A DNA stretch of 64,000 nucleotides, from contig JAQBTQ010000001.1 of the NCBI GenBank assembly GCA_027624855.1, forward strand, positions 1 to 64,000, given 5' to 3'. How positions within the stretch are numbered: position 1 is the stretch's first letter; each line of letters starts with the position of its first letter. This DNA comes from Bacteroidota bacterium (lineage in GTDB: Bacteria; Bacteroidota; Bacteroidia; Flavobacteriales_D; Sanyastnellaceae). Below are positions 1 to 64,000 of the stretch, one piece after another. Below the pieces are notes generated by a model. It worked only from the letters and a program-made list of their open reading frames with translations, searched no databases and was not told the DNA's origin. Both the position numbers and the translations under genes were made by a program.

Positions 1-64
1 ACCTATTCAGTCAGAGACAACAGATTTACAGTCTGCCCCGGCTCTCCAACTCCGGCGTACCCCC
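1..64 (-). tRNA. tRNA-Tyr (GTA), 3' part cut by window edge
   Basis: The reverse complement starts GGGGGTACGCCGGAG and continues with an anticodon arm CAGACTGTAAATCTG, giving anticodon GTA. It carries the long variable arm of bacterial tRNA-Tyr. The T-arm and 3' end lie outside the window. It sits 49 bases downstream of tRNA-Thr on the same strand, so the two are probably co-transcribed. In Bacteroidota this tRNA pair commonly precedes tRNA-Gly, tuf and secE; that would be to the left of the window and is inference. Confidence 0.85.
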
Positions 65-113
65 GTTCCTTTAAAATCAATCCACTACCATAAAGGAAGT
101 GGACGATTTTATG

Positions 114-187
114 AGCCGATGGAGGGATTCGAACCCCCGACCCGCTGATTACAAATCAGCTGCTCTGGCCAACTGAGCTACATCGGC
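114..187 (-). tRNA. tRNA-Thr (TGT)
   Basis: Complete cloverleaf on the minus strand: the 7-bp acceptor stem GCCGATG/CATCGGC, a D-arm with AGCTCAGTTGG, the anticodon stem GCTGA/TCAGC around the loop TTTGTAA (anticodon TGT, threonine), and a T-arm with GGTTCGAATCC. No CCA is encoded. A consensus Bacteroidota promoter lies about 50 bases upstream. Confidence 0.95.
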
Positions 188-235
188 AACAATTCAAAGA
201 ACTGAGGCGCGCGAACGCCCCGGTTTTCAGGACGG

Positions 236-265
236 CAAATGTATGAAAGAAATCGTTGGATTCAA
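236..265 (-). promoter_or_regulatory. promoter of the tRNA-Thr/tRNA-Tyr operon
   Basis: Minus-strand TACATTTG (positions 243-236) matches the Bacteroidota -7 consensus TAnnTTTG. A TTG at 265-263 lies 19 bases upstream, at the expected -33 position. Transcription would start near 230 and leave a leader of about 40 bases before tRNA-Thr. Confidence 0.6.
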
Positions 266-330
266 TAACTGCAAGCCTCTTTTGTTTCCGTAAAAATAAA
301 GAGCTAGTTAATGTATTGAAAATGTGTTAC

Positions 331-633
331 TTAAACTCCGGCAAGACGAAGCTTTTTTTGCTTTCGAATTTGACGACGAATGGCCTCAACCGCTTCATCG
401 ATTGATGCTTCGAAGCTCACAGTCTTTCTCTTGGCGAAAAAGTCGGCTCCAGGAACATGAATCTTCAGCTCTGCCAACTTGTTTTCTCGGTCCTCACTTT
501 TCTCGATTCGCAAAAACACCTCACACGATAAAATTTGATCATGGAAGGTATTTAATTTTTCGACCTTATGCTGAACAAATTCGAGCAAGCGTTGGTCGGC
601 ATCAAAATGAATGGAGTGTATTTGTATTTGCAT
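331..633 (-). CDS. raiA: ribosome hibernation promoting factor (short HPF/RaiA family)
   Basis: A 100-residue protein of the HPF/RaiA family, which binds the decoding region of the 30S subunit in stationary phase and silences or dimerises ribosomes. The start at MQIQIHSIHFDAD matches the family's first beta strand. A longer frame starting at 666 would overlap the end of xerC and add eleven non-conserved residues. The length equals that of short HPF, so it lacks the C-terminal dimerisation domain of long HPF. It lies 13 bases downstream of xerC in the order rpsU-xerC-raiA-tRNA, a common Bacteroidota arrangement. Confidence 0.9.
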   Translation of the reverse strand: MQIQIHSIHFDADQRLLEFVQHKVEKLNTFHDQILSCEVFLRIEKSEDRENKLAELKIHVPGADFFAKRKTVSFEASIDEAVEAIRRQIRKQKKLRLAGV

Positions 634-646
634 GGAAATGAAGTAT

Positions 647-1543
647 TCAGTTTGTGGACCGAACATTTAAAGGGCTATCCTCATGCAATTCTTTCAGTCG
701 AGCCAGCGACTGGTGAGTGTAAACTTGTGTGGAGCTCAACGAGGCATGACCAAGCAAATCTTTGACGGCTGCTAATTCCGCCCCTCGATTTAGAAGGTGA
801 GTCGCGAATGTATGACGCAAGACGTGTGGACTCATTTTGCGCAATGAACTGACAAGCGACAAATAATGATGAACCCGCCGATAGATAAACGACGGATACA
901 AGCTTCGTCCTGCATCGGTTACAAAAAGATGCTTCGACTGAAACGGTCGTTCATTGACGTGATCGGTAATGCTTTGTGTCGTTTCCACCAAGAGAGGAAT
1001 TCTTCTTTCTTTCGATCCTTTTCCAAGAACGCACAATTCTCCTCGTTCAGTATCCAAGTCATCCACTTTTAATGAAATTAATTCACCTTGGCGAATTCCA
1101 GTCTCGTACATCAATGCAATGAAGCTTCGATCCCGTCTTCCTTTCCAATCATTCGGAAAGACTTCCTCCTCAAATAATTCTTGCATCGCGTGCTCTGGAA
1201 CCACACTTGGAAGACGCTTTGACAACTTTGGGAGTGCAATGGATTCCGCTGGATCATCCTTCATTACCCCGTGACGTTTCTCATATTTGACAAACGTTCT
1301 AAATGCACTAATTTTTCGATGAATTGTACGTGGCGCCTTTTCCATCCGCATCATCTCTACCACATACGTTCTGAGCCATTCAGATTGGACATCCCTTAGA
1401 TTGTCACAATCAAATCGTTCTCGCATAAACTTCTCTAGTTGCCCCAAATCAGAACGATAGCAGCGCAACGTGTGCACGCTTCCACGCTTTTCCTTGAGTA
1501 GGTAATCAAGGAAATCTTCGATGTGTGACGAGATTTGGTTCAA
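647..1543 (-). CDS. xerC: tyrosine recombinase XerC/XerD type
   Basis: A 298-residue site-specific recombinase that resolves chromosome dimers at dif. It has an N-terminal SAM-like core-binding domain (about residues 1-90) and a C-terminal catalytic domain. All catalytic residues are visible: R151 in GIRQGE, K175 in GKGSKER, H240 and R243 in HVLRHTFATHL, H266 in LGHASLSST, and the nucleophile Y275 in VYTH. The start codon is TTG; the next methionine is residue 40 and would remove most of the SAM-like domain. This TTG lies in the T-tract of the terminator that follows rpsU. Whether the protein is XerC or XerD cannot be settled from sequence alone; XerC is chosen from its context with rpsU. Confidence 0.88.
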   Translation of the reverse strand: MNQISSHIEDFLDYLLKEKRGSVHTLRCYRSDLGQLEKFMRERFDCDNLRDVQSEWLRTYVVEMMRMEKAPRTIHRKISAFRTFVKYEKRHGVMKDDPAESIALPKLSKRLPSVVPEHAMQELFEEEVFPNDWKGRRDRSFIALMYETGIRQGELISLKVDDLDTERGELCVLGKGSKERRIPLLVETTQSITDHVNERPFQSKHLFVTDAGRSLYPSFIYRRVHHYLSLVSSLRKMSPHVLRHTFATHLLNRGAELAAVKDLLGHASLSSTQVYTHQSLARLKELHEDSPLNVRSTN

Positions 1544-1550
1544 AACAAAA

Positions 1551-1583
1551 AAGACGAAATGTCAGGGACAATTTCGTCTTTTT
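1551..1583 (-). terminator. rho-independent terminator after rpsU (bidirectional shape)
   Basis: A perfect 10-bp inverted repeat, AAGACGAAAT (1551-1560) and ATTTCGTCTT (1571-1580), has a 10-base loop. On the minus strand it is followed by TTTTTTGTTTTG. It would end rpsU transcription just where the xerC reading frame begins. Confidence 0.75.
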
Positions 1584-1606
1584 CGTATGAAAAACAAAGG
1601 AATTCC

Positions 1607-1798
1607 TCAATCGTTTTTCAGATTTAGTCCGTTTTTATAAATCGCTTTCTTCTTCTGCTCCCGGTTCAACACACTCGGCTTCACAAATTCACGTCGCACA
1701 CGCAGCTCTCGCATGCGCTTGGTGCGGTCAAACTTCTTCTTGAAACGCTTCAGAGCACGTTCGATGTTGTCTCCTTCTTTAACTGGGATAGAAAGCAT
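1607..1798 (-). CDS. rpsU: 30S ribosomal protein S21
   Basis: A 63-residue basic protein with the S21 signature MLSIPVKEGDNIERALKRFKK. The start at 1798 gives the usual family length; an upstream extension to 1846 would cross the promoter and add 16 non-conserved residues. S21 sits at the platform of the 30S subunit near the anti-Shine-Dalgarno sequence. In Bacteroidota S21 has been linked to occlusion of the anti-Shine-Dalgarno, which fits the weak ribosome binding sites seen across this window. It has its own promoter and terminator. Confidence 0.95.
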   Translation of the reverse strand: MLSIPVKEGDNIERALKRFKKKFDRTKRMRELRVRREFVKPSVLNREQKKKAIYKNGLNLKND

Positions 1799-1816
1799 GT
1801 TGTCAAAATTGGACTG

Positions 1817-1847
1817 CAAATTTAGTCGATTGATTCCAAATGACAAA
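1817..1847 (-). promoter_or_regulatory. rpsU promoter
   Basis: Minus-strand TAAATTTG (1824-1817) is a match to the -7 consensus, and TTTG at 1847-1844 lies 19 bases upstream as the -33 element. The predicted start, near 1811, leaves a leader of only about 12 bases before the rpsU ATG. Confidence 0.6.
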
Positions 1848-1859
1848 AACCAAAGACAA

Positions 1860-3005
1860 TTAATCTTTTAAAATCTCTCTGGATATGACCAATTTCTGAA
1901 TCTCACTGGTACCCTCGCCAATTGTGCAGAGCTTGCTATCTCGATAATACTTCTCAGCAGGGAATTCTTTTGTATAACCATATCCTCCCATGATCTGCAC
2001 TCCTTCTGTGGCCACTTGCACGCACATCTCCGAGGCCTGGTACTTCGCCATCGCAGAACATTTTGTCACCGGTTTGCCTGTCTCTTTCAGTTGGCACGCT
2101 TGAAGGGTTAAAAGGTCTGCCGCCTCAATCTGTGTATGCATGTCTGCAAGCTTGAATGCGATGGCCTGAAATTCACTGATTGGTTTACCAAACTGCTCTC
2201 TTTCTTTGGCATATGCTTTCGCAGCTTCATAAGCGCCTTTCGCAATACCCAACGCCAAAGAGGCAATCGAAATCCGTCCCCCATCAAGAATTTTCATGGC
2301 TTGTATGAAACCCTCACCAACTTCGCCTAAAACTTGTTCATCCGGAACGAAACAATCTTCAAATATCATTTCTGCCGTTTCAGATGATCGCATTCCAAGT
2401 TTATTCTCTTTTTTGCCCCCAGCAAATCCACTTTGACCTCGTTCAACAATGAAGGATGTGATTCCACGGCTATCGAGTGGCGTTCCTGTCCGAGCAAGGA
2501 CCACAGCTATCTCTGAACTTATTCCGTGCGTGATCCAATTCTTTGTCCCGTTCAAAACCCAACCACCTCGGGTTTCATCCCTTTTGGCAGTGCATTTCAT
2601 TCTCAACGCATCACTGCCCGTATTCGCTTCTGTTAATCCCCAAGCTCCCAAATGTTCCCCACTTGCCAATTTCGGTAAGTACTTTGACTTCTGATCGGTT
2701 GTGCCAAACATGAGAATATGATTGGTGCAAAGGCTATTGTGTGCTGCCATGGAAAGCCCAATTGAGCCACAAACTTTAGCCAACTCTTCGATGGCAATTT
2801 TGTATTCAAAATACCCCATTCCAGACCCTCCATATTCCTCAGGTACGAGCATTCCTAGCAGCCCAAGCTCCCCCATTTTCGCGAATAACTCCCGTGGGAA
2901 AAACTGCTCTTCATCCCATGCCATACGATTGGGCAGGATCTCCTTTTGTGCGAAATCTCGAACCGTCAGCCTGATGGTCCGCTGGTTTTCGGTTTCTCTA
3001 ATCAT
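1860..3005 (-). CDS. acyl-CoA dehydrogenase
   Basis: A 381-residue FAD enzyme of the medium/short-chain acyl-CoA dehydrogenase family, catalysing alpha,beta-desaturation of an acyl-CoA with electrons passed to ETF. The N-terminal helical domain, the middle beta domain ([11 protein letters not shown] and KNWITHG are FAD/substrate loops) and the C-terminal helical domain are present at full length. The catalytic base is probably E364 in IGEGTSEIQ, near the C-terminus, which resembles butyryl-CoA dehydrogenases. It overlaps apt upstream by 4 bases (ATGA), so the two are translationally coupled. Chain-length preference is not visible from sequence. Confidence 0.9.
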
Positions 3006-3532
3006 GAATCAATCGAAATAAGCGAGTGAATGAAAGCGTCAGGCGTTTGGTCCGACAGTCGTTGCCCACCTCGCAAAAATCCCAACTCCATTAAAAATGA
3101 ATAACCAATGACCTCTCCACCAAGTTTCTGAACGACTGAAGCCGCCGCCGCCGCAGTTCCACCAGTGGCCAGCACATCATCATGAATGAGAACCCTGCCT
3201 TGCTTTCCTATGGCTGCGGATTGACATTCAATTGTCGCTTGGCCGTATTCCAAAGCAAATGAAGCCTCGACGGTTGCCCCAGGTAATTTTCCTTTTTTTC
3301 GAACAGGCACAAAAGGCACACCCAACTCCATAGCCATCGCCATGCCGAATATGAATCCCCGACTCTCCACTCCCATTACATAATCCACCGTAGTGCCGCT
3401 CAAGCGTATACTGTCAGACATGGCAACAAGCATTTTTTTGCATAACGCAGCGTCAGACCAAACTTTGGAGAAATCTTTGAAAGTGATCCCGGGAATAGGG
3501 AAATCAGGAACATCGACAATCAAAGATTGCAT
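3002..3532 (-). CDS. apt: adenine phosphoribosyltransferase
   Basis: A 176-residue type I phosphoribosyltransferase that makes AMP from adenine and PRPP (purine salvage, cytosol). The PRPP-binding motif is [15 protein letters not shown], and the N-terminal segment [11 protein letters not shown] is characteristic of Apt. The start at [12 protein letters not shown] gives the normal length; the frame stays open to 3631 but would overlap the preceding gene. It lies 13 bases downstream of the helix-hairpin-helix gene and overlaps the acyl-CoA dehydrogenase start. Confidence 0.93.
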
Positions 3533-3545
3533 ATCGCTCGCAATT

Positions 3546-4241
3546 TCAGGGGGTGGGTAGGGCAGCCGTCTCACAAACTCGAAGATACGGACTCCACAAC
3601 TGAAACAAGCTATCATTGATGGGAACCGCATTTCTCAAGTCTTGAATAGAGGACAACGGGTGGTGGTTCCGAAATCGCTCAATCGTTCTTGCTCCTTCTT
3701 GATTGATGTAAGGGTGGGAATGCAATTGATACCATGAAGCAGTATCTACACATAAAAATCGAAAAATACCATTTCCGACGTGAAACCAGGGAATGATTTG
3801 GTCAGCTACATCCGATTTTAACCCCCAAACCTCGCGCAACTGCTCGACTGACCAAAACCCTCCAAGTCGGTCCCGAAATTTGCATACTCTGGAGGCGAGA
3901 ACTGGGCCTAAAAAAGGCAAAGATTCCAGACCTGCACTATCAACGTTGTTCAAGTCAATTGAACCATTTCTAGGCCACTTCGCTCGGTTAGATGCCAACT
4001 TCGCTCGATTCTTTTTCATGACTTCGGGAGCAAAAGAAGTTCCTTGTATTGGATGCTTTTCCTCCAAAGGAGTCACCGGAGATTTCTCCAATGCAGACTT
4101 CAGCAATTGAATCTCATCAACATGAGCCTGACCTTCAGACCAGCCATCTGAGCCCAAATGAAACAAAACTTTAATCCCAAAAACTACCCACGATGCAATG
4201 ACAATTGCATACAGCACTCCATCCTCTCTCCTCATTCCCAT
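3546..4241 (-). CDS. helix-hairpin-helix protein with one membrane segment (ComEA-like)
   Basis: A 231-residue protein with a single N-terminal hydrophobic helix (about residues 9-27, VLYAIVIASWVVFGIKVLF), a polar linker, then tandem helix-hairpin-helix units. The first is IDLNNVDSAGLESLPFLGPVLASR, given here only as key residues N98, G105 and P112 in approximate numbering; a second unit begins near VDTASWYQL. ComEA proteins bind DNA during uptake with such folds, but this protein has two or three degenerate repeats and no other competence gene is nearby, so a DNA-uptake role is only a possibility. It is followed closely by apt. Confidence 0.75.
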   Translation of the reverse strand: MGMRREDGVLYAIVIASWVVFGIKVLFHLGSDGWSEGQAHVDEIQLLKSALEKSPVTPLEEKHPIQGTSFAPEVMKKNRAKLASNRAKWPRNGSIDLNNVDSAGLESLPFLGPVLASRVCKFRDRLGGFWSVEQLREVWGLKSDVADQIIPWFHVGNGIFRFLCVDTASWYQLHSHPYINQEGARTIERFRNHHPLSSIQDLRNAVPINDSLFQLWSPYLRVCETAALPTP

Positions 4242-4257
4242 TCATATTGTTCATCAT

Positions 4258-6174
4258 TTAATCATACCGTTTGATTTCCCCTGACCGAACGCGTTTGAAA
4301 TAATCTGCAACATCTTGTTTGACCTCTCCCATCAAAAAGTAAAGACCCAGAACATTGGGGAAACACATTGCAAAAATCATTGCATCACCAAAATCGAAAA
4401 CGCTCTGCGCTGAAATTGCAGAGCCAATGATTACAACAAGGCAAAAAATTGCCTTATACGTTGCATCCGATATGGCAGACTCGCCGAAGAGGAAGGTCCA
4501 AGACTTCAAACCATAGTAGCTCCAGCTGATCATGGTAGACAATGCAAAAAGGATCACGGCTATAGAAAGCACGATTGGAAACCAACTCATCGTTTGCGCG
4601 AAAGCACTACTTGTCAATTCAATCGCCTGTAAATCTCCCGATTTAGCCAACCCAAGCGCCGCTTCCTGCCCCATTTCGCCATAACCCGAAATGACGATAA
4701 CGAGTGCGGTCATTGTGCAAATGACAACCGTATCGATGAAGGGCTCCAATAAGGCAACAATTCCCTCACTAACGGGCTCATCCGTTTTGGCTGCAGCGTG
4801 GGCAATCGAAGCGGAACCAATCCCTGCTTCATTGGAAAAAGCAGCACGCTGAAATCCAACGATCAACACGCCAATTAAACCTCCATAGGCAGCGTCTGCG
4901 GAAAAAGCACTTGATACGATGGTGGAAAATGCCTGTGGAATTTCAGTAAAATGTCCCCCCAACACAACCAATGCTCCGAGTACGTAAATCCCTACCATGA
5001 ATGGCACCACCTTGTCGGTCACACGAGCAATGCTCTTAATTCCTCCAATGATGATTAAACCCACCAATAATGCCATGACGGCGCCAAACATCCAGCTTTG
5101 TCCAAAGAGGAAGGAAGATTCTCCCCCAGTGACTTCGATAAGCTGTTTGGTAGCCTGATTAATCTGAACCATGTTTCCGCCACCAAAACTCCCACCAACG
5201 CAAGCAATGGCGAAAAGTATCGCCAACACCTTACCTAACCCTTTCATCCCACGTTTGGCCAACCCATCCCGGAGGTAATACATCGGACCTCCTGAGACCG
5301 AACCATCGGGGTTCTGTTTTCTGTACTTCGTACCCAATGTGCATTCGACAAACTTTGAACTCATCCCCAGCAACCCTGCAACAATCATCCAGAAAGTAGC
5401 GCCAGGACCACCCAGTGAAACAGCAAATGCCACACCCGCGATATTGCCGACACCCACTGTCCCGCTCAGTGCCGCGGTAAGGGCTTGGAAATGCGAAACC
5501 TCTCCAGCATGGTTGGGGTTGTCAAACTTGCCACGAACGACATCCAATGCATGTTTAAACCCTCGAATATTGATGAACTTAAAATAAAACGTGAAAAAGA
5601 TTGCCCCTAGCAGCAACCAAATCAAAACGAAAGGGATTTTCAAAGGCTTTCCCAAAACGAATTCACCGGCTTCATTTGAAATGAATGCTGCATCCTTGTA
5701 AGGTGAGTCCATAGCCTTGATTGCCGCTTGGTTCAATGAGCCGTCCTCATTGATGTAGCGATCATCCAATTTCACTGACTCAGCTGCATGCTCAGACTGT
5801 AAATCTGCCGAGACATACGTACTTTCATCGACCTTGTAGATGGAATGACTGGGAATGATTGCCACTTGGAAGAAAATGACTTTACTCACTGCTGCAGTGA
5901 CAGGATCCATGTAAACATTGATCAAGCTATCTATGCCGCCTTCTGGTTTTGCGGCTTCTTCCTCAGGCTCTGGCTGCTCTGTTTCAATTGAATTTATTGT
6001 CGTTTCAACTTCCGTTTGAACGGATTCCACCGAATCAGATAAAGGAATGGTTTCTTCCAACATCGTGGTATCATTCGCGGGAGATTGATCTTCCTGAGAC
6101 CAGAGGTTTGTTGGGTTGAGCATCGATAGGATGAAGACCAACCCCATCAGCGTTGTAGACAAAATTTTGAGCAT
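4258..6174 (-). CDS. alanine/glycine:cation symporter (AGCS family)
   Basis: A 638-residue inner-membrane sodium:amino-acid symporter. The signature [18 protein letters not shown] and about 11 hydrophobic segments follow a roughly 190-residue N-terminal region. That region has a signal-peptide-like segment ([17 protein letters not shown]), an acidic Pro/Glu-rich stretch and a soluble part before the first symporter helix. The start at 6174 is an ATG; a TTG 45 bases upstream is open but unnecessary. Alanine or glycine is the family substrate; the actual substrate cannot be read from sequence. The extended N-terminus is longer than in proteobacterial AGCS proteins. Confidence 0.88.
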
Positions 6175-6231
6175 GAATCGTAGAGCTTTTCTTGAAAGAA
6201 GCTCCAATATACAAATCAAGGGGCTGGAACC

Positions 6232-7254
6232 TTAGTGCAACGAAGGACTTTGTATTCCAATGAATTCATTCAACCGTCGAATTTGATCAGACGTTCCTAG
6301 CACAAATAATTTCATGGTCGATTCGAGCGGCGTTTCCGCAGGGGGGTTGATGACCATTTCTCCAGAGACCTTTCTTAGCCCAATCACATTCACACCAATT
6401 CGATTTCGCGCATCTATTTCAGCTAGGGTCATGGATTGCAAACGATCGGGCAACTGGCGCACTTCGATTTCTTCCAAGTTTACCGCATCTGCTCCTTGTA
6501 TCCGAATGTGGTCAAGAAATTCCACTACATCAGGAATGGCTACGAGCGATGCCATGTGCGCCCCACCAACTTGGTCCGGCATGATGACATTCTGAGCACC
6601 CGCTACGCGCAGCTTACTCACTGCATTGGCATTGGAGGCACGGCTGATGATGAGCAAATCTTTCCGTCGTTCTCGAGCGGCAAGGACTACGTACAAATTT
6701 TGAGCGTCATCGGGCAATGTGGTTATCAACGCTTGAGCGCGATCCAGTCCTGCGTTGATTAAATTTTCATCTTCTGTGGCATCACCAGCTAGCACACTTT
6801 TCCCAGCTTTGCGCAACTTATCTACCAAATCGGTATTCCATTCAACAATGACGACATCCTGTTTATGGTCTTCCAATTCTTGAACTGCCTTCTCTCCCAC
6901 TCTGCCATTGCCGCAGACTATGATGTGATTGTTTTTTTCGTTCATGATTTTCTCGATGCGACGGGCCCTTAACCGATCCCGATAATTCCCCTCAACGAAA
7001 AACCTCGTGACCGCTGTTGCTGCGAAAGTAAAGGTACCGATTGAAGAAAGAATCAGGCCAGCTGTAAACAACTTACCCGAATCAGAAAGTTCTCGCACCT
7101 CACCAAATCCTACAGTCGACACCGTAATGATTGTCATGTAAAACGCTTCGAGTGCAGTGAAGTCTTCAATTAAAGCATACCCCAAAGAGCCTGCGCACAA
7201 GATGCCCACCAAGAGTGCCGCTGCAATTCGTAATCGTCTGACAGAATCATTCAT
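6232..7254 (-). CDS. potassium channel with RCK/TrkA domains
   Basis: A 340-residue ligand-gated K+ channel. Two transmembrane helices (about residues 9-28 and 61-87) flank a pore loop with the filter TVGFGE. A cytoplasmic RCK domain follows, with the nucleotide-binding motif GNGRVG near residue 115 and an acidic E at the end of the second strand. A TrkA-C domain forms the C-terminus. The filter reads GFGE rather than the common GYGD, a known but less frequent variant. The start codon overlaps the stop of pyrF by one base (TAATG), indicating co-transcription. Confidence 0.88.
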   Translation of the reverse strand: MNDSVRRLRIAAALLVGILCAGSLGYALIEDFTALEAFYMTIITVSTVGFGEVRELSDSGKLFTAGLILSSIGTFTFAATAVTRFFVEGNYRDRLRARRIEKIMNEKNNHIIVCGNGRVGEKAVQELEDHKQDVVIVEWNTDLVDKLRKAGKSVLAGDATEDENLINAGLDRAQALITTLPDDAQNLYVVLAARERRKDLLIISRASNANAVSKLRVAGAQNVIMPDQVGGAHMASLVAIPDVVEFLDHIRIQGADAVNLEEIEVRQLPDRLQSMTLAEIDARNRIGVNVIGLRKVSGEMVINPPAETPLESTMKLFVLGTSDQIRRLNEFIGIQSPSLH

Positions 7255-8069
7255 TATTCGAATGAGTTCTCAAAATATGGCTGCATTCTCTTCTGCATTC
7301 GATTGGCTTCGTTTCGAGCGGCTTCGCCAAAGTCGCCATCCGCACTCGCATATAGAATGCTTCTTGAAGCATTGATCAAGAGCCCACCAAAATTGGTCCA
7401 ACCGGCCTTCATAACCTCATCAAGATCCCCTCCTTGTGCTCCTACGCCAGGGACCAAAAAGAAATAATCGGGGGCGAGCATTCGAATTTCCCGAAGCTTT
7501 TCAGGCCTCGTGGCCCCTACGACATACATCAATTGATCGAAACTCCCCCAAGACTGACTGCGTTCAATGACGCGTTCATATAATGGCGGATTGCCGTGAA
7601 ATTCAAAATCATCGGCTCCAGCATTGGATGTCAAAGCCAAGAGCACGGTCCATTGATTTTCGAACCCCTCCATGAAAGGCACCACGCTATCTTTCCCCAT
7701 ATAAGGAGCAACGGTTACGGCATGCGCCCCCAAACCATCGAACATGGATTTAGCATAATGACGGGCTGTATTTCCAATGTCTCCTCGCTTTGCATCCGCA
7801 ATAACCAGAACGTCATCAGGAACAGATTCGATGATTCGTGACAACGCTGCCCAACCCTCTGCTCCGTATTGCTCGAAAAAAGCCAAGTTGGGTTTGAAAG
7901 CGACCGCAAAATCAGCCGTCTCCTCGATGATGGTCTTACAAAAGACCTCCATTCCTGTCACACCCGTCCCGCATGAAACAGGAATTCGCTGAGGATCAGG
8001 GTCCAAACCAACGCATAAACAACTCTTTTTGTGTTGCATCAATTCGAATAATCCTTGACGAGTATGCAT
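7254..8069 (-). CDS. pyrF: orotidine 5'-phosphate decarboxylase
   Basis: A 271-residue enzyme of the longer type 2 PyrF group, catalysing the last step of UMP synthesis. The catalytic motif is DAKRGDIGNTA. CVGLDPDP near the N-terminus binds orotate and PFLVPGVGAQGGD-like residues near the C-terminus (FLVPGVGAQGGD) form the phosphate site. It lies 9 bases after prfA; the prfA-pyrF order is typical for Bacteroidota. A TAACTTTG sequence ending 4 bases before the ATG could act as a -7 element and give a leaderless transcript. Confidence 0.95.
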   Translation of the reverse strand: MHTRQGLFELMQHKKSCLCVGLDPDPQRIPVSCGTGVTGMEVFCKTIIEETADFAVAFKPNLAFFEQYGAEGWAALSRIIESVPDDVLVIADAKRGDIGNTARHYAKSMFDGLGAHAVTVAPYMGKDSVVPFMEGFENQWTVLLALTSNAGADDFEFHGNPPLYERVIERSQSWGSFDQLMYVVGATRPEKLREIRMLAPDYFFLVPGVGAQGGDLDEVMKAGWTNFGGLLINASRSILYASADGDFGEAARNEANRMQKRMQPYFENSFE

Positions 8070-8078
8070 GCTGCAAAG

Positions 8079-9161
8079 TTAGGATTGAGACGCTAATAAT
8101 TCGGCCTGTTCCGCCATTCGCAATGCTTCAATAACGGGATCTAGCTCCCCGCCCAAAATTTGGGTCAAAGCATGCGAAGTGAATTGAATCCGGTGGTCTG
8201 TGACTCGTCCCTGTGGGAAATTGTAGGTTCTAATTTTTGCTGAACGATCACCGGTACTAACCAAAGATTTGCGTTGCTGTGCTTGTTCGGCAACTTGACG
8301 TTCACGCTCCCTTTCGAAAAGGCGGGTTCGCAAAACTTCCAAGGCATGATCATAATTCTGATGTTGCGAGCGACCGTCTTGACATTCTACAACAATTCCC
8401 GTTGGTTCATGGGTCAAGCGAACAGCTGATTCTGTCTTATTGACGTGCTGCCCTCCCGCCCCGCTTGCGCGAAAGGTGTCACGCCGGACGACACTCAAAT
8501 CAAGCTCAACGTCAACATCTTCAGCTACAGGCAATACGGCGACTGTGGCTGCGCTGGTGTGCACACGCCCTTGCGATTCTGTCTCTGGAACTCGCTGGAC
8601 ACGATGGACGCCACTTTCAAACTTTAACCACCCGTATACCCCATCGCCTTCAACTCGCACCGTAATTTCTTTGAAACCACCGGCCGTGCCTTCATTGGCA
8701 TTCACCAAATTCCAAGTCCACCCTTTTCCTTCACAGTGACGTTGATACATGCGATACAAATCACCCGCAAAAATCGCCGCTTCATCACCTCCCGTACCCG
8801 CCCGAAATTCCATCATGACCGGTCGTTCATCCACCTCATCTTTGGGCAAGAGCATGATTCTTGCTTCTTCAAATCCTTGATCGATGCGTTCCAGAATTCC
8901 CGGAAGCTCCATTTTCGCCATCTCCTTGAATTCCTCATCTTCTCCATTCGACCAATCTTGAGCTTGTTTTCGATCCAATTCGAGGGACCTCAAGGTTTCA
9001 TACTGATGCACAATGGGTTGTAAACGCTTGTATTCGCGCATGAGATCTCGATATTTTCGCTGGTCAGCGATAACATCCGGGTCCCCCACTTGCTTTTCAA
9101 CTTCAATGAATCGATCAGCGATGGAGGCCAATTTTTGCATCAAAGCCTCTTCCTTGTCCAT
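8079..9161 (-). CDS. prfA: peptide chain release factor 1
   Basis: A 360-residue class I release factor that reads UAA and UAG. The catalytic GGQ is in SGAGGQHVNKTESAV, and the codon-recognition tripeptide is P-E-T in RVPETESQGR, the PxT type that defines RF1. Length and the N-terminal coiled segment are normal. It is downstream of purM by 8 bases and upstream of pyrF. Confidence 0.97.
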   Translation of the reverse strand: MDKEEALMQKLASIADRFIEVEKQVGDPDVIADQRKYRDLMREYKRLQPIVHQYETLRSLELDRKQAQDWSNGEDEEFKEMAKMELPGILERIDQGFEEARIMLLPKDEVDERPVMMEFRAGTGGDEAAIFAGDLYRMYQRHCEGKGWTWNLVNANEGTAGGFKEITVRVEGDGVYGWLKFESGVHRVQRVPETESQGRVHTSAATVAVLPVAEDVDVELDLSVVRRDTFRASGAGGQHVNKTESAVRLTHEPTGIVVECQDGRSQHQNYDHALEVLRTRLFERERERQVAEQAQQRKSLVSTGDRSAKIRTYNFPQGRVTDHRIQFTSHALTQILGGELDPVIEALRMAEQAELLASQS

Positions 9162-9169
9162 CGCTCTTG

Positions 9170-10339
9170 CTAATTGTATGTGAATCGACCGAACTCGCTT
9201 TCAATGGTTACTTGCTTTCCGTTAAAAGGTTCGCATTGACCAATGATTTGTGCCTCGACGCCCATGGCTTCACTAATCTCAATGATTGCCTTCGCTGCTT
9301 CAGGATCGGTGTACAATTCCATCCTATGCCCCATATTGAACACCTTGTACATTTCATTCCAGTCCGTGCCAGAATTCGCTTGGATCAGCTTGAATAATGG
9401 AGGAGTTTCAAAAAGGTTGTTTTTAACGACGTGCACATCCTCAATGAAATGGAGAACTTTTGATTGCGCCCCTCCCGAGCAATGCACCATCCCCTTGATC
9501 CGATGCCTCCATTCAGGCAAAACTTTTGCAAGGAGCGGCGCGTACGTTCTTGTGGGTGACAACACCAGTTTACCCGCGTCCAGCGGAACTCCTTCCACAG
9601 GATTCGTGAGATCCTGGGTTCCAGAATAGATCCACTGATCATCGGTATTCGGATCAAAACTCTCAGGATATTCCGTCATGAGTCTTTTGGTGAATACGTC
9701 ATGCCGAGCAGAAGTCAAACCATTGGATCCCATTCCTCCGTTGTATTCTTTTTCCCATGCTGCCTGACCATAGCTAGACAAGCCGACGATCACTTGACCG
9801 GCTGCGATGTTTGCATTATCGATCACTTCATCTCTTCGCATTCTAGCGACTACGGTCGAATCAACAATAATGGTTCGAACCAAATCCCCTACGTCGGCTG
9901 TTTCTCCTCCGGTGCTTTGAATATCGATACCATATGAACGAAGCTCGGCAAGCAGTTCTTCCGTTCCTTGAATGATGGCCTTAATCACTTCCCCCGGAAT
10001 AAGGTGTTTGTTGCGACCGATGGTGCTAGACAAGAGTATCGGCCCTGTTGCACCAACACATAGCAGGTCATCCAAATTCATGACCAGCGCATCCTGTGCG
10101 ATCCCCTTCCAAACCGACAAATCACCCGTTTCCTTCCAATACATGTAGGCAAGGGAAGATTTCGTACCCGCTCCATCTGCGTGCATAACGACGCAGTGGG
10201 CATCACTCCCTGTCAAATAATCTGGAACAACTTTACAAAACGCCTTGGGAAACAAGCCCTTATCAAGGCCAGCTATTGCTGCATGAACTTCTTCTTTACC
10301 CGCTGATACTCCACGGTTCGCATACCTGATTTCCTCCAC
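9170..10339 (-). CDS. purM: phosphoribosylformylglycinamidine cyclo-ligase (AIR synthetase)
   Basis: A 389-residue PurM-superfamily enzyme for ATP-dependent closure of the imidazole ring in purine synthesis. Visible motifs are the N-terminal NRGVSAGKEEVH, HADGAGTKSSLAYMYW (substrate loop), DLLCVGA and STGGETADVGD. This is the longer Bacteroidota form. The start is GTG, directly abutting the TAA of the preceding OmpA-type gene with no gap, which implies translational coupling. The N-terminus matches the family at this GTG. Confidence 0.93.
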   Translation of the reverse strand: MEEIRYANRGVSAGKEEVHAAIAGLDKGLFPKAFCKVVPDYLTGSDAHCVVMHADGAGTKSSLAYMYWKETGDLSVWKGIAQDALVMNLDDLLCVGATGPILLSSTIGRNKHLIPGEVIKAIIQGTEELLAELRSYGIDIQSTGGETADVGDLVRTIIVDSTVVARMRRDEVIDNANIAAGQVIVGLSSYGQAAWEKEYNGGMGSNGLTSARHDVFTKRLMTEYPESFDPNTDDQWIYSGTQDLTNPVEGVPLDAGKLVLSPTRTYAPLLAKVLPEWRHRIKGMVHCSGGAQSKVLHFIEDVHVVKNNLFETPPLFKLIQANSGTDWNEMYKVFNMGHRMELYTDPEAAKAIIEISEAMGVEAQIIGQCEPFNGKQVTIESEFGRFTYN

Positions 10340-12340
10340 TTAGTTCTGGGATTCATAGTCATAGCGAATGATTCGGAATGAAGTTCTCCGATTCGCCTGA
10401 TGCGCTTCTTCCTTTTCCTGCTCTGTAGCCATGCGGTCAATCTCATCATCCGAAATCAATAAACGCTCCTTACCATATCCGACAGCGACTAGCCGGTCGC
10501 GTTCGATGCCTTTCCCAATGAGGTAGTCCACACAGGTTTGGGCTCTTCGTTGTGACAAATCTTTGTTATAACCCGAATTACCGCGGCTGTCCGTGTGCGA
10601 TTCCAACTGAATAACGAATGTTTCGTTCTTGTTCATCAATTCCAACAGATAATTCAATGAATCTGCACTGTTCACCTCTCCATTCACCAACAATTCCGCT
10701 TCGTTGAAAGGATAGAAAACCGTTGGCATATCGTACTCCTTATCCAGAACGACCTCGATCATTGGATATTCCCTGGTAAACGTTGTGCTATTTGTCGCAT
10801 ACTGCATCGTGAAAGCATCACCTACTGTGATGTATCCTTCGTATTCTACTGTTACCTCGTAATTCGGCATTTGTTTGATCTGTCCGTCGCAGAGGCTAAA
10901 AAATCCGTTGGCGTCAGCCTTCACTGAATAGGAATCTCCATTGCTTCCTTTGACGGTAACATTGGCTGGCAATTCATTTCTGGTAGCAGCATCAAATACG
11001 AGCCCTTGGAAACAAAACTCCATTGGAGGCATCCGGAAAGAATACAAATCATCTTTGCCTTTCCCTCCGGGTCGCCCTGAAGTGAAAATTCCGCTGTTTT
11101 CACCATCCTCGAAAATGAGTCCGAAATCGTCTGAACTGCTATTGAGCGGGTAAGGCATCGCCTCCGCCTTTTCAAACTTCATTTCACCTTCAGCAGGCAT
11201 TGCCCGCATGATATCTAAGCCTCCAGCATTTCCCAATTCTGTTGAAGAATAAAAAAGCGCCCCATCATAGCGCATGGCTGGGAACATCTCATCCCCAGCA
11301 GAGTTGATATTTGGCCCCATGTTTACAGGAGAACCGAACTCATCTTTCTTGTCATCATATGAAACATACCAAATGTCCTTTCCGCCAAAACCACCGGGCA
11401 TATCAGAAACAAACATCAAATACTCATTATCCACTGTAAAGCAAGCATGCCCAACCTGTGAACTATCATCTTCACTTCGGTTGATCAAGTCCACCAACTC
11501 CGCGGGTCCAAACCTTGAACCCATGCTCTCTGCTCGATAGATGTCACAAGCAAACGAACTCTTTTCGTCAGAGATGCAGCGAGTGAAATACATCGACTTG
11601 TATTTCTTGTCGAAGGTGACCGTTCCCTCGTTGAACTCCGTATTGATGGTCGAATTCAGTGGTTCAGGGGTACTCCAGTTGTCCTTTTTGTCCTGTGATG
11701 ATCGGAAGAGATCCATGTATCGCTCACCTGTCAAAACATCTATGTCGCCGTTGGCAACTTCTCGAGATGATGAAAAGATCACCTCATCAGATTTCTTCGA
11801 AGCATAGCCCGCACCATAATCGTAGGCCTCAGAATTGAGACGAATCAAATTATCGACAATGTAGCGGCTCGATGGCTCCATCATCTCAACCGCGTTGTTA
11901 TCCGCCGTTTGAATCAAGTTGTCCGCAAGGCTAGCTACCCCGCCATTTTCCTTGTACTCGATGAAGTACTTGATGGCCTCATCAAAATCCTCTTGCATGG
12001 ACATCAATTCTCCAAGCCTCAAGTGATAGGTAGGATCGATTCTGTCATATTGGGCCGCATCTGCTTTTTTGTAGTAGATCTCTGCCTTCTCGAAATTTCG
12101 CAATTTGTAATTGCATTCGGCACACATGAAGGCGCTGTAACCCTTTAGTTCTACGTCGTTTTTGACTTTTTCAAAAACATCCTCAAATTCAAATTCAGCT
12201 TTGACGTAGTTGCCTTTTTCGAATAATTGATCTGCCTCGGCAGTCAATTCGCTTTGCGCCAATCCGGCTCCGATTGTAAAGGTCATGAGCAAACACACCG
12301 TGGCGATGTGCGTCCAACAAGCTTGCAGGTAGTTGTGCAT
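10340..12340 (-). CDS. PorE-like OmpA family protein (TPR, PD40 propeller, CarboxypepD-like, OmpA)
   Basis: A 666-residue envelope protein. The order is a signal peptide (MHNYLQACWTHIATVCLLMTF with cleavage after GLAQ), TPR-like helices (about 30-170), a WD40/PD40-type beta propeller with repeated blades such as MYFTRC and LMFVSDMPGG (about 180-450), a carboxypeptidase-regulatory-like beta domain (about 450-540), and a C-terminal OmpA peptidoglycan-binding domain (ESHTDSRGNSGYN, LSQRRAQTCVDYL). This is the domain order of PorE from the type IX secretion apparatus, but several Bacteroidota OmpA proteins share it, so a T9SS role is inference. The ATG at 12340 is preferred over an upstream TTG because it begins the signal peptide. 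Confidence 0.85.
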   Translation of the reverse strand: MHNYLQACWTHIATVCLLMTFTIGAGLAQSELTAEADQLFEKGNYVKAEFEFEDVFEKVKNDVELKGYSAFMCAECNYKLRNFEKAEIYYKKADAAQYDRIDPTYHLRLGELMSMQEDFDEAIKYFIEYKENGGVASLADNLIQTADNNAVEMMEPSSRYIVDNLIRLNSEAYDYGAGYASKKSDEVIFSSSREVANGDIDVLTGERYMDLFRSSQDKKDNWSTPEPLNSTINTEFNEGTVTFDKKYKSMYFTRCISDEKSSFACDIYRAESMGSRFGPAELVDLINRSEDDSSQVGHACFTVDNEYLMFVSDMPGGFGGKDIWYVSYDDKKDEFGSPVNMGPNINSAGDEMFPAMRYDGALFYSSTELGNAGGLDIMRAMPAEGEMKFEKAEAMPYPLNSSSDDFGLIFEDGENSGIFTSGRPGGKGKDDLYSFRMPPMEFCFQGLVFDAATRNELPANVTVKGSNGDSYSVKADANGFFSLCDGQIKQMPNYEVTVEYEGYITVGDAFTMQYATNSTTFTREYPMIEVVLDKEYDMPTVFYPFNEAELLVNGEVNSADSLNYLLELMNKNETFVIQLESHTDSRGNSGYNKDLSQRRAQTCVDYLIGKGIERDRLVAVGYGKERLLISDDEIDRMATEQEKEEAHQANRRTSFRIIRYDYESQN

Positions 12341-12425
12341 TTCGTAACGCTTAAAAATCAATTCCCGAATGTAAGGCAAAGTATTCAATGATGGCTCAAA
12401 GTTTTACAAAAAGCCCAATAATGAA

Positions 12426-12453
12426 GCATGGCCAGAAGTGATTCTGGCCATGC
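12426..12453 (-). terminator. hairpin terminator after glnN
   Basis: A perfect 12-bp inverted repeat GCATGGCCAGAA / TTCTGGCCATGC with a 4-base loop lies 24 bases downstream of the glnN stop. On the minus strand the T-tract is weak (TTCATTATTGGGCTTTTTG), so termination may be incomplete or factor-assisted. Confidence 0.6.
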
Positions 12454-12476
12454 TCTTTTCTTGAGTTAAACTTTTT

Positions 12477-14663
12477 TTATCGTGTGAACAAAAGCTCCGA
12501 AAATTTGGGAAGTGGCCAATCAGCATCATCCACAACCTCTTCTAAACTTGCACAAATTGCCGCTACATGCTCCATGCTTGGCATCAGTTTTTCAGCAAAT
12601 TGCTTGGCAGTTTGTAAGGCTGATTTTGCGGACTCCGCGCGATCATGAATGGCCTCCATTTCACCGCATGATTGATGCAAATCTTGGATTAGCTGACCCG
12701 CTGATTTGATCAATTCAAGTTGAGCGATGGAGTACTTTTTTGCATCCTTGCCCAAGATGGCATTGAGCTGGCCCACGTTGCCGAGCAAGCCATTCTGAAA
12801 TCGAATGGACGCTGGAAGAATGATATTGCGACTCATGTTCAACAATACGCGGTATTCGATTTGTCGCTTCATGATGTAATTCTCCAGCTCCACTTCGACC
12901 CGTGCCGCCACTTCTTCCTTTCTCAACACCCCTTGAGATTCGAAGAGTTCAACCACCTCTTTTCGATTTAGCACCTCCAATGCTTCAGGGGTATTCTTGA
13001 GATTTGACAATCCGCGCTTCTTGGCTTCCTTCACCCATTCATCCGAATATCCATTGCCTTCAAAACGAATGGCTTTGCTCTTGGCAATCAACTTCTGCAA
13101 TTCTTTTAAAATGGCATCATCCTTTTTCTCGCCTTTATCGATGCGGGCATCCACCTTGTGTTTGAAATCATTAAGTTGCTCGGCAACGATGGTGTTCAGA
13201 ACCGTCATCGGCACTGCACAATTCGCTGTGCTTCCAACTGCGCGTAATTCAAATTTATTGCCCGTGAATGCGAAGGGAGATGTCCGGTTGCGATCTGTGT
13301 TATCCAACAACACCTCAGGAATGCGTCCGATTTCCAGCTTCAAAGCTGTTTTATCTTCAGGCGTCATTTTCCCCGCCTTGATGCTCGTTTCCAACTCATC
13401 TAGCAACGTGGAAAGCTGAGAACCAATGAATGCTGAAATGATCGCTGGAGGCGCTTCGTTGGCACCCAATCGGTGATCATTCCCAACAGAGGCAAAGGAC
13501 GCTCGCACCACGTCGGCGCGATTGTGCAACGCCGCTAGGGTATTGACGAAGAAAGTCAAGAACCGCAAATTGGTTTTTGGGTTGTTCCCCGGCTTCAATA
13601 AGTTGACTCCTGTGTTGGTCCCCAAAGACCAGTTGTTGTGTTTTCCTGAACCATTCAGTCCTGGATACGGCTTTTCGTGAAGCAGCACCCGGAAGTCATG
13701 CTTCCTCGCAACCTGTTCGAGCACCTCCATCAGCATCAGGTTGTGATCATTCGCCAGGTTCGCCTCTTCGAAGACCGGAGCGCATTCAAATTGGTTCGGT
13801 GCTACCTCATTGTGTCGCGTGGTCACTGGGATTCCAAGCTTATGGCATTCCAACTCAAACTCTTTCATGAAAGCGTTGGCTCTGGCCGGAATGCTTCCAA
13901 AGTAGTGATCATCTAACTGTTGCCCCTTTGCCGGAGTAGCCCCAAACAGAGCACGGCCTGTCATTTGTAAATCGGGACGGGCGGCATGCAAGGCTTTATC
14001 AACCAGAAAATACTCTTGCTCCCACCCCAAGGTGGCAACCACTTTGGTGATATTCTTGTCAAAGTATTGACAAACTGAAGTTGCAGCCTCATCCACTTTT
14101 GCCAATGCTTTTAATAAGGGCATTTTGTTATCAAGTGCAAAGCCTGTGTAGCTGATGAAGATGGTTGGAATGCACAAAGTGTGACCCCAAACAAATGCTG
14201 GAGAGGTTGGATCCCAGAGGGTATAGCCTCTTGCCTCGAATGTGTTGCGGATTCCCCCACTTGGAAATGAGCTGGCATCAGGCTCTTGTTGAACCAACAA
14301 GGAGCCATCAAACTTCTCGATTACCCTACCATCTGATGTTGGCGTGATGAAGCTATCATGCTTTTCGGCCGTCGCGCCAGTCAACGGTTGGAACCAGTGC
14401 GTATAGTGCGTGGCCCCCCTTGAAATGGCCCATTCTTTCATTGCAGATGCAACCTGATCCGCAATGGTTCGGCTGATTGGCGTATGGTTTTCCATCGCGT
14501 CAACAATGCCGTCGCATGCCTCATCCGTGAGGTATTCACGCATCATGGTCAGATTGAAAACATTCTCCCCATAGTAGTTGGAGATTTTGTTGTCTGGGCG
14601 TTCAATCAAACGCGGTTTGCGATCTAAAACATCTTGTAATGCTTGTTTCCGAGAAATGCTCAT
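12477..14663 (-). CDS. glnN: glutamine synthetase type III
   Basis: A 728-residue GSIII, which condenses ammonia and glutamate using ATP. Its length (about 700-730) and the N-terminal and C-terminal GSIII-specific regions separate it from the 450-residue GSI. Motifs include KFDGSLLVQQEPDASSFP, GLNGSGKHNNWSLGTN (ATP/glutamate site), NDHRLGANEAPP and RNRTSPFAFTGNKFE. GSIII is the main ammonia-assimilating enzyme in many Bacteroidota. It has its own promoter overlapping an operator-like palindrome, with a second palindrome 52 bases further upstream, so nitrogen-responsive control is likely. No adenylylation tyrosine loop of the GSI-beta type is recognised. Confidence 0.95.
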   Translation of the reverse strand: MSISRKQALQDVLDRKPRLIERPDNKISNYYGENVFNLTMMREYLTDEACDGIVDAMENHTPISRTIADQVASAMKEWAISRGATHYTHWFQPLTGATAEKHDSFITPTSDGRVIEKFDGSLLVQQEPDASSFPSGGIRNTFEARGYTLWDPTSPAFVWGHTLCIPTIFISYTGFALDNKMPLLKALAKVDEAATSVCQYFDKNITKVVATLGWEQEYFLVDKALHAARPDLQMTGRALFGATPAKGQQLDDHYFGSIPARANAFMKEFELECHKLGIPVTTRHNEVAPNQFECAPVFEEANLANDHNLMLMEVLEQVARKHDFRVLLHEKPYPGLNGSGKHNNWSLGTNTGVNLLKPGNNPKTNLRFLTFFVNTLAALHNRADVVRASFASVGNDHRLGANEAPPAIISAFIGSQLSTLLDELETSIKAGKMTPEDKTALKLEIGRIPEVLLDNTDRNRTSPFAFTGNKFELRAVGSTANCAVPMTVLNTIVAEQLNDFKHKVDARIDKGEKKDDAILKELQKLIAKSKAIRFEGNGYSDEWVKEAKKRGLSNLKNTPEALEVLNRKEVVELFESQGVLRKEEVAARVEVELENYIMKRQIEYRVLLNMSRNIILPASIRFQNGLLGNVGQLNAILGKDAKKYSIAQLELIKSAGQLIQDLHQSCGEMEAIHDRAESAKSALQTAKQFAEKLMPSMEHVAAICASLEEVVDDADWPLPKFSELLFTR

Positions 14664-14685
14664 TTGGTCTTTTTTAATGATTTTG

Positions 14686-14765
14686 CAAAAATACCCCCTT
14701 TTTTTGAGGGTAACCCATCAAAAAGATTAAAAAATTACCAACACACCCCTATTTTTTAGAGGGTA
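14686..14765 (-). promoter_or_regulatory. glnN promoter with two palindromic operator-like sites
   Basis: Minus-strand TATTTTTG (14693-14686) fits the -7 consensus. Directly upstream lies the palindrome TACCCCC-T7-GAGGGTA (14692-14712), and a second copy CACCCCT-ATTTTTT-AGAGGGTA lies at 14744-14765. Their centres (about 14702 and 14754) are 52 bases apart, close to five helical turns. The shared core is ACCC(C/T)(C/T) separated by seven A/T bases from GAGGGT. A TTTTTG at 14724-14719 may be the -33 element, with a long 25-base spacing. The layout suggests a dimeric regulator bound on one DNA face. Confidence 0.5.
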
Positions 14766-14775
14766 AATTCAGATT

Positions 14776-17700
14776 CTACTGTTTTTGAACCCACTGAGAC
14801 AGTTTTTGTCCGGATTCAGTATAGCAAATCACTGCATAGGTTCCTGCTGCAGCATCGCGCATATCCAATTGTTGCAGGAATGCCCCAGATTGTACCCAAC
14901 TCCCTGACTTGACGATTCTGCCCATTTGGTCATAGCATCGCCAATGACAAGTTTGCCCGGATTGAAAGCCCGAGAGCTTGACTTGGAAATTACCATCTGA
15001 AGGATTCGGAAACACCACCATGGTCGGAATCGATTCTGGCAAATCAATGGTACTCGCAGGAACATTCGTTTGGAAGAAGAAAGCTTGTGAAATGAACTTA
15101 CCAAAATCAGGCTCAAAATTGATGAAGTTTCCTCCCGCAACTTTTTTCAGGCGGGTATAACCGCTGCCATCCGAATTGGCCCAAAAGCTCTGACCGTCAT
15201 CACCTAAATCATTGATTGTAAATCGATAACACCCCTGATTCAACGCAAGCGTATCGCGGTAGGTGGTGTTCGCTGTTGGATAGCCTCGTTCCCAAACGAC
15301 ATTTCCTTGTGCATCCAACAGTTCCACATTGGTTTCCCATGGCACAGAATTGGTCTTTGTCCAAACAATCAATCGGTTGTCGTCGAGCTCGGGATAAGAC
15401 CAGGTCGGCACACGGTGGAACCGTGATGATGCGGAGTTGTTCCGAGGCTCTTCATCATTCATCCCATTCGGTTGATTCACTTGGACATTAAACTGCACCC
15501 ATTCCTCATCATCGCCCTCCCACAGAAGTGGTTCATCAAATGGCAACTCTACTTCTTCAGACTGCAAAAATTGCAGTTCCCCTTCCCAATTGAAGGTAAA
15601 TTCTTGTCCTCCCTCGATGGAATAAGTAAAAGTGCATGACGTGAGTGGAGACGAGCCATTGTTACGGATTAACACCTTTGGAGACTCGCATATCGGATTC
15701 CACCTCGATTCCAGCTTATCATCTGATGGAGCCAAAATTTGAGCGATTTCCACATCATACTGCATGTTTGGCGGACCGTATGCAACAATCTGCCCTTCGA
15801 ATCGGTAGTTGCCATCTGGATCATAGGTAATGTCATAGTCAACTGCGAATGACTCCTGACCTTCGACCAGCGGGGTCAATTCGAAGTCTTTGGTATCAAC
15901 CACCGCCCCAGGGCACCAACCTGCGCGATCATATATCCAAGTTCCTCCTTGAGGATACAACGCATTGTCGGCACACTCACGCATGATTTCCCAACTCCAC
16001 TCGGTATTTCCATCTACTTGAACGGAATGGGTGTTGTAACAGAATTCAGCACAATTATTTCCCGATCCAAATCCATGACCACTGGCCCGAGTTTTTAATC
16101 GAAACATGGATTCACCTGGCTGTGGAGTGAACACATGGTCTACAACATTTCCGTCGAAACTATTCAGATTGTATTGACCTTTCCAGAAAGCTTCCATTCG
16201 CTTCACATCCCGAGGAGGCGTTCCCTCAATAAAGGCGAATTTCATATCCAATAATTCCTGCCAATTTCCGGCTTGCAGTTCCACGCTGTCTCGCAATAAA
16301 TGCGCGTAATCCGACACATCAAAAATCCATGTCCAACCGTCATCTCCGAGGGTTAGTCCAATGCCATAAGGAGTTATATAACGGGCCAATTCGTAACGAT
16401 CGACCACCTCAAAAGGCGCAGAAAAATAAGTAAGTGTGTCGTTCAAAAAGACCGTGCTTTCCCCTTCAATGGGGTAGGTTGCTAAAACCTCACCTGAAGC
16501 CATTTGGGTGACCTTTATCTGATCTACTGGCCATCCGTAGGATAGGCTTTCCCAACCAACTGCATTTCCTTGAACAGCGTACTCCACGACGCTCACTGGA
16601 GAAATACGTTTTGCATGATCCACGATCACAGAATCGGATGGCTGCCAGTTTCCACTGAGCCATGTAACATTTGGGCGAAGGGACTGTGGCATCTCACCTG
16701 CCATCCAAAAAGCCTCCTTCGCATCATATGCTTTAGCTCCCGCATTACCATGCACGTAAATGCCATTAGAATCACCGATGTTGCCAATTACTTCATCATG
16801 GTCCATGGATATCTCCACGAGCAACGATTCCCAATTCGGATGATCTGTTGTCGCTGGACGATTGTGGAATTGAGCAATGGTTTCCGGAGACAACGCCTCA
16901 GACCACATGCGAAACTCATCTACATCACCACGGTAATCATTCCCCCCGTTTCCATTGCATCCAATGTGAAAACGAACCATCTCGCCAAAAAGATTGTCCT
17001 TGTCTGAACCGCTGTGCCACAACGCTCCGTTCAGATAAATGGACATTGACCCTGTTATAGCATCCTTCGAAAACGCCCAATGATTCCAAACTCCTTCGTA
17101 GTTGTTTTGATTGGCCGCCTGATCAATTCGGTCATAGCCTCCATCATAACCTGCGTCCCAATATACCCGGCCATTCGACCATGGTAAATGAATGTTGATC
17201 TCCCTTTGATTGCTGGCATTCATCCCTTCACAAATGGAGTTGTTTTCTGGTTGAAATTCTGGCGTCCCACGCTGCCAGAATTCAACAGTAACCGCCGTTT
17301 CGATTTCATTCAACGTGTCGACGGAAACTTCCATTCGATCGTTGCCATCAAAGTGCACGTATTCGCCAGCGGTTCCAGCTTGCCATGTTTTCTGAGGAGC
17401 ACTTTGGCCACCCCATTCTGTTGACCATTCAACCTCTGCCACATCCAAAAGCAGCTCCACTACGAGATGACTTGCTCCATCCCAGCTAAGCGGAGCGTCA
17501 AAAATGTATTCTCCAGGGCTCATTGCATTAGAAACCCAGCAGATTGCATCCGGCACTCCTTCATGAAATTGAGACAACGAATCGACATCGGTCCAATACA
17601 ATTTCCATTGAGCGGCGTCACGCTCCTCCGATAACCCGGATAAAGCAGGCAATTGCAAGCCATAAACTTCACTCGAATCCCACCCCAATTGTTCCAATTC

Positions 17701-18258
17701 TGTAGCGGTCCAAATCCACTGCATACGGCCTTTCCTTGAACCCATATCAGCGAGCCATGATAACGCATTACTCGAAATCGAGTCCTCCGACGTTGGACCC
17801 TCCAATGATTGCGAAACAATCAATGAATAGGCAGGATAAATTGATCGTACCGTATCCATCGGAGTTTCGATTGGCTCCATGATCAGTGTATCCTCAATGA
17901 ATCCCAAATCCTCAATTAACCAATGCGGATGGGACAATAAATTGCTATCCAACATGCCCGTATGATCAAATAGATAGGTATAGGTTAAATAATCCCATTC
18001 ACCGCAGGCATAACCCAAACCACCTGCCGTGCCATCTTCAAAACACTTCAGGTTGTAATACATCAATACCTTTTGATAAACGCTATCATTCGAACTGGAA
18101 GGAAATTCAAACCATCTTCTCCCAGGGCTATCATAAGCCGTTTGAGGATTGTTTTGCTCTTCCCAAGTAAACGTTTGTACCCATGTCGTATCGGGTTCTT
18201 GGGCATGAAGTGAAGGCAAAATCAAACAGGCAAATACAGAAAATAAAGTGAGGCGCAT
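14776..18258 (-). CDS. secreted PNGase F-like protein with LamG-type insertion and T9SS sorting domain
   Basis: A 1160-residue exported protein. A signal peptide (MRLTLFSVFACLILPSLHAQ) is followed by a split PNGase F-type fold. The first part holds YACGEWDYLTY, with D89 aligned to the catalytic aspartate of PNGase F (EWDRYA). The second, after about 500 inserted residues, holds RYITPYGIG and FIEGTPPRDV. A later segment has ASGHGFGSGNNCAEFC and GGTWIYDRAGWCPG, typical of the C-terminal PNGase F jelly roll. The insertion contains a LamG/concanavalin-like domain (VTVEFWQRGTPEF, WNHWAFSKDA, GDVDEFRMWSEAL). The final 80 residues are a type A T9SS sorting domain (VVFPNPSDGNFQVKL). N-glycan removal from host or algal glycoproteins is plausible, but the second catalytic residue was not assigned. 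The start at 18258 is ATG; the GTG at 18306 would precede the signal peptide. Confidence 0.8.
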   Translation of the reverse strand: MRLTLFSVFACLILPSLHAQEPDTTWVQTFTWEEQNNPQTAYDSPGRRWFEFPSSSNDSVYQKVLMYYNLKCFEDGTAGGLGYACGEWDYLTYTYLFDHTGMLDSNLLSHPHWLIEDLGFIEDTLIMEPIETPMDTVRSIYPAYSLIVSQSLEGPTSEDSISSNALSWLADMGSRKGRMQWIWTATELEQLGWDSSEVYGLQLPALSGLSEERDAAQWKLYWTDVDSLSQFHEGVPDAICWVSNAMSPGEYIFDAPLSWDGASHLVVELLLDVAEVEWSTEWGGQSAPQKTWQAGTAGEYVHFDGNDRMEVSVDTLNEIETAVTVEFWQRGTPEFQPENNSICEGMNASNQREINIHLPWSNGRVYWDAGYDGGYDRIDQAANQNNYEGVWNHWAFSKDAITGSMSIYLNGALWHSGSDKDNLFGEMVRFHIGCNGNGGNDYRGDVDEFRMWSEALSPETIAQFHNRPATTDHPNWESLLVEISMDHDEVIGNIGDSNGIYVHGNAGAKAYDAKEAFWMAGEMPQSLRPNVTWLSGNWQPSDSVIVDHAKRISPVSVVEYAVQGNAVGWESLSYGWPVDQIKVTQMASGEVLATYPIEGESTVFLNDTLTYFSAPFEVVDRYELARYITPYGIGLTLGDDGWTWIFDVSDYAHLLRDSVELQAGNWQELLDMKFAFIEGTPPRDVKRMEAFWKGQYNLNSFDGNVVDHVFTPQPGESMFRLKTRASGHGFGSGNNCAEFCYNTHSVQVDGNTEWSWEIMRECADNALYPQGGTWIYDRAGWCPGAVVDTKDFELTPLVEGQESFAVDYDITYDPDGNYRFEGQIVAYGPPNMQYDVEIAQILAPSDDKLESRWNPICESPKVLIRNNGSSPLTSCTFTYSIEGGQEFTFNWEGELQFLQSEEVELPFDEPLLWEGDDEEWVQFNVQVNQPNGMNDEEPRNNSASSRFHRVPTWSYPELDDNRLIVWTKTNSVPWETNVELLDAQGNVVWERGYPTANTTYRDTLALNQGCYRFTINDLGDDGQSFWANSDGSGYTRLKKVAGGNFINFEPDFGKFISQAFFFQTNVPASTIDLPESIPTMVVFPNPSDGNFQVKLSGFQSGQTCHWRCYDQMGRIVKSGSWVQSGAFLQQLDMRDAAAGTYAVICYTESGQKLSQWVQKQ

Positions 18259-18363
18259 GACACTATTGGTTCTTCGTTTTTCAGAGCGAAGAAAGTTACA
18301 ACGCACCGACGAGATGACGCTTGCAATATGAAATTGGCTCGCGCGGCAATAAAAAAAGTTGAA

Positions 18364-18397
18364 TTTGAATCAATCATCAAGCAACTTCCTATTTTTG
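18364..18397 (+). promoter_or_regulatory. promoter of the ATP-grasp/DUF1704 operon
   Basis: TTTG at 18364-18367 and TATTTTTG at 18390-18397 are 22 bases apart, close to the -33/-7 consensus. Transcription would start near 18403, leaving a leader of about 44 bases that contains an alternating GC stretch (gcgcgcgcg). Confidence 0.6.
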
Positions 18398-18446
18398 CGC
18401 GCGCGAATTTTCAAAGCGAAATGCCGTAAACCTTCATTCTCAGCCC

Positions 18447-19478
18447 ATGAACATTTGTTTCATCATGTACCCTTGGGAGAAAATCACTCCCGAGAGTGAT
18501 AGCACCCTCCGCATCATCCACGAATGCGTTTCCCGGGGTCATCGCGTAGCCATTACGACAGGTTCCAAATTAACCATCCGTGACTCCTTGACCATGGCTT
18601 TCTGCAAGCTGTTCAGCACAAAAGTGAAATACTCAACTTCTCCCGTCACGTTTTACAAGCAAGCAAAATTCCGCGATCAGATGCTGCCACTCGCCGGATT
18701 CGATGTGATTTTCATGCGCGCCAATCCACCTTTGGATAACATTGTCCTCAATTTCTTGGATTCTGTCAAGGATGAAGTGCTCATCGTCAATGACGTTCAA
18801 GGATTGCGAGAAGCCAACAACAAATTGTACACCGCGGCCATGAATGATGTGGCACAAATCATCACGCCCCGGACATTTGTCAGCAAGAACAAAGACTACT
18901 TGCTCAAAGTCATTCAGGAGAGCACCGCAGAAAAAATGATCATGAAACCACTTAACGGTTTTGGAGGAAGCGGAGTCATCGTCATTGAACCTCGGGCCAT
19001 GCAAAATGTGAATTCGCTATTGGATTTCTACATCACTGGGCAAAATGGTGCTTCCAATTATGTGATTTTGCAGGATTTTGTTCCGGGCGCTGAACTTGGT
19101 GACATTCGAGTTCTCATGCTTCACGGTGAACCCATTGGAGCGATGCGACGTGTACCGGCTGAGGGCGAAGCACGCAGCAACGTTCATGTCGGTGGTACGG
19201 TCAAAAAACACTCATTGACCCGAGAAGAACTCAGGACTTGTCGCCTCATTGGACCGAAATTGGTCAAGGATGGCTTGTTTTTTGTTGGCCTCGATTTGAT
19301 TGGAGGCAAGTTGATTGAAGTCAATGTGTTGAGCCCTGGAGGCATCGTAAACATCAATCGACTCAATAAAGTCAAATTACAACGGCGCATTGTCGATTGG
19401 GCCGAAGACATGGTGCACCATCGAACACTCGCAGCTAGTCGACGGATGGAATTGCGCAAAACCGTTTCAAACGCGTGA
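18447..19478 (+). CDS. ATP-grasp ligase, glutathione synthetase-like
   Basis: A 343-residue ATP-grasp enzyme resembling prokaryotic glutathione synthetase. The preATP-grasp domain (about residues 1-125) begins MNICFIMYPWEKITPESDS. The ATP-grasp core has the nucleotide-binding strand MIMKPLNGFGGSGV, the segment DIRVLMLHGEPIGAMRRVP and the Mg-binding strand IEVNVLSPGGI. These proteins form an amide bond through an acyl-phosphate. Glutathione production is not supported by context: no gamma-glutamylcysteine ligase is nearby and the partner is an FGase-DUF1704 fusion. Translation is coupled to that gene by a 4-base GTGA overlap. The substrate is unknown. Confidence 0.82.
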   Translation: MNICFIMYPWEKITPESDSTLRIIHECVSRGHRVAITTGSKLTIRDSLTMAFCKLFSTKVKYSTSPVTFYKQAKFRDQMLPLAGFDVIFMRANPPLDNIVLNFLDSVKDEVLIVNDVQGLREANNKLYTAAMNDVAQIITPRTFVSKNKDYLLKVIQESTAEKMIMKPLNGFGGSGVIVIEPRAMQNVNSLLDFYITGQNGASNYVILQDFVPGAELGDIRVLMLHGEPIGAMRRVPAEGEARSNVHVGGTVKKHSLTREELRTCRLIGPKLVKDGLFFVGLDLIGGKLIEVNVLSPGGIVNINRLNKVKLQRRIVDWAEDMVHHRTLAASRRMELRKTVSNA

Positions 19479-21487
19479 GCACCGCTCTGAAACTGAGCAG
19501 CTCTGAAATCATTAAAAGAATTCGGGCTGGACGAGACTTTGAGGCGGAAGCAACAGACACCGGGATGCGCATCCGAATATCTGATTATGTGCCATTCGTA
19601 TGCACAGCGATCCATGCCGGAGGAGAAATGCGTCATGAATTGCAATTGAAGTGCGCATTGGATGAGTTCGAACGATGGTATGAAGAGGATCCGGATACCG
19701 ACACATTCATCAGCGGAATGCCCATCACCGTCATTGGAACCGAATCGAGGTTTTCTTATGATTTGAACCGAACGCCAGAAGAGGCGGTATATGATGAGGC
19801 TTGGGGCAAAAAAGTTTGGAAAAGGCCATTGAATCAGGCTGAGAAAAAAAGATCCTTGGTAAGACACCAAAGATTTTATGAAGTGATTCAAGCTTTGGTC
19901 GAACGACTAGAAAATCAATTTGGAGGTTGTGTGGTCTACGACATCCATAGCTACAATTGGAAGCGATGGAATCGAGAGGTTCCCACGTTCAATATTGGCA
20001 GCGAACGATTGGACCAAAAGTGGAAAGAAGACGTATCGGCGTTTAAGGCTGCCCTGGAAGAGGAGCCATTGCCTCATGATATTTCAAATGCTTGCGGCAT
20101 CAACGATGTGTTCATGGGCCGTGGATATAACCTTGCCTTTTTATCGGAAAACTTCAGGAATACATTGGTATTGGCCACTGAGGTCAAGAAGGTCTATTGC
20201 GATGAAAACACAGGTGAGCGATTTCCTGGAATCATTCATGCACTTCAACTAAAATTCAAGCATGCCATCATTCAGCACGCTCGAAATTTTGCAGCGAAAC
20301 ACACCAATGAATCCTACGCGCATCCGCCAGATTTGCTGCCTACCACTCCCTCCTCCAAACTTTTGGAAGTGGATGCAGAATTGTATGAATTGGTGAGGAA
20401 TTTCGAAGTCCTCAACTTTGTCAATCCCATCAACATCGAACAAGAGAAACAACTCTTTTTCAGATCACAGGCCAGCAACAATCCGCAATTTAATTATCGA
20501 CCGCTGCGAATCGAACCTTTCGAATTGAAGCGGAAATTGCTTCGCATCGAAGTTGAATCCATTCCCGACGCCTCGTTGCGATCGCTTTACGAAGACACGA
20601 TTTCGGCGTATCTGGATAAGGTCGACCTGCTTTCAACATTGGGAACCGACCAATTTCTCTTTAACAGTCTCAGATACTATGGTCGTCCAAGTGCGTTGGA
20701 TTTGAAAAACGCCGAGTATTTGCTGCATCTTCCAGAGGTAGAAGACGAATTGCGACCGGCCAAAAGGGTCAGCACGAATGAGGCGAAATTGGTTTTTGAG
20801 GATGCGCTTGCGAATTACGGCTTTGATGGCAAAGTGCAAATTTCCAATCGCATTGTGGCTGATGCCATGGTCAACAACAGTCAGAAGAAAGTTCTGATCA
20901 AGAAGGGAGCCACTTTTAGGCCAAAGGAATTGCGGTATTTGGTGCACCATGAAATTGGCGTGCACATGGTGACGACCATGAATGCCCAGCTTCAACCATT
21001 GAAGCTTCTTAGGATTGGAACACCTGTGAGCACTCGAACCCAAGAAGGTCTTGCTGTTTTGGTTGAATACCTCAGTGGAAATACGACCATGAAGAGGCTG
21101 CGTGAGCTGGCCTTGCGGGTAGTGGCTGTTGACCGCATGGTGCGTGGAGCGGATTTTGTTGAGACCTATCGGCACTTGACAAAAGACCGCGGAATGGAAG
21201 TAAACGAAGCGTTCAATTTAACAACCCGAGTCTATCGAGGTGGTGGATTGACCAAAGATTACTTGTACCTGCAAGGCTTGCGCGAAGTGTTTGAGCTCTA
21301 TCGAAAAGGGGAAGATTTGCGGCCCTTATTGATCGGAAAATGTAGCATTGAATTTTATGACACGCTTCAGGAGATGATGCATCGTGGCATTCTTCATGAA
21401 CCAAAGTACCTGCCCATTCCTTACACCAATCCAAGCACAGAGTTGAACCATCCTGTCTTCGACTACATCGTCAAAGGGATCCGCTAG
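19475..21487 (+). CDS. N-formylglutamate amidohydrolase-DUF1704 (QEGLA, MATCAP-type) metallopeptidase fusion
   Basis: A 670-residue two-domain hydrolase. Residues about 35-285 resemble N-formylglutamate amidohydrolase: IHAGG with H47, SRFSYDLNRTPEEAVYDEAW (92-110), H131, and VVYDIHSYNW with D156 and H158. Residues about 300-670 are a DUF1704 domain: the zinc motif HEIGVH (H492, E493, H497, an HExxxH pattern) and TRTQEGLAVL, where E524 is the likely third ligand and gives the family its name 'flavohemoglobin expression-modulating QEGLA motif protein'. Eukaryotic MATCAP tubulin detyrosinases share the DUF1704 fold. Start is GTG, overlapping the ligase stop. No signal peptide, so probably cytoplasmic. 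The 3' end overlaps the convergent aminotransferase by 17 bases. Confidence 0.82.
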   Translation: MSTALKLSSSEIIKRIRAGRDFEAEATDTGMRIRISDYVPFVCTAIHAGGEMRHELQLKCALDEFERWYEEDPDTDTFISGMPITVIGTESRFSYDLNRTPEEAVYDEAWGKKVWKRPLNQAEKKRSLVRHQRFYEVIQALVERLENQFGGCVVYDIHSYNWKRWNREVPTFNIGSERLDQKWKEDVSAFKAALEEEPLPHDISNACGINDVFMGRGYNLAFLSENFRNTLVLATEVKKVYCDENTGERFPGIIHALQLKFKHAIIQHARNFAAKHTNESYAHPPDLLPTTPSSKLLEVDAELYELVRNFEVLNFVNPINIEQEKQLFFRSQASNNPQFNYRPLRIEPFELKRKLLRIEVESIPDASLRSLYEDTISAYLDKVDLLSTLGTDQFLFNSLRYYGRPSALDLKNAEYLLHLPEVEDELRPAKRVSTNEAKLVFEDALANYGFDGKVQISNRIVADAMVNNSQKKVLIKKGATFRPKELRYLVHHEIGVHMVTTMNAQLQPLKLLRIGTPVSTRTQEGLAVLVEYLSGNTTMKRLRELALRVVAVDRMVRGADFVETYRHLTKDRGMEVNEAFNLTTRVYRGGGLTKDYLYLQGLREVFELYRKGEDLRPLLIGKCSIEFYDTLQEMMHRGILHEPKYLPIPYTNPSTELNHPVFDYIVKGIR

Positions 21488-22679
21488 TGCGGTTTGGATA
21501 TTTCTCAAGGGCCGCGCTAATGCAGTCTACGGCTTTTTTAATTTGCTGCACATCTAGCACATAGGCCATACGCACTTCATGCTTTCCCAATCCCGGGGTC
21601 GCATAAAACCCCGTATTTGGAGCCATCATGACCGTCGCCCCCTGATGTTCAAAAGACTCGAGCATCCATTGACAGAATCGATCTGCGTCATCAATTGGAA
21701 ATTGGGCCACTGCATAAAAAGCTCCTCCAGGTAAAGGGCACGAAACGCCAGGAATCCGATTGAGCCCCTCGACCAAGGCATCACGGCGTTCCCTGTATTC
21801 CTTCCGGACTTCTTCAAAATAAGTCGGGGGAGTTTTTAACGCTGCCTCTGCAGCAATCTGGGCCAACGTTGGCGGACTCAATCTGGCCATCGCAAATTTC
21901 ATGGCTGCCTGTCGCACCTCAGCATTTTGGGTCACCAATGCACCGATGCGTGCGCCACACATGCTATACCGCTTTGATACACTGTCAACCACGATGGCAT
22001 GGTTTTGCATATCATCAAGACTTAAGACGCTTCTTGCCATCGTTCCATCATAGGTGAATTCTCGATACACCTCATCAGAAAACAAAAACAAGTCATGCGC
22101 CTTTACGAGATTAGCCAAAGCTTGCAACGAATCATCTGAGTATTTCGTCCCAGTGGGATTTCCTGGATTACAAATGAGTATGCCCTTGGTATTAGCCGAC
22201 AATGCCGCTTCAAAATCAGCCATTGGTGGCAGCGCAAAACCATCGGCGATTTGGGCGGTAACGGGTACAATCTTGATTCCAGCCAATTCCGCAAAACCGT
22301 TGTAATTCGCATAAAATGGCTCTGGAATGATCACCTCGTCTCCAGGGTTCAGGCACGCCATGAATGCGAAAACCAATGCCTCTGACCCCCCTGTGGTTAC
22401 CATGATTTCTTCTGCTGTCACCGAAGCCCCAACTCCTTGATAATAACTCGCGAGTCCTTGACGGTAGCCCGGAAACCCCTCACTCGGACTGTATTCCAGC
22501 ACCCGGCGATCGGTGTTTTTTACCGCTTCCATTGCGACTGCAGGAGTCTCAATATCAGGTTGACCGATGTTCAAGTGGATGACTTCAATACCACGGGATT
22601 TTGCAGCATTTGCGAAAGGAGCAAGCTTTCGAATGGGACTGTCCGGCATCTGCCGGCCCTTTATGGAAATTTGAGGCAT
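21471..22679 (-). CDS. PLP-dependent aminotransferase class I (aspartate aminotransferase-like)
   Basis: A 402-residue fold-type I aminotransferase. The PLP lysine is in VDSVSKRYSMCGARIG, with the N of GNPTGTKYS (cofactor ring) and SDEVYREF before it, and the substrate-binding R is in the last third (KHEVRMAY). The N-terminal LNIGQPDIETP is the subgroup signature. Likely substrates are aspartate or aromatic amino acids with 2-oxoglutarate; a specific assignment cannot be made. It ends inside the last codons of the convergent FGase-DUF1704 gene. A TAAATTTG at 22712-22705 may be its -7 element. Confidence 0.9.
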   Translation of the reverse strand: MPQISIKGRQMPDSPIRKLAPFANAAKSRGIEVIHLNIGQPDIETPAVAMEAVKNTDRRVLEYSPSEGFPGYRQGLASYYQGVGASVTAEEIMVTTGGSEALVFAFMACLNPGDEVIIPEPFYANYNGFAELAGIKIVPVTAQIADGFALPPMADFEAALSANTKGILICNPGNPTGTKYSDDSLQALANLVKAHDLFLFSDEVYREFTYDGTMARSVLSLDDMQNHAIVVDSVSKRYSMCGARIGALVTQNAEVRQAAMKFAMARLSPPTLAQIAAEAALKTPPTYFEEVRKEYRERRDALVEGLNRIPGVSCPLPGGAFYAVAQFPIDDADRFCQWMLESFEHQGATVMMAPNTGFYATPGLGKHEVRMAYVLDVQQIKKAVDCISAALEKYPNRTSGSL

Positions 22680-22709
22680 GGAGGGGACACCAAAAGTGAG
22701 ATGCCAAAT

Positions 22710-23195
22710 TTAGAGTTTCCTCGCCATCATTCGATGCGGACCGATCGGATCAATTTCATAAAAATCGGATACGAATTCAAACCCCATGCGCTCATAAAAT
22801 CCAAATGCAACTTTTCGGGCATCGCACCAGATCCAAGCCACTCCTTTTGAACGAGCCCATGCACAGGCATAATCCACAATCGTTGCGCCTGCTCCAAGCC
22901 CTCGGACTTCGGGAATGGTTGCCATAACCCTCAATCGATAAACTGAATCATCCACGGGAATCGCTTCTGGGAATCGTTCGGATCGTTGTAAAAACAAAGA
23001 ACACACACCAACATGGAAGCCATTGGAATCGAAAGCGCCAACGTGATGAGCATGCGATTCTCCATCAATGTCGATGACGCAGTCCTGAAATGATTCCTTA
23101 TGGGGCCATAATACGCTGTGTCTTATGTAGCGTGTTTCGGCCGGCGAAATCGCTCTCGCAACAAACGGACCCCTAATTTCCTGTAAATCAGTCAT
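22710..23195 (-). CDS. GNAT family N-acetyltransferase
   Basis: A 161-residue acetyltransferase. The acetyl-CoA loop is VRGLGAGATIVDYA (Q/RxxGxG/A pattern) in the centre and the C-terminal half has FYERMGFEFVSDF, typical of small-molecule GNATs. The start at MTDLQEIRG is chosen because the longer frame to 23336 lies wholly inside the S4-domain gene. It overlaps that gene's 3' end by 8 bases. The substrate is unknown. Confidence 0.85.
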   Translation of the reverse strand: MTDLQEIRGPFVARAISPAETRYIRHSVLWPHKESFQDCVIDIDGESHAHHVGAFDSNGFHVGVCSLFLQRSERFPEAIPVDDSVYRLRVMATIPEVRGLGAGATIVDYACAWARSKGVAWIWCDARKVAFGFYERMGFEFVSDFYEIDPIGPHRMMARKL

Positions 23196-23562
23196 TTTTG
23201 AATCCTTTAAAATGTTTTTCCCAATCGCGTCTATCCCGCTTAGTCGGCCGACCAACGGGACGTATGAGGTCCCTCTGAGCAGCTCGAATCTCCTCCAGTT
23301 TTTGCTTTTCCGCTTCTGGCGTGATGTCAGTTGCATAATCTATGACGAGGGAAGCCGCCAATCGGCTTTTTGGAAATTGGAGCACTTCCCACTCAAAATG
23401 AACGGCTCCTTTTCTGATACGAATTCGCTCACCACCTTTCAATTCGAGGGACGGTTTTACAGCTTTTTCTCCAAGAAACACCTTTCCCTCACGGCAGTGA
23501 TTCGTCGCTTGTGAACGGGTCTTAAACACCCGAATACACCAGAGAAATTTATCAATCCGCAT
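23188..23562 (-). CDS. S4-domain RNA-binding protein (Hsp15-like)
   Basis: A 124-residue protein beginning MRIDKFLWCIRVFKTRSQA, the S4 RNA-binding fold (about residues 1-65), followed by a basic tail (RPTKRDRRDWEKHFKGF). This is the architecture of Hsp15/HslR, which binds free 50S subunits carrying nascent chains and recycles them. It is the first of a short run with GNAT downstream. Confidence 0.88.
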   Translation of the reverse strand: MRIDKFLWCIRVFKTRSQATNHCREGKVFLGEKAVKPSLELKGGERIRIRKGAVHFEWEVLQFPKSRLAASLVIDYATDITPEAEKQKLEEIRAAQRDLIRPVGRPTKRDRRDWEKHFKGFKND

Positions 23563-23571
23563 TACGGAAAA

Positions 23572-24027
23572 TTACTTCAATCCGATGGATTCACCAATCA
23601 ATTCGCAGGCGCTCTTTGCAAGCTCCCTGTCAACAAAATCATGCAAAGGATGCCAATTGCCTTGTTCATCTTGATGCTGTAATTCCCAGGAATCAATCCG
23701 AATCCCTTGAGGAGCGCCTCTTCGATTCATCATGGTCTCTTTGGTGCGATGCAAGCGAACAGCTGCGGTGCTTGAAACATGGACCCAACTTCCCCACCGG
23801 ATCAATTTCCCCCAAAACCTCAATGCTTTGTAGGATCGAAACAACCTCTTCTCAGAATTCCAACTGCAACCGCTTTCACAAAGCATAAATGCCAAACCGA
23901 GGAAAAAAGCCAATCCTGCAAACACATAATTAGCCTGAACAAGCAAGAATGTCATACAAACGAACAATGCGACCGATTGGGGTAAGCATGCCCAGCTTTT
24001 TCCTTCTTCCCAATGCTTGATTTGCAT
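23572..24027 (-). CDS. small membrane protein of unknown function
   Basis: A 151-residue protein not recognised as a named family. Two adjacent hydrophobic segments (about residues 19-50, with LFVCMTFLLVQ and VFAGLAFFLGLAFML) are followed by a basic cytoplasmic-like half with Trp-rich residues. The arrangement resembles small PH-like membrane proteins that follow two transmembrane helices, but no motif confirms it. It lies 3 bases downstream of the TonB receptor gene stop in genome order and 9 before the S4 gene, so it probably belongs to the same transcript. Confidence 0.6.
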   Translation of the reverse strand: MQIKHWEEGKSWACLPQSVALFVCMTFLLVQANYVFAGLAFFLGLAFMLCESGCSWNSEKRLFRSYKALRFWGKLIRWGSWVHVSSTAAVRLHRTKETMMNRRGAPQGIRIDSWELQHQDEQGNWHPLHDFVDRELAKSACELIGESIGLK

Positions 24028-24030
24028 TCG

Positions 24031-26448
24031 CTAAAGTTCGATAATCAAACCCAATGCAGGCAACACTGCTCCCGTGCTTGGATCCAATTCTCGAACATCA
24101 TAAAATCCTTCAAGCGTAGTAGAAGGAATCGGGGTCCCGTTGGATGGATCGCGAACGACATCCAAAAATGTAGGTTGAGGTACTGGAGCACCCGTCGCGT
24201 TTTGCACCTCAACGAATACATCCAAAGACCATGACTCATAGAACCATTTTTTATCAATTCGAATGTCCAATTGGTGAAAAGCCTTGTTTCGTTCCGTGTT
24301 GAGCAAGCTGTAATCCAATAAGGGTCGCCCATAAAAGTCCCAAGACTCTGTGCTAAAGGATTGCATGTCGACAGGGGTATATGGCAATCCTCCGCTAAAC
24401 AGAAGCCTCGACCCAACTTCCCAGCCCCCTTCGAATTTCTTGCCGCCCGTTAGGCTTAATATGTGCCTGTTGTCCCAGCTTGAGGGGGTGAAACTCTCGT
24501 TTTCCAGGGCGTATTCACTTCGAACAAAGGTGTATGCCAAAAGACCGTACAATCCATTGTACAATCGTTGTTGCAACAGCAATTCTGCACCATAAGATCG
24601 GCCGACTCCATCAAATGTCACAGCTTCGTTTCCAACGACCCCGAAGTCCGCGCCCAGGTTAGCCAAAGCCACGCCTTGCTGCATGCTCACAGGAGCTCCG
24701 TCATAGGACTTCAAAAACCCTTCGATGGACGCCACAATGTTGCGTTTCCCGCCTTCCCACCGAAGTCCCGTAACAAATTGGGTATTGGACATGTACCTGG
24801 CATTCGATCCAGCATTGACGCGGACCTCGTCTTCAGTGTAACCCAATATGGTATATGCCGGTAACTGATGATAACGACCCGTATTCGCATTGAGCGTCCA
24901 ACCCGGGGCAAACGCATAGCTCAGAGACATACGAGGTGATAATTGCTTTAAAGGGTTTTTTAATCCTTCTCCTAGATATGAGCCGTCAATTCGCATGCCC
25001 GTCGAAACGGTCAGACGCTCATCCATCAGCCGCTTATTCACCGTTGCAAATGCCCCGTATTTATGCGCCTTCAAATCGGTCGCGTAATTGACCGGATTCA
25101 GCGTCCCAGAAATGGGGTCGAATCGCTGTTCGGATGTGCTGTTGTTGTATTTGACAAATTCATATGCCGCACCATACATGCCTTCCCACCCATTTTCTGC
25201 AAACACCTTGCGCTCAACCCGAAACTTATTTTCAATTTCCTGGGACAGGTAATCGCGAATCAAGGGATTGGCGTCATCATTATCCAAGTGCTTGTATGCA
25301 CGATTATTGAGCATGTTGCGACTCGCTACAAACGACCATTTTCCATTGTCCTTGTAGTGATCCCATTTGAACCCTTGGGTATAATTCCATTGATTCTGGA
25401 CATCCAACGCCCCCAAGATTGCCACTTGGTCCAAATAATTCGTTGAAGACGTATCCTCAGCTATGGCCAGGTTGAGCTCGAAATCATCCAAGGCGCCAAG
25501 GCCGATGACGGTGATGGCATTTCGATCGTCAGGACGCGCTGTCCACTTGAATTGATAGTCATTGTAAATCGGGAGGAATGGCAATCCCAGCGCTTCGAAT
25601 AAGAACTGCAGATAACTCCGGCGCATACTGAAAATCAGCGAAGAATTTTCTCCAGTTGGTCCTTCAAGCGTTAATCCCAAATCACTTGTTCCCACCACCA
25701 TATTCGCCGTCCACTGGTCGGTTCGGGCCTCCTTGAAACTGAATTCCATGACCGAACTCAACGCATTTCCCCTAGCCGCAGGAAACGCTCCAGCATAGAA
25801 ATCAATGTTTTCAACCAAATCCACATTGATCATACCCACGGGACCTCCACTTGCTCCTTGTGTAGCGAAATGATTAATGTTTGGAATCTCAATTCCATCG
25901 ATATAGAACCGATTTTCATTCGGGGCTCCACCTCGAATCACGATGTCATTCCGAAAGCTCGGAATTGCAGCAACACCGGGAAGTGTGCGTATGGCTCGGC
26001 TAATGTCGCGACCTCCACCAGGATTTCTCTTAATTTCATTGGTACCTAAGCTCCGTACACTTAATGGCGCCTCCGCAACATTTGGCCTTCTAGACCCAAC
26101 CACTTCGGCTTCTTCAATTTCAATGGCAGAGGGCTTCAGACTGACATTAACCACTGCTGGCCGAGCGGGAGTCACCTCAATTTCAAATACCGTTTTAGGC
26201 TCATAACCAACAAAACTCAATTGAATGTTCCTGAGTCCAGGTGGCACCTGGGTTAATTCAAAATTGCCATCGAAATCTGAAGTAGTTCCTATGGATGATC
26301 CCTGCAGAACAATGCTCGCAAAAGGAATCGGTGCATTGGTTTGCTCGTCATTCACCCGGCCGCGGATGATGCCTTTGTCTTGGGCGACTGCCCACGTCAC
26401 CGTTGTGCAAGCGAACACAACGATTAGAAAGACCATCTTTTTTGTCAT
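24031..26448 (-). CDS. TonB-dependent outer membrane receptor
   Basis: An 805-residue receptor. A signal peptide (MTKKMVFLIVVFACTTVTWAVAQ) precedes a carboxypeptidase-regulatory-like domain (IIRGRVNDEQTNAPIPFASI, about 25-105), a TonB plug (about 115-230, RSLGTNEIKRNPGG and RGGAPNENRFYIDGIEIP), and a C-terminal beta barrel. No SusD partner is adjacent, so it may act alone on siderophores, cofactors or short oligomers rather than as a SusC. The C-terminus ends PALGLIIEL, with terminal hydrophobic residue as expected for a barrel. Substrate not determinable. Confidence 0.9.
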   Translation of the reverse strand: MTKKMVFLIVVFACTTVTWAVAQDKGIIRGRVNDEQTNAPIPFASIVLQGSSIGTTSDFDGNFELTQVPPGLRNIQLSFVGYEPKTVFEIEVTPARPAVVNVSLKPSAIEIEEAEVVGSRRPNVAEAPLSVRSLGTNEIKRNPGGGRDISRAIRTLPGVAAIPSFRNDIVIRGGAPNENRFYIDGIEIPNINHFATQGASGGPVGMINVDLVENIDFYAGAFPAARGNALSSVMEFSFKEARTDQWTANMVVGTSDLGLTLEGPTGENSSLIFSMRRSYLQFLFEALGLPFLPIYNDYQFKWTARPDDRNAITVIGLGALDDFELNLAIAEDTSSTNYLDQVAILGALDVQNQWNYTQGFKWDHYKDNGKWSFVASRNMLNNRAYKHLDNDDANPLIRDYLSQEIENKFRVERKVFAENGWEGMYGAAYEFVKYNNSTSEQRFDPISGTLNPVNYATDLKAHKYGAFATVNKRLMDERLTVSTGMRIDGSYLGEGLKNPLKQLSPRMSLSYAFAPGWTLNANTGRYHQLPAYTILGYTEDEVRVNAGSNARYMSNTQFVTGLRWEGGKRNIVASIEGFLKSYDGAPVSMQQGVALANLGADFGVVGNEAVTFDGVGRSYGAELLLQQRLYNGLYGLLAYTFVRSEYALENESFTPSSWDNRHILSLTGGKKFEGGWEVGSRLLFSGGLPYTPVDMQSFSTESWDFYGRPLLDYSLLNTERNKAFHQLDIRIDKKWFYESWSLDVFVEVQNATGAPVPQPTFLDVVRDPSNGTPIPSTTLEGFYDVRELDPSTGAVLPALGLIIEL

Positions 26449-26557
26449 GGTAACGTAACAAACGAACGTGTTATCCGTTCAAACTGGCCTTCGTTTTTTT
26501 TCGAAAAATTTGCCATAGAAAAACCAAACACGAACCTGGGTTGCTCGAATTTGAGCA

Positions 26558-28354
26558 TTAACCCAATAAATCCAAATCGAGTCGCTTCCTCAATTGATCC
26601 AAAGAAGGATTTTGCTCACACATCGCATCATACCGTTCTCGATCATTCAAGTATTGGGAATTCATCGAATTTTCTTCGGGCAATTGAACTTCTATGGACA
26701 AGTTCAATTCGTCATTTTCAAGCGAATCAGAAAGAAATTGAACCAGCTTCAATCTATTTTCGATCACCTGTTCTTCTTGCAGTTTATTCAATACTTCGAT
26801 CACCAGACCATGTTCACCCTTCTTAATCTGGGCAGCGTGCAACGTAGCCAGGAAGGTGAATTGTTCTTCGGTCTCAATGCTCACTTTCAGCTGTTCCCAG
26901 GCACTTTGGAGTTCATCATCCGTGAACGGCTTGGCCCGAACAGGAATGGAAACATCCGAAGATACCTGAGTCAACGCTTCATCATCAACCAGCGTTTCTG
27001 GCGCAGTGAACTTTAATCTCGACTTACGCACCGCTTGTTCTCCGTTTGTGGAATACGGTCCAACTGCGGGAACTACGGGCTCTTGTTCCACTGACTTGGC
27101 TGCGGCACGTTCCTTATTTAAAGAGACCAAATCAGTCTCGGTTTGAACCGAAGGAATGTCACGCTGACTCTCCGGCTCCCTTTCTACTTTTTGAGAATGA
27201 GGTTTTTGAGCAGGAATTTCTTGAGCAGGGGATCCACTTGACCAGGCATTGGTCACGATGGGTTGGAGCTCAGGCTTTTTTTTTTCGGCCTCATTGAGTG
27301 AGGCCATCTGAAGCATGGTCAATTCAACAAGCAAACGCTGATGGTTACTCGATTTATAGCGAACATCGGCTTCGTTAACCAACTCCATCGCCCGAACCAA
27401 AAATGTCAGATCGACTTCTGCGGCTTGCTGAGCAAACTGTGCTTTGACATCCTCCGTAACCTCCATGAGCGAAATGGTTTGTGGATCTTTGCTGACCAGC
27501 AAATTGCGCAAGTGAGCTCCCAAACCCGTGATGAAATGATGCGGGTCAAAGCCTCGAGCGATGATTTCATCCAACGTCAATAGTGCCTTTGTAACATCAC
27601 CAGCACGAACGGCATCCACAATATTGAAATAGGTTTGCTGGTCTAGAACGTGCAGGTGCTCTGAAACCGTTTGATATGTCAGGACGGTACCCGTAAAGGC
27701 TACCAACTGGTCAAGGATACTCAATGCATCCCGCAGCGCACCATCCGCTTTGACGGCGACTACATGGAGTGCAGCTTCTTCGGCCTGAATGCCCTCCTTC
27801 TCACAAATACCCTGCAAATGAGTCACCATATCAGCGACTGTGATGCGATGGAAATCGAAAATTTGACACCTCGAAAGAATGGTCGGAAGGATTTTGTGTT
27901 TTTCCGTGGTTGCCAACACAAAAACCGCGTGTGGAGGTGGCTCCTCCAATGTTTTCAAAAAAGCATTGAACGCCGCCTGAGACAACATGTGCACCTCATC
28001 GATGATATAGACCTTATATCGACCTTGTTGCGGGGGGATTCGCACCTGGTCAACAATCGACCGGATGTCTTCTACTTTGTTATTGGAAGCTGCATCCAAT
28101 TCAAAGACGTTAAACGCATACTCTTCTGGTTCTCCGGCTTCAAACCCGTTGATTGCCCGAGCAAAAATTCTAGCAGAGGTTGTTTTTCCCACTCCACGTG
28201 GTCCGCAGAATAAATAAGCCTGAGCAACTTGCTCCTGCTCGATGGCCTGCTTCAAGGTTTTTGTGATGCTGTCTTGACCAACTACAGCATCCCAATGCTG
28301 CGGACGATATTTCCGTGCAGATACTGTATAATTGGGAGTTTTAGAAGCGCTCAT
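26558..28354 (-). CDS. dnaX: DNA polymerase III subunit gamma/tau
   Basis: A 598-residue clamp-loader ATPase. The Walker A motif is CGPRGVGKTTS (about 46-56), Walker B is IIDEVHMLS, sensor 1 is ATTEKHKILPTILSRC, and domain III (collar) ends near residue 355. The region between Walker A and the NVFELDAASNNKVEDI segment lacks the cysteines of the zinc-binding module found in proteobacterial DnaX, and is shortened. A run of ten A residues at codons 357-360 and an upstream hairpin suggest slippage to make a 361-residue gamma-like protein. After domain III comes a low-complexity linker (Gln/Glu/Pro-rich) and a tau-type C-terminal domain. Start at MSASKTPNYTVSARKYRP is the normal one. Confidence 0.95.
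   Translation of the reverse strand: MSASKTPNYTVSARKYRPQHWDAVVGQDSITKTLKQAIEQEQVAQAYLFCGPRGVGKTTSARIFARAINGFEAGEPEEYAFNVFELDAASNNKVEDIRSIVDQVRIPPQQGRYKVYIIDEVHMLSQAAFNAFLKTLEEPPPHAVFVLATTEKHKILPTILSRCQIFDFHRITVADMVTHLQGICEKEGIQAEEAALHVVAVKADGALRDALSILDQLVAFTGTVLTYQTVSEHLHVLDQQTYFNIVDAVRAGDVTKALLTLDEIIARGFDPHHFITGLGAHLRNLLVSKDPQTISLMEVTEDVKAQFAQQAAEVDLTFLVRAMELVNEADVRYKSSNHQRLLVELTMLQMASLNEAEKKKPELQPIVTNAWSSGSPAQEIPAQKPHSQKVEREPESQRDIPSVQTETDLVSLNKERAAAKSVEQEPVVPAVGPYSTNGEQAVRKSRLKFTAPETLVDDEALTQVSSDVSIPVRAKPFTDDELQSAWEQLKVSIETEEQFTFLATLHAAQIKKGEHGLVIEVLNKLQEEQVIENRLKLVQFLSDSLENDELNLSIEVQLPEENSMNSQYLNDRERYDAMCEQNPSLDQLRKRLDLDLLG
27275..27305 (-). promoter_or_regulatory. probable frameshift/slippage site in dnaX
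   Basis: On the coding strand: hairpin GGCCTCA-CTCAA-TGAGGCC (27305-27287), then G, ten As (27285-27276) and G. In frame this is GAA AAA AAA AAG CCT GAG. A -1 shift on A AAA AAG reads GCC TGA and stops after one residue. An inserted A gives the same stop; a deleted A reads seven codons and then TGA. The site falls at the junction of DnaX domains III and IV. Confidence 0.65.
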
Positions 28355-28429
28355 TGGTCATGCGAATATCGCAAGGATTCAATGGCGTTGCCAAACATCT
28401 TTATGAACACGTTTCCCACCAATTATCAC

Positions 28430-28460
28430 TTGTTTTTTCAAAGGAATCAACGTACTTTTG
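28430..28460 (+). promoter_or_regulatory. promoter of rpsF-rpsR-rplI
   Basis: TTG at 28430-28432 and TACTTTTG at 28453-28460 are 20 bases apart, a good match to the Bacteroidota -33/-7 pattern. Predicted start near 28467, about 21 bases before the rpsF ATG. It lies in the 133-base divergent gap to dnaX. Confidence 0.65.
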
Positions 28461-28487
28461 CCCCCCATTTAACAAAACCCGTTCTAC

Positions 28488-28856
28488 ATGAACCGTTACG
28501 AAACTGTTTTCATTATGACTCCCGTGCTATCTGCTGATCAGGTAGCGGAAACAGTAGAGAAGTACAAAGCGTTCCTCAAAGAGCACAATGGCATCATTTT
28601 GCATGAGGAATCGTGGGGATTGCGAAAGCTGGCTTACCCAATCCAAAAGAAATCAACTGGTTTCTACCAACTTTTGGAATTTGAGGCCGAGGCTTCTGTT
28701 ATCCTACCCTTCGAAACTGAATTCCGTCGGGACGAGCGCATCATTCGCTTCTTATCGACGCGAATGGATAAACACCATGTGACTTACGCTGAGTCACGAC
28801 GGAATAAATCAAAGGAAGCGCCAGCGGCGACTCCTGAAACCGCCGAAGAGGCTTAA
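28488..28856 (+). CDS. rpsF: 30S ribosomal protein S6
   Basis: A 122-residue S6 beginning [23 protein letters not shown], with [18 protein letters not shown] as the conserved central strand-helix. The C-terminal tail is Ala/Glu-rich ([14 protein letters not shown]), as in many Bacteroidota. S6 pairs with S18 on the platform of the 30S subunit. First gene of the rpsF-rpsR-rplI operon. Confidence 0.97.
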
Positions 28857-28874
28857 TGCTAAAAACGAAGAATC

Positions 28875-29138
28875 ATGGCTGAAAAGAACGTACGCTACCT
28901 CAATCCAATTAGCATTGACACGCAAAAGGACAAGTACTGTCGCTTCAAAAAGAAGGGCATCAAGTACATCGACTACAAGGACGCCGATTTCCTTTTGATG
29001 CTTTGCAACGAGCAAGGTAAAATTTTACCTCGACGGCTTACAGGCACTTCGCTGAAGTACCAGCGGAAAGTAGCTCAAGCAATTAAAAAAGCCCGTCACT
29101 TGGCATTGATGCCGTATGTGGCGGATAACCTCCGTTAA
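28875..29138 (+). CDS. rpsR: 30S ribosomal protein S18
   Basis: An 87-residue S18: [23 protein letters not shown] and [20 protein letters not shown] are the family core. It binds S6 directly. An 18-base gap separates it from rpsF and 13 bases from rplI. Confidence 0.97.
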
Positions 29139-29151
29139 TACCGTTACAATC

Positions 29152-29598
29152 ATGGAAATCATACTCAAACAAGACGTTGATCGCCTGGGAAGCAAGCACG
29201 ACCTTGTGACGGTCAAAAGCGGTTATGCGCGTAACTACTTGATTCCTCAAGGCATGGCGATTGCAGCAACTCCTTCTGCAAAAAAGGTAGTAGCTGAAGT
29301 CGTTAAGCAACAAGCCCACAAAGCAGCAAAAGCTCAAGAAGAAGCTCAAGCTCTGGCTTCAAAACTTCAAGGCTTGACGCTCAAGATTGGCGCTAAAGCA
29401 GGAGAGAGCGGGAAAATTTTTGGTTCTGTTAACTCCATTCAGATTGCGGAAGCCATTCAAGCAGCTGGTCATGATGTGGATCGTAAGGCCATCCACATCG
29501 CAGAAGACAGCATCAAAGAATTGGGGACATACGAAGCGACAATCAAATTGCACAAAGAAGTCACCGCAACCGTTTCTTTTGAAGTTGTTGCAGACTAA
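29152..29598 (+). CDS. rplI: 50S ribosomal protein L9
   Basis: A 148-residue L9. The start MEIILKQDVDRLGSKHD is chosen because it begins the conserved N-terminal domain, GYARNYLIPQGMAIAAT being its RNA-binding loop. A long Ala/Lys/Gln-rich helix (about 45-80) leads to the C-terminal domain (GKIFGSVNSIQIAEAI). An upstream frame from 29116 overlaps rpsR and is not needed. Confidence 0.97.
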   Translation: MEIILKQDVDRLGSKHDLVTVKSGYARNYLIPQGMAIAATPSAKKVVAEVVKQQAHKAAKAQEEAQALASKLQGLTLKIGAKAGESGKIFGSVNSIQIAEAIQAAGHDVDRKAIHIAEDSIKELGTYEATIKLHKEVTATVSFEVVAD

Positions 29599-29620
29599 TC
29601 TTACTTACAGTATTCTGAAA

Positions 29621-29646
29621 AGCCGGGTATGAACCTGGCTTTTTTT
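29621..29646 (+). terminator. rho-independent terminator of rpsF-rpsR-rplI
   Basis: AGCCGGGT (29621-29628), a 4-base loop, ACCTGGCT (29633-29640, one G-T wobble) and TTTTTT follow 22 bases after the rplI stop. Confidence 0.85.
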
Positions 29647-29678
29647 ATGCGCCAAAAATTCTGCAAGGCTCACTGGTT

Positions 29679-29686
29679 TATTTTTG
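29679..29686 (+). promoter_or_regulatory. possible uvrB -7 element, near-leaderless
   Basis: TATTTTTG matches TAnnTTTG and ends 7 bases before the uvrB ATG, so a transcript would begin at or just before the start codon. No clear TTG lies at -33. No LexA-type box was recognised. Confidence 0.4.
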
Positions 29687-29693
29687 TCTTTCC

Positions 29694-31715
29694 ATGAAAT
29701 TCGAACTCCGCAGCGAATATGCACCGGCAGGTGATCAACCACAGGCCATTGAACAATTGGTCGAGGGAGTCGAAGCAGGGACGAAACACCAGACCCTGTT
29801 GGGGGTCACAGGCTCTGGGAAAACCTTTACCGTAGCGAATGTCATAGCTAAAACTCAGCGACCGACTTTGGTTTTAAGTCACAACAAAACGCTCGCGGCG
29901 CAGCTGTACAGTGAATTCAAAGAATTCTTCCCAAACAATTTGGTTGAGTATTTCGTGAGTTACTATGACTACTACCAACCAGAAGCATACATCGCATCAA
30001 CCAATACTTACATCGAGAAAGATCTTTCCATCAATGAGGAGATCGAAAAACTTCGGTTGAGTACCACTTCCGCTTTGCTCAGCGGCCGTCGGGATGTGAT
30101 CGTGGTTGCTTCCATCAGCTGCATCTATGGAATTGGCAATCCCGTTGAGTTTCATAAGAGCATTATCCCACTGAAAGTAGGCCAGAAATTTGGGCGTAAT
30201 GCTTTCCTTCACACCCTAGTGAGCGGCCTCTACAGCAGAACAAGGGCTGAATTCAAACGTGGCACCTTTCGCGTGCAAGGAGATACCATCGACGTTTTCT
30301 TGGCCTATGCCGATCATGCACTTAGAATTCAATTCTGGGGTGACGAAATCGAACGGCTTGAAACCATCGACCCCATCAGTGGCGAAAGCATCCACAACTT
30401 CGAAGACATCATCATTTACCCAGCAAACTTGTTCGTCTCGAGCAAAGCGACGACAGATCAAGCCGTATGGGAGATTCAACAAGACTTGGAGAAGCAGAAA
30501 ACTTTTTTCAATGACCAAGCCAAGTACATTGAATCCAAGCGATTAGAGGAAAGAACCTTGTATGACTTGGAAATGATCAAAGAGATTGGGTTTTGTAATG
30601 GTATAGAGAATTACAGCAGGTACTTCGACAGAAGGAATCCTGGGGAACGTCCTTTTTGCTTGGTCGATTATTTCGCTGATGACTTTTTATTGGTGATTGA
30701 CGAAAGTCATGTGACCGTTCCACAAATCGGCGCCATGTTCGGAGGTGACCGCTCTCGAAAAACTTCCTTGGTCGAATACGGATTCAGGTTGCCATCCGCC
30801 TTGGACAATCGACCACTGAAAGCCGATGAATTCAACTCCATTACCAATCAAGTCATCTATGTTTCGGCGACGCCTGCAGACTATGAATTGGAACAAAGCG
30901 AGGGAATCATCGTCGAACAGGTCATTCGCCCGACAGGGTTGCTGGATCCTCCCATAGACGTGCGTCCCTGCACCCACCAAGTAGATGATCTCATTGGTGA
31001 AATTCAACATACCATAGAGCAAGGCGACCGAGTATTGGTCACCACCTTGACGAAGCGTATGGCTGAAGAATTGACTAAATACCTCGATCGATTAAATATT
31101 CAAGCGCGGTACATCCATTCAGATGTCAAAACGTTGGATCGCGTTGAAATCATCCGTGAATTGAGGGATGGCGTGTTTGATGTGCTTGTTGGAGTCAATT
31201 TGCTCAGGGAGGGACTCGACCTTCCAGAGGTGTCACTCGTGGCAATCATGGATGCTGATAAAGAAGGGTTTTTACGATCCGACCGATCATTGACACAAAC
31301 CGCTGGACGAGCTGCGCGGAATGTAAATGGCCGCGTCATCATGTATGCTGACTCCGTGACTGAATCCATGGCCAGGACCATTGATGAAACCAAACGAAGG
31401 AGAGCAAAACAAGAGGCTTTTAACGAGGCCAACAACATCGAACCACAACAGATTCGAAAACAACGAAAGACCATCTTCGAGCAAAGTCCTCAAGTCGATG
31501 ATCGGCCAAGGCACCGGGTAGCCGAACCTGAAGCCGTAAAATCAGACCCCATTTGGGAACGCATGTCAGTGGAGGAATTGACAAAATCTGTTGAGCACAC
31601 AAAAAGGCTGATGGAAAGAGCCGCTAAAGACCTGGACTTCATGGAGGCCGCTCGCCTTCGAGATGAATACTTTGGATTGAAAGAATTATTGGAAACAAAA
31701 GAATCGAAAGCATGA
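29694..31715 (+). CDS. uvrB: excinuclease ABC subunit B
   Basis: A 673-residue nucleotide excision repair helicase-like protein that verifies damage with UvrA and recruits UvrC. Walker A is LGVTGSGKTFTVANV (about 37-51), the damage-probing beta hairpin contains YYDYYQPEAYI, Walker B is VIDESHVT, and helicase motifs V-VI are in GVNLLREGLDLPEVS and QTAGRAARN. The C-terminal UVR motif is in the last 40 residues (KDLDFMEAARLRDEYF), where UvrC binds. The stop overlaps the next gene by 4 bases. Confidence 0.97.
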   Translation: MKFELRSEYAPAGDQPQAIEQLVEGVEAGTKHQTLLGVTGSGKTFTVANVIAKTQRPTLVLSHNKTLAAQLYSEFKEFFPNNLVEYFVSYYDYYQPEAYIASTNTYIEKDLSINEEIEKLRLSTTSALLSGRRDVIVVASISCIYGIGNPVEFHKSIIPLKVGQKFGRNAFLHTLVSGLYSRTRAEFKRGTFRVQGDTIDVFLAYADHALRIQFWGDEIERLETIDPISGESIHNFEDIIIYPANLFVSSKATTDQAVWEIQQDLEKQKTFFNDQAKYIESKRLEERTLYDLEMIKEIGFCNGIENYSRYFDRRNPGERPFCLVDYFADDFLLVIDESHVTVPQIGAMFGGDRSRKTSLVEYGFRLPSALDNRPLKADEFNSITNQVIYVSATPADYELEQSEGIIVEQVIRPTGLLDPPIDVRPCTHQVDDLIGEIQHTIEQGDRVLVTTLTKRMAEELTKYLDRLNIQARYIHSDVKTLDRVEIIRELRDGVFDVLVGVNLLREGLDLPEVSLVAIMDADKEGFLRSDRSLTQTAGRAARNVNGRVIMYADSVTESMARTIDETKRRRAKQEAFNEANNIEPQQIRKQRKTIFEQSPQVDDRPRHRVAEPEAVKSDPIWERMSVEELTKSVEHTKRLMERAAKDLDFMEAARLRDEYFGLKELLETKESKA

Positions 31716-32239
31716 ATCCTGACCAGTCTAGACTGACTTCCGATCAATTCCGAAATGCACCCAAAGCACCCGTTCGGGTTGTACTAGAAAATATCCGCTC
31801 TGGCATCAACGTGGGTTCTTTTTTTCGAACGGCAGACGCCTTTCGACTGGATGCCATTCACCTTTGCGGTTATACAGCGCAACCGCCCCATCGAGACATC
31901 CTAAAAAGCGCCCTTGGAGCATCAGAACATGTGACATGGTGGCATCATGAATCAACTGAAGAAGCCGTTGTGAAATTGCGGAAAGATGGATATCAAATAG
32001 CCGTTATTGAACAAACTTCAAGTAGCGTGATGCTCACGAATTGGACCCCTCAGCCTGGTGAAAAATGGGCATTCGTTTTTGGCAATGAAGTGCGCGGGGT
32101 TGAAGCATCAACTTGTCATGCGGCTGATACATGCATTGAAATTCCTCAATTTGGAGTCAAACAGAGTTTGAACGTGAGTGTATGTGGCGGAATTATCTTG
32201 TGGGATGCAGTTCGCAAAATTGGACTGCCTCCATCATAA
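31712..32239 (+). CDS. SpoU/TrmH family RNA 2'-O-methyltransferase
   Basis: A 175-residue SPOUT methyltransferase. Motif 1 is NIRSGINVGSFFRTADAF, motif 2 is FVFGNEVRGVEAS and motif 3 is IPQFGVKQSLNVSVCGGI, forming the trefoil-knot SAM site. Its short length without an N-terminal RNA domain resembles TrmL/TrmH-like enzymes; the target RNA is not evident. It is translationally coupled to uvrB (ATGA). Confidence 0.88.
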   Translation: MNPDQSRLTSDQFRNAPKAPVRVVLENIRSGINVGSFFRTADAFRLDAIHLCGYTAQPPHRDILKSALGASEHVTWWHHESTEEAVVKLRKDGYQIAVIEQTSSSVMLTNWTPQPGEKWAFVFGNEVRGVEASTCHAADTCIEIPQFGVKQSLNVSVCGGIILWDAVRKIGLPPS

Positions 32240-33574
32240 TCACTCGGCCAATGACCCCGTCATTGGAAGCTGAGTCCAACGCTCAAGCGAAGTGCGCACC
32301 GCAGCTCGATCATCTTCGGATAGATTTCGTAACCTCGCCGTACCATGACTTTCTCCTTCCATGAAGAAGAACAAAGCGTCACGTTCAGGATTTTCTGGAA
32401 TTGCCGTTGCACTCCACGTATCTAACGCTCCATTGATGTAGATGAATTGATCTCCGTGTTCAGTTACCCAATCGTAAACCTTCCTTGAAAGCTCACCTCC
32501 ATCATACGCCACTTCCATATGATTCGGCGTAAATATCGCCGAGGGATTGCGATCCGATGGCAGAGCCCGCAATAACCCGGCTAATGGAGCTACTTCGTAA
32601 CCGTAGTATCCAAATTCGCGGGCACATTGAAAGTAATGAGACGCATAGTCATTCATTCCGTTATCTGAGAAAAATCCCAACCCACTGATTTCTAAGAAAT
32701 GATCTAAAATGATCTCTAGATCGGAATCTTTATCCGGGATCTCTTCGCACACCCCACCCCATTGCCAAAAAGAGAATGGATATTCCAAAATTGCATATTC
32801 AAATGCCTCTTCGACCGTCAAATAATCAAACCTCAAGCGCTGACCCTTTGCGTGCCATTTTAAGCATTGCAAACTCTCATCATAATCTTCCAAGATTCGC
32901 TTTTGCACTTTCTCCAAATTTTTCCGGCACCGAGCTGAACCTACCGAAGACAAAAACGAATAAATCCTTTCATCCTCCAAGGACAAATTCACAGGAGCAA
33001 CATAAGGAACGCTTGCGACAACATCGTCTGGAAAAAAGTACCGATAGAAAATGGTTGTTTGCCCCCCTTTACTGATTCCCGAAGCCAACCACGGCCCGTA
33101 AAAATAATCAGCGAGCAAGGATTTAATCCGATGCAAATCCGCCGAAGCCTGTTTGATGTTTAAGTATGAATAGTCCAACGAATCCGGCACGCTCGCACCA
33201 TAATACCGATGTTCCACGACCACTTGATTGGCACCGATTGACTCGGCCAGCTCACTTGCATAATTATAATCTCGATTGTACCCCTCAGTTACAAGTACCG
33301 TTGGACGGCTCGGATCCAGATGAGACACATAAACTCGTTGCCAAAAACTGCCCCATTCTGGATGATCATGGTCCAAGGGTTGCTTAATGTGAAGTTCCCA
33401 AGCTTGATTGAATGACGAGGGTAAATAAGTGCTTTCAAACCGCACATCCGTCAAATCGAATAAAAAAGACTGGAGCTCAGATTCGCTATTCGTTTGGGCT
33501 CCTACTGGAACTATGAGAATTGTGCAGACTAACCCGATGCACATTGAGATCAAGCCCTTGTTGATTTTTGCCAT
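32240..33574 (-). CDS. secreted serine tripeptidyl-aminopeptidase (S37 family)
   Basis: A 444-residue exported peptidase of the S37/PS-10 type. A signal peptide starts MAKINKGLISMCIGLVC and ends near PVGAQ. The nucleophile is in SGISKGGQTTIF (GxSxGG), and the other triad members are probably the D of NGALDTWSATA and the H of EGESHGTARL. VVVEHRYYGAS is a family motif. It would cut tripeptides from extracellular or periplasmic peptides. The start at 33574 is chosen because it begins a typical signal peptide; ATG at 33592 and TTG at 33607 are also open. It converges with the SpoU gene (stops adjacent). Confidence 0.82.
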   Translation of the reverse strand: MAKINKGLISMCIGLVCTILIVPVGAQTNSESELQSFLFDLTDVRFESTYLPSSFNQAWELHIKQPLDHDHPEWGSFWQRVYVSHLDPSRPTVLVTEGYNRDYNYASELAESIGANQVVVEHRYYGASVPDSLDYSYLNIKQASADLHRIKSLLADYFYGPWLASGISKGGQTTIFYRYFFPDDVVASVPYVAPVNLSLEDERIYSFLSSVGSARCRKNLEKVQKRILEDYDESLQCLKWHAKGQRLRFDYLTVEEAFEYAILEYPFSFWQWGGVCEEIPDKDSDLEIILDHFLEISGLGFFSDNGMNDYASHYFQCAREFGYYGYEVAPLAGLLRALPSDRNPSAIFTPNHMEVAYDGGELSRKVYDWVTEHGDQFIYINGALDTWSATAIPENPERDALFFFMEGESHGTARLRNLSEDDRAAVRTSLERWTQLPMTGSLAE

Positions 33575-33604
33575 GCCACGAATGTAACGCATCAATTGCC
33601 GTTG

Positions 33605-33633
33605 CAAAAAAAGCCCCGGAAATTCCGGGGCTT
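33605..33633 (-). terminator. rho-independent terminator of the TPR lipoprotein gene
   Basis: Inverted repeat AAGCCCCGGAA (33611-33621) and TTCCGGGGCTT (33623-33633) is followed on the minus strand by TTTTTTTGC. It lies 21 bases after the stop of the upstream gene and just before the S37 peptidase start. Confidence 0.85.
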
Positions 33634-33653
33634 CTCAATTCGTTCAATAAGAA

Positions 33654-35366
33654 TTAGAGTCCAATCGCACTGCGAACGTCCCTGAACTCCAAATCAGCTT
33701 CAGCCTTCTTCCGCAAGCTGGCATCTTTCGCCAATGCATCACCAAGGTGTTTCTTTACCCCAGAGGCATCATTCAATCGAGCACAAGCGATAGCCATTAC
33801 GTAACTGGCAACCGCACTATCATCATTGGCATTTTCCAATGTGGTTTTAGCAGCAGCAGCATCACCATTGAGCAACTTCGCCAAGGCAACGTTTACTGAG
33901 TTGGTACGGCCCATGTTCGATATGGCTGAAGCGTAATCACCTTTCTGAATCAAAATGATTCCTTTGTTGTAACCAACTTCTGGACCCGCTCCGGCCGCTT
34001 CATTCAACAATTGCATCGCTCCATCAACATCGCCTGATTGCCGCTTGATCGCAGCCACGTTATTCAGGACTGCTTTGTTACGCTCAAGCTCCAAAGCCTG
34101 ATTAAAGACCTCTCCCGCTTGGGTCATTCGGCCCATTTGAGCTAGGCACCAACCAGCATTATTATAACCTCTGTAGTCGTCTGAGTGGTAGCGCGTAGCA
34201 CTTTGATAGATGGTCAGCTTATCGTTTACATCGTTGAACAAAGTTGCGGCGTACAGCAATTCATCAGCAGTGAGCATCTCTGGAGCACTCTTTGAATAAT
34301 CCATCAATTGTTCATCTGTATATCCTTCAATATCATAAGCGATGCTCAGCTGTGAACGTCGCAATTCAGGTAAGATTTGCTTTTCAATTTCTTGATAGGT
34401 CTTTGCGATGTTTCGGATTTCTTCTTCTCGCTTGTTCTTGTCCGAGTACATCTCCAACACCCGCAAAATCAAATTTTTATCCGGAATCGAAGAAGCCTGC
34501 ATTTTCGTTTTGAATCCGTCCCAGTCTTCTCCTTTCGGCACCAAGCTGTAAAAGCTCGCCTCAGGGACCATTTTCGATCGCTTCATCGCTTTTGTCATGG
34601 CTTCAGATGCACTCTTTGCACGATCGTTTGCAAGGTTCTCGTTCAATGTGATTTCTCCTTCTGGTGAAGCGTAAGCTTGAATGGTTGTTCCGGTCAGGGT
34701 AACGCTATCCGCAGCAGCCGCCAATGCAACCAAAGATTCCAACGCCTTCCAATCTTCCTGTCGCAATTCATCGCCTTTAACATTCGAGGAATTCTTGTCA
34801 TAATTGATCACCGCTTCTGCCGAGTAAGACATGACCCGTTGAAAATTATCCGGCACTGCAATGAACTGATCATCCGCTTGGACCCACAAAGGAGTCGTGA
34901 TGACACCTGCTCCCACAGTTATCGGATCAAACGTGGCGCTTTTGTTTCCCTGCGATCCTGAGATTTCCACCTGTAAAGCAGCAGCGTCCTCCATACCTGG
35001 TTCATAAGGAACAGATGACGTGTAGGTGAATGATTTGCCCGTTTCAAACGGAATCACCGTACTGTTTCCAGCCGCGTCTTCCCCTTGAAAACCTTCGGTA
35101 TCAAAGGCAGCACGCCCACCATCCCATGTTAACACAGGGGTTGCTTCAATGCTCACTTTCTTTCCGAAATATTTTGCTGGAAAATTCCCTCTGATTTCAA
35201 GCTCTACTTGATCTCCACGTAAGATCAAAGGTTCGGGTGATGCCTGTAGATTGAGGGTTTCGATTTCCTTCTCCATGCTGCCTAAACCAGCACAGCCTAC
35301 AAAAAACAATGCGGAAAGAATGCTTCCAAAAAAGATTCCATTCCGTTGATGCAAAAACATGTTCAT
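33654..35366 (-). CDS. TPR-containing lipoprotein with an OmpA-like domain
   Basis: A 570-residue predicted outer-membrane lipoprotein. The signal ends at a lipobox (ALFFVG|C, cysteine near residue 25). A beta-rich N-terminal region (about 40-190) is followed by an OmpA-like segment (AVINYDKNSSNVKGDEL, AYASPEGEITLNENLANDRAKS) and then TPR-like helices from about residue 340 to the end (NNAGWCLAQMGRMTQAGEVFNQAL). The combination occurs in Bacteroidota envelope proteins of undefined role. The ATG at 35366 is used; a GTG at 35414 is open but lies before the signal peptide. Confidence 0.75.
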   Translation of the reverse strand: MNMFLHQRNGIFFGSILSALFFVGCAGLGSMEKEIETLNLQASPEPLILRGDQVELEIRGNFPAKYFGKKVSIEATPVLTWDGGRAAFDTEGFQGEDAAGNSTVIPFETGKSFTYTSSVPYEPGMEDAAALQVEISGSQGNKSATFDPITVGAGVITTPLWVQADDQFIAVPDNFQRVMSYSAEAVINYDKNSSNVKGDELRQEDWKALESLVALAAAADSVTLTGTTIQAYASPEGEITLNENLANDRAKSASEAMTKAMKRSKMVPEASFYSLVPKGEDWDGFKTKMQASSIPDKNLILRVLEMYSDKNKREEEIRNIAKTYQEIEKQILPELRRSQLSIAYDIEGYTDEQLMDYSKSAPEMLTADELLYAATLFNDVNDKLTIYQSATRYHSDDYRGYNNAGWCLAQMGRMTQAGEVFNQALELERNKAVLNNVAAIKRQSGDVDGAMQLLNEAAGAGPEVGYNKGIILIQKGDYASAISNMGRTNSVNVALAKLLNGDAAAAKTTLENANDDSAVASYVMAIACARLNDASGVKKHLGDALAKDASLRKKAEADLEFRDVRSAIGL

Positions 35367-35418
35367 ATTTCGTGAATCTTCAAAATTCGTGACAAAACTA
35401 AGCAAACTAAGCACATGC

Positions 35419-36372
35419 TCAGTTATTTACCACCCCCATCGATGAGAACTTTCGAATTCGCTGATCGATTCGCTTATCCGGATCCATGGGGATGAGCTTG
35501 TTTAAATGCTTTTTAATCTCCTTTTTGAGCTGCTTGAACATGGCCTCTGGGTCTGCATGAGCACCTCCCAATGGTTCCGGGACAATCCCATCAACCAGCC
35601 CGAGTTCCTGCATGTCTTCACCTGTCAATTTGAGGGCGTCAGCAGCTTCCATTTTATGTTCCCAATTTCTCCACAAAATAGAGGAACAAGACTCCGGGCT
35701 GATGACTGAATACCATGTGTTTTCGAGCATCAAGACACGATCACCAATTCCTATCCCGAGTGCTCCACCAGAGGCACCTTCGCCGATGATAATGCAGATT
35801 ACAGGAACCCGAAGTTGACACATCTCAATCAAATTCCGCGCGATGGCCTCTCCCTGACCTCGTTCTTCCGCTTCCAACCCTGGATAAGCACCTGGGGTGT
35901 CAATCAAAGTGACAATCGGACGATTGAATTTTTCCGCCAACTTCATCAATCTCAACGCCTTGCGATAACCTTCAGGGTTGGCCATACCGAAATTTCGATA
36001 CTGCCTCATTTTCGTATTCACACCCTTTTGTTGCCCAATGAACATCACCGATTGATCGTCAATAAATCCAAATCCACCGACCATGGCTTTATCATCCTTT
36101 ACGGTGCGATCGCCATGCAATTCCATGAATTGACCATTGGTGATCGCATTGATGTAATTCAGTGTATACGGTCGGTCGGGATGACGACTTACCTGAACGC
36201 GTTGCCACGGAGTCAGGTTTGAATAGATGCTCTCCGTCATTTCCCTGATTTTTGATTCCAAGTCTTCAACCAATGTGGCCATGTCCACATCACTTTGTTC
36301 TTGCAATTCTTTTGCTTGGATCAATTGTTCCCTCAATTGACGAATGGGTTCCTCGAATTCTAAGTAGTTCAT
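35419..36372 (-). CDS. accA: acetyl-CoA carboxylase carboxyltransferase subunit alpha
   Basis: A 317-residue AccA, which with AccD transfers carboxyl from biotin to acetyl-CoA to make malonyl-CoA for fatty acid synthesis. The N-terminal helical segment ([14 protein letters not shown]), [13 protein letters not shown], and the crotonase-fold strands ([29 protein letters not shown] and [15 protein letters not shown], cited in part) are all family features. accD is not in the window. Confidence 0.96.
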
Positions 36373-36431
36373 GAATCTTCGATTTCCAAAGACAAATATG
36401 CGACAAGTTTCGAAGGGAAACGGACTTGAAT

Positions 36432-37016
36432 TCAGCTCCTTTCCAACAAGGTGTCCACCATTTTTCGAACGGCTTGTCCTCTGTGACTGATTGCGTTCTT
36501 CTCTGCGGAAGTCATTTCCGCAAATGTGCGGGTCTCGCCTGTCGGAACAAAAACTGGATCATATCCAAAACCCTCAACACCCGCTTGTCGAGGAGCAATG
36601 GCCCCTGTGCATGTGCCTTCAATGATCAATTCTTCGCCTCCCCTGATGACGCAAAAAACCGTTCTAAACTGGGCCATCCGATTCGTCGCATCGGTTAAAT
36701 CAAGCAGAAGTTTTGCCATGTTATCGTGGGAATCTGCTTGATCGCCAGCGTACCGTGCTGTTCGAACCCCAGGTCGTCCGCCCAATGCTTCAACCTCCAA
36801 TCCCGTGTCGTCAGCGAAGCAGTCCAGGCCGTAATTTTCAACCACGAATCGAGCCTTCATCTTGGCATTTCCTTCCAAGGTTTCGGCAGTCTCTGGAATT
36901 TCCTCATGACACCCGATGTCAGAAAGCGTTCTAATTTCATAGGCCTGCCCAAGCATCTCTTGAACCTCACGTGCCTTATTCTGATTATGAGTCGCGAAAA
37001 CTAAAACTTTGGCCAT
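36432..37016 (-). CDS. rdgB: non-canonical purine NTP diphosphatase (RdgB/HAM1)
   Basis: A 194-residue XTP/dITP diphosphatase that removes deaminated purine nucleotides. N-terminal [15 protein letters not shown] binds the phosphates, [16 protein letters not shown] is the catalytic loop and [10 protein letters not shown] and [10 protein letters not shown] complete the site. It is upstream of accA on the same strand after the men genes and separated from menE by one base. Confidence 0.94.
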
Positions 37017-37017
37017 T

Positions 37018-38070
37018 TCAATTGTGATTTCGAGGTCGTTTCCATTTGCCGGTCCATGATTGTTCGAGCGGAGCCCATTCGATCACCTTGGGCGCATGGT
37101 GTTTCGGCAAATTGTCGCGAGACCAAGATTCAATGAAGCGTTTCTGCTCCTCCCAATCATGAGGCACTTCTTCAGAATGAATTCGAATAGCCACCACTTG
37201 TCCCCAGTCAGCATCTGGCACGCCAAAGCATCGAAACGGCTGATTGATGATTGCCTGCAATCCCATTTCAACCGCTTCAGGATGGATTTTAAGTCCTCCA
37301 GAGTTGATGACGTCATCCATCCTACCCAGCCAAATAAAGCTGTGATCATCTTGGCATTGAACCACGTCCCGAGTGATAAATTCTTGTCCGTCAGGAGTCC
37401 TGATGTTCAGCACCCCTTGCGAGTTCGTGCGTACCGCGAAACCAGGCAAGCACCGAAAGTTTGGTTCGCGCAGAGGGTAGAGTTGACGCAGGGCCAAATG
37501 ACTGATGGTCTCGGTCATTCCAAATGATTCAAAAACCCTGGTCTCACCACTTAATTGACTCAGCCAGCGATTATTTGGGGAACCGCCGCCAATCAGCACC
37601 GTTTTGAACGATTTCCATTGGACAGGATCTTCTTGTTCGATGGTTTGCGCTTGAATGGGAGTGAGCGCGACAAAGTCCAACTCGTCGGCATTGAACGTCG
37701 CATGAATTGCGGGTTTTGAAACCACCAAATCCCAGCGGCCAATGATAGCGCGAACCAACATCATCATGCCGGCAATCGAAGTCACGGGCAACGCCAATCC
37801 CGCCTTTGAACCAGGCGAAACCTCGAAATAGTCAATGGTTCTTTTCGCACTCGCCTCCATTGCTGCTTTTGCAAGTTGAATCGGTTTTGGGTTTCCTGTC
37901 GAGCCTGAGGTGCGAATGCTCATTGTAGGTTCTGAATTCCACCAAAGCTCCATTGCTTTGACCAATTCCAATTCCCAGGGTTCGATGACCGCCTCTTTTA
38001 AATCCATCAATGCGGAAGGATTCAGGCACCACCAACTCCCTTGCAAGTAAACGCTACCTTCCTTCATCAT
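37018..38070 (-). CDS. menE: o-succinylbenzoate-CoA ligase
   Basis: A 350-residue short ANL-family adenylating enzyme that activates o-succinylbenzoate in menaquinone synthesis. Motifs are IRTSGSTGNPKPIQLAK (P-loop), VFESFGMTETISHLALR (A5-like), WLGRMDDVINSGGLKIHPE (A8) and a C-terminal K in WTGKWKR. It is shorter than 450-residue MenE proteins, as common in Bacteroidota. It overlaps menC by 4 bases. Confidence 0.9.
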   Translation of the reverse strand: MMKEGSVYLQGSWWCLNPSALMDLKEAVIEPWELELVKAMELWWNSEPTMSIRTSGSTGNPKPIQLAKAAMEASAKRTIDYFEVSPGSKAGLALPVTSIAGMMMLVRAIIGRWDLVVSKPAIHATFNADELDFVALTPIQAQTIEQEDPVQWKSFKTVLIGGGSPNNRWLSQLSGETRVFESFGMTETISHLALRQLYPLREPNFRCLPGFAVRTNSQGVLNIRTPDGQEFITRDVVQCQDDHSFIWLGRMDDVINSGGLKIHPEAVEMGLQAIINQPFRCFGVPDADWGQVVAIRIHSEEVPHDWEEQKRFIESWSRDNLPKHHAPKVIEWAPLEQSWTGKWKRPRNHN

Positions 38071-39149
38071 AGCCGCAATTGATGTTCAATAGCATTCCAA
38101 CCCATCTTGCGTTCATTGGTCAATTTTCCTCTATCCACCTTCATGCTACTCGGGAGATTATTGGTGAAAAGTGCTCCCGTCCCGAGGCCTTGATGCAGCG
38201 TGTTTTTATCACTTCTCACCCCATCAGAAACCCACTGAGCAATGGCATAAAGTCCCAAATTCGATTCCAACGCTGATGTCGCCCACCAGCCGATGCCTCT
38301 TTCATCTGCGAGATCTACCCAATGTTGGCTCGCTTCAAATCCACCAATGAGGCTCGGCTTTAAAATCAAAAATTGAGGAGCAATCCGGTCAAGAAGCTCG
38401 ACTCGATCGGCAGGAAGAATTTCAATCAACGATTCATCCAATCCAATGGGAATTGGGCTTTGACTGCACAAAGACGCCAAACCCTCCCAATCATCTTGTT
38501 TGAGTGGTTGCTCAATGGAGTGGAAATCCAATTGGGCGAGGGCTTCTAATTTTCTCAGGGGAGTCCATGATTTTTCTTCTTTCGAAAATGCTCCGTTCGC
38601 ATCGCACCGAAGCACCACCTCATCGCCCAATGTCTGCCTCAATTCCCGAAGCCATCCCATTTCTGTGTCAAATGGAAGCGTACCCACTTTCATTTTCAAC
38701 GTTTGAAACCCCGCCTCAGCCAAATCCATTCCCTGCTGAAGCATGGCTTCTGGTGTATCCATCCAAATCAACCCATTGATGTCAATGGAGCTCTTGCAAT
38801 TGACAAAAGGACCCTCGTAGAAGACACCCGATTCTTCCGAATGCAAGGATAATTGAACCATTTCGAGGGCAAACCGAACGGCAGGGAGGTCATTCGGAAT
38901 GGTGGATAGATTCATATGTTTCGAGTCTTTGCAGTGATTGAGAAAGCGTTCGATGGATTCGATCTGATCCAAACTCAGACCCGGAATGACGCTGCACTCA
39001 CCCCATCCCCATTTTCCATTTTTGTCGCGAACACGAAGAATCCAGGACGGCTTCGAATGAAGGGTATTCCTGGATGTTCTTGCAGGCGTTTTGAATCGCA
39101 GATCGATTCTTTCAATCAAAAACTCCTCGAAATGCAGTTCATCCTTCAT
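38067..39149 (-). CDS. menC: o-succinylbenzoate synthase
   Basis: A 360-residue enolase-superfamily dehydratase that converts SHCHC to o-succinylbenzoate. Catalytic lysine in LKMKVGTL, metal ligands D and E in VVLRCDANGAFS and FHSIEQPLKQ, and the GLDESL segment, then the second lysine in LILKPSLIGGF. ATGA overlaps at both ends place it in one translational unit with menA and menE. Confidence 0.9.
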   Translation of the reverse strand: MKDELHFEEFLIERIDLRFKTPARTSRNTLHSKPSWILRVRDKNGKWGWGECSVIPGLSLDQIESIERFLNHCKDSKHMNLSTIPNDLPAVRFALEMVQLSLHSEESGVFYEGPFVNCKSSIDINGLIWMDTPEAMLQQGMDLAEAGFQTLKMKVGTLPFDTEMGWLRELRQTLGDEVVLRCDANGAFSKEEKSWTPLRKLEALAQLDFHSIEQPLKQDDWEGLASLCSQSPIPIGLDESLIEILPADRVELLDRIAPQFLILKPSLIGGFEASQHWVDLADERGIGWWATSALESNLGLYAIAQWVSDGVRSDKNTLHQGLGTGALFTNNLPSSMKVDRGKLTNERKMGWNAIEHQLRL

Positions 39150-40078
39150 GATTGGACCGTTTGAGCAAGAAGAATGAAAAATGCAGCCAACGCGGTGGAC
39201 AATGCTACCCTTTTCAGTTCAGGATCCAGGGCACTCGCTTCTTGACATCTAAAAACCCTGATCAAGTGGGTAAAATGAAAAGCGTTGATGATTCCGATCC
39301 ACTCCATGCCTCGCCAGCTTCCGTTTTCGAGGAAAAAGACAAACGTCCACCAAGACGCCCAAGCTGCGATAAAACAAACGGCATGGTACCATTTTGCTTG
39401 GTTGTAGCCCATTCTAACCACGAGGGTTCTTTTTCCCTTTGCAGCATCATTTTCATGATCGCGCATGTTATTCAAATTCAACACAGCAACGCTTAGCGCA
39501 CCTGTCCAAGTACCTGGAAGCAACCAAGACCACTCCCAAGAGTGGGTCAACAGAAAAGCCGTGCCGGCCACTCCAATCCAACCAAAAAAGGTCATCACCA
39601 TCAGGTCTCCCAATCCATAATAACCATATGGATTTTTTCCAGCGGTGTATCGATAAGCCGCGAAAATGGCCAAGACTCCCAATGAAATCATCAGCATTGA
39701 CAAGGCAAACGACCCTGAGGAATGCATCGAAAAATAAACCGTGGCAATTCCAATCAGAAAAGTCAAGAATCCCAGAACGCGGATTCCCCTTTTCATGGAC
39801 TGGGCCGAAATCCGCCCTGAGGCCACGGCGCGGTCTTGGCGTTCCTCGCCATCAACCCCATGACTAAAATCTCCCCAATCATTGGCCCAATTTGACAGCA
39901 CCTGAAGCAAAACGACAGTCATGAGAATCGCCCAAAACACAGGCCAATACTGAGAGGCCAAAAATTCACTGTTCATTGCCTTTTCATGGGCAATAGCACC
40001 GCCAATCATCACACATGCCGCAGCCAGTGGCAATGTGCGCAAACGGGAAGCTTGTATCCATGAAATCAGGTTATTCAT
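39146..40078 (-). CDS. menA: 1,4-dihydroxy-2-naphthoate polyprenyltransferase
   Basis: A 310-residue UbiA-family membrane enzyme that attaches the isoprenoid chain to DHNA. The first aspartate-rich motif is NWANDWGDFSHGVD and the second is NNMRDHENDAAKGKRT. About eight or nine hydrophobic segments are visible. It lies 3 bases after menD. Confidence 0.92.
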   Translation of the reverse strand: MNNLISWIQASRLRTLPLAAACVMIGGAIAHEKAMNSEFLASQYWPVFWAILMTVVLLQVLSNWANDWGDFSHGVDGEERQDRAVASGRISAQSMKRGIRVLGFLTFLIGIATVYFSMHSSGSFALSMLMISLGVLAIFAAYRYTAGKNPYGYYGLGDLMVMTFFGWIGVAGTAFLLTHSWEWSWLLPGTWTGALSVAVLNLNNMRDHENDAAKGKRTLVVRMGYNQAKWYHAVCFIAAWASWWTFVFFLENGSWRGMEWIGIINAFHFTHLIRVFRCQEASALDPELKRVALSTALAAFFILLAQTVQS

Positions 40079-40081
40079 GGT

Positions 40082-41743
40082 TTATGATGGGTTCAATAAA
40101 TGTTCCATTCGGTCCAACATCGATTTCAAGTGAGACGCCGATGCGGGACCGGGGGTCGCGATTTCAAGCAAACTTGGACCTTTTTCCGTTGACCACAAAC
40201 TGAAGGCAGATTCCAGGGAAATCCAATCTTTGCAAATGGAGTACTGCATTCCCAATTGCTCTGCAGAACCTCTCATGCTTTGGCCGAATCCAGACTCGAA
40301 AAATCGTTCCAGCAAGCCCGATTTTTCAGGGCCTTCCAGCCAACGAAAGATGTTTCCTCCACCATTGTTGATGACGATGACTTTAAGATTTTTCGGTTGC
40401 GGCCTGACTTGGAATCCATTTTGATCATACAACCAGGCTGCATCGCCAGAGATCAATACGACTTCTTCTTCTGGATTTTTTAGGGCATCCCCCACTGCCG
40501 TGCTCAAACATCCGTCAATCCCAGCTACGCCACGATTTGCATGAAGGATCATGCCCTCCCAATGAAACCACTGTGCGTAGCGAGCAGCAGTTGAATTCGC
40601 AAAATGGAGTCGATTGCAATGATCGACCAAGTGCGTTGAAAGCCACTGAAACACGTTAAAATCCACCCAATCTTCATTTGAGGCCTCCAATTGAAACTGA
40701 AAGGAACGAGCCCTCTGGACTTCCCAGCGTTGAGCAAACCCATTAAATCCAGGCAAAGAATCGATCAATTCCTGCAATCCCATTTCTGGAGAAATGCGCC
40801 AATTCCCTTGCAGGGATGAAAACATATCCCATGCATTGGCCTCCAACCCCACGTGCCAATGAGGTGCATTCCAGCTCGTCATAACAGCACGAAGTTTTTT
40901 ATCCATAGGCGGTAATCCCACCGTGATGATCGCATGGGGCCTCCACGAAGCAATCACTTCTTCATTCCAACCGCATAAAAGCCTCATGGAACTTGACTCC
41001 GCTGCTTGTTGATTTGATCCAAATACATCAGCAATGACGGCACAACGATCGATCAGTTGCTCCACCATGGACTCGCTTATGGAGTGAATGGCAAGGGCTC
41101 CGATGTGCACCACGATTCGCACGTCATGTTGGCTCAACAGCGACTCCAAGGAATCGGGCATGGCATCTTGTTCAAGCTGATGAGGCGTAACAATAGGCTT
41201 TGCAGAATCCGCAACAGCTTCCGTTGTACCGTACAATGGTTCTTCAAACGGCATATTCATGTGGACTGGGCCGCTTAATGCCTTTGTCCAAGCTGTTGTC
41301 GCCAGTTTTTCCATGGCTTCCGTCGACATGGATTGCTCATCGATTTGACCCGACCAAAGTACATGGGCATCGAACATTCCTTCTTGTTGCACGCTTTGAC
41401 CAAGACCCTGGTTCCGTGTATGGACCGGGCGATCTGCCGTCACACTCATCAATGGAACACCTTGGTAGTATGCCTCGGCAAGTGCAGGCCCATGATTCAG
41501 TGATGCCGTTCCTGAAGTTGAAATCACCGCAGCCGGTATTCCATCGGCTAATGCCATCCCCAAAGCCATGTGCGCAGCTGCCCTTTCATCTAGTGCTGTA
41601 TACAACTTCAAATCTGGAAATTGATTCGCTGCAATCACGAGTGGAGCATTCCGCGATCCAGGTGAAATCACGACATGACGAAGACCCAACGCAACCCATG
41701 TTCGCATCAAGCAATGTGCACCGATGTGATCGGTCATGAACAT
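40082..41743 (-). CDS. menD: SEPHCHC synthase (menaquinone pathway)
   Basis: A 553-residue thiamine diphosphate enzyme that joins isochorismate and 2-oxoglutarate. N-terminal GLRHVVISPGSRNAPLVIA and DERAAAHMALGMA, with E and R for cofactor contact; ISTSGTASLNHGPALAEAYYQGVPL; C-terminal GDAAWLYDQNGFQ (GDG-like ThDP site) and NNGGGNIFRWLEG. It is the first gene of the menD-A-C-E run and carries its own putative promoter. Confidence 0.93.
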   Translation of the reverse strand: MFMTDHIGAHCLMRTWVALGLRHVVISPGSRNAPLVIAANQFPDLKLYTALDERAAAHMALGMALADGIPAAVISTSGTASLNHGPALAEAYYQGVPLMSVTADRPVHTRNQGLGQSVQQEGMFDAHVLWSGQIDEQSMSTEAMEKLATTAWTKALSGPVHMNMPFEEPLYGTTEAVADSAKPIVTPHQLEQDAMPDSLESLLSQHDVRIVVHIGALAIHSISESMVEQLIDRCAVIADVFGSNQQAAESSSMRLLCGWNEEVIASWRPHAIITVGLPPMDKKLRAVMTSWNAPHWHVGLEANAWDMFSSLQGNWRISPEMGLQELIDSLPGFNGFAQRWEVQRARSFQFQLEASNEDWVDFNVFQWLSTHLVDHCNRLHFANSTAARYAQWFHWEGMILHANRGVAGIDGCLSTAVGDALKNPEEEVVLISGDAAWLYDQNGFQVRPQPKNLKVIVINNGGGNIFRWLEGPEKSGLLERFFESGFGQSMRGSAEQLGMQYSICKDWISLESAFSLWSTEKGPSLLEIATPGPASASHLKSMLDRMEHLLNPS

Positions 41744-41747
41744 GATA

Positions 41748-41775
41748 CAAAGTTAACCGGTAGCATGGTGATCAA
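41748..41775 (-). promoter_or_regulatory. possible menD promoter, near-leaderless
   Basis: Minus-strand TAACTTTG (41755-41748) ends 4 bases before the menD ATG, with TTG at 41775-41773 17 bases upstream. A transcript from it would lack a leader. The same TAACTTTG-4 bases-ATG layout occurs at pyrF. Confidence 0.35.
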
Positions 41776-42749
41776 GAAGCCAATTCCATTCGGATTGAAT
41801 CAATCTTTGATTGAATTTCTTCCCATTCTCCTATGGGAGTAGAACCTTCAACGACGCCTCCACCAGCAAACAATCGATGTCCATTGGAATGACATTTCAT
41901 GCAGCGCAGGTTGACATAAAACTCAGCCAATCCATCGCTTTCGATGAGCCCCAGGTATCCGGTATAGTAACCCCTTGGTGTGACTTCATGTTCCTCAATG
42001 AATTCCAACGCTTCGTTCCGAGGATATCCCCCGACAGCAGGAGTTGGATGCAGCAATGGAAGCCATTCTTCAATGGTGCGATTGGATTCGAATGCAATCT
42101 CCGTTTTGAGGTGCTTGATTTGGCCGTAATCCAAATCATGAACGTTTCCGACAATCACGTTTTTGACCGCTTCCTTGTTCAACAATCCTTCGATGAACTG
42201 AGTGACGAGGACTTGTTCTTTCATTTCCTTGGCTGTCCAGGCTTCGTCCAAGTCCATTTTTGTGCCCGCCAATGCCACCGTTCGGAATTGGCCACCCCCA
42301 GATGATTGGATAAGCAATTCAGGTGTCGCACCCAACCAAACCCCCGATTTTGGATGGTCAATCAAGTAGACGAAGGCATTTGGAAACACCTCACATTTGA
42401 TCTTAAATAGTTCTTCTGCAGAAGCATCCGAATGCCAGAATTCAGTCTGACTCAAGACCACTTTCTCAAGTTGACCCTCATCAATCGCCTTTAGTGCATG
42501 CCCAATGATCTGCTCATGCTGCGATCGGGACGACTTGACCTCAACCCCCATTTTTAAGTTGCGGACCGAACCCGGATGCGGAAAGTCACTTGTTTCTCGC
42601 ACACCAGTCAATTCAATTACCTCGTGAAATCGATCGGTTTTGAATGGCGCAAAGCGGAACGTTGTAGACCCTTCTTGAACCTGTTTCAGCTTCCATACTT
42701 TTTGTTCACCGGGAGCCCTCCACCATACCTGACCTTGGATGTTGTTCAC
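41772..42749 (-). CDS. menF: isochorismate synthase
   Basis: A 325-residue chorismate-utilising enzyme (MenF/EntC/anthranilate synthase fold) that makes isochorismate, the first step to menaquinone. Motifs are KVVLSQTEFW, VYLIDHPKSGVWLGATPELL, ALAGTKM, HLKTEIAF, HPTPAVGGYP and GYYTGYLGLIE, the last with catalytic residues. It starts with GTG and is shorter at the N-terminus than many MenF proteins, so the true start could differ. Lies 4 bases after the hotdog thioesterase gene. Confidence 0.88.
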   Translation of the reverse strand: MNNIQGQVWWRAPGEQKVWKLKQVQEGSTTFRFAPFKTDRFHEVIELTGVRETSDFPHPGSVRNLKMGVEVKSSRSQHEQIIGHALKAIDEGQLEKVVLSQTEFWHSDASAEELFKIKCEVFPNAFVYLIDHPKSGVWLGATPELLIQSSGGGQFRTVALAGTKMDLDEAWTAKEMKEQVLVTQFIEGLLNKEAVKNVIVGNVHDLDYGQIKHLKTEIAFESNRTIEEWLPLLHPTPAVGGYPRNEALEFIEEHEVTPRGYYTGYLGLIESDGLAEFYVNLRCMKCHSNGHRLFAGGGVVEGSTPIGEWEEIQSKIDSIRMELAS

Positions 42750-42753
42750 GTGC

Positions 42754-43152
42754 TTACCGTTTCGGTTGAGGGATGATCATAACGGTTAAACGACTGATGC
42801 AAATCAATTGTTCGAATTCATCGCGAATTTCAATGGACCAAACGTGCATCTTTCCTCCCCGATGGATCAATTTGGCCTCTCCATGGACCCACCCATCTCG
42901 AACACTCTTGAGGTGATTCGCATTGACCTCAACACCCACCGCCGCTTTCCCTTGCTCATGCACAAGATAGTGAGAACCAACAGAACCCAAAGTTTCAGCG
43001 AGAACGACACTGGCACCACCGTGAAGCAATCCATACGGTTGGTGCGTTCTTTTATCAACCGGCATTTTACCTAATACGCGTCCCTCTTCTACCTTTGTAA
43101 CTTCCAATCCAATCGCATCTGCTATTGTTGGAACACTCTTGAGTTCATCCAT
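42754..43152 (-). CDS. hotdog thioesterase (probable DHNA-CoA thioesterase)
   Basis: A 132-residue PaaI/MenI-like hotdog-fold thioesterase. HQPYGLLHGGASVVLAETLG is the family active-site helix, with the acidic E as the likely catalytic residue, and GVEVNANHLKSV follows. Its place at the head of the men cluster suggests hydrolysis of 1,4-dihydroxy-2-naphthoyl-CoA, but the PaaI family also acts on other thioesters, so that is inference. Confidence 0.82.
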   Translation of the reverse strand: MDELKSVPTIADAIGLEVTKVEEGRVLGKMPVDKRTHQPYGLLHGGASVVLAETLGSVGSHYLVHEQGKAAVGVEVNANHLKSVRDGWVHGEAKLIHRGGKMHVWSIEIRDEFEQLICISRLTVMIIPQPKR

Positions 43153-43187
43153 TTCCTTCGACCCATTATTCGACCGAAATTTACATC

Positions 43188-43901
43188 ATGGAAACAATGA
43201 CTCCACAACAACCCCGGATACTTCTCGCAGAAGATGACCCGGCGTTGCGAAAAGCGTTGAAATTAAACTTTAACAAAGAAGGTTGGTTTGTCATCGAAGC
43301 GAGCAATGGGGAGGAAGCATTAAACCATGCCAAGCAACACCGACTGGATGTGGCCGTGCTCGATGTGATGATGCCAAAGTTGGATGGCATTGCGGTTTGC
43401 AAAACGCTCCGTTCAGAAGGCTCGGATTTACCCATCCTTTTCCTTACCGCGAAAAATGATGGCGAAGACCGTGTGGAAGGGTTGAAATCAGGTGGTGACG
43501 AGTACCTCGGAAAGCCATTTCATTTGGAAGAACTTTTGCTGAGGATTCGCCGCCTAATGCGCAGACAATCCACGAATTCACCCGAGGTCATTTCATTCTA
43601 TCAGTTCAAGAATGGTGCGGAAATTGATTTTGATGCATTTGAAATCAAAACACTTCATGGAGAGGCGAGACGGATTTCCAAGAGGGAGTCTATGCTGTTG
43701 CGGCTGCTGATCTCTAAAAAAGAACAGGTCGTTAGTAGGGAAGAAATTCTCGAAGTCGTTTGGGGTTATCATGCCTTTCCGAGTACCAGAACCATTGACA
43801 ATCATTTGGTCGCTTTTCGGAAATATTTCGAGAAGGACCCAAAATTTCCCGAGCATTTCGTCTCAATAAGGGGTGTTGGTTACCGATTTTCTGAAAAATA
43901 A
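43188..43901 (+). CDS. OmpR-type response regulator (orphan)
   Basis: A 237-residue two-component regulator. Receiver domain about 9-125: the acidic pocket D16-D17 (LAEDDPAL), phosphoacceptor D59 in VLDVMMPKLDG, T in FLTAKND and K in YLGKPFHLEELL. The C-terminal winged helix binds DNA (ISKRESMLLRLLISKKEQVVS, SVRGVGYRF-like ending as VSIRGVGYRFSEK). No histidine kinase is adjacent, so its partner is elsewhere. Transcribed away from the men cluster, 35 bases from the thioesterase start. Confidence 0.9.
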   Translation: METMTPQQPRILLAEDDPALRKALKLNFNKEGWFVIEASNGEEALNHAKQHRLDVAVLDVMMPKLDGIAVCKTLRSEGSDLPILFLTAKNDGEDRVEGLKSGGDEYLGKPFHLEELLLRIRRLMRRQSTNSPEVISFYQFKNGAEIDFDAFEIKTLHGEARRISKRESMLLRLLISKKEQVVSREEILEVVWGYHAFPSTRTIDNHLVAFRKYFEKDPKFPEHFVSIRGVGYRFSEK

Positions 43902-43968
43902 ACCACTGTTTTTCAGTTGTTTAGTGTTGAATCGCGACATTTCCACAAAAAAAGTTTGAAAAAATGGC

Positions 43969-43985
43969 AACCCTCCGGGTTTTTT
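43969..43985 (+). terminator. weak terminator after the response regulator
   Basis: AACCC-TCC-GGGTT with a five-base stem, followed by TTTTTTC, lies 68 bases after the stop. The stem is short, so read-through into the next hairpin region is likely. Confidence 0.4.
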
Positions 43986-44082
43986 CTCGTCTAATGGGCA
44001 GACACGGTCTGAGAATACTGTGTTGGTTTCAATTTCTTGCAGGTTATTGAAGAGGAGTCCGAAGGGGTTCCTCTTCTTTTTT
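43986..44082 (+). ncRNA. candidate small RNA or structured 3' UTR
   Basis: A 97-base stretch without an ORF between a weak and a strong terminator. It can fold as CAGAC-ACG-GTCTG or, mutually exclusively, as ACACGGT...ACTGTGT (one G-T wobble); then TTCAAT...ATTGAA; then the terminator GAAGAGGA (44049-44056), a 12-base loop, TCCTCTTC (44069-44076) and TTTTTT. No promoter of the TAnnTTTG type was found, so processing from the response-regulator transcript is the simplest model. Not matched to 6S, 4.5S or tmRNA. Confidence 0.3.
44049..44082 (+). terminator. rho-independent terminator
   Basis: GAAGAGGA / TCCTCTTC, eight perfect base pairs with a 12-base loop and a T6 tract. It is followed by a low-complexity tract of imperfect tttttcctcgc units (about 44077-44142) and then the 3' end of rsmG on the opposite strand. 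Confidence 0.7.
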
Positions 44083-44181
44083 CCTCGCTTTTTTCCTCGC
44101 TTTTTTTCTCGATTGCTCTTTCCTGATTTGGTTTTTCCTCGCTCATGCCCAAAAGTTGGCATACCCGAATAACAATGCCAA

Positions 44182-44802
44182 CTATTTCATCTTGACATAC
44201 ACAACTTCTTTGGTCTCAAAAAAATCTTGTTGAAACCATTGTTGTATGGGCAAGCGCTCTGTCGGATAGCTCACCTCGTCAAGCTCTTGCGTTAGGTCCC
44301 CACCTTTGAGCGCCAAGATTCCATTAGGCCAAGGATTTAGGCAGCGATCCGAAATCTTGCCATCCACCCATGGGATGAATTTGTTCATGCGTGTAACAGC
44401 ACGACTAACAACAAAATCAAAGGACCCCGGCACCGATTCCGCGCGGCCGTGAATCGTCTCTACGTTGGAAAGGTTCAATGCTTCACAAACGGCTCGTACC
44501 ACTTTGATTTTTTTTCCAATGCTGTCGCAAAGCACAAAGCGAACATTGGGATAAACAATCGCAAGAGGTATTCCTGGAAACCCTCCTCCCGTTCCGACAT
44601 CCAACACATTGCTGCCATCAGCAAATCGCATCGCTCGCGCTATCGCTAGGCTGTGGAGCACATGCCGCTCCTTAAAAGCATCCATATCTTTGCGCGAAAT
44701 CACATTAATCTGGGCATTCCAGGTTCGATAAACCTCTTCCAACTGATTCAACCGAACAGAGGCCTCATTCGAGAGCTCCGGAATCCAATTTTGATAATCC
44801 AA
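44182..44802 (-). CDS. rsmG: 16S rRNA (guanine-N7) methyltransferase
   Basis: A 206-residue RsmG/GidB, which methylates G527 of 16S rRNA. The SAM-binding motif is NVLDVGTGGGFPGIPLAI, followed by RFVLCDSIGKK and SRAVTRM. The start is a TTG (LDYQNWIPELS) seven bases after the stop of the sigma factor gene; the frame is open further upstream but only inside that gene, and no ATG lies between. The length at this start equals the family's. Translation is probably coupled to the sigma factor. Confidence 0.88.
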   Translation of the reverse strand: MDYQNWIPELSNEASVRLNQLEEVYRTWNAQINVISRKDMDAFKERHVLHSLAIARAMRFADGSNVLDVGTGGGFPGIPLAIVYPNVRFVLCDSIGKKIKVVRAVCEALNLSNVETIHGRAESVPGSFDFVVSRAVTRMNKFIPWVDGKISDRCLNPWPNGILALKGGDLTQELDEVSYPTERLPIQQWFQQDFFETKEVVYVKMK

Positions 44803-44809
44803 GGGTCGT

Positions 44810-45418
44810 TTAAATGGTTTCTTTGACCCGTCCAAGGATGGATTCCAATGCTTCACGAGCTCGATGCAATTGAGCCTTAACTGTGCCCAATGAGCGGTCC
44901 AATTCCTCGGCAATCTCCTCGTAGCTTTTTTCCTCGAAATACCTCAATTCAACCAATTCCCGGTATTTTGGCTTCATCTGACTCACCACTTCTCTCAACA
45001 ATTCAATCCGCTCCTTCTTTTCCAAGGTCTGAATGGGATCCAGCTTTTCATCAGCAATGTGAATTTCCATTGCCTCACCATCTTCATTTCGAAAGCCTTG
45101 ATCCAACGATAACGCTTTCAATCTTTTCTTCCGAATGAAGTCAATTGTATGATTGGATCCGATTTTGAATAACCAAGTAGAAAAAGCAAAAGCTGGGGTG
45201 TATTGATTCAAACGATCGAAGGCTTTGGTAAAGGTTTCCATCGTCAGGTCATCTGCATCATCAGAACTGAAAACCATTTTGTTGATCATGTGGAAGATGG
45301 AATCGCGATAGCGCTCCATCAGCTCACCATACGCACGTTGATCGTTCTCTTTGGTCGCCCGCAACACCAAGGCGTAATCGTAGCGAGCTTTATCCGAGAG
45401 GTTAGGATTCACTTCCAT
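44810..45418 (-). CDS. ECF-type RNA polymerase sigma factor
   Basis: A 202-residue sigma-70 family factor. Region 2 has YRDSIFHMINKMVFSSDDADDLTMETFTKAF (residues cited in part) and FSTWLFKIGSNHTIDFIRKKR; region 4 has ELRYFEEKSYEEIAEEL-type helix-turn-helix and GTVKAQLHRAREAL. No anti-sigma factor gene is adjacent, unlike many ECF factors of this phylum. The ATG at 45418 (MEVNPNLSDKARYD) is used rather than a TTG 15 bases upstream. Confidence 0.9.
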   Translation of the reverse strand: MEVNPNLSDKARYDYALVLRATKENDQRAYGELMERYRDSIFHMINKMVFSSDDADDLTMETFTKAFDRLNQYTPAFAFSTWLFKIGSNHTIDFIRKKRLKALSLDQGFRNEDGEAMEIHIADEKLDPIQTLEKKERIELLREVVSQMKPKYRELVELRYFEEKSYEEIAEELDRSLGTVKAQLHRAREALESILGRVKETI

Positions 45419-45457
45419 GAGATGACTGGGCAATCATTGGTTCAATTAACACCACCC

Positions 45458-46624
45458 CTACCATTCCTCCTTTTTGGGAGGGTTTAGTATTGTGACCCCA
45501 AACAACCAGAGGTTCCATAGGGACCACATCGGAACATACCATCCCAAAGTCCTCCAAGACGAAGGGGATTGACAGGCGTCGGCGATTTTCCGAAAGTTAA
45601 GGACCTCATTCATCCATGCGATCATTATCATCACAGGGATAATCCATATCCCATTGTGCAAAACCCCTGCTCTTATGGCAATGACTGCTGCGATGATCGA
45701 AGTGATTGCAATCATCAAATTGAGAACGCGCGGAATCATTAATCGCATCTGATCCTTCAACGAATAATACGGCGCAGTGCTCCAATGTCTCCGCTTCTGT
45801 CGGCTCCAACTCTCCCATGACATAGGTAAGCTGGTGTCCACCTGGGCTTTGCGATCAATGTTGTTGGCGACGACTGCGGCTTTATGCTTAACTATCGCTT
45901 GAAGGGCCATGTCATCATCACCCGAAACCAAAGCGTCTTGACCTTGAAAGCCCGGGAAAATCGCTTTTTGCATCGCCCAATTTCTTCCTACGGCCATGTA
46001 TGGATGCCCCAAAAAACTCCAACCGATATACGATCGTGCAATCAACAAAGCGTCCAGAGCCTGAAGCTTTGCCAACCCATTGAAGGGCTTTTGTTCAGCA
46101 GGGAAACCCAGTCCAAGCGTCACATCTGCCCCGCCTAACAGAGGCCTGACCATGTTCTCTACCCAATCCGGCCCCACAGGTTTGCAATCGACATCGGTGA
46201 AGAGAAGCGCTGAATATTTCGCTTGATTGACCCCGAAGGCCAACGCCTGCTTTTTTCCCGGCGCCGTGCCATCGAGACGATACACTCGAAGGCGCAATGA
46301 ATCCTGAGATTGAACGGATTGCGACAAAGAATTTGGGGTGCCGTCGATCGATCCATCATCGACCACGATGACCTCTATTGGCATTGAAACCTTTTGATTG
46401 CGCAATGCCTCCCAAAGGATTGGCCAGTCATCCTCCCCATTCCGAATACACACGATCACACTTACTCCCCATTCCTTGCTGCCATCTGTCGGCAAGGCCA
46501 ATTCATTGGCCGATTTTGCTTCGACGATTTGCTTGCGGGATTTTAGAAAAGCCCTGGTCAATAGGTTGGAATGAAACAGCTTTAGGAATACAAAAAGAAC
46601 CAGGGCAATGAGGGCCTCAATCAT
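45458..46624 (-). CDS. family 2 glycosyltransferase, membrane-bound
   Basis: A 388-residue GT2 protein. An N-terminal membrane helix (MIEALIALVLFVFLKLF), the GT-A domain (VSVIVCIRNGEDDWP, VVDDGSIDGTPNS, FTDVDCKPVGPDW as DxD, SGDDDMALQ and RQKRRHW as the QxxRW-like motif) and two or three C-terminal hydrophobic segments. It would add a sugar from a nucleotide donor to a lipid or polysaccharide acceptor; no cluster partner defines it. Its 5' end overlaps the lipoprotein gene by 8 bases. Confidence 0.85.
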   Translation of the reverse strand: MIEALIALVLFVFLKLFHSNLLTRAFLKSRKQIVEAKSANELALPTDGSKEWGVSVIVCIRNGEDDWPILWEALRNQKVSMPIEVIVVDDGSIDGTPNSLSQSVQSQDSLRLRVYRLDGTAPGKKQALAFGVNQAKYSALLFTDVDCKPVGPDWVENMVRPLLGGADVTLGLGFPAEQKPFNGLAKLQALDALLIARSYIGWSFLGHPYMAVGRNWAMQKAIFPGFQGQDALVSGDDDMALQAIVKHKAAVVANNIDRKAQVDTSLPMSWESWSRQKRRHWSTAPYYSLKDQMRLMIPRVLNLMIAITSIIAAVIAIRAGVLHNGIWIIPVMIMIAWMNEVLNFRKIADACQSPSSWRTLGWYVPMWSLWNLWLFGVTILNPPKKEEW

Positions 46625-47057
46625 AGCGATACATCAATTCCAACGAATCAATCCGCAAGATTGTCAATCCATGAGGACTCGCACGAAACGGCTTTAAATC
46701 AATGCTTCTTACCTCCTGAATCAAAGCCCGACAAGGATCGTCATTTGATTCATGATAAAGCTGAAGCAAGCGCTTAGGCGGCATACTCCTGACCATCGGA
46801 GCTTGCTCGATCAATCGGAAGTCATGATCTGCACACCCTCCTGAATACTGCACTTCAACAAAAATGCTATCCTCCTTGATTTCCGCATTGATGAGTGTGA
46901 ATGGATCGGTGGAGGCGGATTCAGAAGACAAATCTTCCTCCGTATCCCGAGGAGTTCTCTCCAACGCCTCGTCTGGCAACCCACGCAGTCCTTGGCATGC
47001 AAAAAGTGTGGAAATAGTAAGCCAGAATAGCAGCAAACCGAATTCTTTACCCAACAT
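46617..47057 (-). CDS. putative lipoprotein of unknown function
   Basis: A 146-residue predicted lipoprotein. The N-terminus MLGKEFGLLLFWLTISTLFAC ends in a lipobox (LFAC|QG). The rest is a mostly beta, acidic domain with three further cysteines (GGCADHDFRL, DDPCRALIQEV) that could form one disulfide. No known family recognised. A TTG 24 bases upstream is open but would overlap sppA by 14 bases; the ATG leaves a 10-base gap. It is downstream of sppA and overlaps the glycosyltransferase gene. Confidence 0.65.
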   Translation of the reverse strand: MLGKEFGLLLFWLTISTLFACQGLRGLPDEALERTPRDTEEDLSSESASTDPFTLINAEIKEDSIFVEVQYSGGCADHDFRLIEQAPMVRSMPPKRLLQLYHESNDDPCRALIQEVRSIDLKPFRASPHGLTILRIDSLELMYRYD

Positions 47058-47067
47058 GCTGAGCAAG

Positions 47068-48945
47068 TTATTGAATCTCAATAAAGAATGGCAATCGCGC
47101 TTGGAATCGATCGCCAGAAGTCAGCATTTTCTGAACGGTCAACCACTGCTTGAGTTGTGCATGAGATACCCCGGATTCGAGTAAAGTTTCAGTCAATACA
47201 TCAGCAGAAGCTAAATCTTCCAAGAACTGTTCAAATGGATCCAACTGTTTTGGCAAATACACCAAGTCATCTTCTGTCAAAGAATCCAACCCTGCCATTA
47301 GCGCAGCTGCATCGATGGCATCTTGCAAATTGCCCAACTCATCGACAAGACCAATTTCCATTGCATCTTGGCCAGTCCAAACGCGGCCTCGCGCAATGGC
47401 ATCTACCTCTTCCGTTGTCATGCCCCTTCCTTCTGCCACGATGCCGATGAAGTCTTCATAGATGTCTGTGATGGACTCATTCAGCGCCTCCAACTGCAGG
47501 GGATCCAATTGCGCTTCAAGACCAATCCCAGCATGAGAATGCGTTCGAACATCGTCATAAGCCAATCCCATTTTATCCTCCAATAATTCCGTTGCGTAAG
47601 GCAACATACCAAACACGCCGATCGAACCCGTAATGGTATTGGGGCTGGCAAAGATTTTTTCAGCACCTGCACTGATATAATAGCCGCCTGAAGCTGCATA
47701 ATCCCCCATACTTACGACAAAGGTTTTGCCTGACTCTTTTAGAAGTTCGGCCTCTCGCCAAATGATGTCACTCGCCAAGGCAGACCCTCCTGGACTACTT
47801 ACGCGAAGAACGACCCCTTTCACATCTGGTGCCAATCTCGCAGAGCGTATGGCCTTTGACAAGGTTTCTGACCCAATGGTCTCGGCATCTCCGCTGCCCA
47901 TTTCTATGCCTCCGGTCGCGTATATCACTGCTAATTCTCCACCAAGGGGCTCAGCCTCTTCTGTTTCGCCGTATGACTCATCATTCAAGGCCTCTAAAAA
48001 ATCGAAATCGAATGAAGCTTCAAAACCATCTGAGTCACCACCGTCCATGTATTCACTGAGGGAGACATAAACTGGGTTTTCTCCGCCAATTTTTTCTTTC
48101 AGCCGATCCTTCAACTCGTCTTGGTAGAGCAATCCATCGAAAATCTCCAAGTTCATTCCGTCCTCTGCTGTTCGCAGCAATAAGTTCTCAGCGATTTCAT
48201 CCAATTGTTGCGCATCAATCCTCCGGCCCGATGCAATCCCCGATCGAACTTCCGACCAAATGTCATCCAACAGTGCATTCAATTGCTCTCGATTGGATTC
48301 ACTCATGCTCTTGCGAGTAAAGGGTTCAACGGCGCTTTTATATTCATTATCCGGTCCACGAAGAACCGTCATCCCAACCCCCATTTTTTCTAGCATGCCT
48401 GTGTAATAGGTCGTCTGCAAGCGCATTCCACTGATGTCTGCATATCCGTTCGGATGCATAAACAATTCATCGGCAACCGAAGCCACATACAAACCTCCCA
48501 AAGTCATCCCTTCACTCCAACTTACAATCCACTTACCTGATGATTTGAAGGCCTCGAGCGCTGCCCTCACATCGGTCAATGTAGAAGGAGCCACCGGCAC
48601 GCTTTCAAAATTCAAATAAATCCCTTCGACGTTTTCATCGGCGGCTGCCTTCTCTAATGTTTGCACAAAATCCCTCAATCCAATGGATGAATTCGAATTG
48701 AAACCATTCAATGAAAAGCTCCCCTCTTCAGAAGACCGCTCCGTGATGGGAGCATTCATGTCAATTGTCAAGACTGTATTTTTCTTATTGGCTACATCAC
48801 CGGTTCCTCCTTCTGCGGATTCCAATGCATCGACCAGGCCACCCAGCAAGAGCACGATGACTAAGAAATATAATAGCCCCCCTGTAATCAAAATGGCCGC
48901 TGAAGCACCTATGAAGGATGAAAAAGTATTCTTGAAAAATGACAT
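47068..48945 (-). CDS. sppA: signal peptide peptidase SppA (long form)
   Basis: A 625-residue serine protease of the 67K SppA type, made of two related halves. An N-terminal membrane helix (about 9-38) anchors it on the periplasmic side. The general-base lysine is in the N-terminal half (NEYKSAVEPFTRK) and the serine nucleophile in the C-terminal half (GDYAASGGYYISAGA), with SSPGGSALASD before it, as in E. coli SppA. It digests signal peptides left by signal peptidase. Divergent from folK. Confidence 0.92.
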   Translation of the reverse strand: MSFFKNTFSSFIGASAAILITGGLLYFLVIVLLLGGLVDALESAEGGTGDVANKKNTVLTIDMNAPITERSSEEGSFSLNGFNSNSSIGLRDFVQTLEKAAADENVEGIYLNFESVPVAPSTLTDVRAALEAFKSSGKWIVSWSEGMTLGGLYVASVADELFMHPNGYADISGMRLQTTYYTGMLEKMGVGMTVLRGPDNEYKSAVEPFTRKSMSESNREQLNALLDDIWSEVRSGIASGRRIDAQQLDEIAENLLLRTAEDGMNLEIFDGLLYQDELKDRLKEKIGGENPVYVSLSEYMDGGDSDGFEASFDFDFLEALNDESYGETEEAEPLGGELAVIYATGGIEMGSGDAETIGSETLSKAIRSARLAPDVKGVVLRVSSPGGSALASDIIWREAELLKESGKTFVVSMGDYAASGGYYISAGAEKIFASPNTITGSIGVFGMLPYATELLEDKMGLAYDDVRTHSHAGIGLEAQLDPLQLEALNESITDIYEDFIGIVAEGRGMTTEEVDAIARGRVWTGQDAMEIGLVDELGNLQDAIDAAALMAGLDSLTEDDLVYLPKQLDPFEQFLEDLASADVLTETLLESGVSHAQLKQWLTVQKMLTSGDRFQARLPFFIEIQ

Positions 48946-49019
48946 GAGCGATGAAATTTGTGCTACAAAAGTACCCTGATATCTTCAGTTCTTGGCTAGA
49001 AATTAACCAATTTTACGGG

Positions 49020-49523
49020 ATGGAAAGAGCCTTCTTCATTGGATTGGGGAGCAACCTAGGAGACCGTCACGGATACTTGGATCAGGCTTTAGATCGGTTG
49101 ACTTCACGCTGGTGTGTCAGTCCAAAACTCTCAAGCCGTTACGAGACACCCCCTTGGAAGATGGACTCGGACTCTCCCGAATTCATTAATCAAGTGGCCC
49201 GGTTCGACGTTGACCTTGAGCCTGAACAGGCCATGCTCGATTTGCAATGCATCGAAAAGGAGCTAGGGCGCTTGCGAAGCTCACTTGAGGGATATCAATC
49301 CAGGACCATCGATTTGGACCTTTTGGCCATCGAAGGAATTCAATTGAGCAGTGCCCAGCTGACTATCCCTCATCCGCAAATTGCCAATCGAAGGTTTGTT
49401 TTGGAGCCCTTTGCTGAGTTGGCTCCAAATTTCAAAATCCACCTCGACGGTTCGACCGTAGCAGATTTGTTGCGAAATTGTCCAGATACCACCACATTGA
49501 ATCGCCTCAACTTTGAGCTTTGA
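49020..49523 (+). CDS. folK: 2-amino-4-hydroxy-6-hydroxymethyldihydropteridine pyrophosphokinase
   Basis: A 167-residue HPPK of folate synthesis. Begins MERAFFIGLGSNLGDR, followed by SSRYETPPWKMDSDSPEFINQV and the signature RTIDLDLLAIEG and IPHPQIANRRFVLEPFAE. The start at 49020 is chosen because the family N-terminus begins there; the open frame from 48951 would add 23 residues overlapping the sppA promoter. Followed by a coupled deoxynucleoside kinase. Confidence 0.95.
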   Translation: MERAFFIGLGSNLGDRHGYLDQALDRLTSRWCVSPKLSSRYETPPWKMDSDSPEFINQVARFDVDLEPEQAMLDLQCIEKELGRLRSSLEGYQSRTIDLDLLAIEGIQLSSAQLTIPHPQIANRRFVLEPFAELAPNFKIHLDGSTVADLLRNCPDTTTLNRLNFEL

Positions 49524-50173
49524 AATCACCTTACGCATACATCGCAATCGAAGGCAACATTGGAGCTGGCAAAACAACGCTTGCCACTGCACTTGCTCAG
49601 CAACTCGGAGGAGATTTGATGCTAGAGCAATTCCAAGAAAATCCATTTTTAGAGAAATTCTATGCCGACCCCGAACGCTTTGCACTGAGCGTTGAGCTGG
49701 CCTTTGTAAGCGATCGTTATCGGCAGCTGCGCGAACGACTGGGCGCCCGGAACCTGTTTCGGCAATTACTCATTGCCGACTACAGCTTTGTGAAGAGTTT
49801 GATTTTTGCAAAGGCAAACCTGCCCGCGGAGGAATTCAAACTCTTTCAAACCATGTTTAAGCTCATGGATGCGCAAATCGCCAAACCCGAGGTGGTGGCC
49901 ATTTTGAATCCAAATCCCGAAAAAATCCGTCGGCAAATCAAAAAGCGAGGCCGGTCTTACGAAAAAGACCTCCCGCAAGCGTACCTCGACAAAATCAACG
50001 AACATTACGAACGGCATTACCGTTACGCCCGCGGATCGCGCATCCTGTGGATTGATACTTCGGAGATCGATTTTGTCTCCAACCCCATCGAAGCTGAAAA
50101 ATTGATGCGATTGATTTTAGAACCCCGAATTCCCGGCGTCTACCATTTAACCATCACTCCATCCCAAAAGTAA
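49520..50173 (+). CDS. deoxynucleoside kinase (dNK family)
   Basis: A 217-residue kinase like deoxyadenosine/deoxyguanosine kinases of Gram-positive and Bacteroidota species. The P-loop is IEGNIGAGKTTLA. The E following LEQFQENPFLEKF and the DRYRQLRERL-like DRYRQLRE segment contact the nucleoside, and the lid region is KRGRSYEKDLP. The start is TTG, overlapping the folK stop (TTGA). The folK-dNK pairing is usual in Bacteroidota. Nucleoside preference not determinable. Confidence 0.9.
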   Translation: MKSPYAYIAIEGNIGAGKTTLATALAQQLGGDLMLEQFQENPFLEKFYADPERFALSVELAFVSDRYRQLRERLGARNLFRQLLIADYSFVKSLIFAKANLPAEEFKLFQTMFKLMDAQIAKPEVVAILNPNPEKIRRQIKKRGRSYEKDLPQAYLDKINEHYERHYRYARGSRILWIDTSEIDFVSNPIEAEKLMRLILEPRIPGVYHLTITPSQK

Positions 50174-50179
50174 CGTTAC

Positions 50180-51592
50180 ATGAAAAGACTTGATTTTTTA
50201 AAAATAGGCAGCCTGTTTGGGATTGGGAGTGCATTCGGGACCATCGCATCAGCGAGGCATTCAGAAACACCGCATGCGGATTGGACCTCGAAAATCAATG
50301 CTGCCGGCATCACCGGGTCAGCGTTCGACCTCAAAGCGGAGAAGATTGACCGGGTGCGTGTCGCTATAATCGGCTTGGGCAATCGCGGGCAAAGTTTGAT
50401 TGAGATGTTGCAGTGGCTTGTTCAGGAAGGGCACGCTGAAATCACCGCAATTTCCGACATCAATCCGACCAAAATAGAAAAAGCAAAGGAGCGCATCGCA
50501 GCATTCCAATCAAATCAGCCTGTTACATTTTCTGGAAGCGACGCGTCTTGGCAAGACGCTATGCGCACTGAAATTGCTGACCTCGCATTGATTTGCACCC
50601 CATGGGAATGGCATGCTCAAATGGCAAAGACCGCCATGAACAATGGTTTGCACGCCGCAAGTGAAGTACCCATTGCTTACACCGTAGAGGACTCTTTGGA
50701 ACTGATTCAAATTGCAGAAGCAACAAACAGGCATTGCATCATGCTGGAAAATTGCTGCTACAACCGTGAAGAGTTGTGGATCCTCAACATGATACAGGCC
50801 GGGGTATTTGGAACCTTGACCCATGCCGAGTGCGCCTACTTGCACGACTTGCGCCAACTGATGATTGACCCTGTTTATTATGAAGACCGTTGGAGGCTCA
50901 AACACCATTTGCAACGCAATGGAAATTTATACACCACCCATGGGCTCGGCCCCGTGTGTATGTATTTTGACATCCTGCGCGGCGACACATTGACCCATCT
51001 CACCTCCATGAGTTCCAAAGAAGCAGCGCTTTCTGAAGCATTGGCGAACACGGCTGATGAAGAACTCAAAGAAATGGGAAAGCGTGTGCAATGCGGAGAC
51101 GTGAACACGACCTTAATCGGCACTGCAAAAGGCCGATCCATCATGCTCCAATTCGATGTGCATAGTGGACGCCCTTACAATCGGTTGGACAAAGTCATCG
51201 GTTCCAAGGCGACCCATTATGGGTATCCGTCGAGGTTGTACATTGATGAAGGCCCGCATTGGGGAGGACATGCCTGGTTGGAAGGTTCTGAAAAATCGGA
51301 ATACATGGATCGCTATGAACACCCCGTGTGGAGTCGACTTCAACAATTGGCTGCCGACCACAAACAAGGACATGGCGGAATGGACTTTGTCATGATGTAC
51401 CGATTGATTCGTTGCCTCAACCTCGGAGAATCTTTGGACCTCAATGTCTATGACGGAGCGTTATGGTCCCTCGTCGGAGCGCTTTCTGAGGAATCGGTCA
51501 AACTGGGAAGCTCCCGCGTCGACATTCCTGACTTGACGAATGGCCGGTGGAACACTGCGGTTCCCCACCCCGTTCACCGGGATTGGATCTAA
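50180..51592 (+). CDS. GH109-like Gfo/Idh/MocA oxidoreductase
   Basis: A 470-residue protein with an N-terminal export-like segment (MKRLDFLKIGSLFGIGS, resembling a degenerate Tat signal with only one arginine of the pair) and a Rossmann fold (VRVAIIGLGNRGQSLIE, about residues 57-75). The C-terminal half matches GH109 alpha-N-acetylgalactosaminidases: LENCCYNREELW, TTHGLGPVCMYFD, QCGDVNTTLIGTAKGRSIML, GHGGMDFVMMYRLI and NVYDGALWS. GH109 enzymes use bound NAD+ in an elimination mechanism to cleave N-acetylgalactosamine or related sugars. Substrate is unproven. It follows the dNK gene by 6 bases and may share its transcript. No partner glycan genes are nearby. Confidence 0.82.
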   Translation: MKRLDFLKIGSLFGIGSAFGTIASARHSETPHADWTSKINAAGITGSAFDLKAEKIDRVRVAIIGLGNRGQSLIEMLQWLVQEGHAEITAISDINPTKIEKAKERIAAFQSNQPVTFSGSDASWQDAMRTEIADLALICTPWEWHAQMAKTAMNNGLHAASEVPIAYTVEDSLELIQIAEATNRHCIMLENCCYNREELWILNMIQAGVFGTLTHAECAYLHDLRQLMIDPVYYEDRWRLKHHLQRNGNLYTTHGLGPVCMYFDILRGDTLTHLTSMSSKEAALSEALANTADEELKEMGKRVQCGDVNTTLIGTAKGRSIMLQFDVHSGRPYNRLDKVIGSKATHYGYPSRLYIDEGPHWGGHAWLEGSEKSEYMDRYEHPVWSRLQQLAADHKQGHGGMDFVMMYRLIRCLNLGESLDLNVYDGALWSLVGALSEESVKLGSSRVDIPDLTNGRWNTAVPHPVHRDWI

Positions 51593-51601
51593 GTACGGAA
51601 A

Positions 51602-52480
51602 TTAGGCGTTGACTCCCAGGAGCTCCGCCATTTTCTCTCCGATGTCGGCAGGGCTATCCACGACGTGCACACCGCATTCGCGAAGCACACGCTTTTTCGC
51701 TTCGGCACTCTCCTCTTCTCCGCTCACTATAGCGCCGGCGTGGCCCATGGTACGTCCTTTTGGTGCGGTGACGCCCGCGATAAACCCTACGACGGGCTTG
51801 GTGCCGTGCTCCTGGATCCATCGCGCAGCTTTGATCTCTAAGTCACCACCGATTTCACCAATCATGATGATGCCGTCGGTTTCGTCGTCGGCCATCAAAA
51901 GCTGAACAGCCTCCAAGGTGGTCGTTCCAATGATTGGGTCTCCGCCAATGCCAATCGCCGTGGATTGTCCCATACCTGCTTTGGTCACTTGGTCCACCGC
52001 TTCGTACGTCAAGGTTCCCGATTTGGAAACGATGCCAATGCGGCCAGGGTTGAAAATGAATCCCGGCATGATTCCCACCTTGGCCTCGCCCGCGGTAATG
52101 ATTCCAGGGCAATTTGGGCCAATCAACGTGCAATCTCTTTGATCAATGTAAGCCTTGACCTTGGTCATGTCCGCAACCGGAATGCCTTCGGTGATGGCAA
52201 CGATGACCTTGATGCCCGCATCAGCCGCCTCCATTATCGCGTCTGCAGCAAATGCCGGTGGAACAAAAATGATGCTGGTGTCTGCTCCGGTTGCATCGAC
52301 CGCTTGGCTTACGGTGTTGAACACGGGCTTACCCAAGTGCTCTTGCCCGCCTTTGCCCGGCGTTACCCCTCCAACTACTTGCGTACCGTAATCGATCATT
52401 TGACCCGCATGAAATGTTCCTTCACCACCGGTAAACCCTTGTACAATGATCTTTGAATTCTTGTTGACGAGTACGCTCAT
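51602..52480 (-). CDS. sucD: succinyl-CoA synthetase subunit alpha
   Basis: A 292-residue SucD of the TCA cycle, which forms succinate and ATP/GTP from succinyl-CoA. The CoA site has [18 protein letters not shown], with GGVTPGKGG, and the active-site histidine is in GAGATAPKGRRMGHAGAI-type context, here [13 protein letters not shown]. Start [13 protein letters not shown] at 52480 is used because an upstream frame to 52651 would run into the mnmE gene. Convergent with the GH109 gene and divergent from mnmE. G+C rises through this gene. Confidence 0.95.
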
Positions 52481-52527
52481 GACTTTGAATTGTTGTTCGC
52501 GCCGCGAATTTAGTCGAATTTCGCGCC

Positions 52528-53898
52528 ATGAACCGAGGAATTGTTGGAGCAATTGATGGAAAAACCATCTGCGCGATTTCGACGCCGGCCGGAATGGGCG
52601 GCATCGCGGTCGTTCGCGTCTCCGGTCCGGAAGCCATCCGGATCGCTTCAAGCCTCTTCTCTCGGGACCTCGAAAACCTCGAAAGCCACAAGGCGGCGTT
52701 TGGCAAAATCGTACGCGGCGAGGAGGTCCTCGACGAATGCCTCGCCACGGTGTTTCGTGCGCCCGGCACCTTCACCGGGGAAGACACCGTCGAAATCGCC
52801 GTCCACGGCTCCACCTTCATCCAAACCGAACTGGTTCGTTGGCTCATCGACGCCGGATGCCGCCACGCCGGTCCGGGTGAATTCACGGCCCGGGCCTTCC
52901 TCAACGGCAAGCTCGACCTCACGCAGGCAGAAGCCGTGGGCGACCTCATCGCCTCCGATCACGCTGGGGCCCACCGCCTCGCGATGAACCAACTGCGTGG
53001 GGATTTTGCGCGCGCCATAGGCGAGTTGCGCGAGGGGCTCATCGGCTTCGCTGGTTTGCTGGAGTTGGAGCTGGACTTCGCGGAAGAAGACGTAGAATTT
53101 GCCGACCGCAGCCAATTCGACGCGCTGCTGGGCGACCTGCTCAGCAAGGTGAGCTCGCTGGCCGACTCCTTCCGCACCGGAAACGCCATCCGCGAAGGCA
53201 TCCCCGTCGCCATCATCGGCGCACCGAACCGCGGCAAGTCCACCCTTTTGAATGCACTGCTCGGCGACGAGCGCGCCATCGTCAGCGCCACCGCAGGCAC
53301 CACGCGTGACACCATCGAGGATACCTGCATCATCGGCGGCAAGAAATTCCGCTTCATCGACACCGCAGGCATCCGCGAAACCACTGACGAAATCGAGAGC
53401 GAAGGCATCCGCCGGGCGTTGACGAAGGCGCAGGGCGCTTCCATCGTGCTGTACTTGTTTGACGCTTCGGTCGATGGTGCCGAGGCCGTTGACCAATCGC
53501 TCGAGGCGGCCGCCATTGGCCCAGAGGCGCAGACAGCCATTGTCTGGAACAAGACCGACCTCGCCGCGGCACCCGGTGAGCGACGCGACCTCGAATTTCA
53601 CGTATCCGCCGCGCAAGGGTTGGGCGTTGAAGAGTTGAAGAACTGGCTCGCCGAATGGGGCAGCGAAAGCCAAGCCTCAGACGCGCTGATGGTCACCAAC
53701 TTCCGCCATTACGAAGCGTTGGTGGAGGCGCGTTCTGCGCTCGAAGCGACGCGTTCAGGATTACTCAATGGCATTCCCGGTGACCTCGTGGCCAGTGACG
53801 TGCGCCAGGCCTTACATCACCTCGGCAGCATCACCGGAGAGATTGACCCGGAGGACATCCTAGACCACATTTTCAGTAACTTCTGTATCGGAAAGTAA
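52528..53898 (+). CDS. mnmE: tRNA modification GTPase MnmE
   Basis: A 456-residue GTPase that with MnmG installs carboxymethylaminomethyl on U34 of tRNAs. N-terminal tetrahydrofolate domain ([41 protein letters not shown]), G domain inserted in a helical domain: G1 [12 protein letters not shown] (about 230), G3 DTAGIRET, G4 NKTD; the C-terminal CIGK with the catalytic cysteine ends the protein. The gene is unusually G+C-rich: two sampled 60-base stretches (53161-53220 and 53281-53340) are about 67% G+C, against 38% for a sampled stretch of uvrB. The protein looks complete and functional. Confidence 0.96.
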
Positions 53899-53909
53899 CC
53901 GCCTTTCCC

Positions 53910-54359
53910 TTACTGCTCGCTTTCCACCTTGATTGCAGACAACCCGCGAGGACCTTGTTCCACTTCGAAACGCACCTTCATGTTTTCTCGAAGGGGCTGC
54001 AGAGTATTGCTCGCGTGAACAAAGATACTTTCCTGTGAATCGGCGTCGCGTATAAATCCGAACTGCTTCTCATCATTGAAGAAACTTACAAACCCGATTC
54101 TGACCGCATCGAAGTCAACCTTTTCCTTCTTCGGAATTCCCAATTCAATATCTTCCGCATTGATTTCCTCTCGCTCAGAGGGGTCAGGTGGCGTGTCGGT
54201 TATGTTACCGAACTCATCCACATAAGCAATCATACTATTGTCGTCTAGACTATTCTTGTTTTCTTGACGGGCCAACTTTTTGGCTTCTTTTTCTTTTCGC
54301 TTTTTCTCGCGCTTGATTTCGCGTTCACGTTTTCCAAATGATTGCTGTGATCTACCCAG
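53910..54359 (-). CDS. cold-shock domain protein with basic N-terminus
   Basis: A 149-residue protein if read from an apparent CTG start. N-terminal Lys/Arg-rich segment (GRSQQSFGKREREIKREK, then KKRKEKEAKKLAR), a conserved linker MIAYVDEFGNITDTPPDPSE, and a C-terminal cold-shock domain with RNP1 KQFGFI and RNP2 IFVHAS. Bacteroidota homologues typically begin M-G-(R/K)-S-Q near this point, which here aligns with a CTG; an in-frame TAA lies four codons further upstream. A TTG at 54275 would give 121 residues but omit the basic segment. RNA binding during growth at low temperature or stress is likely. Confidence 0.8.
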   Translation of the reverse strand: MGRSQQSFGKREREIKREKKRKEKEAKKLARQENKNSLDDNSMIAYVDEFGNITDTPPDPSEREEINAEDIELGIPKKEKVDFDAVRIGFVSFFNDEKQFGFIRDADSQESIFVHASNTLQPLRENMKVRFEVEQGPRGLSAIKVESEQ

Positions 54360-54428
54360 GATTTCTAAAGATTATTGGTTTGAATGCTCCGAAGTTACGG
54401 CATAAGCGATGAAAAGAACGGAATGCCC

Positions 54429-55010
54429 TTACTGACCAAAGTAAACCGAGCCTCCAAGATGAATCAGGTAGGCAGCAGTGCGCATCGGGACTCCCGAAGA
54501 ACTCAACCCTCCGATACTATGCGTACTGACCCTTCCAAATGATCCATCGGGCAGGTGTAAAATGTATTCGGTACCGTACTTCATCGGGTGTTCATTCACA
54601 TCCTTTCCCGCATCAAGCAAGAGCAATTGAGGATGGGTTTCCAAAGCATTGCCTTCTTGCGCCCGCTGCTCAACTACAATGTGTCGAATGCTTTTTGAAT
54701 ATTGCTCGGGATCACTCAGGTCATTCACTCCCGAGCGCATGATGATGACATCCGCCTCTGGGGGTAAAATCAAAGCCTCTGATTCCCTCTCCGTCCAGTC
54801 CATCAAGACATATTTCAGTCCCGAATCATCTTGTTGATTCCACGTTGACCCAAAAATGCCCAGCAACGGCAGCACATCTTGCATCGAAATATGCTGATCT
54901 TCATCAAAGTCTGGACTCCAGTTGTGGTTCGCTCCCGTCACGTCTTGGGCAAAAGAACCAATTGAAATGCTCGCCAAGAGCACCACAACGCCAATAAATT
55001 TTTTAAACAT
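54429..55010 (-). CDS. secreted protein of unknown function with an EF-hand/dockerin-like segment
   Basis: A 193-residue exported protein. A signal peptide (MFKKFIGVVVLLASISIG, cleavage after SFAQ) is followed by DFDEDQHISMQDVLPLLGIFG, which resembles a calcium-binding EF-hand or dockerin half repeat often found in Bacteroidota secreted proteins. The remainder has no recognised family; RVSTHSIGGLSSSGVPMR is Ser/Gly-rich. An ATG at 55037 is also open but would put nine residues before the signal peptide. No C-terminal T9SS domain was seen. Confidence 0.65.
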   Translation of the reverse strand: MFKKFIGVVVLLASISIGSFAQDVTGANHNWSPDFDEDQHISMQDVLPLLGIFGSTWNQQDDSGLKYVLMDWTERESEALILPPEADVIIMRSGVNDLSDPEQYSKSIRHIVVEQRAQEGNALETHPQLLLLDAGKDVNEHPMKYGTEYILHLPDGSFGRVSTHSIGGLSSSGVPMRTAAYLIHLGGSVYFGQ

Positions 55011-55129
55011 AGCAATACAGGTTTTCAGCGACAACATACATGTTTTAAGCCGCTAAATTCCTGGTCACTAATGAACTAATGAACGCTCAAGTTTTCATTA
55101 ATCTCGCCAAATCACTGGACAGAATCGAA

Positions 55130-56998
55130 TCAATCGACCTCAAAGACGTGCGCTCCCCAAGGAGCGATTTGAATGGAATCTGCCTTGGCAGTCCATCCAT
55201 TGATGGGATCAGAGAATTGCCTACGACCGGCCAGGACTTCGTCGTACTCTGCAACATCCATGACCAACGCTTCATCTGATTTATTGAGAACCACCATCAC
55301 GGTCTGTTCCTCATTCTCACGGAAGTAAACATAGGCACCCGACTTGGGCACGAAATGGGTCAATTGACCTTGGTGGATGGCCGTTGCAGACTTGCGCCAG
55401 TTGAGCAACTTTCGCACTTCATCTTGAAACGCCTTTTCAATGGGAGACAATCCATCACCTGCAAAGCCGTTCACCTCATCGCCTGCCCAACCTCCAGGGA
55501 AATCACTCCGGATGTTGCCATGGCTGTCATCTCCCGTATTTGACATCAATAGTTCAGTCCCGTAATAAAATTGAGGGATGCCTCTCGTCGTCGCGAAGAA
55601 ATACAAGGCCAACCTCGTTTTGCGAACGTCATCCCCGAGCTGCGTATGCACACGGCTCATGTCGTGATTGTCCGGAAAAATGACGTGGTTAAACGGATGG
55701 GCATACAAGAAATCATTGCCAAGCATTTCATACAACCTGACCCAATCAGAATGCCAAGATTCTTCTTCAGTCAAGCATTGCATGAAAGCGTGATGAAGCG
55801 GAAAATCGAGCAAGCCCGGCAAACAAGACCCATAGCCATCCGAATTGACCTGATCCGCTTGCCAATAAGCCAAGACGGCCGGATTTAAGCTCCACTCCTC
55901 CCCGCAAATATTAAACCAAGGATAGGCGTTCATCACTTCGCAGCTCCAGCGTGCCATGAAGTCTTTGTCAGAATAGGGATAGGTATCCATTCGAATCCCA
56001 CTGATTCCCAAGTATTCAATCCACCAAATGGTGTTTTGAATGAGGTAGTCCGCCAATAAGGGTTGGCGTTGATTCAAATCGGGCATTTCCTTTACGAACC
56101 AACCGTCAGAAAACCCCAATACATCAGATTTGGCTGCATAGGGATCCCGCAAGGTTGTCCTGCGATGCGTCGTTGGTGAAAAGACGCCCTCATGGTTGAT
56201 CCAATCGGCTGTTGGAAGGTCCTTCATCCACCAATGTTCAGAACCACAGTGATTCATGATCATGTCCATGATCACCTTCATCCCCACGGCGCTGGATTCG
56301 TCAACCAATTGCCGGTATGCTTCATTGGTACCAAAACGAGGGTCGACGTGGTAATAATCGGTGGTGGCATACCCATGGTAGGACCACTGTGGTTGATTGT
56401 TTTCCAGTATTGGATTCAGCCAAATCGCCGTAAATCCCATTTCAGAGAGATAATCCAAATGCATCCTGATTCCTTCCAAATCACCACCGTGCCTTCCATG
56501 ATCATCATCGCGATTTAGCTTTTCAATGCACGATTGTTGGTTGTCATTGGATTCATCGCCATTTGAAAACCGATCGGGGGTAATCAAGTAAATGGCGTCA
56601 GAAGCATTGTAACCCTGTTGGTTTTCACGCTGAGCTCGATCGAGCAATTCGAATGGAGTCCTTCCTACCGTTTTTCCGCGGCGGTCCGTCGCATCCCTCC
56701 ACTGAATGGCAACCACCCCGGGCTCAGCATCTCGTTCAATTTTCAAGTAAATGAACGCATAGTTCGGACTGTCTCCATGCACCACCCTTGCAATGGATAC
56801 GCCAGGATAATCCACTACAGGCGCCAATTGTGCGAGGCGATCACCATGGATCATGATTTGCACCGTGTCCATGGGCATATCCAACCACCAAAATGGAGGG
56901 TCTACATGGTCGACGAATGACTGGGCTTGAGCTGATGAAATCAAGAAAGATCCTGCAAGGATAATGACTCCCAACAGCGACCGAAATGCACGCTTCAT
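55130..56998 (-). CDS. secreted alpha-amylase family enzyme (GH13, cyclomaltodextrinase/neopullulanase-like)
   Basis: A 622-residue exported glycoside hydrolase. Signal peptide MKRAFRSLLGVIILAGSF (cleavage near SSAQAQ), an N-terminal beta domain (about 30-120) of the cyclomaltodextrinase type, and a GH13 barrel. The nucleophile aspartate is in GIRMDTYPYSD, the acid/base glutamate in ICGEEWSLN, and the transition-state aspartate in FPDNHDMSRVHTQ; WLNPILENN and DMIMNHCGSEH are other GH13 strands. A C-terminal beta domain follows. It resembles SusA-type enzymes cutting alpha-glucans. The ATG at 56998 begins the signal peptide; 57025 is also open. Confidence 0.9.
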   Translation of the reverse strand: MKRAFRSLLGVIILAGSFLISSAQAQSFVDHVDPPFWWLDMPMDTVQIMIHGDRLAQLAPVVDYPGVSIARVVHGDSPNYAFIYLKIERDAEPGVVAIQWRDATDRRGKTVGRTPFELLDRAQRENQQGYNASDAIYLITPDRFSNGDESNDNQQSCIEKLNRDDDHGRHGGDLEGIRMHLDYLSEMGFTAIWLNPILENNQPQWSYHGYATTDYYHVDPRFGTNEAYRQLVDESSAVGMKVIMDMIMNHCGSEHWWMKDLPTADWINHEGVFSPTTHRRTTLRDPYAAKSDVLGFSDGWFVKEMPDLNQRQPLLADYLIQNTIWWIEYLGISGIRMDTYPYSDKDFMARWSCEVMNAYPWFNICGEEWSLNPAVLAYWQADQVNSDGYGSCLPGLLDFPLHHAFMQCLTEEESWHSDWVRLYEMLGNDFLYAHPFNHVIFPDNHDMSRVHTQLGDDVRKTRLALYFFATTRGIPQFYYGTELLMSNTGDDSHGNIRSDFPGGWAGDEVNGFAGDGLSPIEKAFQDEVRKLLNWRKSATAIHQGQLTHFVPKSGAYVYFRENEEQTVMVVLNKSDEALVMDVAEYDEVLAGRRQFSDPINGWTAKADSIQIAPWGAHVFEVD

Positions 56999-57031
56999 GT
57001 TCATGAGCGCAAAGAAAGCACTCAATTCAGT

Positions 57032-58459
57032 TTACAACCAACGCAGGAGTCGATCAACCAGTTTTGTTTTCCATGGGGTGTACGGGGGCATCAGTAAGGC
57101 TCCAGCACCATCAAAATGCTGTTCATACACTCCTCGGTAGTGCGTAAACTCCCTGAATCCATGTTCACCATGACCAGATCCAATTCCACTATTTCCCAAT
57201 CCACCAAAAGGCAAATGGTTGCTTGATACATGGATGACGCAGTTGTTGATGCTCGCTCCACCTGATTGCACACGACCCAATACTTCTCGAATAAACTTCT
57301 TTCGCTTGCTGTAGATGTACAAAGCAAGTGGTGTAGGACGATCATTGATAAACGAAACCACTTCGTCGAGCGATTGGTAAGTCACTACGGGCAATACAGG
57401 TCCAAAAATTTCCTCCTCCAAGATCGACGCATTTGAATCGATATCGCTCAAAATGGTCGGCTCCACCCAACAATGGTCTGTATTTACCGAACCGCCGTGA
57501 AGCAATGTTGCGCCCCTGTTTACCGCATCATCGACCAAATTGCCAATTCGTTCCGCGTGGTGAGGGGCAGCGATGCGCTGAAAATCTTTATTTTCCTGCA
57601 AGGCCCCTGGGTACAGCTCGATCATGGCATTTTTCAATGTTTCTAGAAATTCCTCTTTGCGGTGCACCGGTATGAATACATAATCTGGAGCCACGCAGAT
57701 TTGGCCGGCATTGGACAACTTGGCCCATGCGATCTTTTTGGCTGTCGACTTCAACGATTTCAAATCATCAACAATGACCGGAGACTTCCCGCCCAACTCG
57801 AGCGTAACACTGCAAGGGTGCTTCGCTGCAGCGCGCATCACAATCTTGCCTACTGCCGGTGAACCCGTGAAGTAAATGTGATTAAACGGCAACTCCAACA
57901 ATTGAGTAGCCGTCTCCACTCCCCCTTGAATCAAAGCAACCTCGCTCGGATCAAAAACCTCCGAAACGATTTCAGCAACGACCTGGGCGGTATTTGCGGT
58001 CACCTCCGATGGCTTGAGCATCACCGTGCATCCAGCAGCAATTGCTGCCACCAATGGTCGAAACATGAGTTGCATCGGATAATTCCAAGGAGCGATTATC
58101 AAAGCGACTCCTTTTGCTTCAGAACGAACCCAGGAAGACGATCCCACAAGTGCTAACCCACCGGGCACCCGCTTGGGCTTCATCCATTCACGCAATCCTT
58201 TTTTAACCGCTTTAATTTCACTCTTGATGACGAATATTTCTGTCAAATCCACTTCCTCAGGTGGTTTGCGAAAATCCAGCCACATGGCCTCTTTCAAGTC
58301 ATCCCTCCGCTTCCAGATTTCCTTGTAGAGCGCATCCAATCTTTTCATCCGGGCCTTCGCCGATAAATTTCGCTGCTCGGGAGCACGATTTTTCAAAGCC
58401 TCAAACGCCTTGAAAATAATCTCCTGATTCGGGGCAATGGGTAAGACTCGCTGGGTCAT
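57032..58459 (-). CDS. aldehyde dehydrogenase
   Basis: A 475-residue NAD(P)-dependent ALDH, class 3-like. The catalytic cysteine is in NAGQICVAPDY, the glutamate in TLELGGKSPVI, and cofactor motifs are IAPWNYPMQLM and YFTGSPAVGKI. The C-terminal segment NNCVIHVSSNHLPFGGLGNSGIG is family-typical. Short C-terminal tail (LVDRLLRWL) resembles membrane-associating ALDH3 enzymes acting on long-chain aldehydes; that role is inference. The ATG at 58459 is preferred over a TTG six bases upstream. Divergent from the sugar dehydrogenase unit. Confidence 0.9.
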   Translation of the reverse strand: MTQRVLPIAPNQEIIFKAFEALKNRAPEQRNLSAKARMKRLDALYKEIWKRRDDLKEAMWLDFRKPPEEVDLTEIFVIKSEIKAVKKGLREWMKPKRVPGGLALVGSSSWVRSEAKGVALIIAPWNYPMQLMFRPLVAAIAAGCTVMLKPSEVTANTAQVVAEIVSEVFDPSEVALIQGGVETATQLLELPFNHIYFTGSPAVGKIVMRAAAKHPCSVTLELGGKSPVIVDDLKSLKSTAKKIAWAKLSNAGQICVAPDYVFIPVHRKEEFLETLKNAMIELYPGALQENKDFQRIAAPHHAERIGNLVDDAVNRGATLLHGGSVNTDHCWVEPTILSDIDSNASILEEEIFGPVLPVVTYQSLDEVVSFINDRPTPLALYIYSKRKKFIREVLGRVQSGGASINNCVIHVSSNHLPFGGLGNSGIGSGHGEHGFREFTHYRGVYEQHFDGAGALLMPPYTPWKTKLVDRLLRWL

Positions 58460-58530
58460 GAACAATGGGTTTGTAGCAATCTAACAATATCGCCTTCGAA
58501 ATTCCTCTTGTAGTTTCAGAAATTTGCCAT

Positions 58531-58641
58531 ATGCAGGACTTTTGGGACATCCGATATCAGGAAGAAGGCCCCTATCATCAAGGCACCGCTCATATCGTTC
58601 AATTTGTGGGAATCAAACCACCTGAAGCCATACAAAAATGA
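58531..58641 (+). CDS. 36-residue small ORF coupled to the sugar dehydrogenase gene
   Basis: ATG at 58531 to TGA at 58639-58641, overlapping the next start by 4 bases (ATGA). The peptide MQDFWDIRYQEEGPYHQGT and onward recalls the first residues of small class I methyltransferases (FWDxRY) but ends after 36 residues. It may be a leader peptide coupling translation, a remnant, or a real small protein. No other evidence of expression is visible. Confidence 0.4.
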   Translation: MQDFWDIRYQEEGPYHQGTAHIVQFVGIKPPEAIQK

Positions 58642-60056
58642 GAAAGCCAATCGTTCTGCTCATCCCGGTTGCTATTGTTGCGGCGTCGACCTTGTATCCT
58701 GCGGGAGAAAAAGGAACGACAAGCTCCTCGCAATCGAATCCACCGGAAGCCTACACCGCTTATTGCAGCAGTTGCCATGGAGCGGACGGGCAGGATTTTG
58801 TTGGGCGCGACTGGAAATTGGGAAGTGATCCAGAATCCATCAATCGAGCCATCACCGATGGCTTCGAACTCCTCGGCATGCCTGCTTTCGATGGCGTTTT
58901 GACGGAGGAAGAAATTCATTCAATCCAAGATTACCTCGGTGAACGCGCTTCGTCAGAGGGTGATTTCCGACCATCGCCGCCACAAACCCTTCAGGCTAGC
59001 GACTTGACGATTGGAGTCCACGAAATCATCAATGGCCTCGAGACGCCCTGGGGAATGGACTTCATCAATGATTCGACTTTGTTAATTACGGAGCGAGAGG
59101 GACGACTTTGGAAATTCGAATCGGGCGTATTGTCGGATATTGCAGGCCTACCATCAGATATTCACGTCAAAGGCCAAGGCGGATTGTTGGATGTGATGCA
59201 TTGGTCTGACCCGAATGATGGGAGCCAATGGATTTATTTGACCTACAGCAAAAACCACCCGGATGACGACGACCTGTCGGCGACGGCGTTGGTTCGGGCA
59301 CCATGGGATGCAACCGCATCAACGATTACCAATTGGGAAGAACTTTTTGTTGCAGAGCCCTACGAATCAACCCACCGGCATTACGGCAGCCGAGTCGCCA
59401 TTGGCGGTGATGGAAAAATGTACTTGACATGTGGCGAAAGGGGAATGCGAGATGTCCATCCTCAAACACTGGAGACTGCACCCGGAAAAGTTCACCGATT
59501 CAATCCCGATGGAACCATTCCAGCCGACAATCCATTTGTCAATACACCTGGCGCAGTTCCCTCCATCTGGTCATGGGGCCACCGCAATCCGCAAGGCATG
59601 ATCATTCATCCAATCAGTGGAGCAGTTTGGACGCACGAACATGGACCCAAAGGCGGCGATGAAATCAATATCAGTCGACGCGGTAAAAACTACGGCTGGC
59701 CTAAAATCACTTTCGGCCGCAATTACATCGGAACAATCATTACTCGGGATACTGCAATGACTGGGCTGGAGCAGCCTTTGCATTATTGGCTACCGTCCAT
59801 TGGACCTTGTGGTATGCAAATGATTCACGGTGGAGCATGGCCAGAAACTTGGCAAGGGAATTTATTGGTGGGGTCATTGAGTTTTGAATACCTCGAAAGG
59901 CTTCAAATCTCGAACGAAACCGTCGTCTCTCGGGAGCGACTGTTGGATGGAATTGGTCGGGTCAGGGACATCGCACAAAATGAGAGCGGAGAGATTTTCG
60001 TCGCCGTAGAGGGCGCCGGGACAATTCTCCACTTGGAGCCAATTTTGGAAGAATGA
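58638..60056 (+). CDS. cytochrome c-PQQ-dependent sugar dehydrogenase fusion
   Basis: A 472-residue exported enzyme. N-terminal membrane or signal segment (MRKPIVLLIPVAIVAAS), a small cytochrome c domain with heme motif CSSCHG (C44, C47, H48 in approximate numbering) and a methionine axial ligand probably in LLGMPAF, then a six-bladed propeller of the soluble aldose (PQQ) dehydrogenase family: PWGMDFINDS, EREGRLWKF, GQGGLLDV, GSRVAIGGDGKMYLTCGERG, WSWGHRNPQGM, EHGPKGGDEIN and GRNYIGTII. The fusion suggests electrons pass directly from PQQ to heme. PQQ synthesis genes are not in the window. Substrate unproven. Confidence 0.88.
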   Translation: MRKPIVLLIPVAIVAASTLYPAGEKGTTSSSQSNPPEAYTAYCSSCHGADGQDFVGRDWKLGSDPESINRAITDGFELLGMPAFDGVLTEEEIHSIQDYLGERASSEGDFRPSPPQTLQASDLTIGVHEIINGLETPWGMDFINDSTLLITEREGRLWKFESGVLSDIAGLPSDIHVKGQGGLLDVMHWSDPNDGSQWIYLTYSKNHPDDDDLSATALVRAPWDATASTITNWEELFVAEPYESTHRHYGSRVAIGGDGKMYLTCGERGMRDVHPQTLETAPGKVHRFNPDGTIPADNPFVNTPGAVPSIWSWGHRNPQGMIIHPISGAVWTHEHGPKGGDEINISRRGKNYGWPKITFGRNYIGTIITRDTAMTGLEQPLHYWLPSIGPCGMQMIHGGAWPETWQGNLLVGSLSFEYLERLQISNETVVSRERLLDGIGRVRDIAQNESGEIFVAVEGAGTILHLEPILEE

Positions 60057-61021
60057 GAAGTGCGCTGCACATATTGACCATTCTCATTGTGACGTCTGCA
60101 GCGTTGCCGCAGACAGGCGTTGCACAACTCACGCCAGCTGAAGAGAAGGCGTTGAGAAACTCCGCTGCACCCCCTGTGGATACGGTACTGAAGAGTCGAA
60201 CAGGGCAATTCAACGTCCATTTCAGCCAAGTGCAATTGAGCAATTGGGCGGCTGGCGGTCAAAGCAATGTCTCCCTCTTGACCAAATTTGACCAAAACTG
60301 GAATTACGACCAAGGACATTTTGGATGGGACTCAGAATTGCACCTTGCCTTTGGCCTGTTGCATCGCCCTGAAGACAAGGTAGTAATCAAAACAGATGAT
60401 CGCATTGAATGGTCTACAAAATTGGGTTATCGCGCAACCAAAACTGGTTTTCTGACTTTTATGGCCCATTTCAGATCGCAATTTGCTCCGGGGTATGCTT
60501 TAGAGAATGGAATCCCAGTTAAGGATTTGCTCAATTCCAATTTCATGGCTCCTGGTTACGGAGTGGTCGCGGCAGGAATGGATTACAAAGGATCTGGAGA
60601 GCAACTCACGCTTTTTGTCGCTCCCATCACCTTCAAGTCAACTTGGGTACTAGACGATTCCTTGTCTTCAGTAGGTGCTTTTGGTGTCACACCTGGCGAA
60701 CGCTCACGCTATGAAATGGGCGGTTATCTCAAAATGAATTTGAAAAAAGACTTTACCGAAGACATCAGCTACGCTGTAAGGCTGGATTTGTTTTCCAACT
60801 TCTTAAACAATCCGCAAAACATCGATGTCTACACTGACCATGTGCTGATGCTCAGGGTAAACCCCTGGCTCACCACTTCCATTGCAGCGACCTTGATTTA
60901 TGATGACGACATCATTTTGACCAAAAATCCAGAAGTCATCGACGGGGTGATCATCCCAAACATTGGACCTGGATTGCAATTGAAACAGGTCCTTTCCGTC
61001 GGTATTTCAATCAAAGTGTAA
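60053..61021 (+). CDS. DUF3078 family outer-membrane-type protein
   Basis: A 322-residue protein with signal peptide (MRSALHILTILIVTSAAL, cleavage near GVAQ). The DUF3078 hallmark is VQLSNWAAGGQSNVS, followed by amphipathic beta strands typical of an outer-membrane barrel (FGWDSELHLAFGLLHR, KLGYRATKTGFLTFM). The C-terminus VGISIKV has a suitable beta ending. Function unknown. Start overlaps the sugar dehydrogenase stop (ATGA), placing it in the same unit, so a link to that substrate's uptake or to its envelope location is possible but unproven. Confidence 0.85.
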   Translation: MRSALHILTILIVTSAALPQTGVAQLTPAEEKALRNSAAPPVDTVLKSRTGQFNVHFSQVQLSNWAAGGQSNVSLLTKFDQNWNYDQGHFGWDSELHLAFGLLHRPEDKVVIKTDDRIEWSTKLGYRATKTGFLTFMAHFRSQFAPGYALENGIPVKDLLNSNFMAPGYGVVAAGMDYKGSGEQLTLFVAPITFKSTWVLDDSLSSVGAFGVTPGERSRYEMGGYLKMNLKKDFTEDISYAVRLDLFSNFLNNPQNIDVYTDHVLMLRVNPWLTTSIAATLIYDDDIILTKNPEVIDGVIIPNIGPGLQLKQVLSVGISIKV

Positions 61022-61023
61022 CT

Positions 61024-61031
61024 TAATTTTG
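61024..61031 (+). promoter_or_regulatory. possible fabD -7 element
   Basis: TAATTTTG matches TAnnTTTG in the 60-base gap before fabD. No clear TTG lies at the -33 position, so it is a weak call. Confidence 0.3.
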
Positions 61032-61081
61032 CCCCCGACTAGGCAACGAATTCGGTAGCAATTGACCCAAAGATTAATAAG

Positions 61082-61966
61082 ATGAAAGCGTACGTTTTTC
61101 CTGGGCAGGGAGCCCAATTTCCTGGAATGGCAAAAGATTTATTTGACCATTCTGATTCAATCAAAAAACGATTTGCTGAGGCGAACGAACTGTTGGGATT
61201 CAACATTGCCGAAATCATGTTCAACGGGACTGAGGAGGACCTGCGTCAAACTTCCGTCACTCAACCAGCTATATTCTTGCATTCTGTGTTATTGGCCGAA
61301 GCGCTGGGCTCGCGATTTAATCCCGACGTTGTGGCGGGGCACAGCCTGGGAGAATTCTCTGCATTGGTCGCAGCAGGATCTTTGCCGTTTGCCGATGGAT
61401 TGAGGTTGGTTTCTGAGCGGGCTCAGGCTATGCAACTTGCGTGCGACGAGCAGCCGAGCACCATGGCAGCGGTGCTTGGCCTAGAAGACGAAGTGGTCGA
61501 AACCATTTGTCAAACCACCCCTGGTATCGTCGTCGCAGCCAACTACAATTGTCCTGGACAATTGGTCATTTCAGGAGAAGTACCGGCCATCGAAGCCGCC
61601 TGCAATGCATTAACCGAAGCGGGAGCGCGGAGAGCACTGGTTCTTCCTGTTGGTGGGGCGTTTCATTCACCATTGATGGAATCGGCAAGGGAACGGCTGG
61701 CCACGGCCATTGATGAAGCTCCAATTCAAGCCCCTCGCTGTCCAGTAGTTCAAAATGTGAATGCCCAACCTGAAACCGACCCTGCTCGGATACGTGAAAA
61801 CTTGGTTGCACAACTCACCGCTCCGGTGCGTTGGACCCAAAGCATGCACCGCATGATTGAGATGGGCGCCACTGAAGTAATTGAAGTTGGCCCAGGCAAA
61901 GTGCTACAAGGGCTATTTAAAAAGGTCGACCGGGCCTTCCCTGTTTCAGGCGCCGAGATTGATTAA
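61082..61966 (+). CDS. fabD: malonyl-CoA:ACP transacylase
   Basis: A 294-residue FabD that loads malonyl onto acyl carrier protein. Nucleophile S88 in GHSLGEFSALVAAG, catalytic H in GGAFHSPLM, N-terminal FPGQGAQFPGM and VGPGKVLQG near the C-terminus. Length and motifs normal. Terminated by a strong hairpin. Confidence 0.95.
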   Translation: MKAYVFPGQGAQFPGMAKDLFDHSDSIKKRFAEANELLGFNIAEIMFNGTEEDLRQTSVTQPAIFLHSVLLAEALGSRFNPDVVAGHSLGEFSALVAAGSLPFADGLRLVSERAQAMQLACDEQPSTMAAVLGLEDEVVETICQTTPGIVVAANYNCPGQLVISGEVPAIEAACNALTEAGARRALVLPVGGAFHSPLMESARERLATAIDEAPIQAPRCPVVQNVNAQPETDPARIRENLVAQLTAPVRWTQSMHRMIEMGATEVIEVGPGKVLQGLFKKVDRAFPVSGAEID

Positions 61967-62002
61967 TTGAAAAGAATCCTTTAATCAAAAAAGGGGGAAA
62001 TC

Positions 62003-62031
62003 AAAAAGCGGGTCCGATGAACCCGCTTTTT
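62003..62031 (+). terminator. rho-independent terminator after fabD (bidirectional)
   Basis: AAAAAGCGGGT (62003-62013), a 7-base loop and ACCCGCTTTTT (62021-62031). It can also end the minus-strand coiled-coil gene, whose stop is at 62068. Confidence 0.85.
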
Positions 62032-62067
62032 CATTGGATGGACTTGCCCATCAACTTTTTATCAAAA

Positions 62068-62277
62068 TTATTGAGCAACGTCTGCTGCGTAAGCATGCAA
62101 TGTCTGTAATTCATTTTCTGCTACGAGCAGTGCTGTTTTCAAACTTCCGTTTTCCGCCCGCAATTCATCACATCGACGTTGTGCCAACGCCAACTCCTTT
62201 TTCAAACGCATGAATTCCTTGAGGGTTTGAACTCGCTCTTGACGAGCCGTCTCCAATTGAAGCATGAGGTCTTGCAT
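62068..62277 (-). CDS. small coiled-coil protein
   Basis: A 69-residue, almost wholly helical protein with heptad-like leucines (LMLQLETARQERVQTL, LKKELALAQRRCDEL, LKTALLVAENELQTL). It resembles in size and pattern the small coiled-coil proteins near zapA in Bacteroidota division loci, but zapA is not adjacent here. The ATG at 62277 is used; a GTG at 62328 adds 17 non-coiled residues. No motif beyond the coiled coil. Confidence 0.6.
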   Translation of the reverse strand: MQDLMLQLETARQERVQTLKEFMRLKKELALAQRRCDELRAENGSLKTALLVAENELQTLHAYAADVAQ

Positions 62278-62376
62278 TCCACAAATAACGTTCTGTTTTT
62301 GACCTCCTACAATCCATAGTCGAAGCACTTATTCACCTTTTCTCGTTCATTTCAACAATGAACCCTTCACTATAGA

Positions 62377-63630
62377 TCAAGACTGCTTTTGCTGTCGTAG
62401 GGCATCAGCTCGAGGATCAGGAATGCGCCTTTTTAAAACAATCAGAACCAAAAAACCGATCAGACCCAACATACCCGCAGTGGCATACAACATCGAAATA
62501 GCAGCAACATCACCTTGAAACCAATAACCCGAAAAAACTGCACCAAAACCAATTCCCAATTCCAATGACATCAACATGGTACCCATGGCCAGGGCTACTT
62601 TTCCTGGCTGGGCCAAATCTGCTGTCCATGCCATGATGGTGGGCATATTGATGCCGATGGACATGCCATAAACAATTCCTGCAAGTGCTGCTGTCAATTT
62701 CGAGTCTGCCCAAGAAAGTCCAAACATTCCAATAGCCAGCATCAATCCGCCGGCCATTAACAAGGGAACCCTTCCATGCCGATCCGAGGCACGGCCAGCG
62801 AGAAGCCTCATGGAGATCGATGCAAAGACAATGATGGTGTTGAATGTCCCTTTGTAGACATATCCCAGCGAGCCAACAAAATCGGGTGATATGGTCAAAA
62901 ACGTTCCGAATGCAAAAGCTACCGGCAGCAACCCCAATGCCGCAGGCCAAGATGTCCAATCCAACACGGGTCCGCGAAATACATTCAAATCACCCCAGCG
63001 GACGCTCCTTCCTCCCTTCAGCGTTTCCGGCAATTTCAACGTCATCAACAAAGCAATCAATCCCAATGCCGACGAAGCCATGAACATCGCGTCATATCCG
63101 TACTCCACCGTTAACCAACTTCCTATTGCAGGACCTCCCGCCATTCCAGCATTTCCCGCCACACCGAGGTAGCCAAGGGCCTCGCCTCGCCGTTTCAATG
63201 GCGTAATGTCCGTGATGTAAGCCGTGGTCCCGGTTGGACGAAAACCTGTACTTAATCCGTGAAAAAGTCGAAGGGCCAAGAAAAACCATACGGCCACAGG
63301 CACCCCACTCCAAACGGCATCCCCTTTCATTGCTCCTACACCGATATAACAAATTCCAGCAATCGTCGTCACCCATGTTCCGAATAACATGACAGGCCGA
63401 CGACCCGCCAAATCGGCAATGCGTCCGCTGAGGAATCGCGAAAAGAAGGCTCCTACCGTGAACAGCCCAACAATCCAGCCGATCAAATCTGGGCGGCCGA
63501 GTTCTTCAAGGAAATCTGGTAATTCCGGGAGAACCATGCCAAAACTCGCCATGAATAACACGGTGCTTCCACACAAAATCCAAAACCGGGGCGAGAACAT
63601 TTTTTCGTTCTCTTCTGCTGTTCCTTCCAT
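62377..63630 (-). CDS. MFS transporter
   Basis: A 417-residue major facilitator with about 12 hydrophobic helices. The conserved loop after helix 2 reads GRIADLAGRRPVMLFG (motif A) and its pseudo-repeat after helix 8 is GRASDRHGRVPLLMAGG. It resembles proton-driven efflux carriers, but the substrate is not evident. Preceded by a divergent promoter region with the last gene of the window. Cytoplasmic C-terminal tail is short and basic. Confidence 0.88.
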   Translation of the reverse strand: MEGTAEENEKMFSPRFWILCGSTVLFMASFGMVLPELPDFLEELGRPDLIGWIVGLFTVGAFFSRFLSGRIADLAGRRPVMLFGTWVTTIAGICYIGVGAMKGDAVWSGVPVAVWFFLALRLFHGLSTGFRPTGTTAYITDITPLKRRGEALGYLGVAGNAGMAGGPAIGSWLTVEYGYDAMFMASSALGLIALLMTLKLPETLKGGRSVRWGDLNVFRGPVLDWTSWPAALGLLPVAFAFGTFLTISPDFVGSLGYVYKGTFNTIIVFASISMRLLAGRASDRHGRVPLLMAGGLMLAIGMFGLSWADSKLTAALAGIVYGMSIGINMPTIMAWTADLAQPGKVALAMGTMLMSLELGIGFGAVFSGYWFQGDVAAISMLYATAGMLGLIGFLVLIVLKRRIPDPRADALRQQKQS

Positions 63631-63640
63631 GAATTGGTTG

Positions 63641-63674
63641 CAAAGGTACCTCCCCTTATCTTGGACACATGCAA
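63641..63674 (-). promoter_or_regulatory. promoter of the MFS gene, overlapping a divergent start
   Basis: Minus-strand TACCTTTG (63648-63641) ends 10 bases before the MFS ATG; a TTG at 63674-63672 lies 23 bases upstream. On the plus strand TATCTTGG (63657-63664, one mismatch) with TTG at 63634-63636 could serve the last gene. Only 38 bases separate the two start codons. Confidence 0.45.
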
Positions 63675-64000
63675 TATCCAGCGAAAGTTCTGTTGGCTTG
63701 GGGAGAAGCGATTTCAGGAAACAATGAAATTCGTGATTGGCTGCTCGGGAATGGCTACCCTGAATTGGCCTTGACTTGTCACGCCCTCAGGCTAGTGGAC
63801 TCGGCGAGGTCTTGGCTGATGGCCAATGGCCATCCGCATTTGATGGCATTGGTAAGCGGAGCTGAGGGCAATTTTGAGGCCATTGCTTGGTTGGACAAGT
63901 TTGGATTCAATTTCCTCAAAGACGTGGCGCTCGGCGCTGATAATGATGATGATGCCGTCAAGCGATTAATCCAAGCAAATCAGCCGGAATGGGCTGGTAT
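63669..64000 (+). CDS. conserved Bacteroidota protein of unknown function, cut by the window edge
   Basis: ATG at 63669 opens a frame that runs off the right edge (110 codons seen). It begins MQYPAKVLLAWGEAISGN and continues with repeat-like helical segments: IRDWLLGNGYPELALTCHAL, then ARSWLMANGHPHLMALVSG, then AIAWLDKFGFNFLKDVALG, each of about 33 residues with a pattern of W-L, N-G and a hydrophobic end. This suggests a short-helix repeat protein, similar to uncharacterised Bacteroidota proteins. Function unknown. Its start is almost immediately downstream of a possible -7 element. Confidence 0.6.
   Translation, partial: MQYPAKVLLAWGEAISGNNEIRDWLLGNGYPELALTCHALRLVDSARSWLMANGHPHLMALVSGAEGNFEAIAWLDKFGFNFLKDVALGADNDDDAVKRLIQANQPEWAG

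Follow-up and report, generated by a model that had tools for sequence, protein, structure and literature searches.

A hairpin-flanked A10 run in Bacteroidota dnaX as a predicted site of programmed RNA-polymerase slippage

How might a dnaX gene with a single uninterrupted reading frame supply both τ and the shorter clamp-loader subunit γ? This question is raised by the minus-strand dnaX gene in a 64,000-nucleotide stretch of a Bacteroidota genome (contig JAQBTQ010000001.1; hereafter the window), in which a run of ten adenines, abutted on its 5′ side by a GC-rich hairpin, lies just beyond the collar domain. In the excerpted text of the sources, Thermus dnaX has a slippage site of nine A/T (PMC5009743, PMC1088944) and Caulobacter-type γ is cut from τ by a protease (PMC5009743), a route that would leave an A-run unexplained. 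Here we describe the anatomy of the site, its retention, reading frame and surroundings in 299 distinct dnaX junctions, and weigh the polymerase, the ribosome, the replication machinery and the protein itself as the reason for its presence.

The 598-residue frame is uninterrupted and the features of the site are collected in Table 1. The site falls directly after the collar, because the PF12169 match ends at residue 360 and the alignment with the E. coli γ chain 1jr3_A, a solved structure, covers residues 8–353 of the window protein and ends at 353. On the coding strand, the two hairpin arms (27305–27299 and 27293–27287) are followed by a single G (27286), the ten As and a further G (27275), and the τ frame reads GAA(357) AAA AAA AAG(360) CCT GAG. 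GCC TGA is read after the gain of one A or after a −1 ribosomal shift, and the product then has 361 residues and ends in EKKKA; one A fewer gives AGC, six further codons and TGA, for a product of 366 residues ending in EKKSLSSNPS. In the window gene itself, a shift in either direction leads to γ, the two non-τ frames stopping 1 and 7 codons past the shift. The hairpin and run together (31 nt) fold with −12.7 kcal/mol (z −4.9; none of 200 shuffles as good) and, in a 71-nt context, with z −2.3 (2 of 200 shuffles as good); against a synonymous redraw of the upstream codons only, the window hairpin (locus L002) has P = 0.027. A search of Rfam at E ≤ 1 gave no match over 26400–28500. The first-pass annotation, made from the letters of the window, had described the hairpin, the A10, the codons and the frames exactly, and its placement of the site just after the collar domain is borne out by the domain match and the structural alignment.

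Table 1. Features of the dnaX junction in the window, with the related loci that carry an in-frame UAG
Feature	Position	Strand	Evidence
dnaX CDS, τ frame, 598 codons + stop	26558..28354	-	Pfam matches
Collar domain III, PF12169, residues 228–360, site directly 3′	27275..27673	-	Pfam; 1jr3_A alignment
5′ hairpin GGCCTCA-CTCAA-TGAGGCC, 3′ arm one base from A-run	27287..27305	-	Folding; genus covariation
Putative A10 slippage run, codons 357–360, GAA AAA AAA AAG	27276..27285	-	Kept as A9–A13 in 255/299 junctions
TGA closing +1A (or ribosomal −1) frame, predicted γ 361 aa	27270..27272	-	Sequence
TGA closing −1A frame, predicted γ 366 aa	27253..27255	-	Sequence
Linker and C-terminal tail specific to τ, absent from γ	26558..27274	-	Tail profile from relatives
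UAG loci: L303 (=L354), L334 (=L353), L339 (=L355), L356–L365, L368, L369, L374	about codon 365–387		

Runs of this kind are rare in the genome. The window's assembly (2,289,132 bases, 96.63% complete) contains three A10/T10 runs, of which one has as its last base the A of an ATG and another, a T10, precedes the closest plausible gene and overlaps nothing more than a 54-codon frame that has no support. The dnaX run is the sole A10/T10 of the assembly that was found to lie well inside a convincing gene. Within the window there is no A9 elsewhere: the two overlapping matches are both the dnaX run, with 4.18 expected from shuffling.

To place the site among its relatives, we searched for dnaX in 22 genomes of the genus, 114 of the family (103 matched at E ≤ 1e-40), 60 of the order (58 matched), 79 of the class (77 matched) and 70 of the phylum (68 matched), sets that overlap one another. 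A further 80 named loci were added, including Flavobacterium, Aquimarina, Chryseobacterium, Pedobacter, Hymenobacter, Chitinophaga, Prevotella and Bacteroides; the named loci closest to the window protein (62–64%) are from Salibacteraceae and Flavobacteriales MAGs. The 299 distinct junctions are a fetched subset of all dnaX matches, with L229 (no anchor), matches below 30% identity and duplicate junctions excluded, and all locus counts refer to related loci, not to independent events. When the run is taken to be the longest stretch of As no more than 330 nt from residue 325, at least nine As are present in 255 of the 299 junctions and a shorter run in the other 44. Lengths among the 255 are concentrated at A10 (203 loci), with 27 at A9, 22 at A11, two at A12 and one at A13. 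The first-pass annotation had named retention at the codon level as the check on its reading, and for the run this is what we observe: in the window's family, at least ten As are present at every distinct junction but that of L098 (88 of 89), compared with a mean probability of 0.10 that the run codons would survive if synonymous codons were redrawn according to each gene's usage. Named loci without a run are mostly Bacteroidales and include the nine assigned to Bacteroidaceae or Prevotellaceae. Two loci counted as run-less, L172 and L302, have an A10 further downstream, and there the site seems to have moved; in-frame A7 runs lie at codon 455 in L172 and at codons 452 and 472 in L302, with a −1 stop two codons on.

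The hairpin, retention of which belonged to the same check, is also kept, and its position is tied to the point where the run starts. The 28-nt segment ending at the run is in the gene's best fold decile in 55.7% of the 255 run-bearing loci, a share that falls to 18.4% three nucleotides earlier and to 9.0% six nucleotides earlier. Strong perfect stems terminate 0–8 nt 5′ of the run in 129 of the 255 loci, as against 30, 34 and 28 at control sites 60, 90 and 120 nt upstream, with 0 or 1 nt between the 3′ arm and the run in 75 of these 129. When synonymous codons were redrawn with the protein fixed, structure at the run reached P ≤ 0.05 in 34.9% of the 255 loci compared with 6.3% at 150 nt upstream; by set, the share was 42% of 88 loci in the family, 49% of 41 in the order, 34% of 58 named loci and a weaker 18% of 68 at class and phylum level. 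Only about one locus in two has a clear hairpin. Within the genus (14 members), 91.8% of the cells in the hairpin alignment hold standard pairs and three of the seven pairs show two-sided changes. The covariation score exceeds that of all 500 shuffles, although the structure slid by +1 keeps a score of 0.253 versus 0.327, and 22 of 500 shuffles reach the observed number of two-sided pairs. In a second clade, covariation is weak, with one compensated pair, a number reached by 372 of 500 shuffles. Mild fold-prone rises also occur 33–45 nt upstream and 36–48 nt downstream of the run.

The frame in which τ resumes after the run varies among these genes. τ continues in frame in 150 loci; in 72 it takes one A more (or a −1 shift) to reach it, and in 33 one A fewer (or a +1 shift), such that a shift is needed to reach τ in 105 of the 255. 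A profile of the post-run tail agrees on the τ frame in 247 of 248 callable loci (the exception is L304), the remaining seven of the 255 ending early on their contigs. All three registers are found within the window's family (52, 20 and 16 of 88, in the same order) and among named Flavobacteriaceae (8, 5 and 1), and across the 255 loci the run itself occurs in each of the three possible phases with respect to the frame upstream of it. On a 298-tip tree, built by FastTree only, parsimony requires at least 39 changes of frame, or 36 once five doubtful tips are removed, compared with a mean of 91.5 and a minimum of 82 when the registers are shuffled; six of the 43 genera with at least two loci are mixed in register, at one genome per species. 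The lone cases that need one A fewer in the window's genus (L020) and in Flavobacterium (L286) could be homopolymer errors of assembly. Draft contigs of five loci (L019, L047, L048, L089 and L204) end 51–144 bases past the run, as if assemblies tended to break in the adjoining linker. Among run-less loci, 40 of 44 were called frame 0, including L303, which has an in-frame TAG. A simple rule of no run, no shift is weakened by the in-frame TAG of L303, L334 and L339 and by L098 and L309, which have no run of nine and yet, by profile, a τ tail in another frame; decay, assembly error or another device are candidates for these last two.

Whichever frame carries τ, the other two are closed. Both non-τ frames stop within 10 codons after the run in 94.8% of 248 loci, compared with 27.0% of 7647 control positions located downstream in these genes; at run-less loci both are closed in 31.8% of 44, a figure measured at a fixed offset rather than at an aligned site. 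A slipped message would end at once whatever its register, which is the pattern that selection for a defined short product would be expected to leave.

On the strength of these sequence patterns, we consider it likely that programmed RNA-polymerase slippage at the hairpin-flanked A-run yields both γ and τ, by a mechanism that would be of the Thermus type in principle. The predicted layout is that of an intrinsic terminator with an A-run in place of the U-run. RNA polymerase would copy the hairpin, the G and the A10 in that order, so that the A10 would fill the 9–10-bp RNA:DNA hybrid while the fresh hairpin sits at the RNA exit; the hairpin would put strain on the A:T hybrid at its upstream edge, followed by realignment of the transcript along the run. 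Messages with 10 (or 10 + 3n) As would then encode τ of 598 aa, those with 9 As γ of 366 aa and those with 11 As γ of 361 aa. We infer the occurrence of slippage, its transcriptional nature, the straining step and any γ:τ ratio. Our preference for the polymerase is held because PMC5009743, in its excerpted text, describes both slippage driven by a 5′ hairpin and slippage at nine A/T in Thermus dnaX, and because the presence of τ in all three registers among relatives argues for slippage and against a purely −1 ribosomal shift. That distribution supports, short of proof, the same preference in the first-pass annotation. The further expectation of that annotation, that this phylum too has a short subunit, is a well-supported prediction; dnaX genes with A10, for which transcriptional realignment was proposed, had been reported before (PMC3711429, in excerpt).

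Each of the known systems matches the site in part. As excerpts of the Thermus work describe it, T. thermophilus dnaX shares with the window the gene, an A-run, τ in frame, γ from other run lengths and nearby stops in both other frames, and two hallmarks in the sequence, at least nine As at the γ/τ junction and early stops in the two non-τ frames, are found here. The Thermus type is further defined by mRNAs of varied run length and by γ and τ made near 1:1. The present case differs in that A10 rather than A9 is the rule, a hairpin abuts the run, τ occurs in three registers and slippage is, so far, a prediction. A 2013 GeneTack survey listed, for 12 genera, 17 dnaX genes that reach τ by way of a −1 shift; nine of the 17 have A10, and transcriptional realignment was proposed for such two-ORF genes (PMC3711429, in excerpt). 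According to that excerpt, these genes have the −1 shift at the DNA level only, whereas the window gene has τ in frame, and the excerpt contains no mention of a hairpin, which is present here. In the open-licence literature, as covered by titles and abstract openings, we found no report of phylum-wide spread, of the hairpin or of UAG in dnaX; the spread, the three registers and the 5′ hairpin appear to be additions beyond GeneTack. The hairpin has its counterpart in a Roseiflexus IS element, in which, by the excerpted account, a hairpin directly 5′ of T5C5 drives polymerase slippage (PMC5009743). The likeness lies in an inverted repeat, abutting the slip motif on its 5′ side, that would form in the nascent RNA at the edge of the hybrid, and the difference in the motif (T5C5 as opposed to A10), in the gene (a transposase) and in the outcome, a one-base deletion only as opposed to possible insertions or deletions here. 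The window site is thus like the Roseiflexus type and not a member of it, having the 5′ hairpin without the T5C5 motif.

The closest competitor is the E. coli mechanism, a −1 ribosomal frameshift on A_AAA_AAG for which the GAGG within the 3′ arm of the window hairpin would act as an internal Shine–Dalgarno stimulator. Gene and products are the same in E. coli, and the window has A_AAA_AAG in frame with a −1 stop one codon later. Its genome has one tRNA-Lys (UUU) and no CUU among 30/31 tRNA matches, as is the case in E. coli (PMC5009743, in excerpt); Shine–Dalgarno-like tetramers occur near the run in 114 of the 255 loci, with 83.3 expected under the synonymous null. With this tRNA set and this excess, an E. 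coli-like shift could therefore occur in the window itself, where, in addition, the 58 nt from within the run onward fold with z −1.7 (9 of 200 shuffles as good). Across the relatives, however, the direction is wrong: E. coli shifts −1 only, whereas relatives need both directions to reach τ, the 33 loci that require one A fewer (or +1) being out of reach of a −1 shift. Nor is a general 3′ stem-loop apparent, the 50 nt 3′ of the run showing little excess of folding (7.5% in the best 5%, 255 loci) apart from the mild rise at 36–48 nt; there is instead a hairpin on the 5′ side, the excess of which persists at loci without a Shine–Dalgarno-like tetramer (P ≤ 0.1 in 40% of 141). Moreover, an adjacent 5′ hairpin attenuated −1 shifting in a 70S system, according to excerpts of PMC6321510. 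We therefore regard a −1 ribosomal shift of the E. coli type as unlikely.

Other readings dispense with a directed shift. PMC4363877, in its excerpted text, describes ribosomes that pause on successive AAA codons, slide there and afterwards terminate out of frame; sliding on a faithful mRNA, with the frame lost either way and an early stop, would likewise be free of register. We judge it quite unlikely, given that it would leave unexplained why a hairpin stays fixed just 5′ of the run, where it would presumably lie in the path of the ribosome. Homopolymer tracts can mutate by slippage, and the registers do differ among relatives, as they would if the run were a phase-variable contingency tract, with replication slippage in the DNA switching dnaX and the registers representing frozen states. 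Against this very improbable account stand a length held tightly at A10, genera that are mostly uniform in register in the one-genome-per-species sample and a gene expected to be essential. That the run is there by chance, or through selection at the protein level for the lysine stretch that it does encode in the registers seen, with no recoding at all, is scarcely credible: a synonymous redraw would seldom preserve codons that are kept in 88 of 89 family members, the run is found in all three phases with 105 of 255 genes needing a shift for τ, and stops are in excess in both other frames.

A different arrangement is found in part of the Bacteroidales. At the junction of three named, run-less loci (L303, L334 and L339) stands an in-frame TAG, after which the τ tail continues in the same frame. 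In the family of G297, the genome that carries L334, 81 genomes were searched and 79 matched, and 50 junction loci were examined (30 + 20, three of the latter 20 being cut before the junction). TAG is present in 14 of these 50, which with L303 and L339 makes 16 distinct loci (Table 1); other members of the family keep runs of A9–A11, many with τ in the −1 frame. The TAG is invariant in all 16, each of the six preceding codons varies, and the three codons that follow are ATW GCN AGR (Ile-Ala-Arg) in 16 of 16. The τ tails extend 186–254 codons past the TAG and, in the 30 closest pairs, differ at 3569 third codon positions versus 2183 and 1678 at the other two, an excess from which it follows that they evolve as protein. 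Because TAG also terminates the τ frame itself in L361 and L374, and because ARAGORN, given the loci of all 43 above-cut-off tRNA matches in G297, the one genome scanned, identified no stop-reading anticodon (a 44th, sub-threshold match gave no tRNA), simple reassignment of the codon is unlikely. On sequence grounds, the likeliest candidate is programmed UAG readthrough at the dnaX junction, with re-initiation just after the stop as its rival. RNAalifold returned no pairs for the 16-sequence set, and a small stem after the UAG is not claimed, P ≤ 0.05 being reached in 2 of 16 loci compared with 6.2% of 128 controls under the synonymous null.

Further junction elements were noted among run-less genes. 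Bacteroidaceae/Prevotellaceae-type dnaX loci without an A-run (L290, L307, L314, L316, L318, L319, L322, L332 and others) have a GGGC-loop-GCCC element at the junction, at about residue 365–375, with CGGGGCGTAGCCC in several of them and seven Gs in L318. A −1 shift in some of these would read GCG TAG; the element may be protein-driven. In L403, also without an A-run, TTTTGGGGG lies before a stop near codon 380 and a 221-codon frame continues in −1, making TTTTGGGGG a possible slip motif of a different kind.

Returning to polymerase slippage as the preferred reading of the run-bearing genes, we tentatively suggest a broader view, plausible but far from secure, that joins it to the UAG loci. Slippage at hairpin and A10 would render the frame of Bacteroidota dnaX nearly neutral, allowing τ to drift from register to register dozens of times, while the hairpin, the run and the closure of the two remaining frames would be kept throughout; in the UAG clade, after loss of the run, readthrough at UAG AUW GCN AGR would restore the two products.

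In practical terms, an annotator would be apt to take some two in five of the sampled dnaX genes with a run for frameshifted or truncated ones. If the proposal is correct, much of a large phylum makes a short clamp-loader subunit by polymerase slippage, and the signal, a hairpin with A10, is defined and testable in cultured Flavobacteriia. The dnaX loci also provide a natural collection in which terminator-shaped hairpins adjoin A-runs, suited to the study of how slippage is driven by the structure of nascent RNA. γ would then have been reached repeatedly, through slippage, ribosomal shifting, proteolysis and perhaps UAG readthrough, which would speak for selection of γ and would bear on the old debate over its role.
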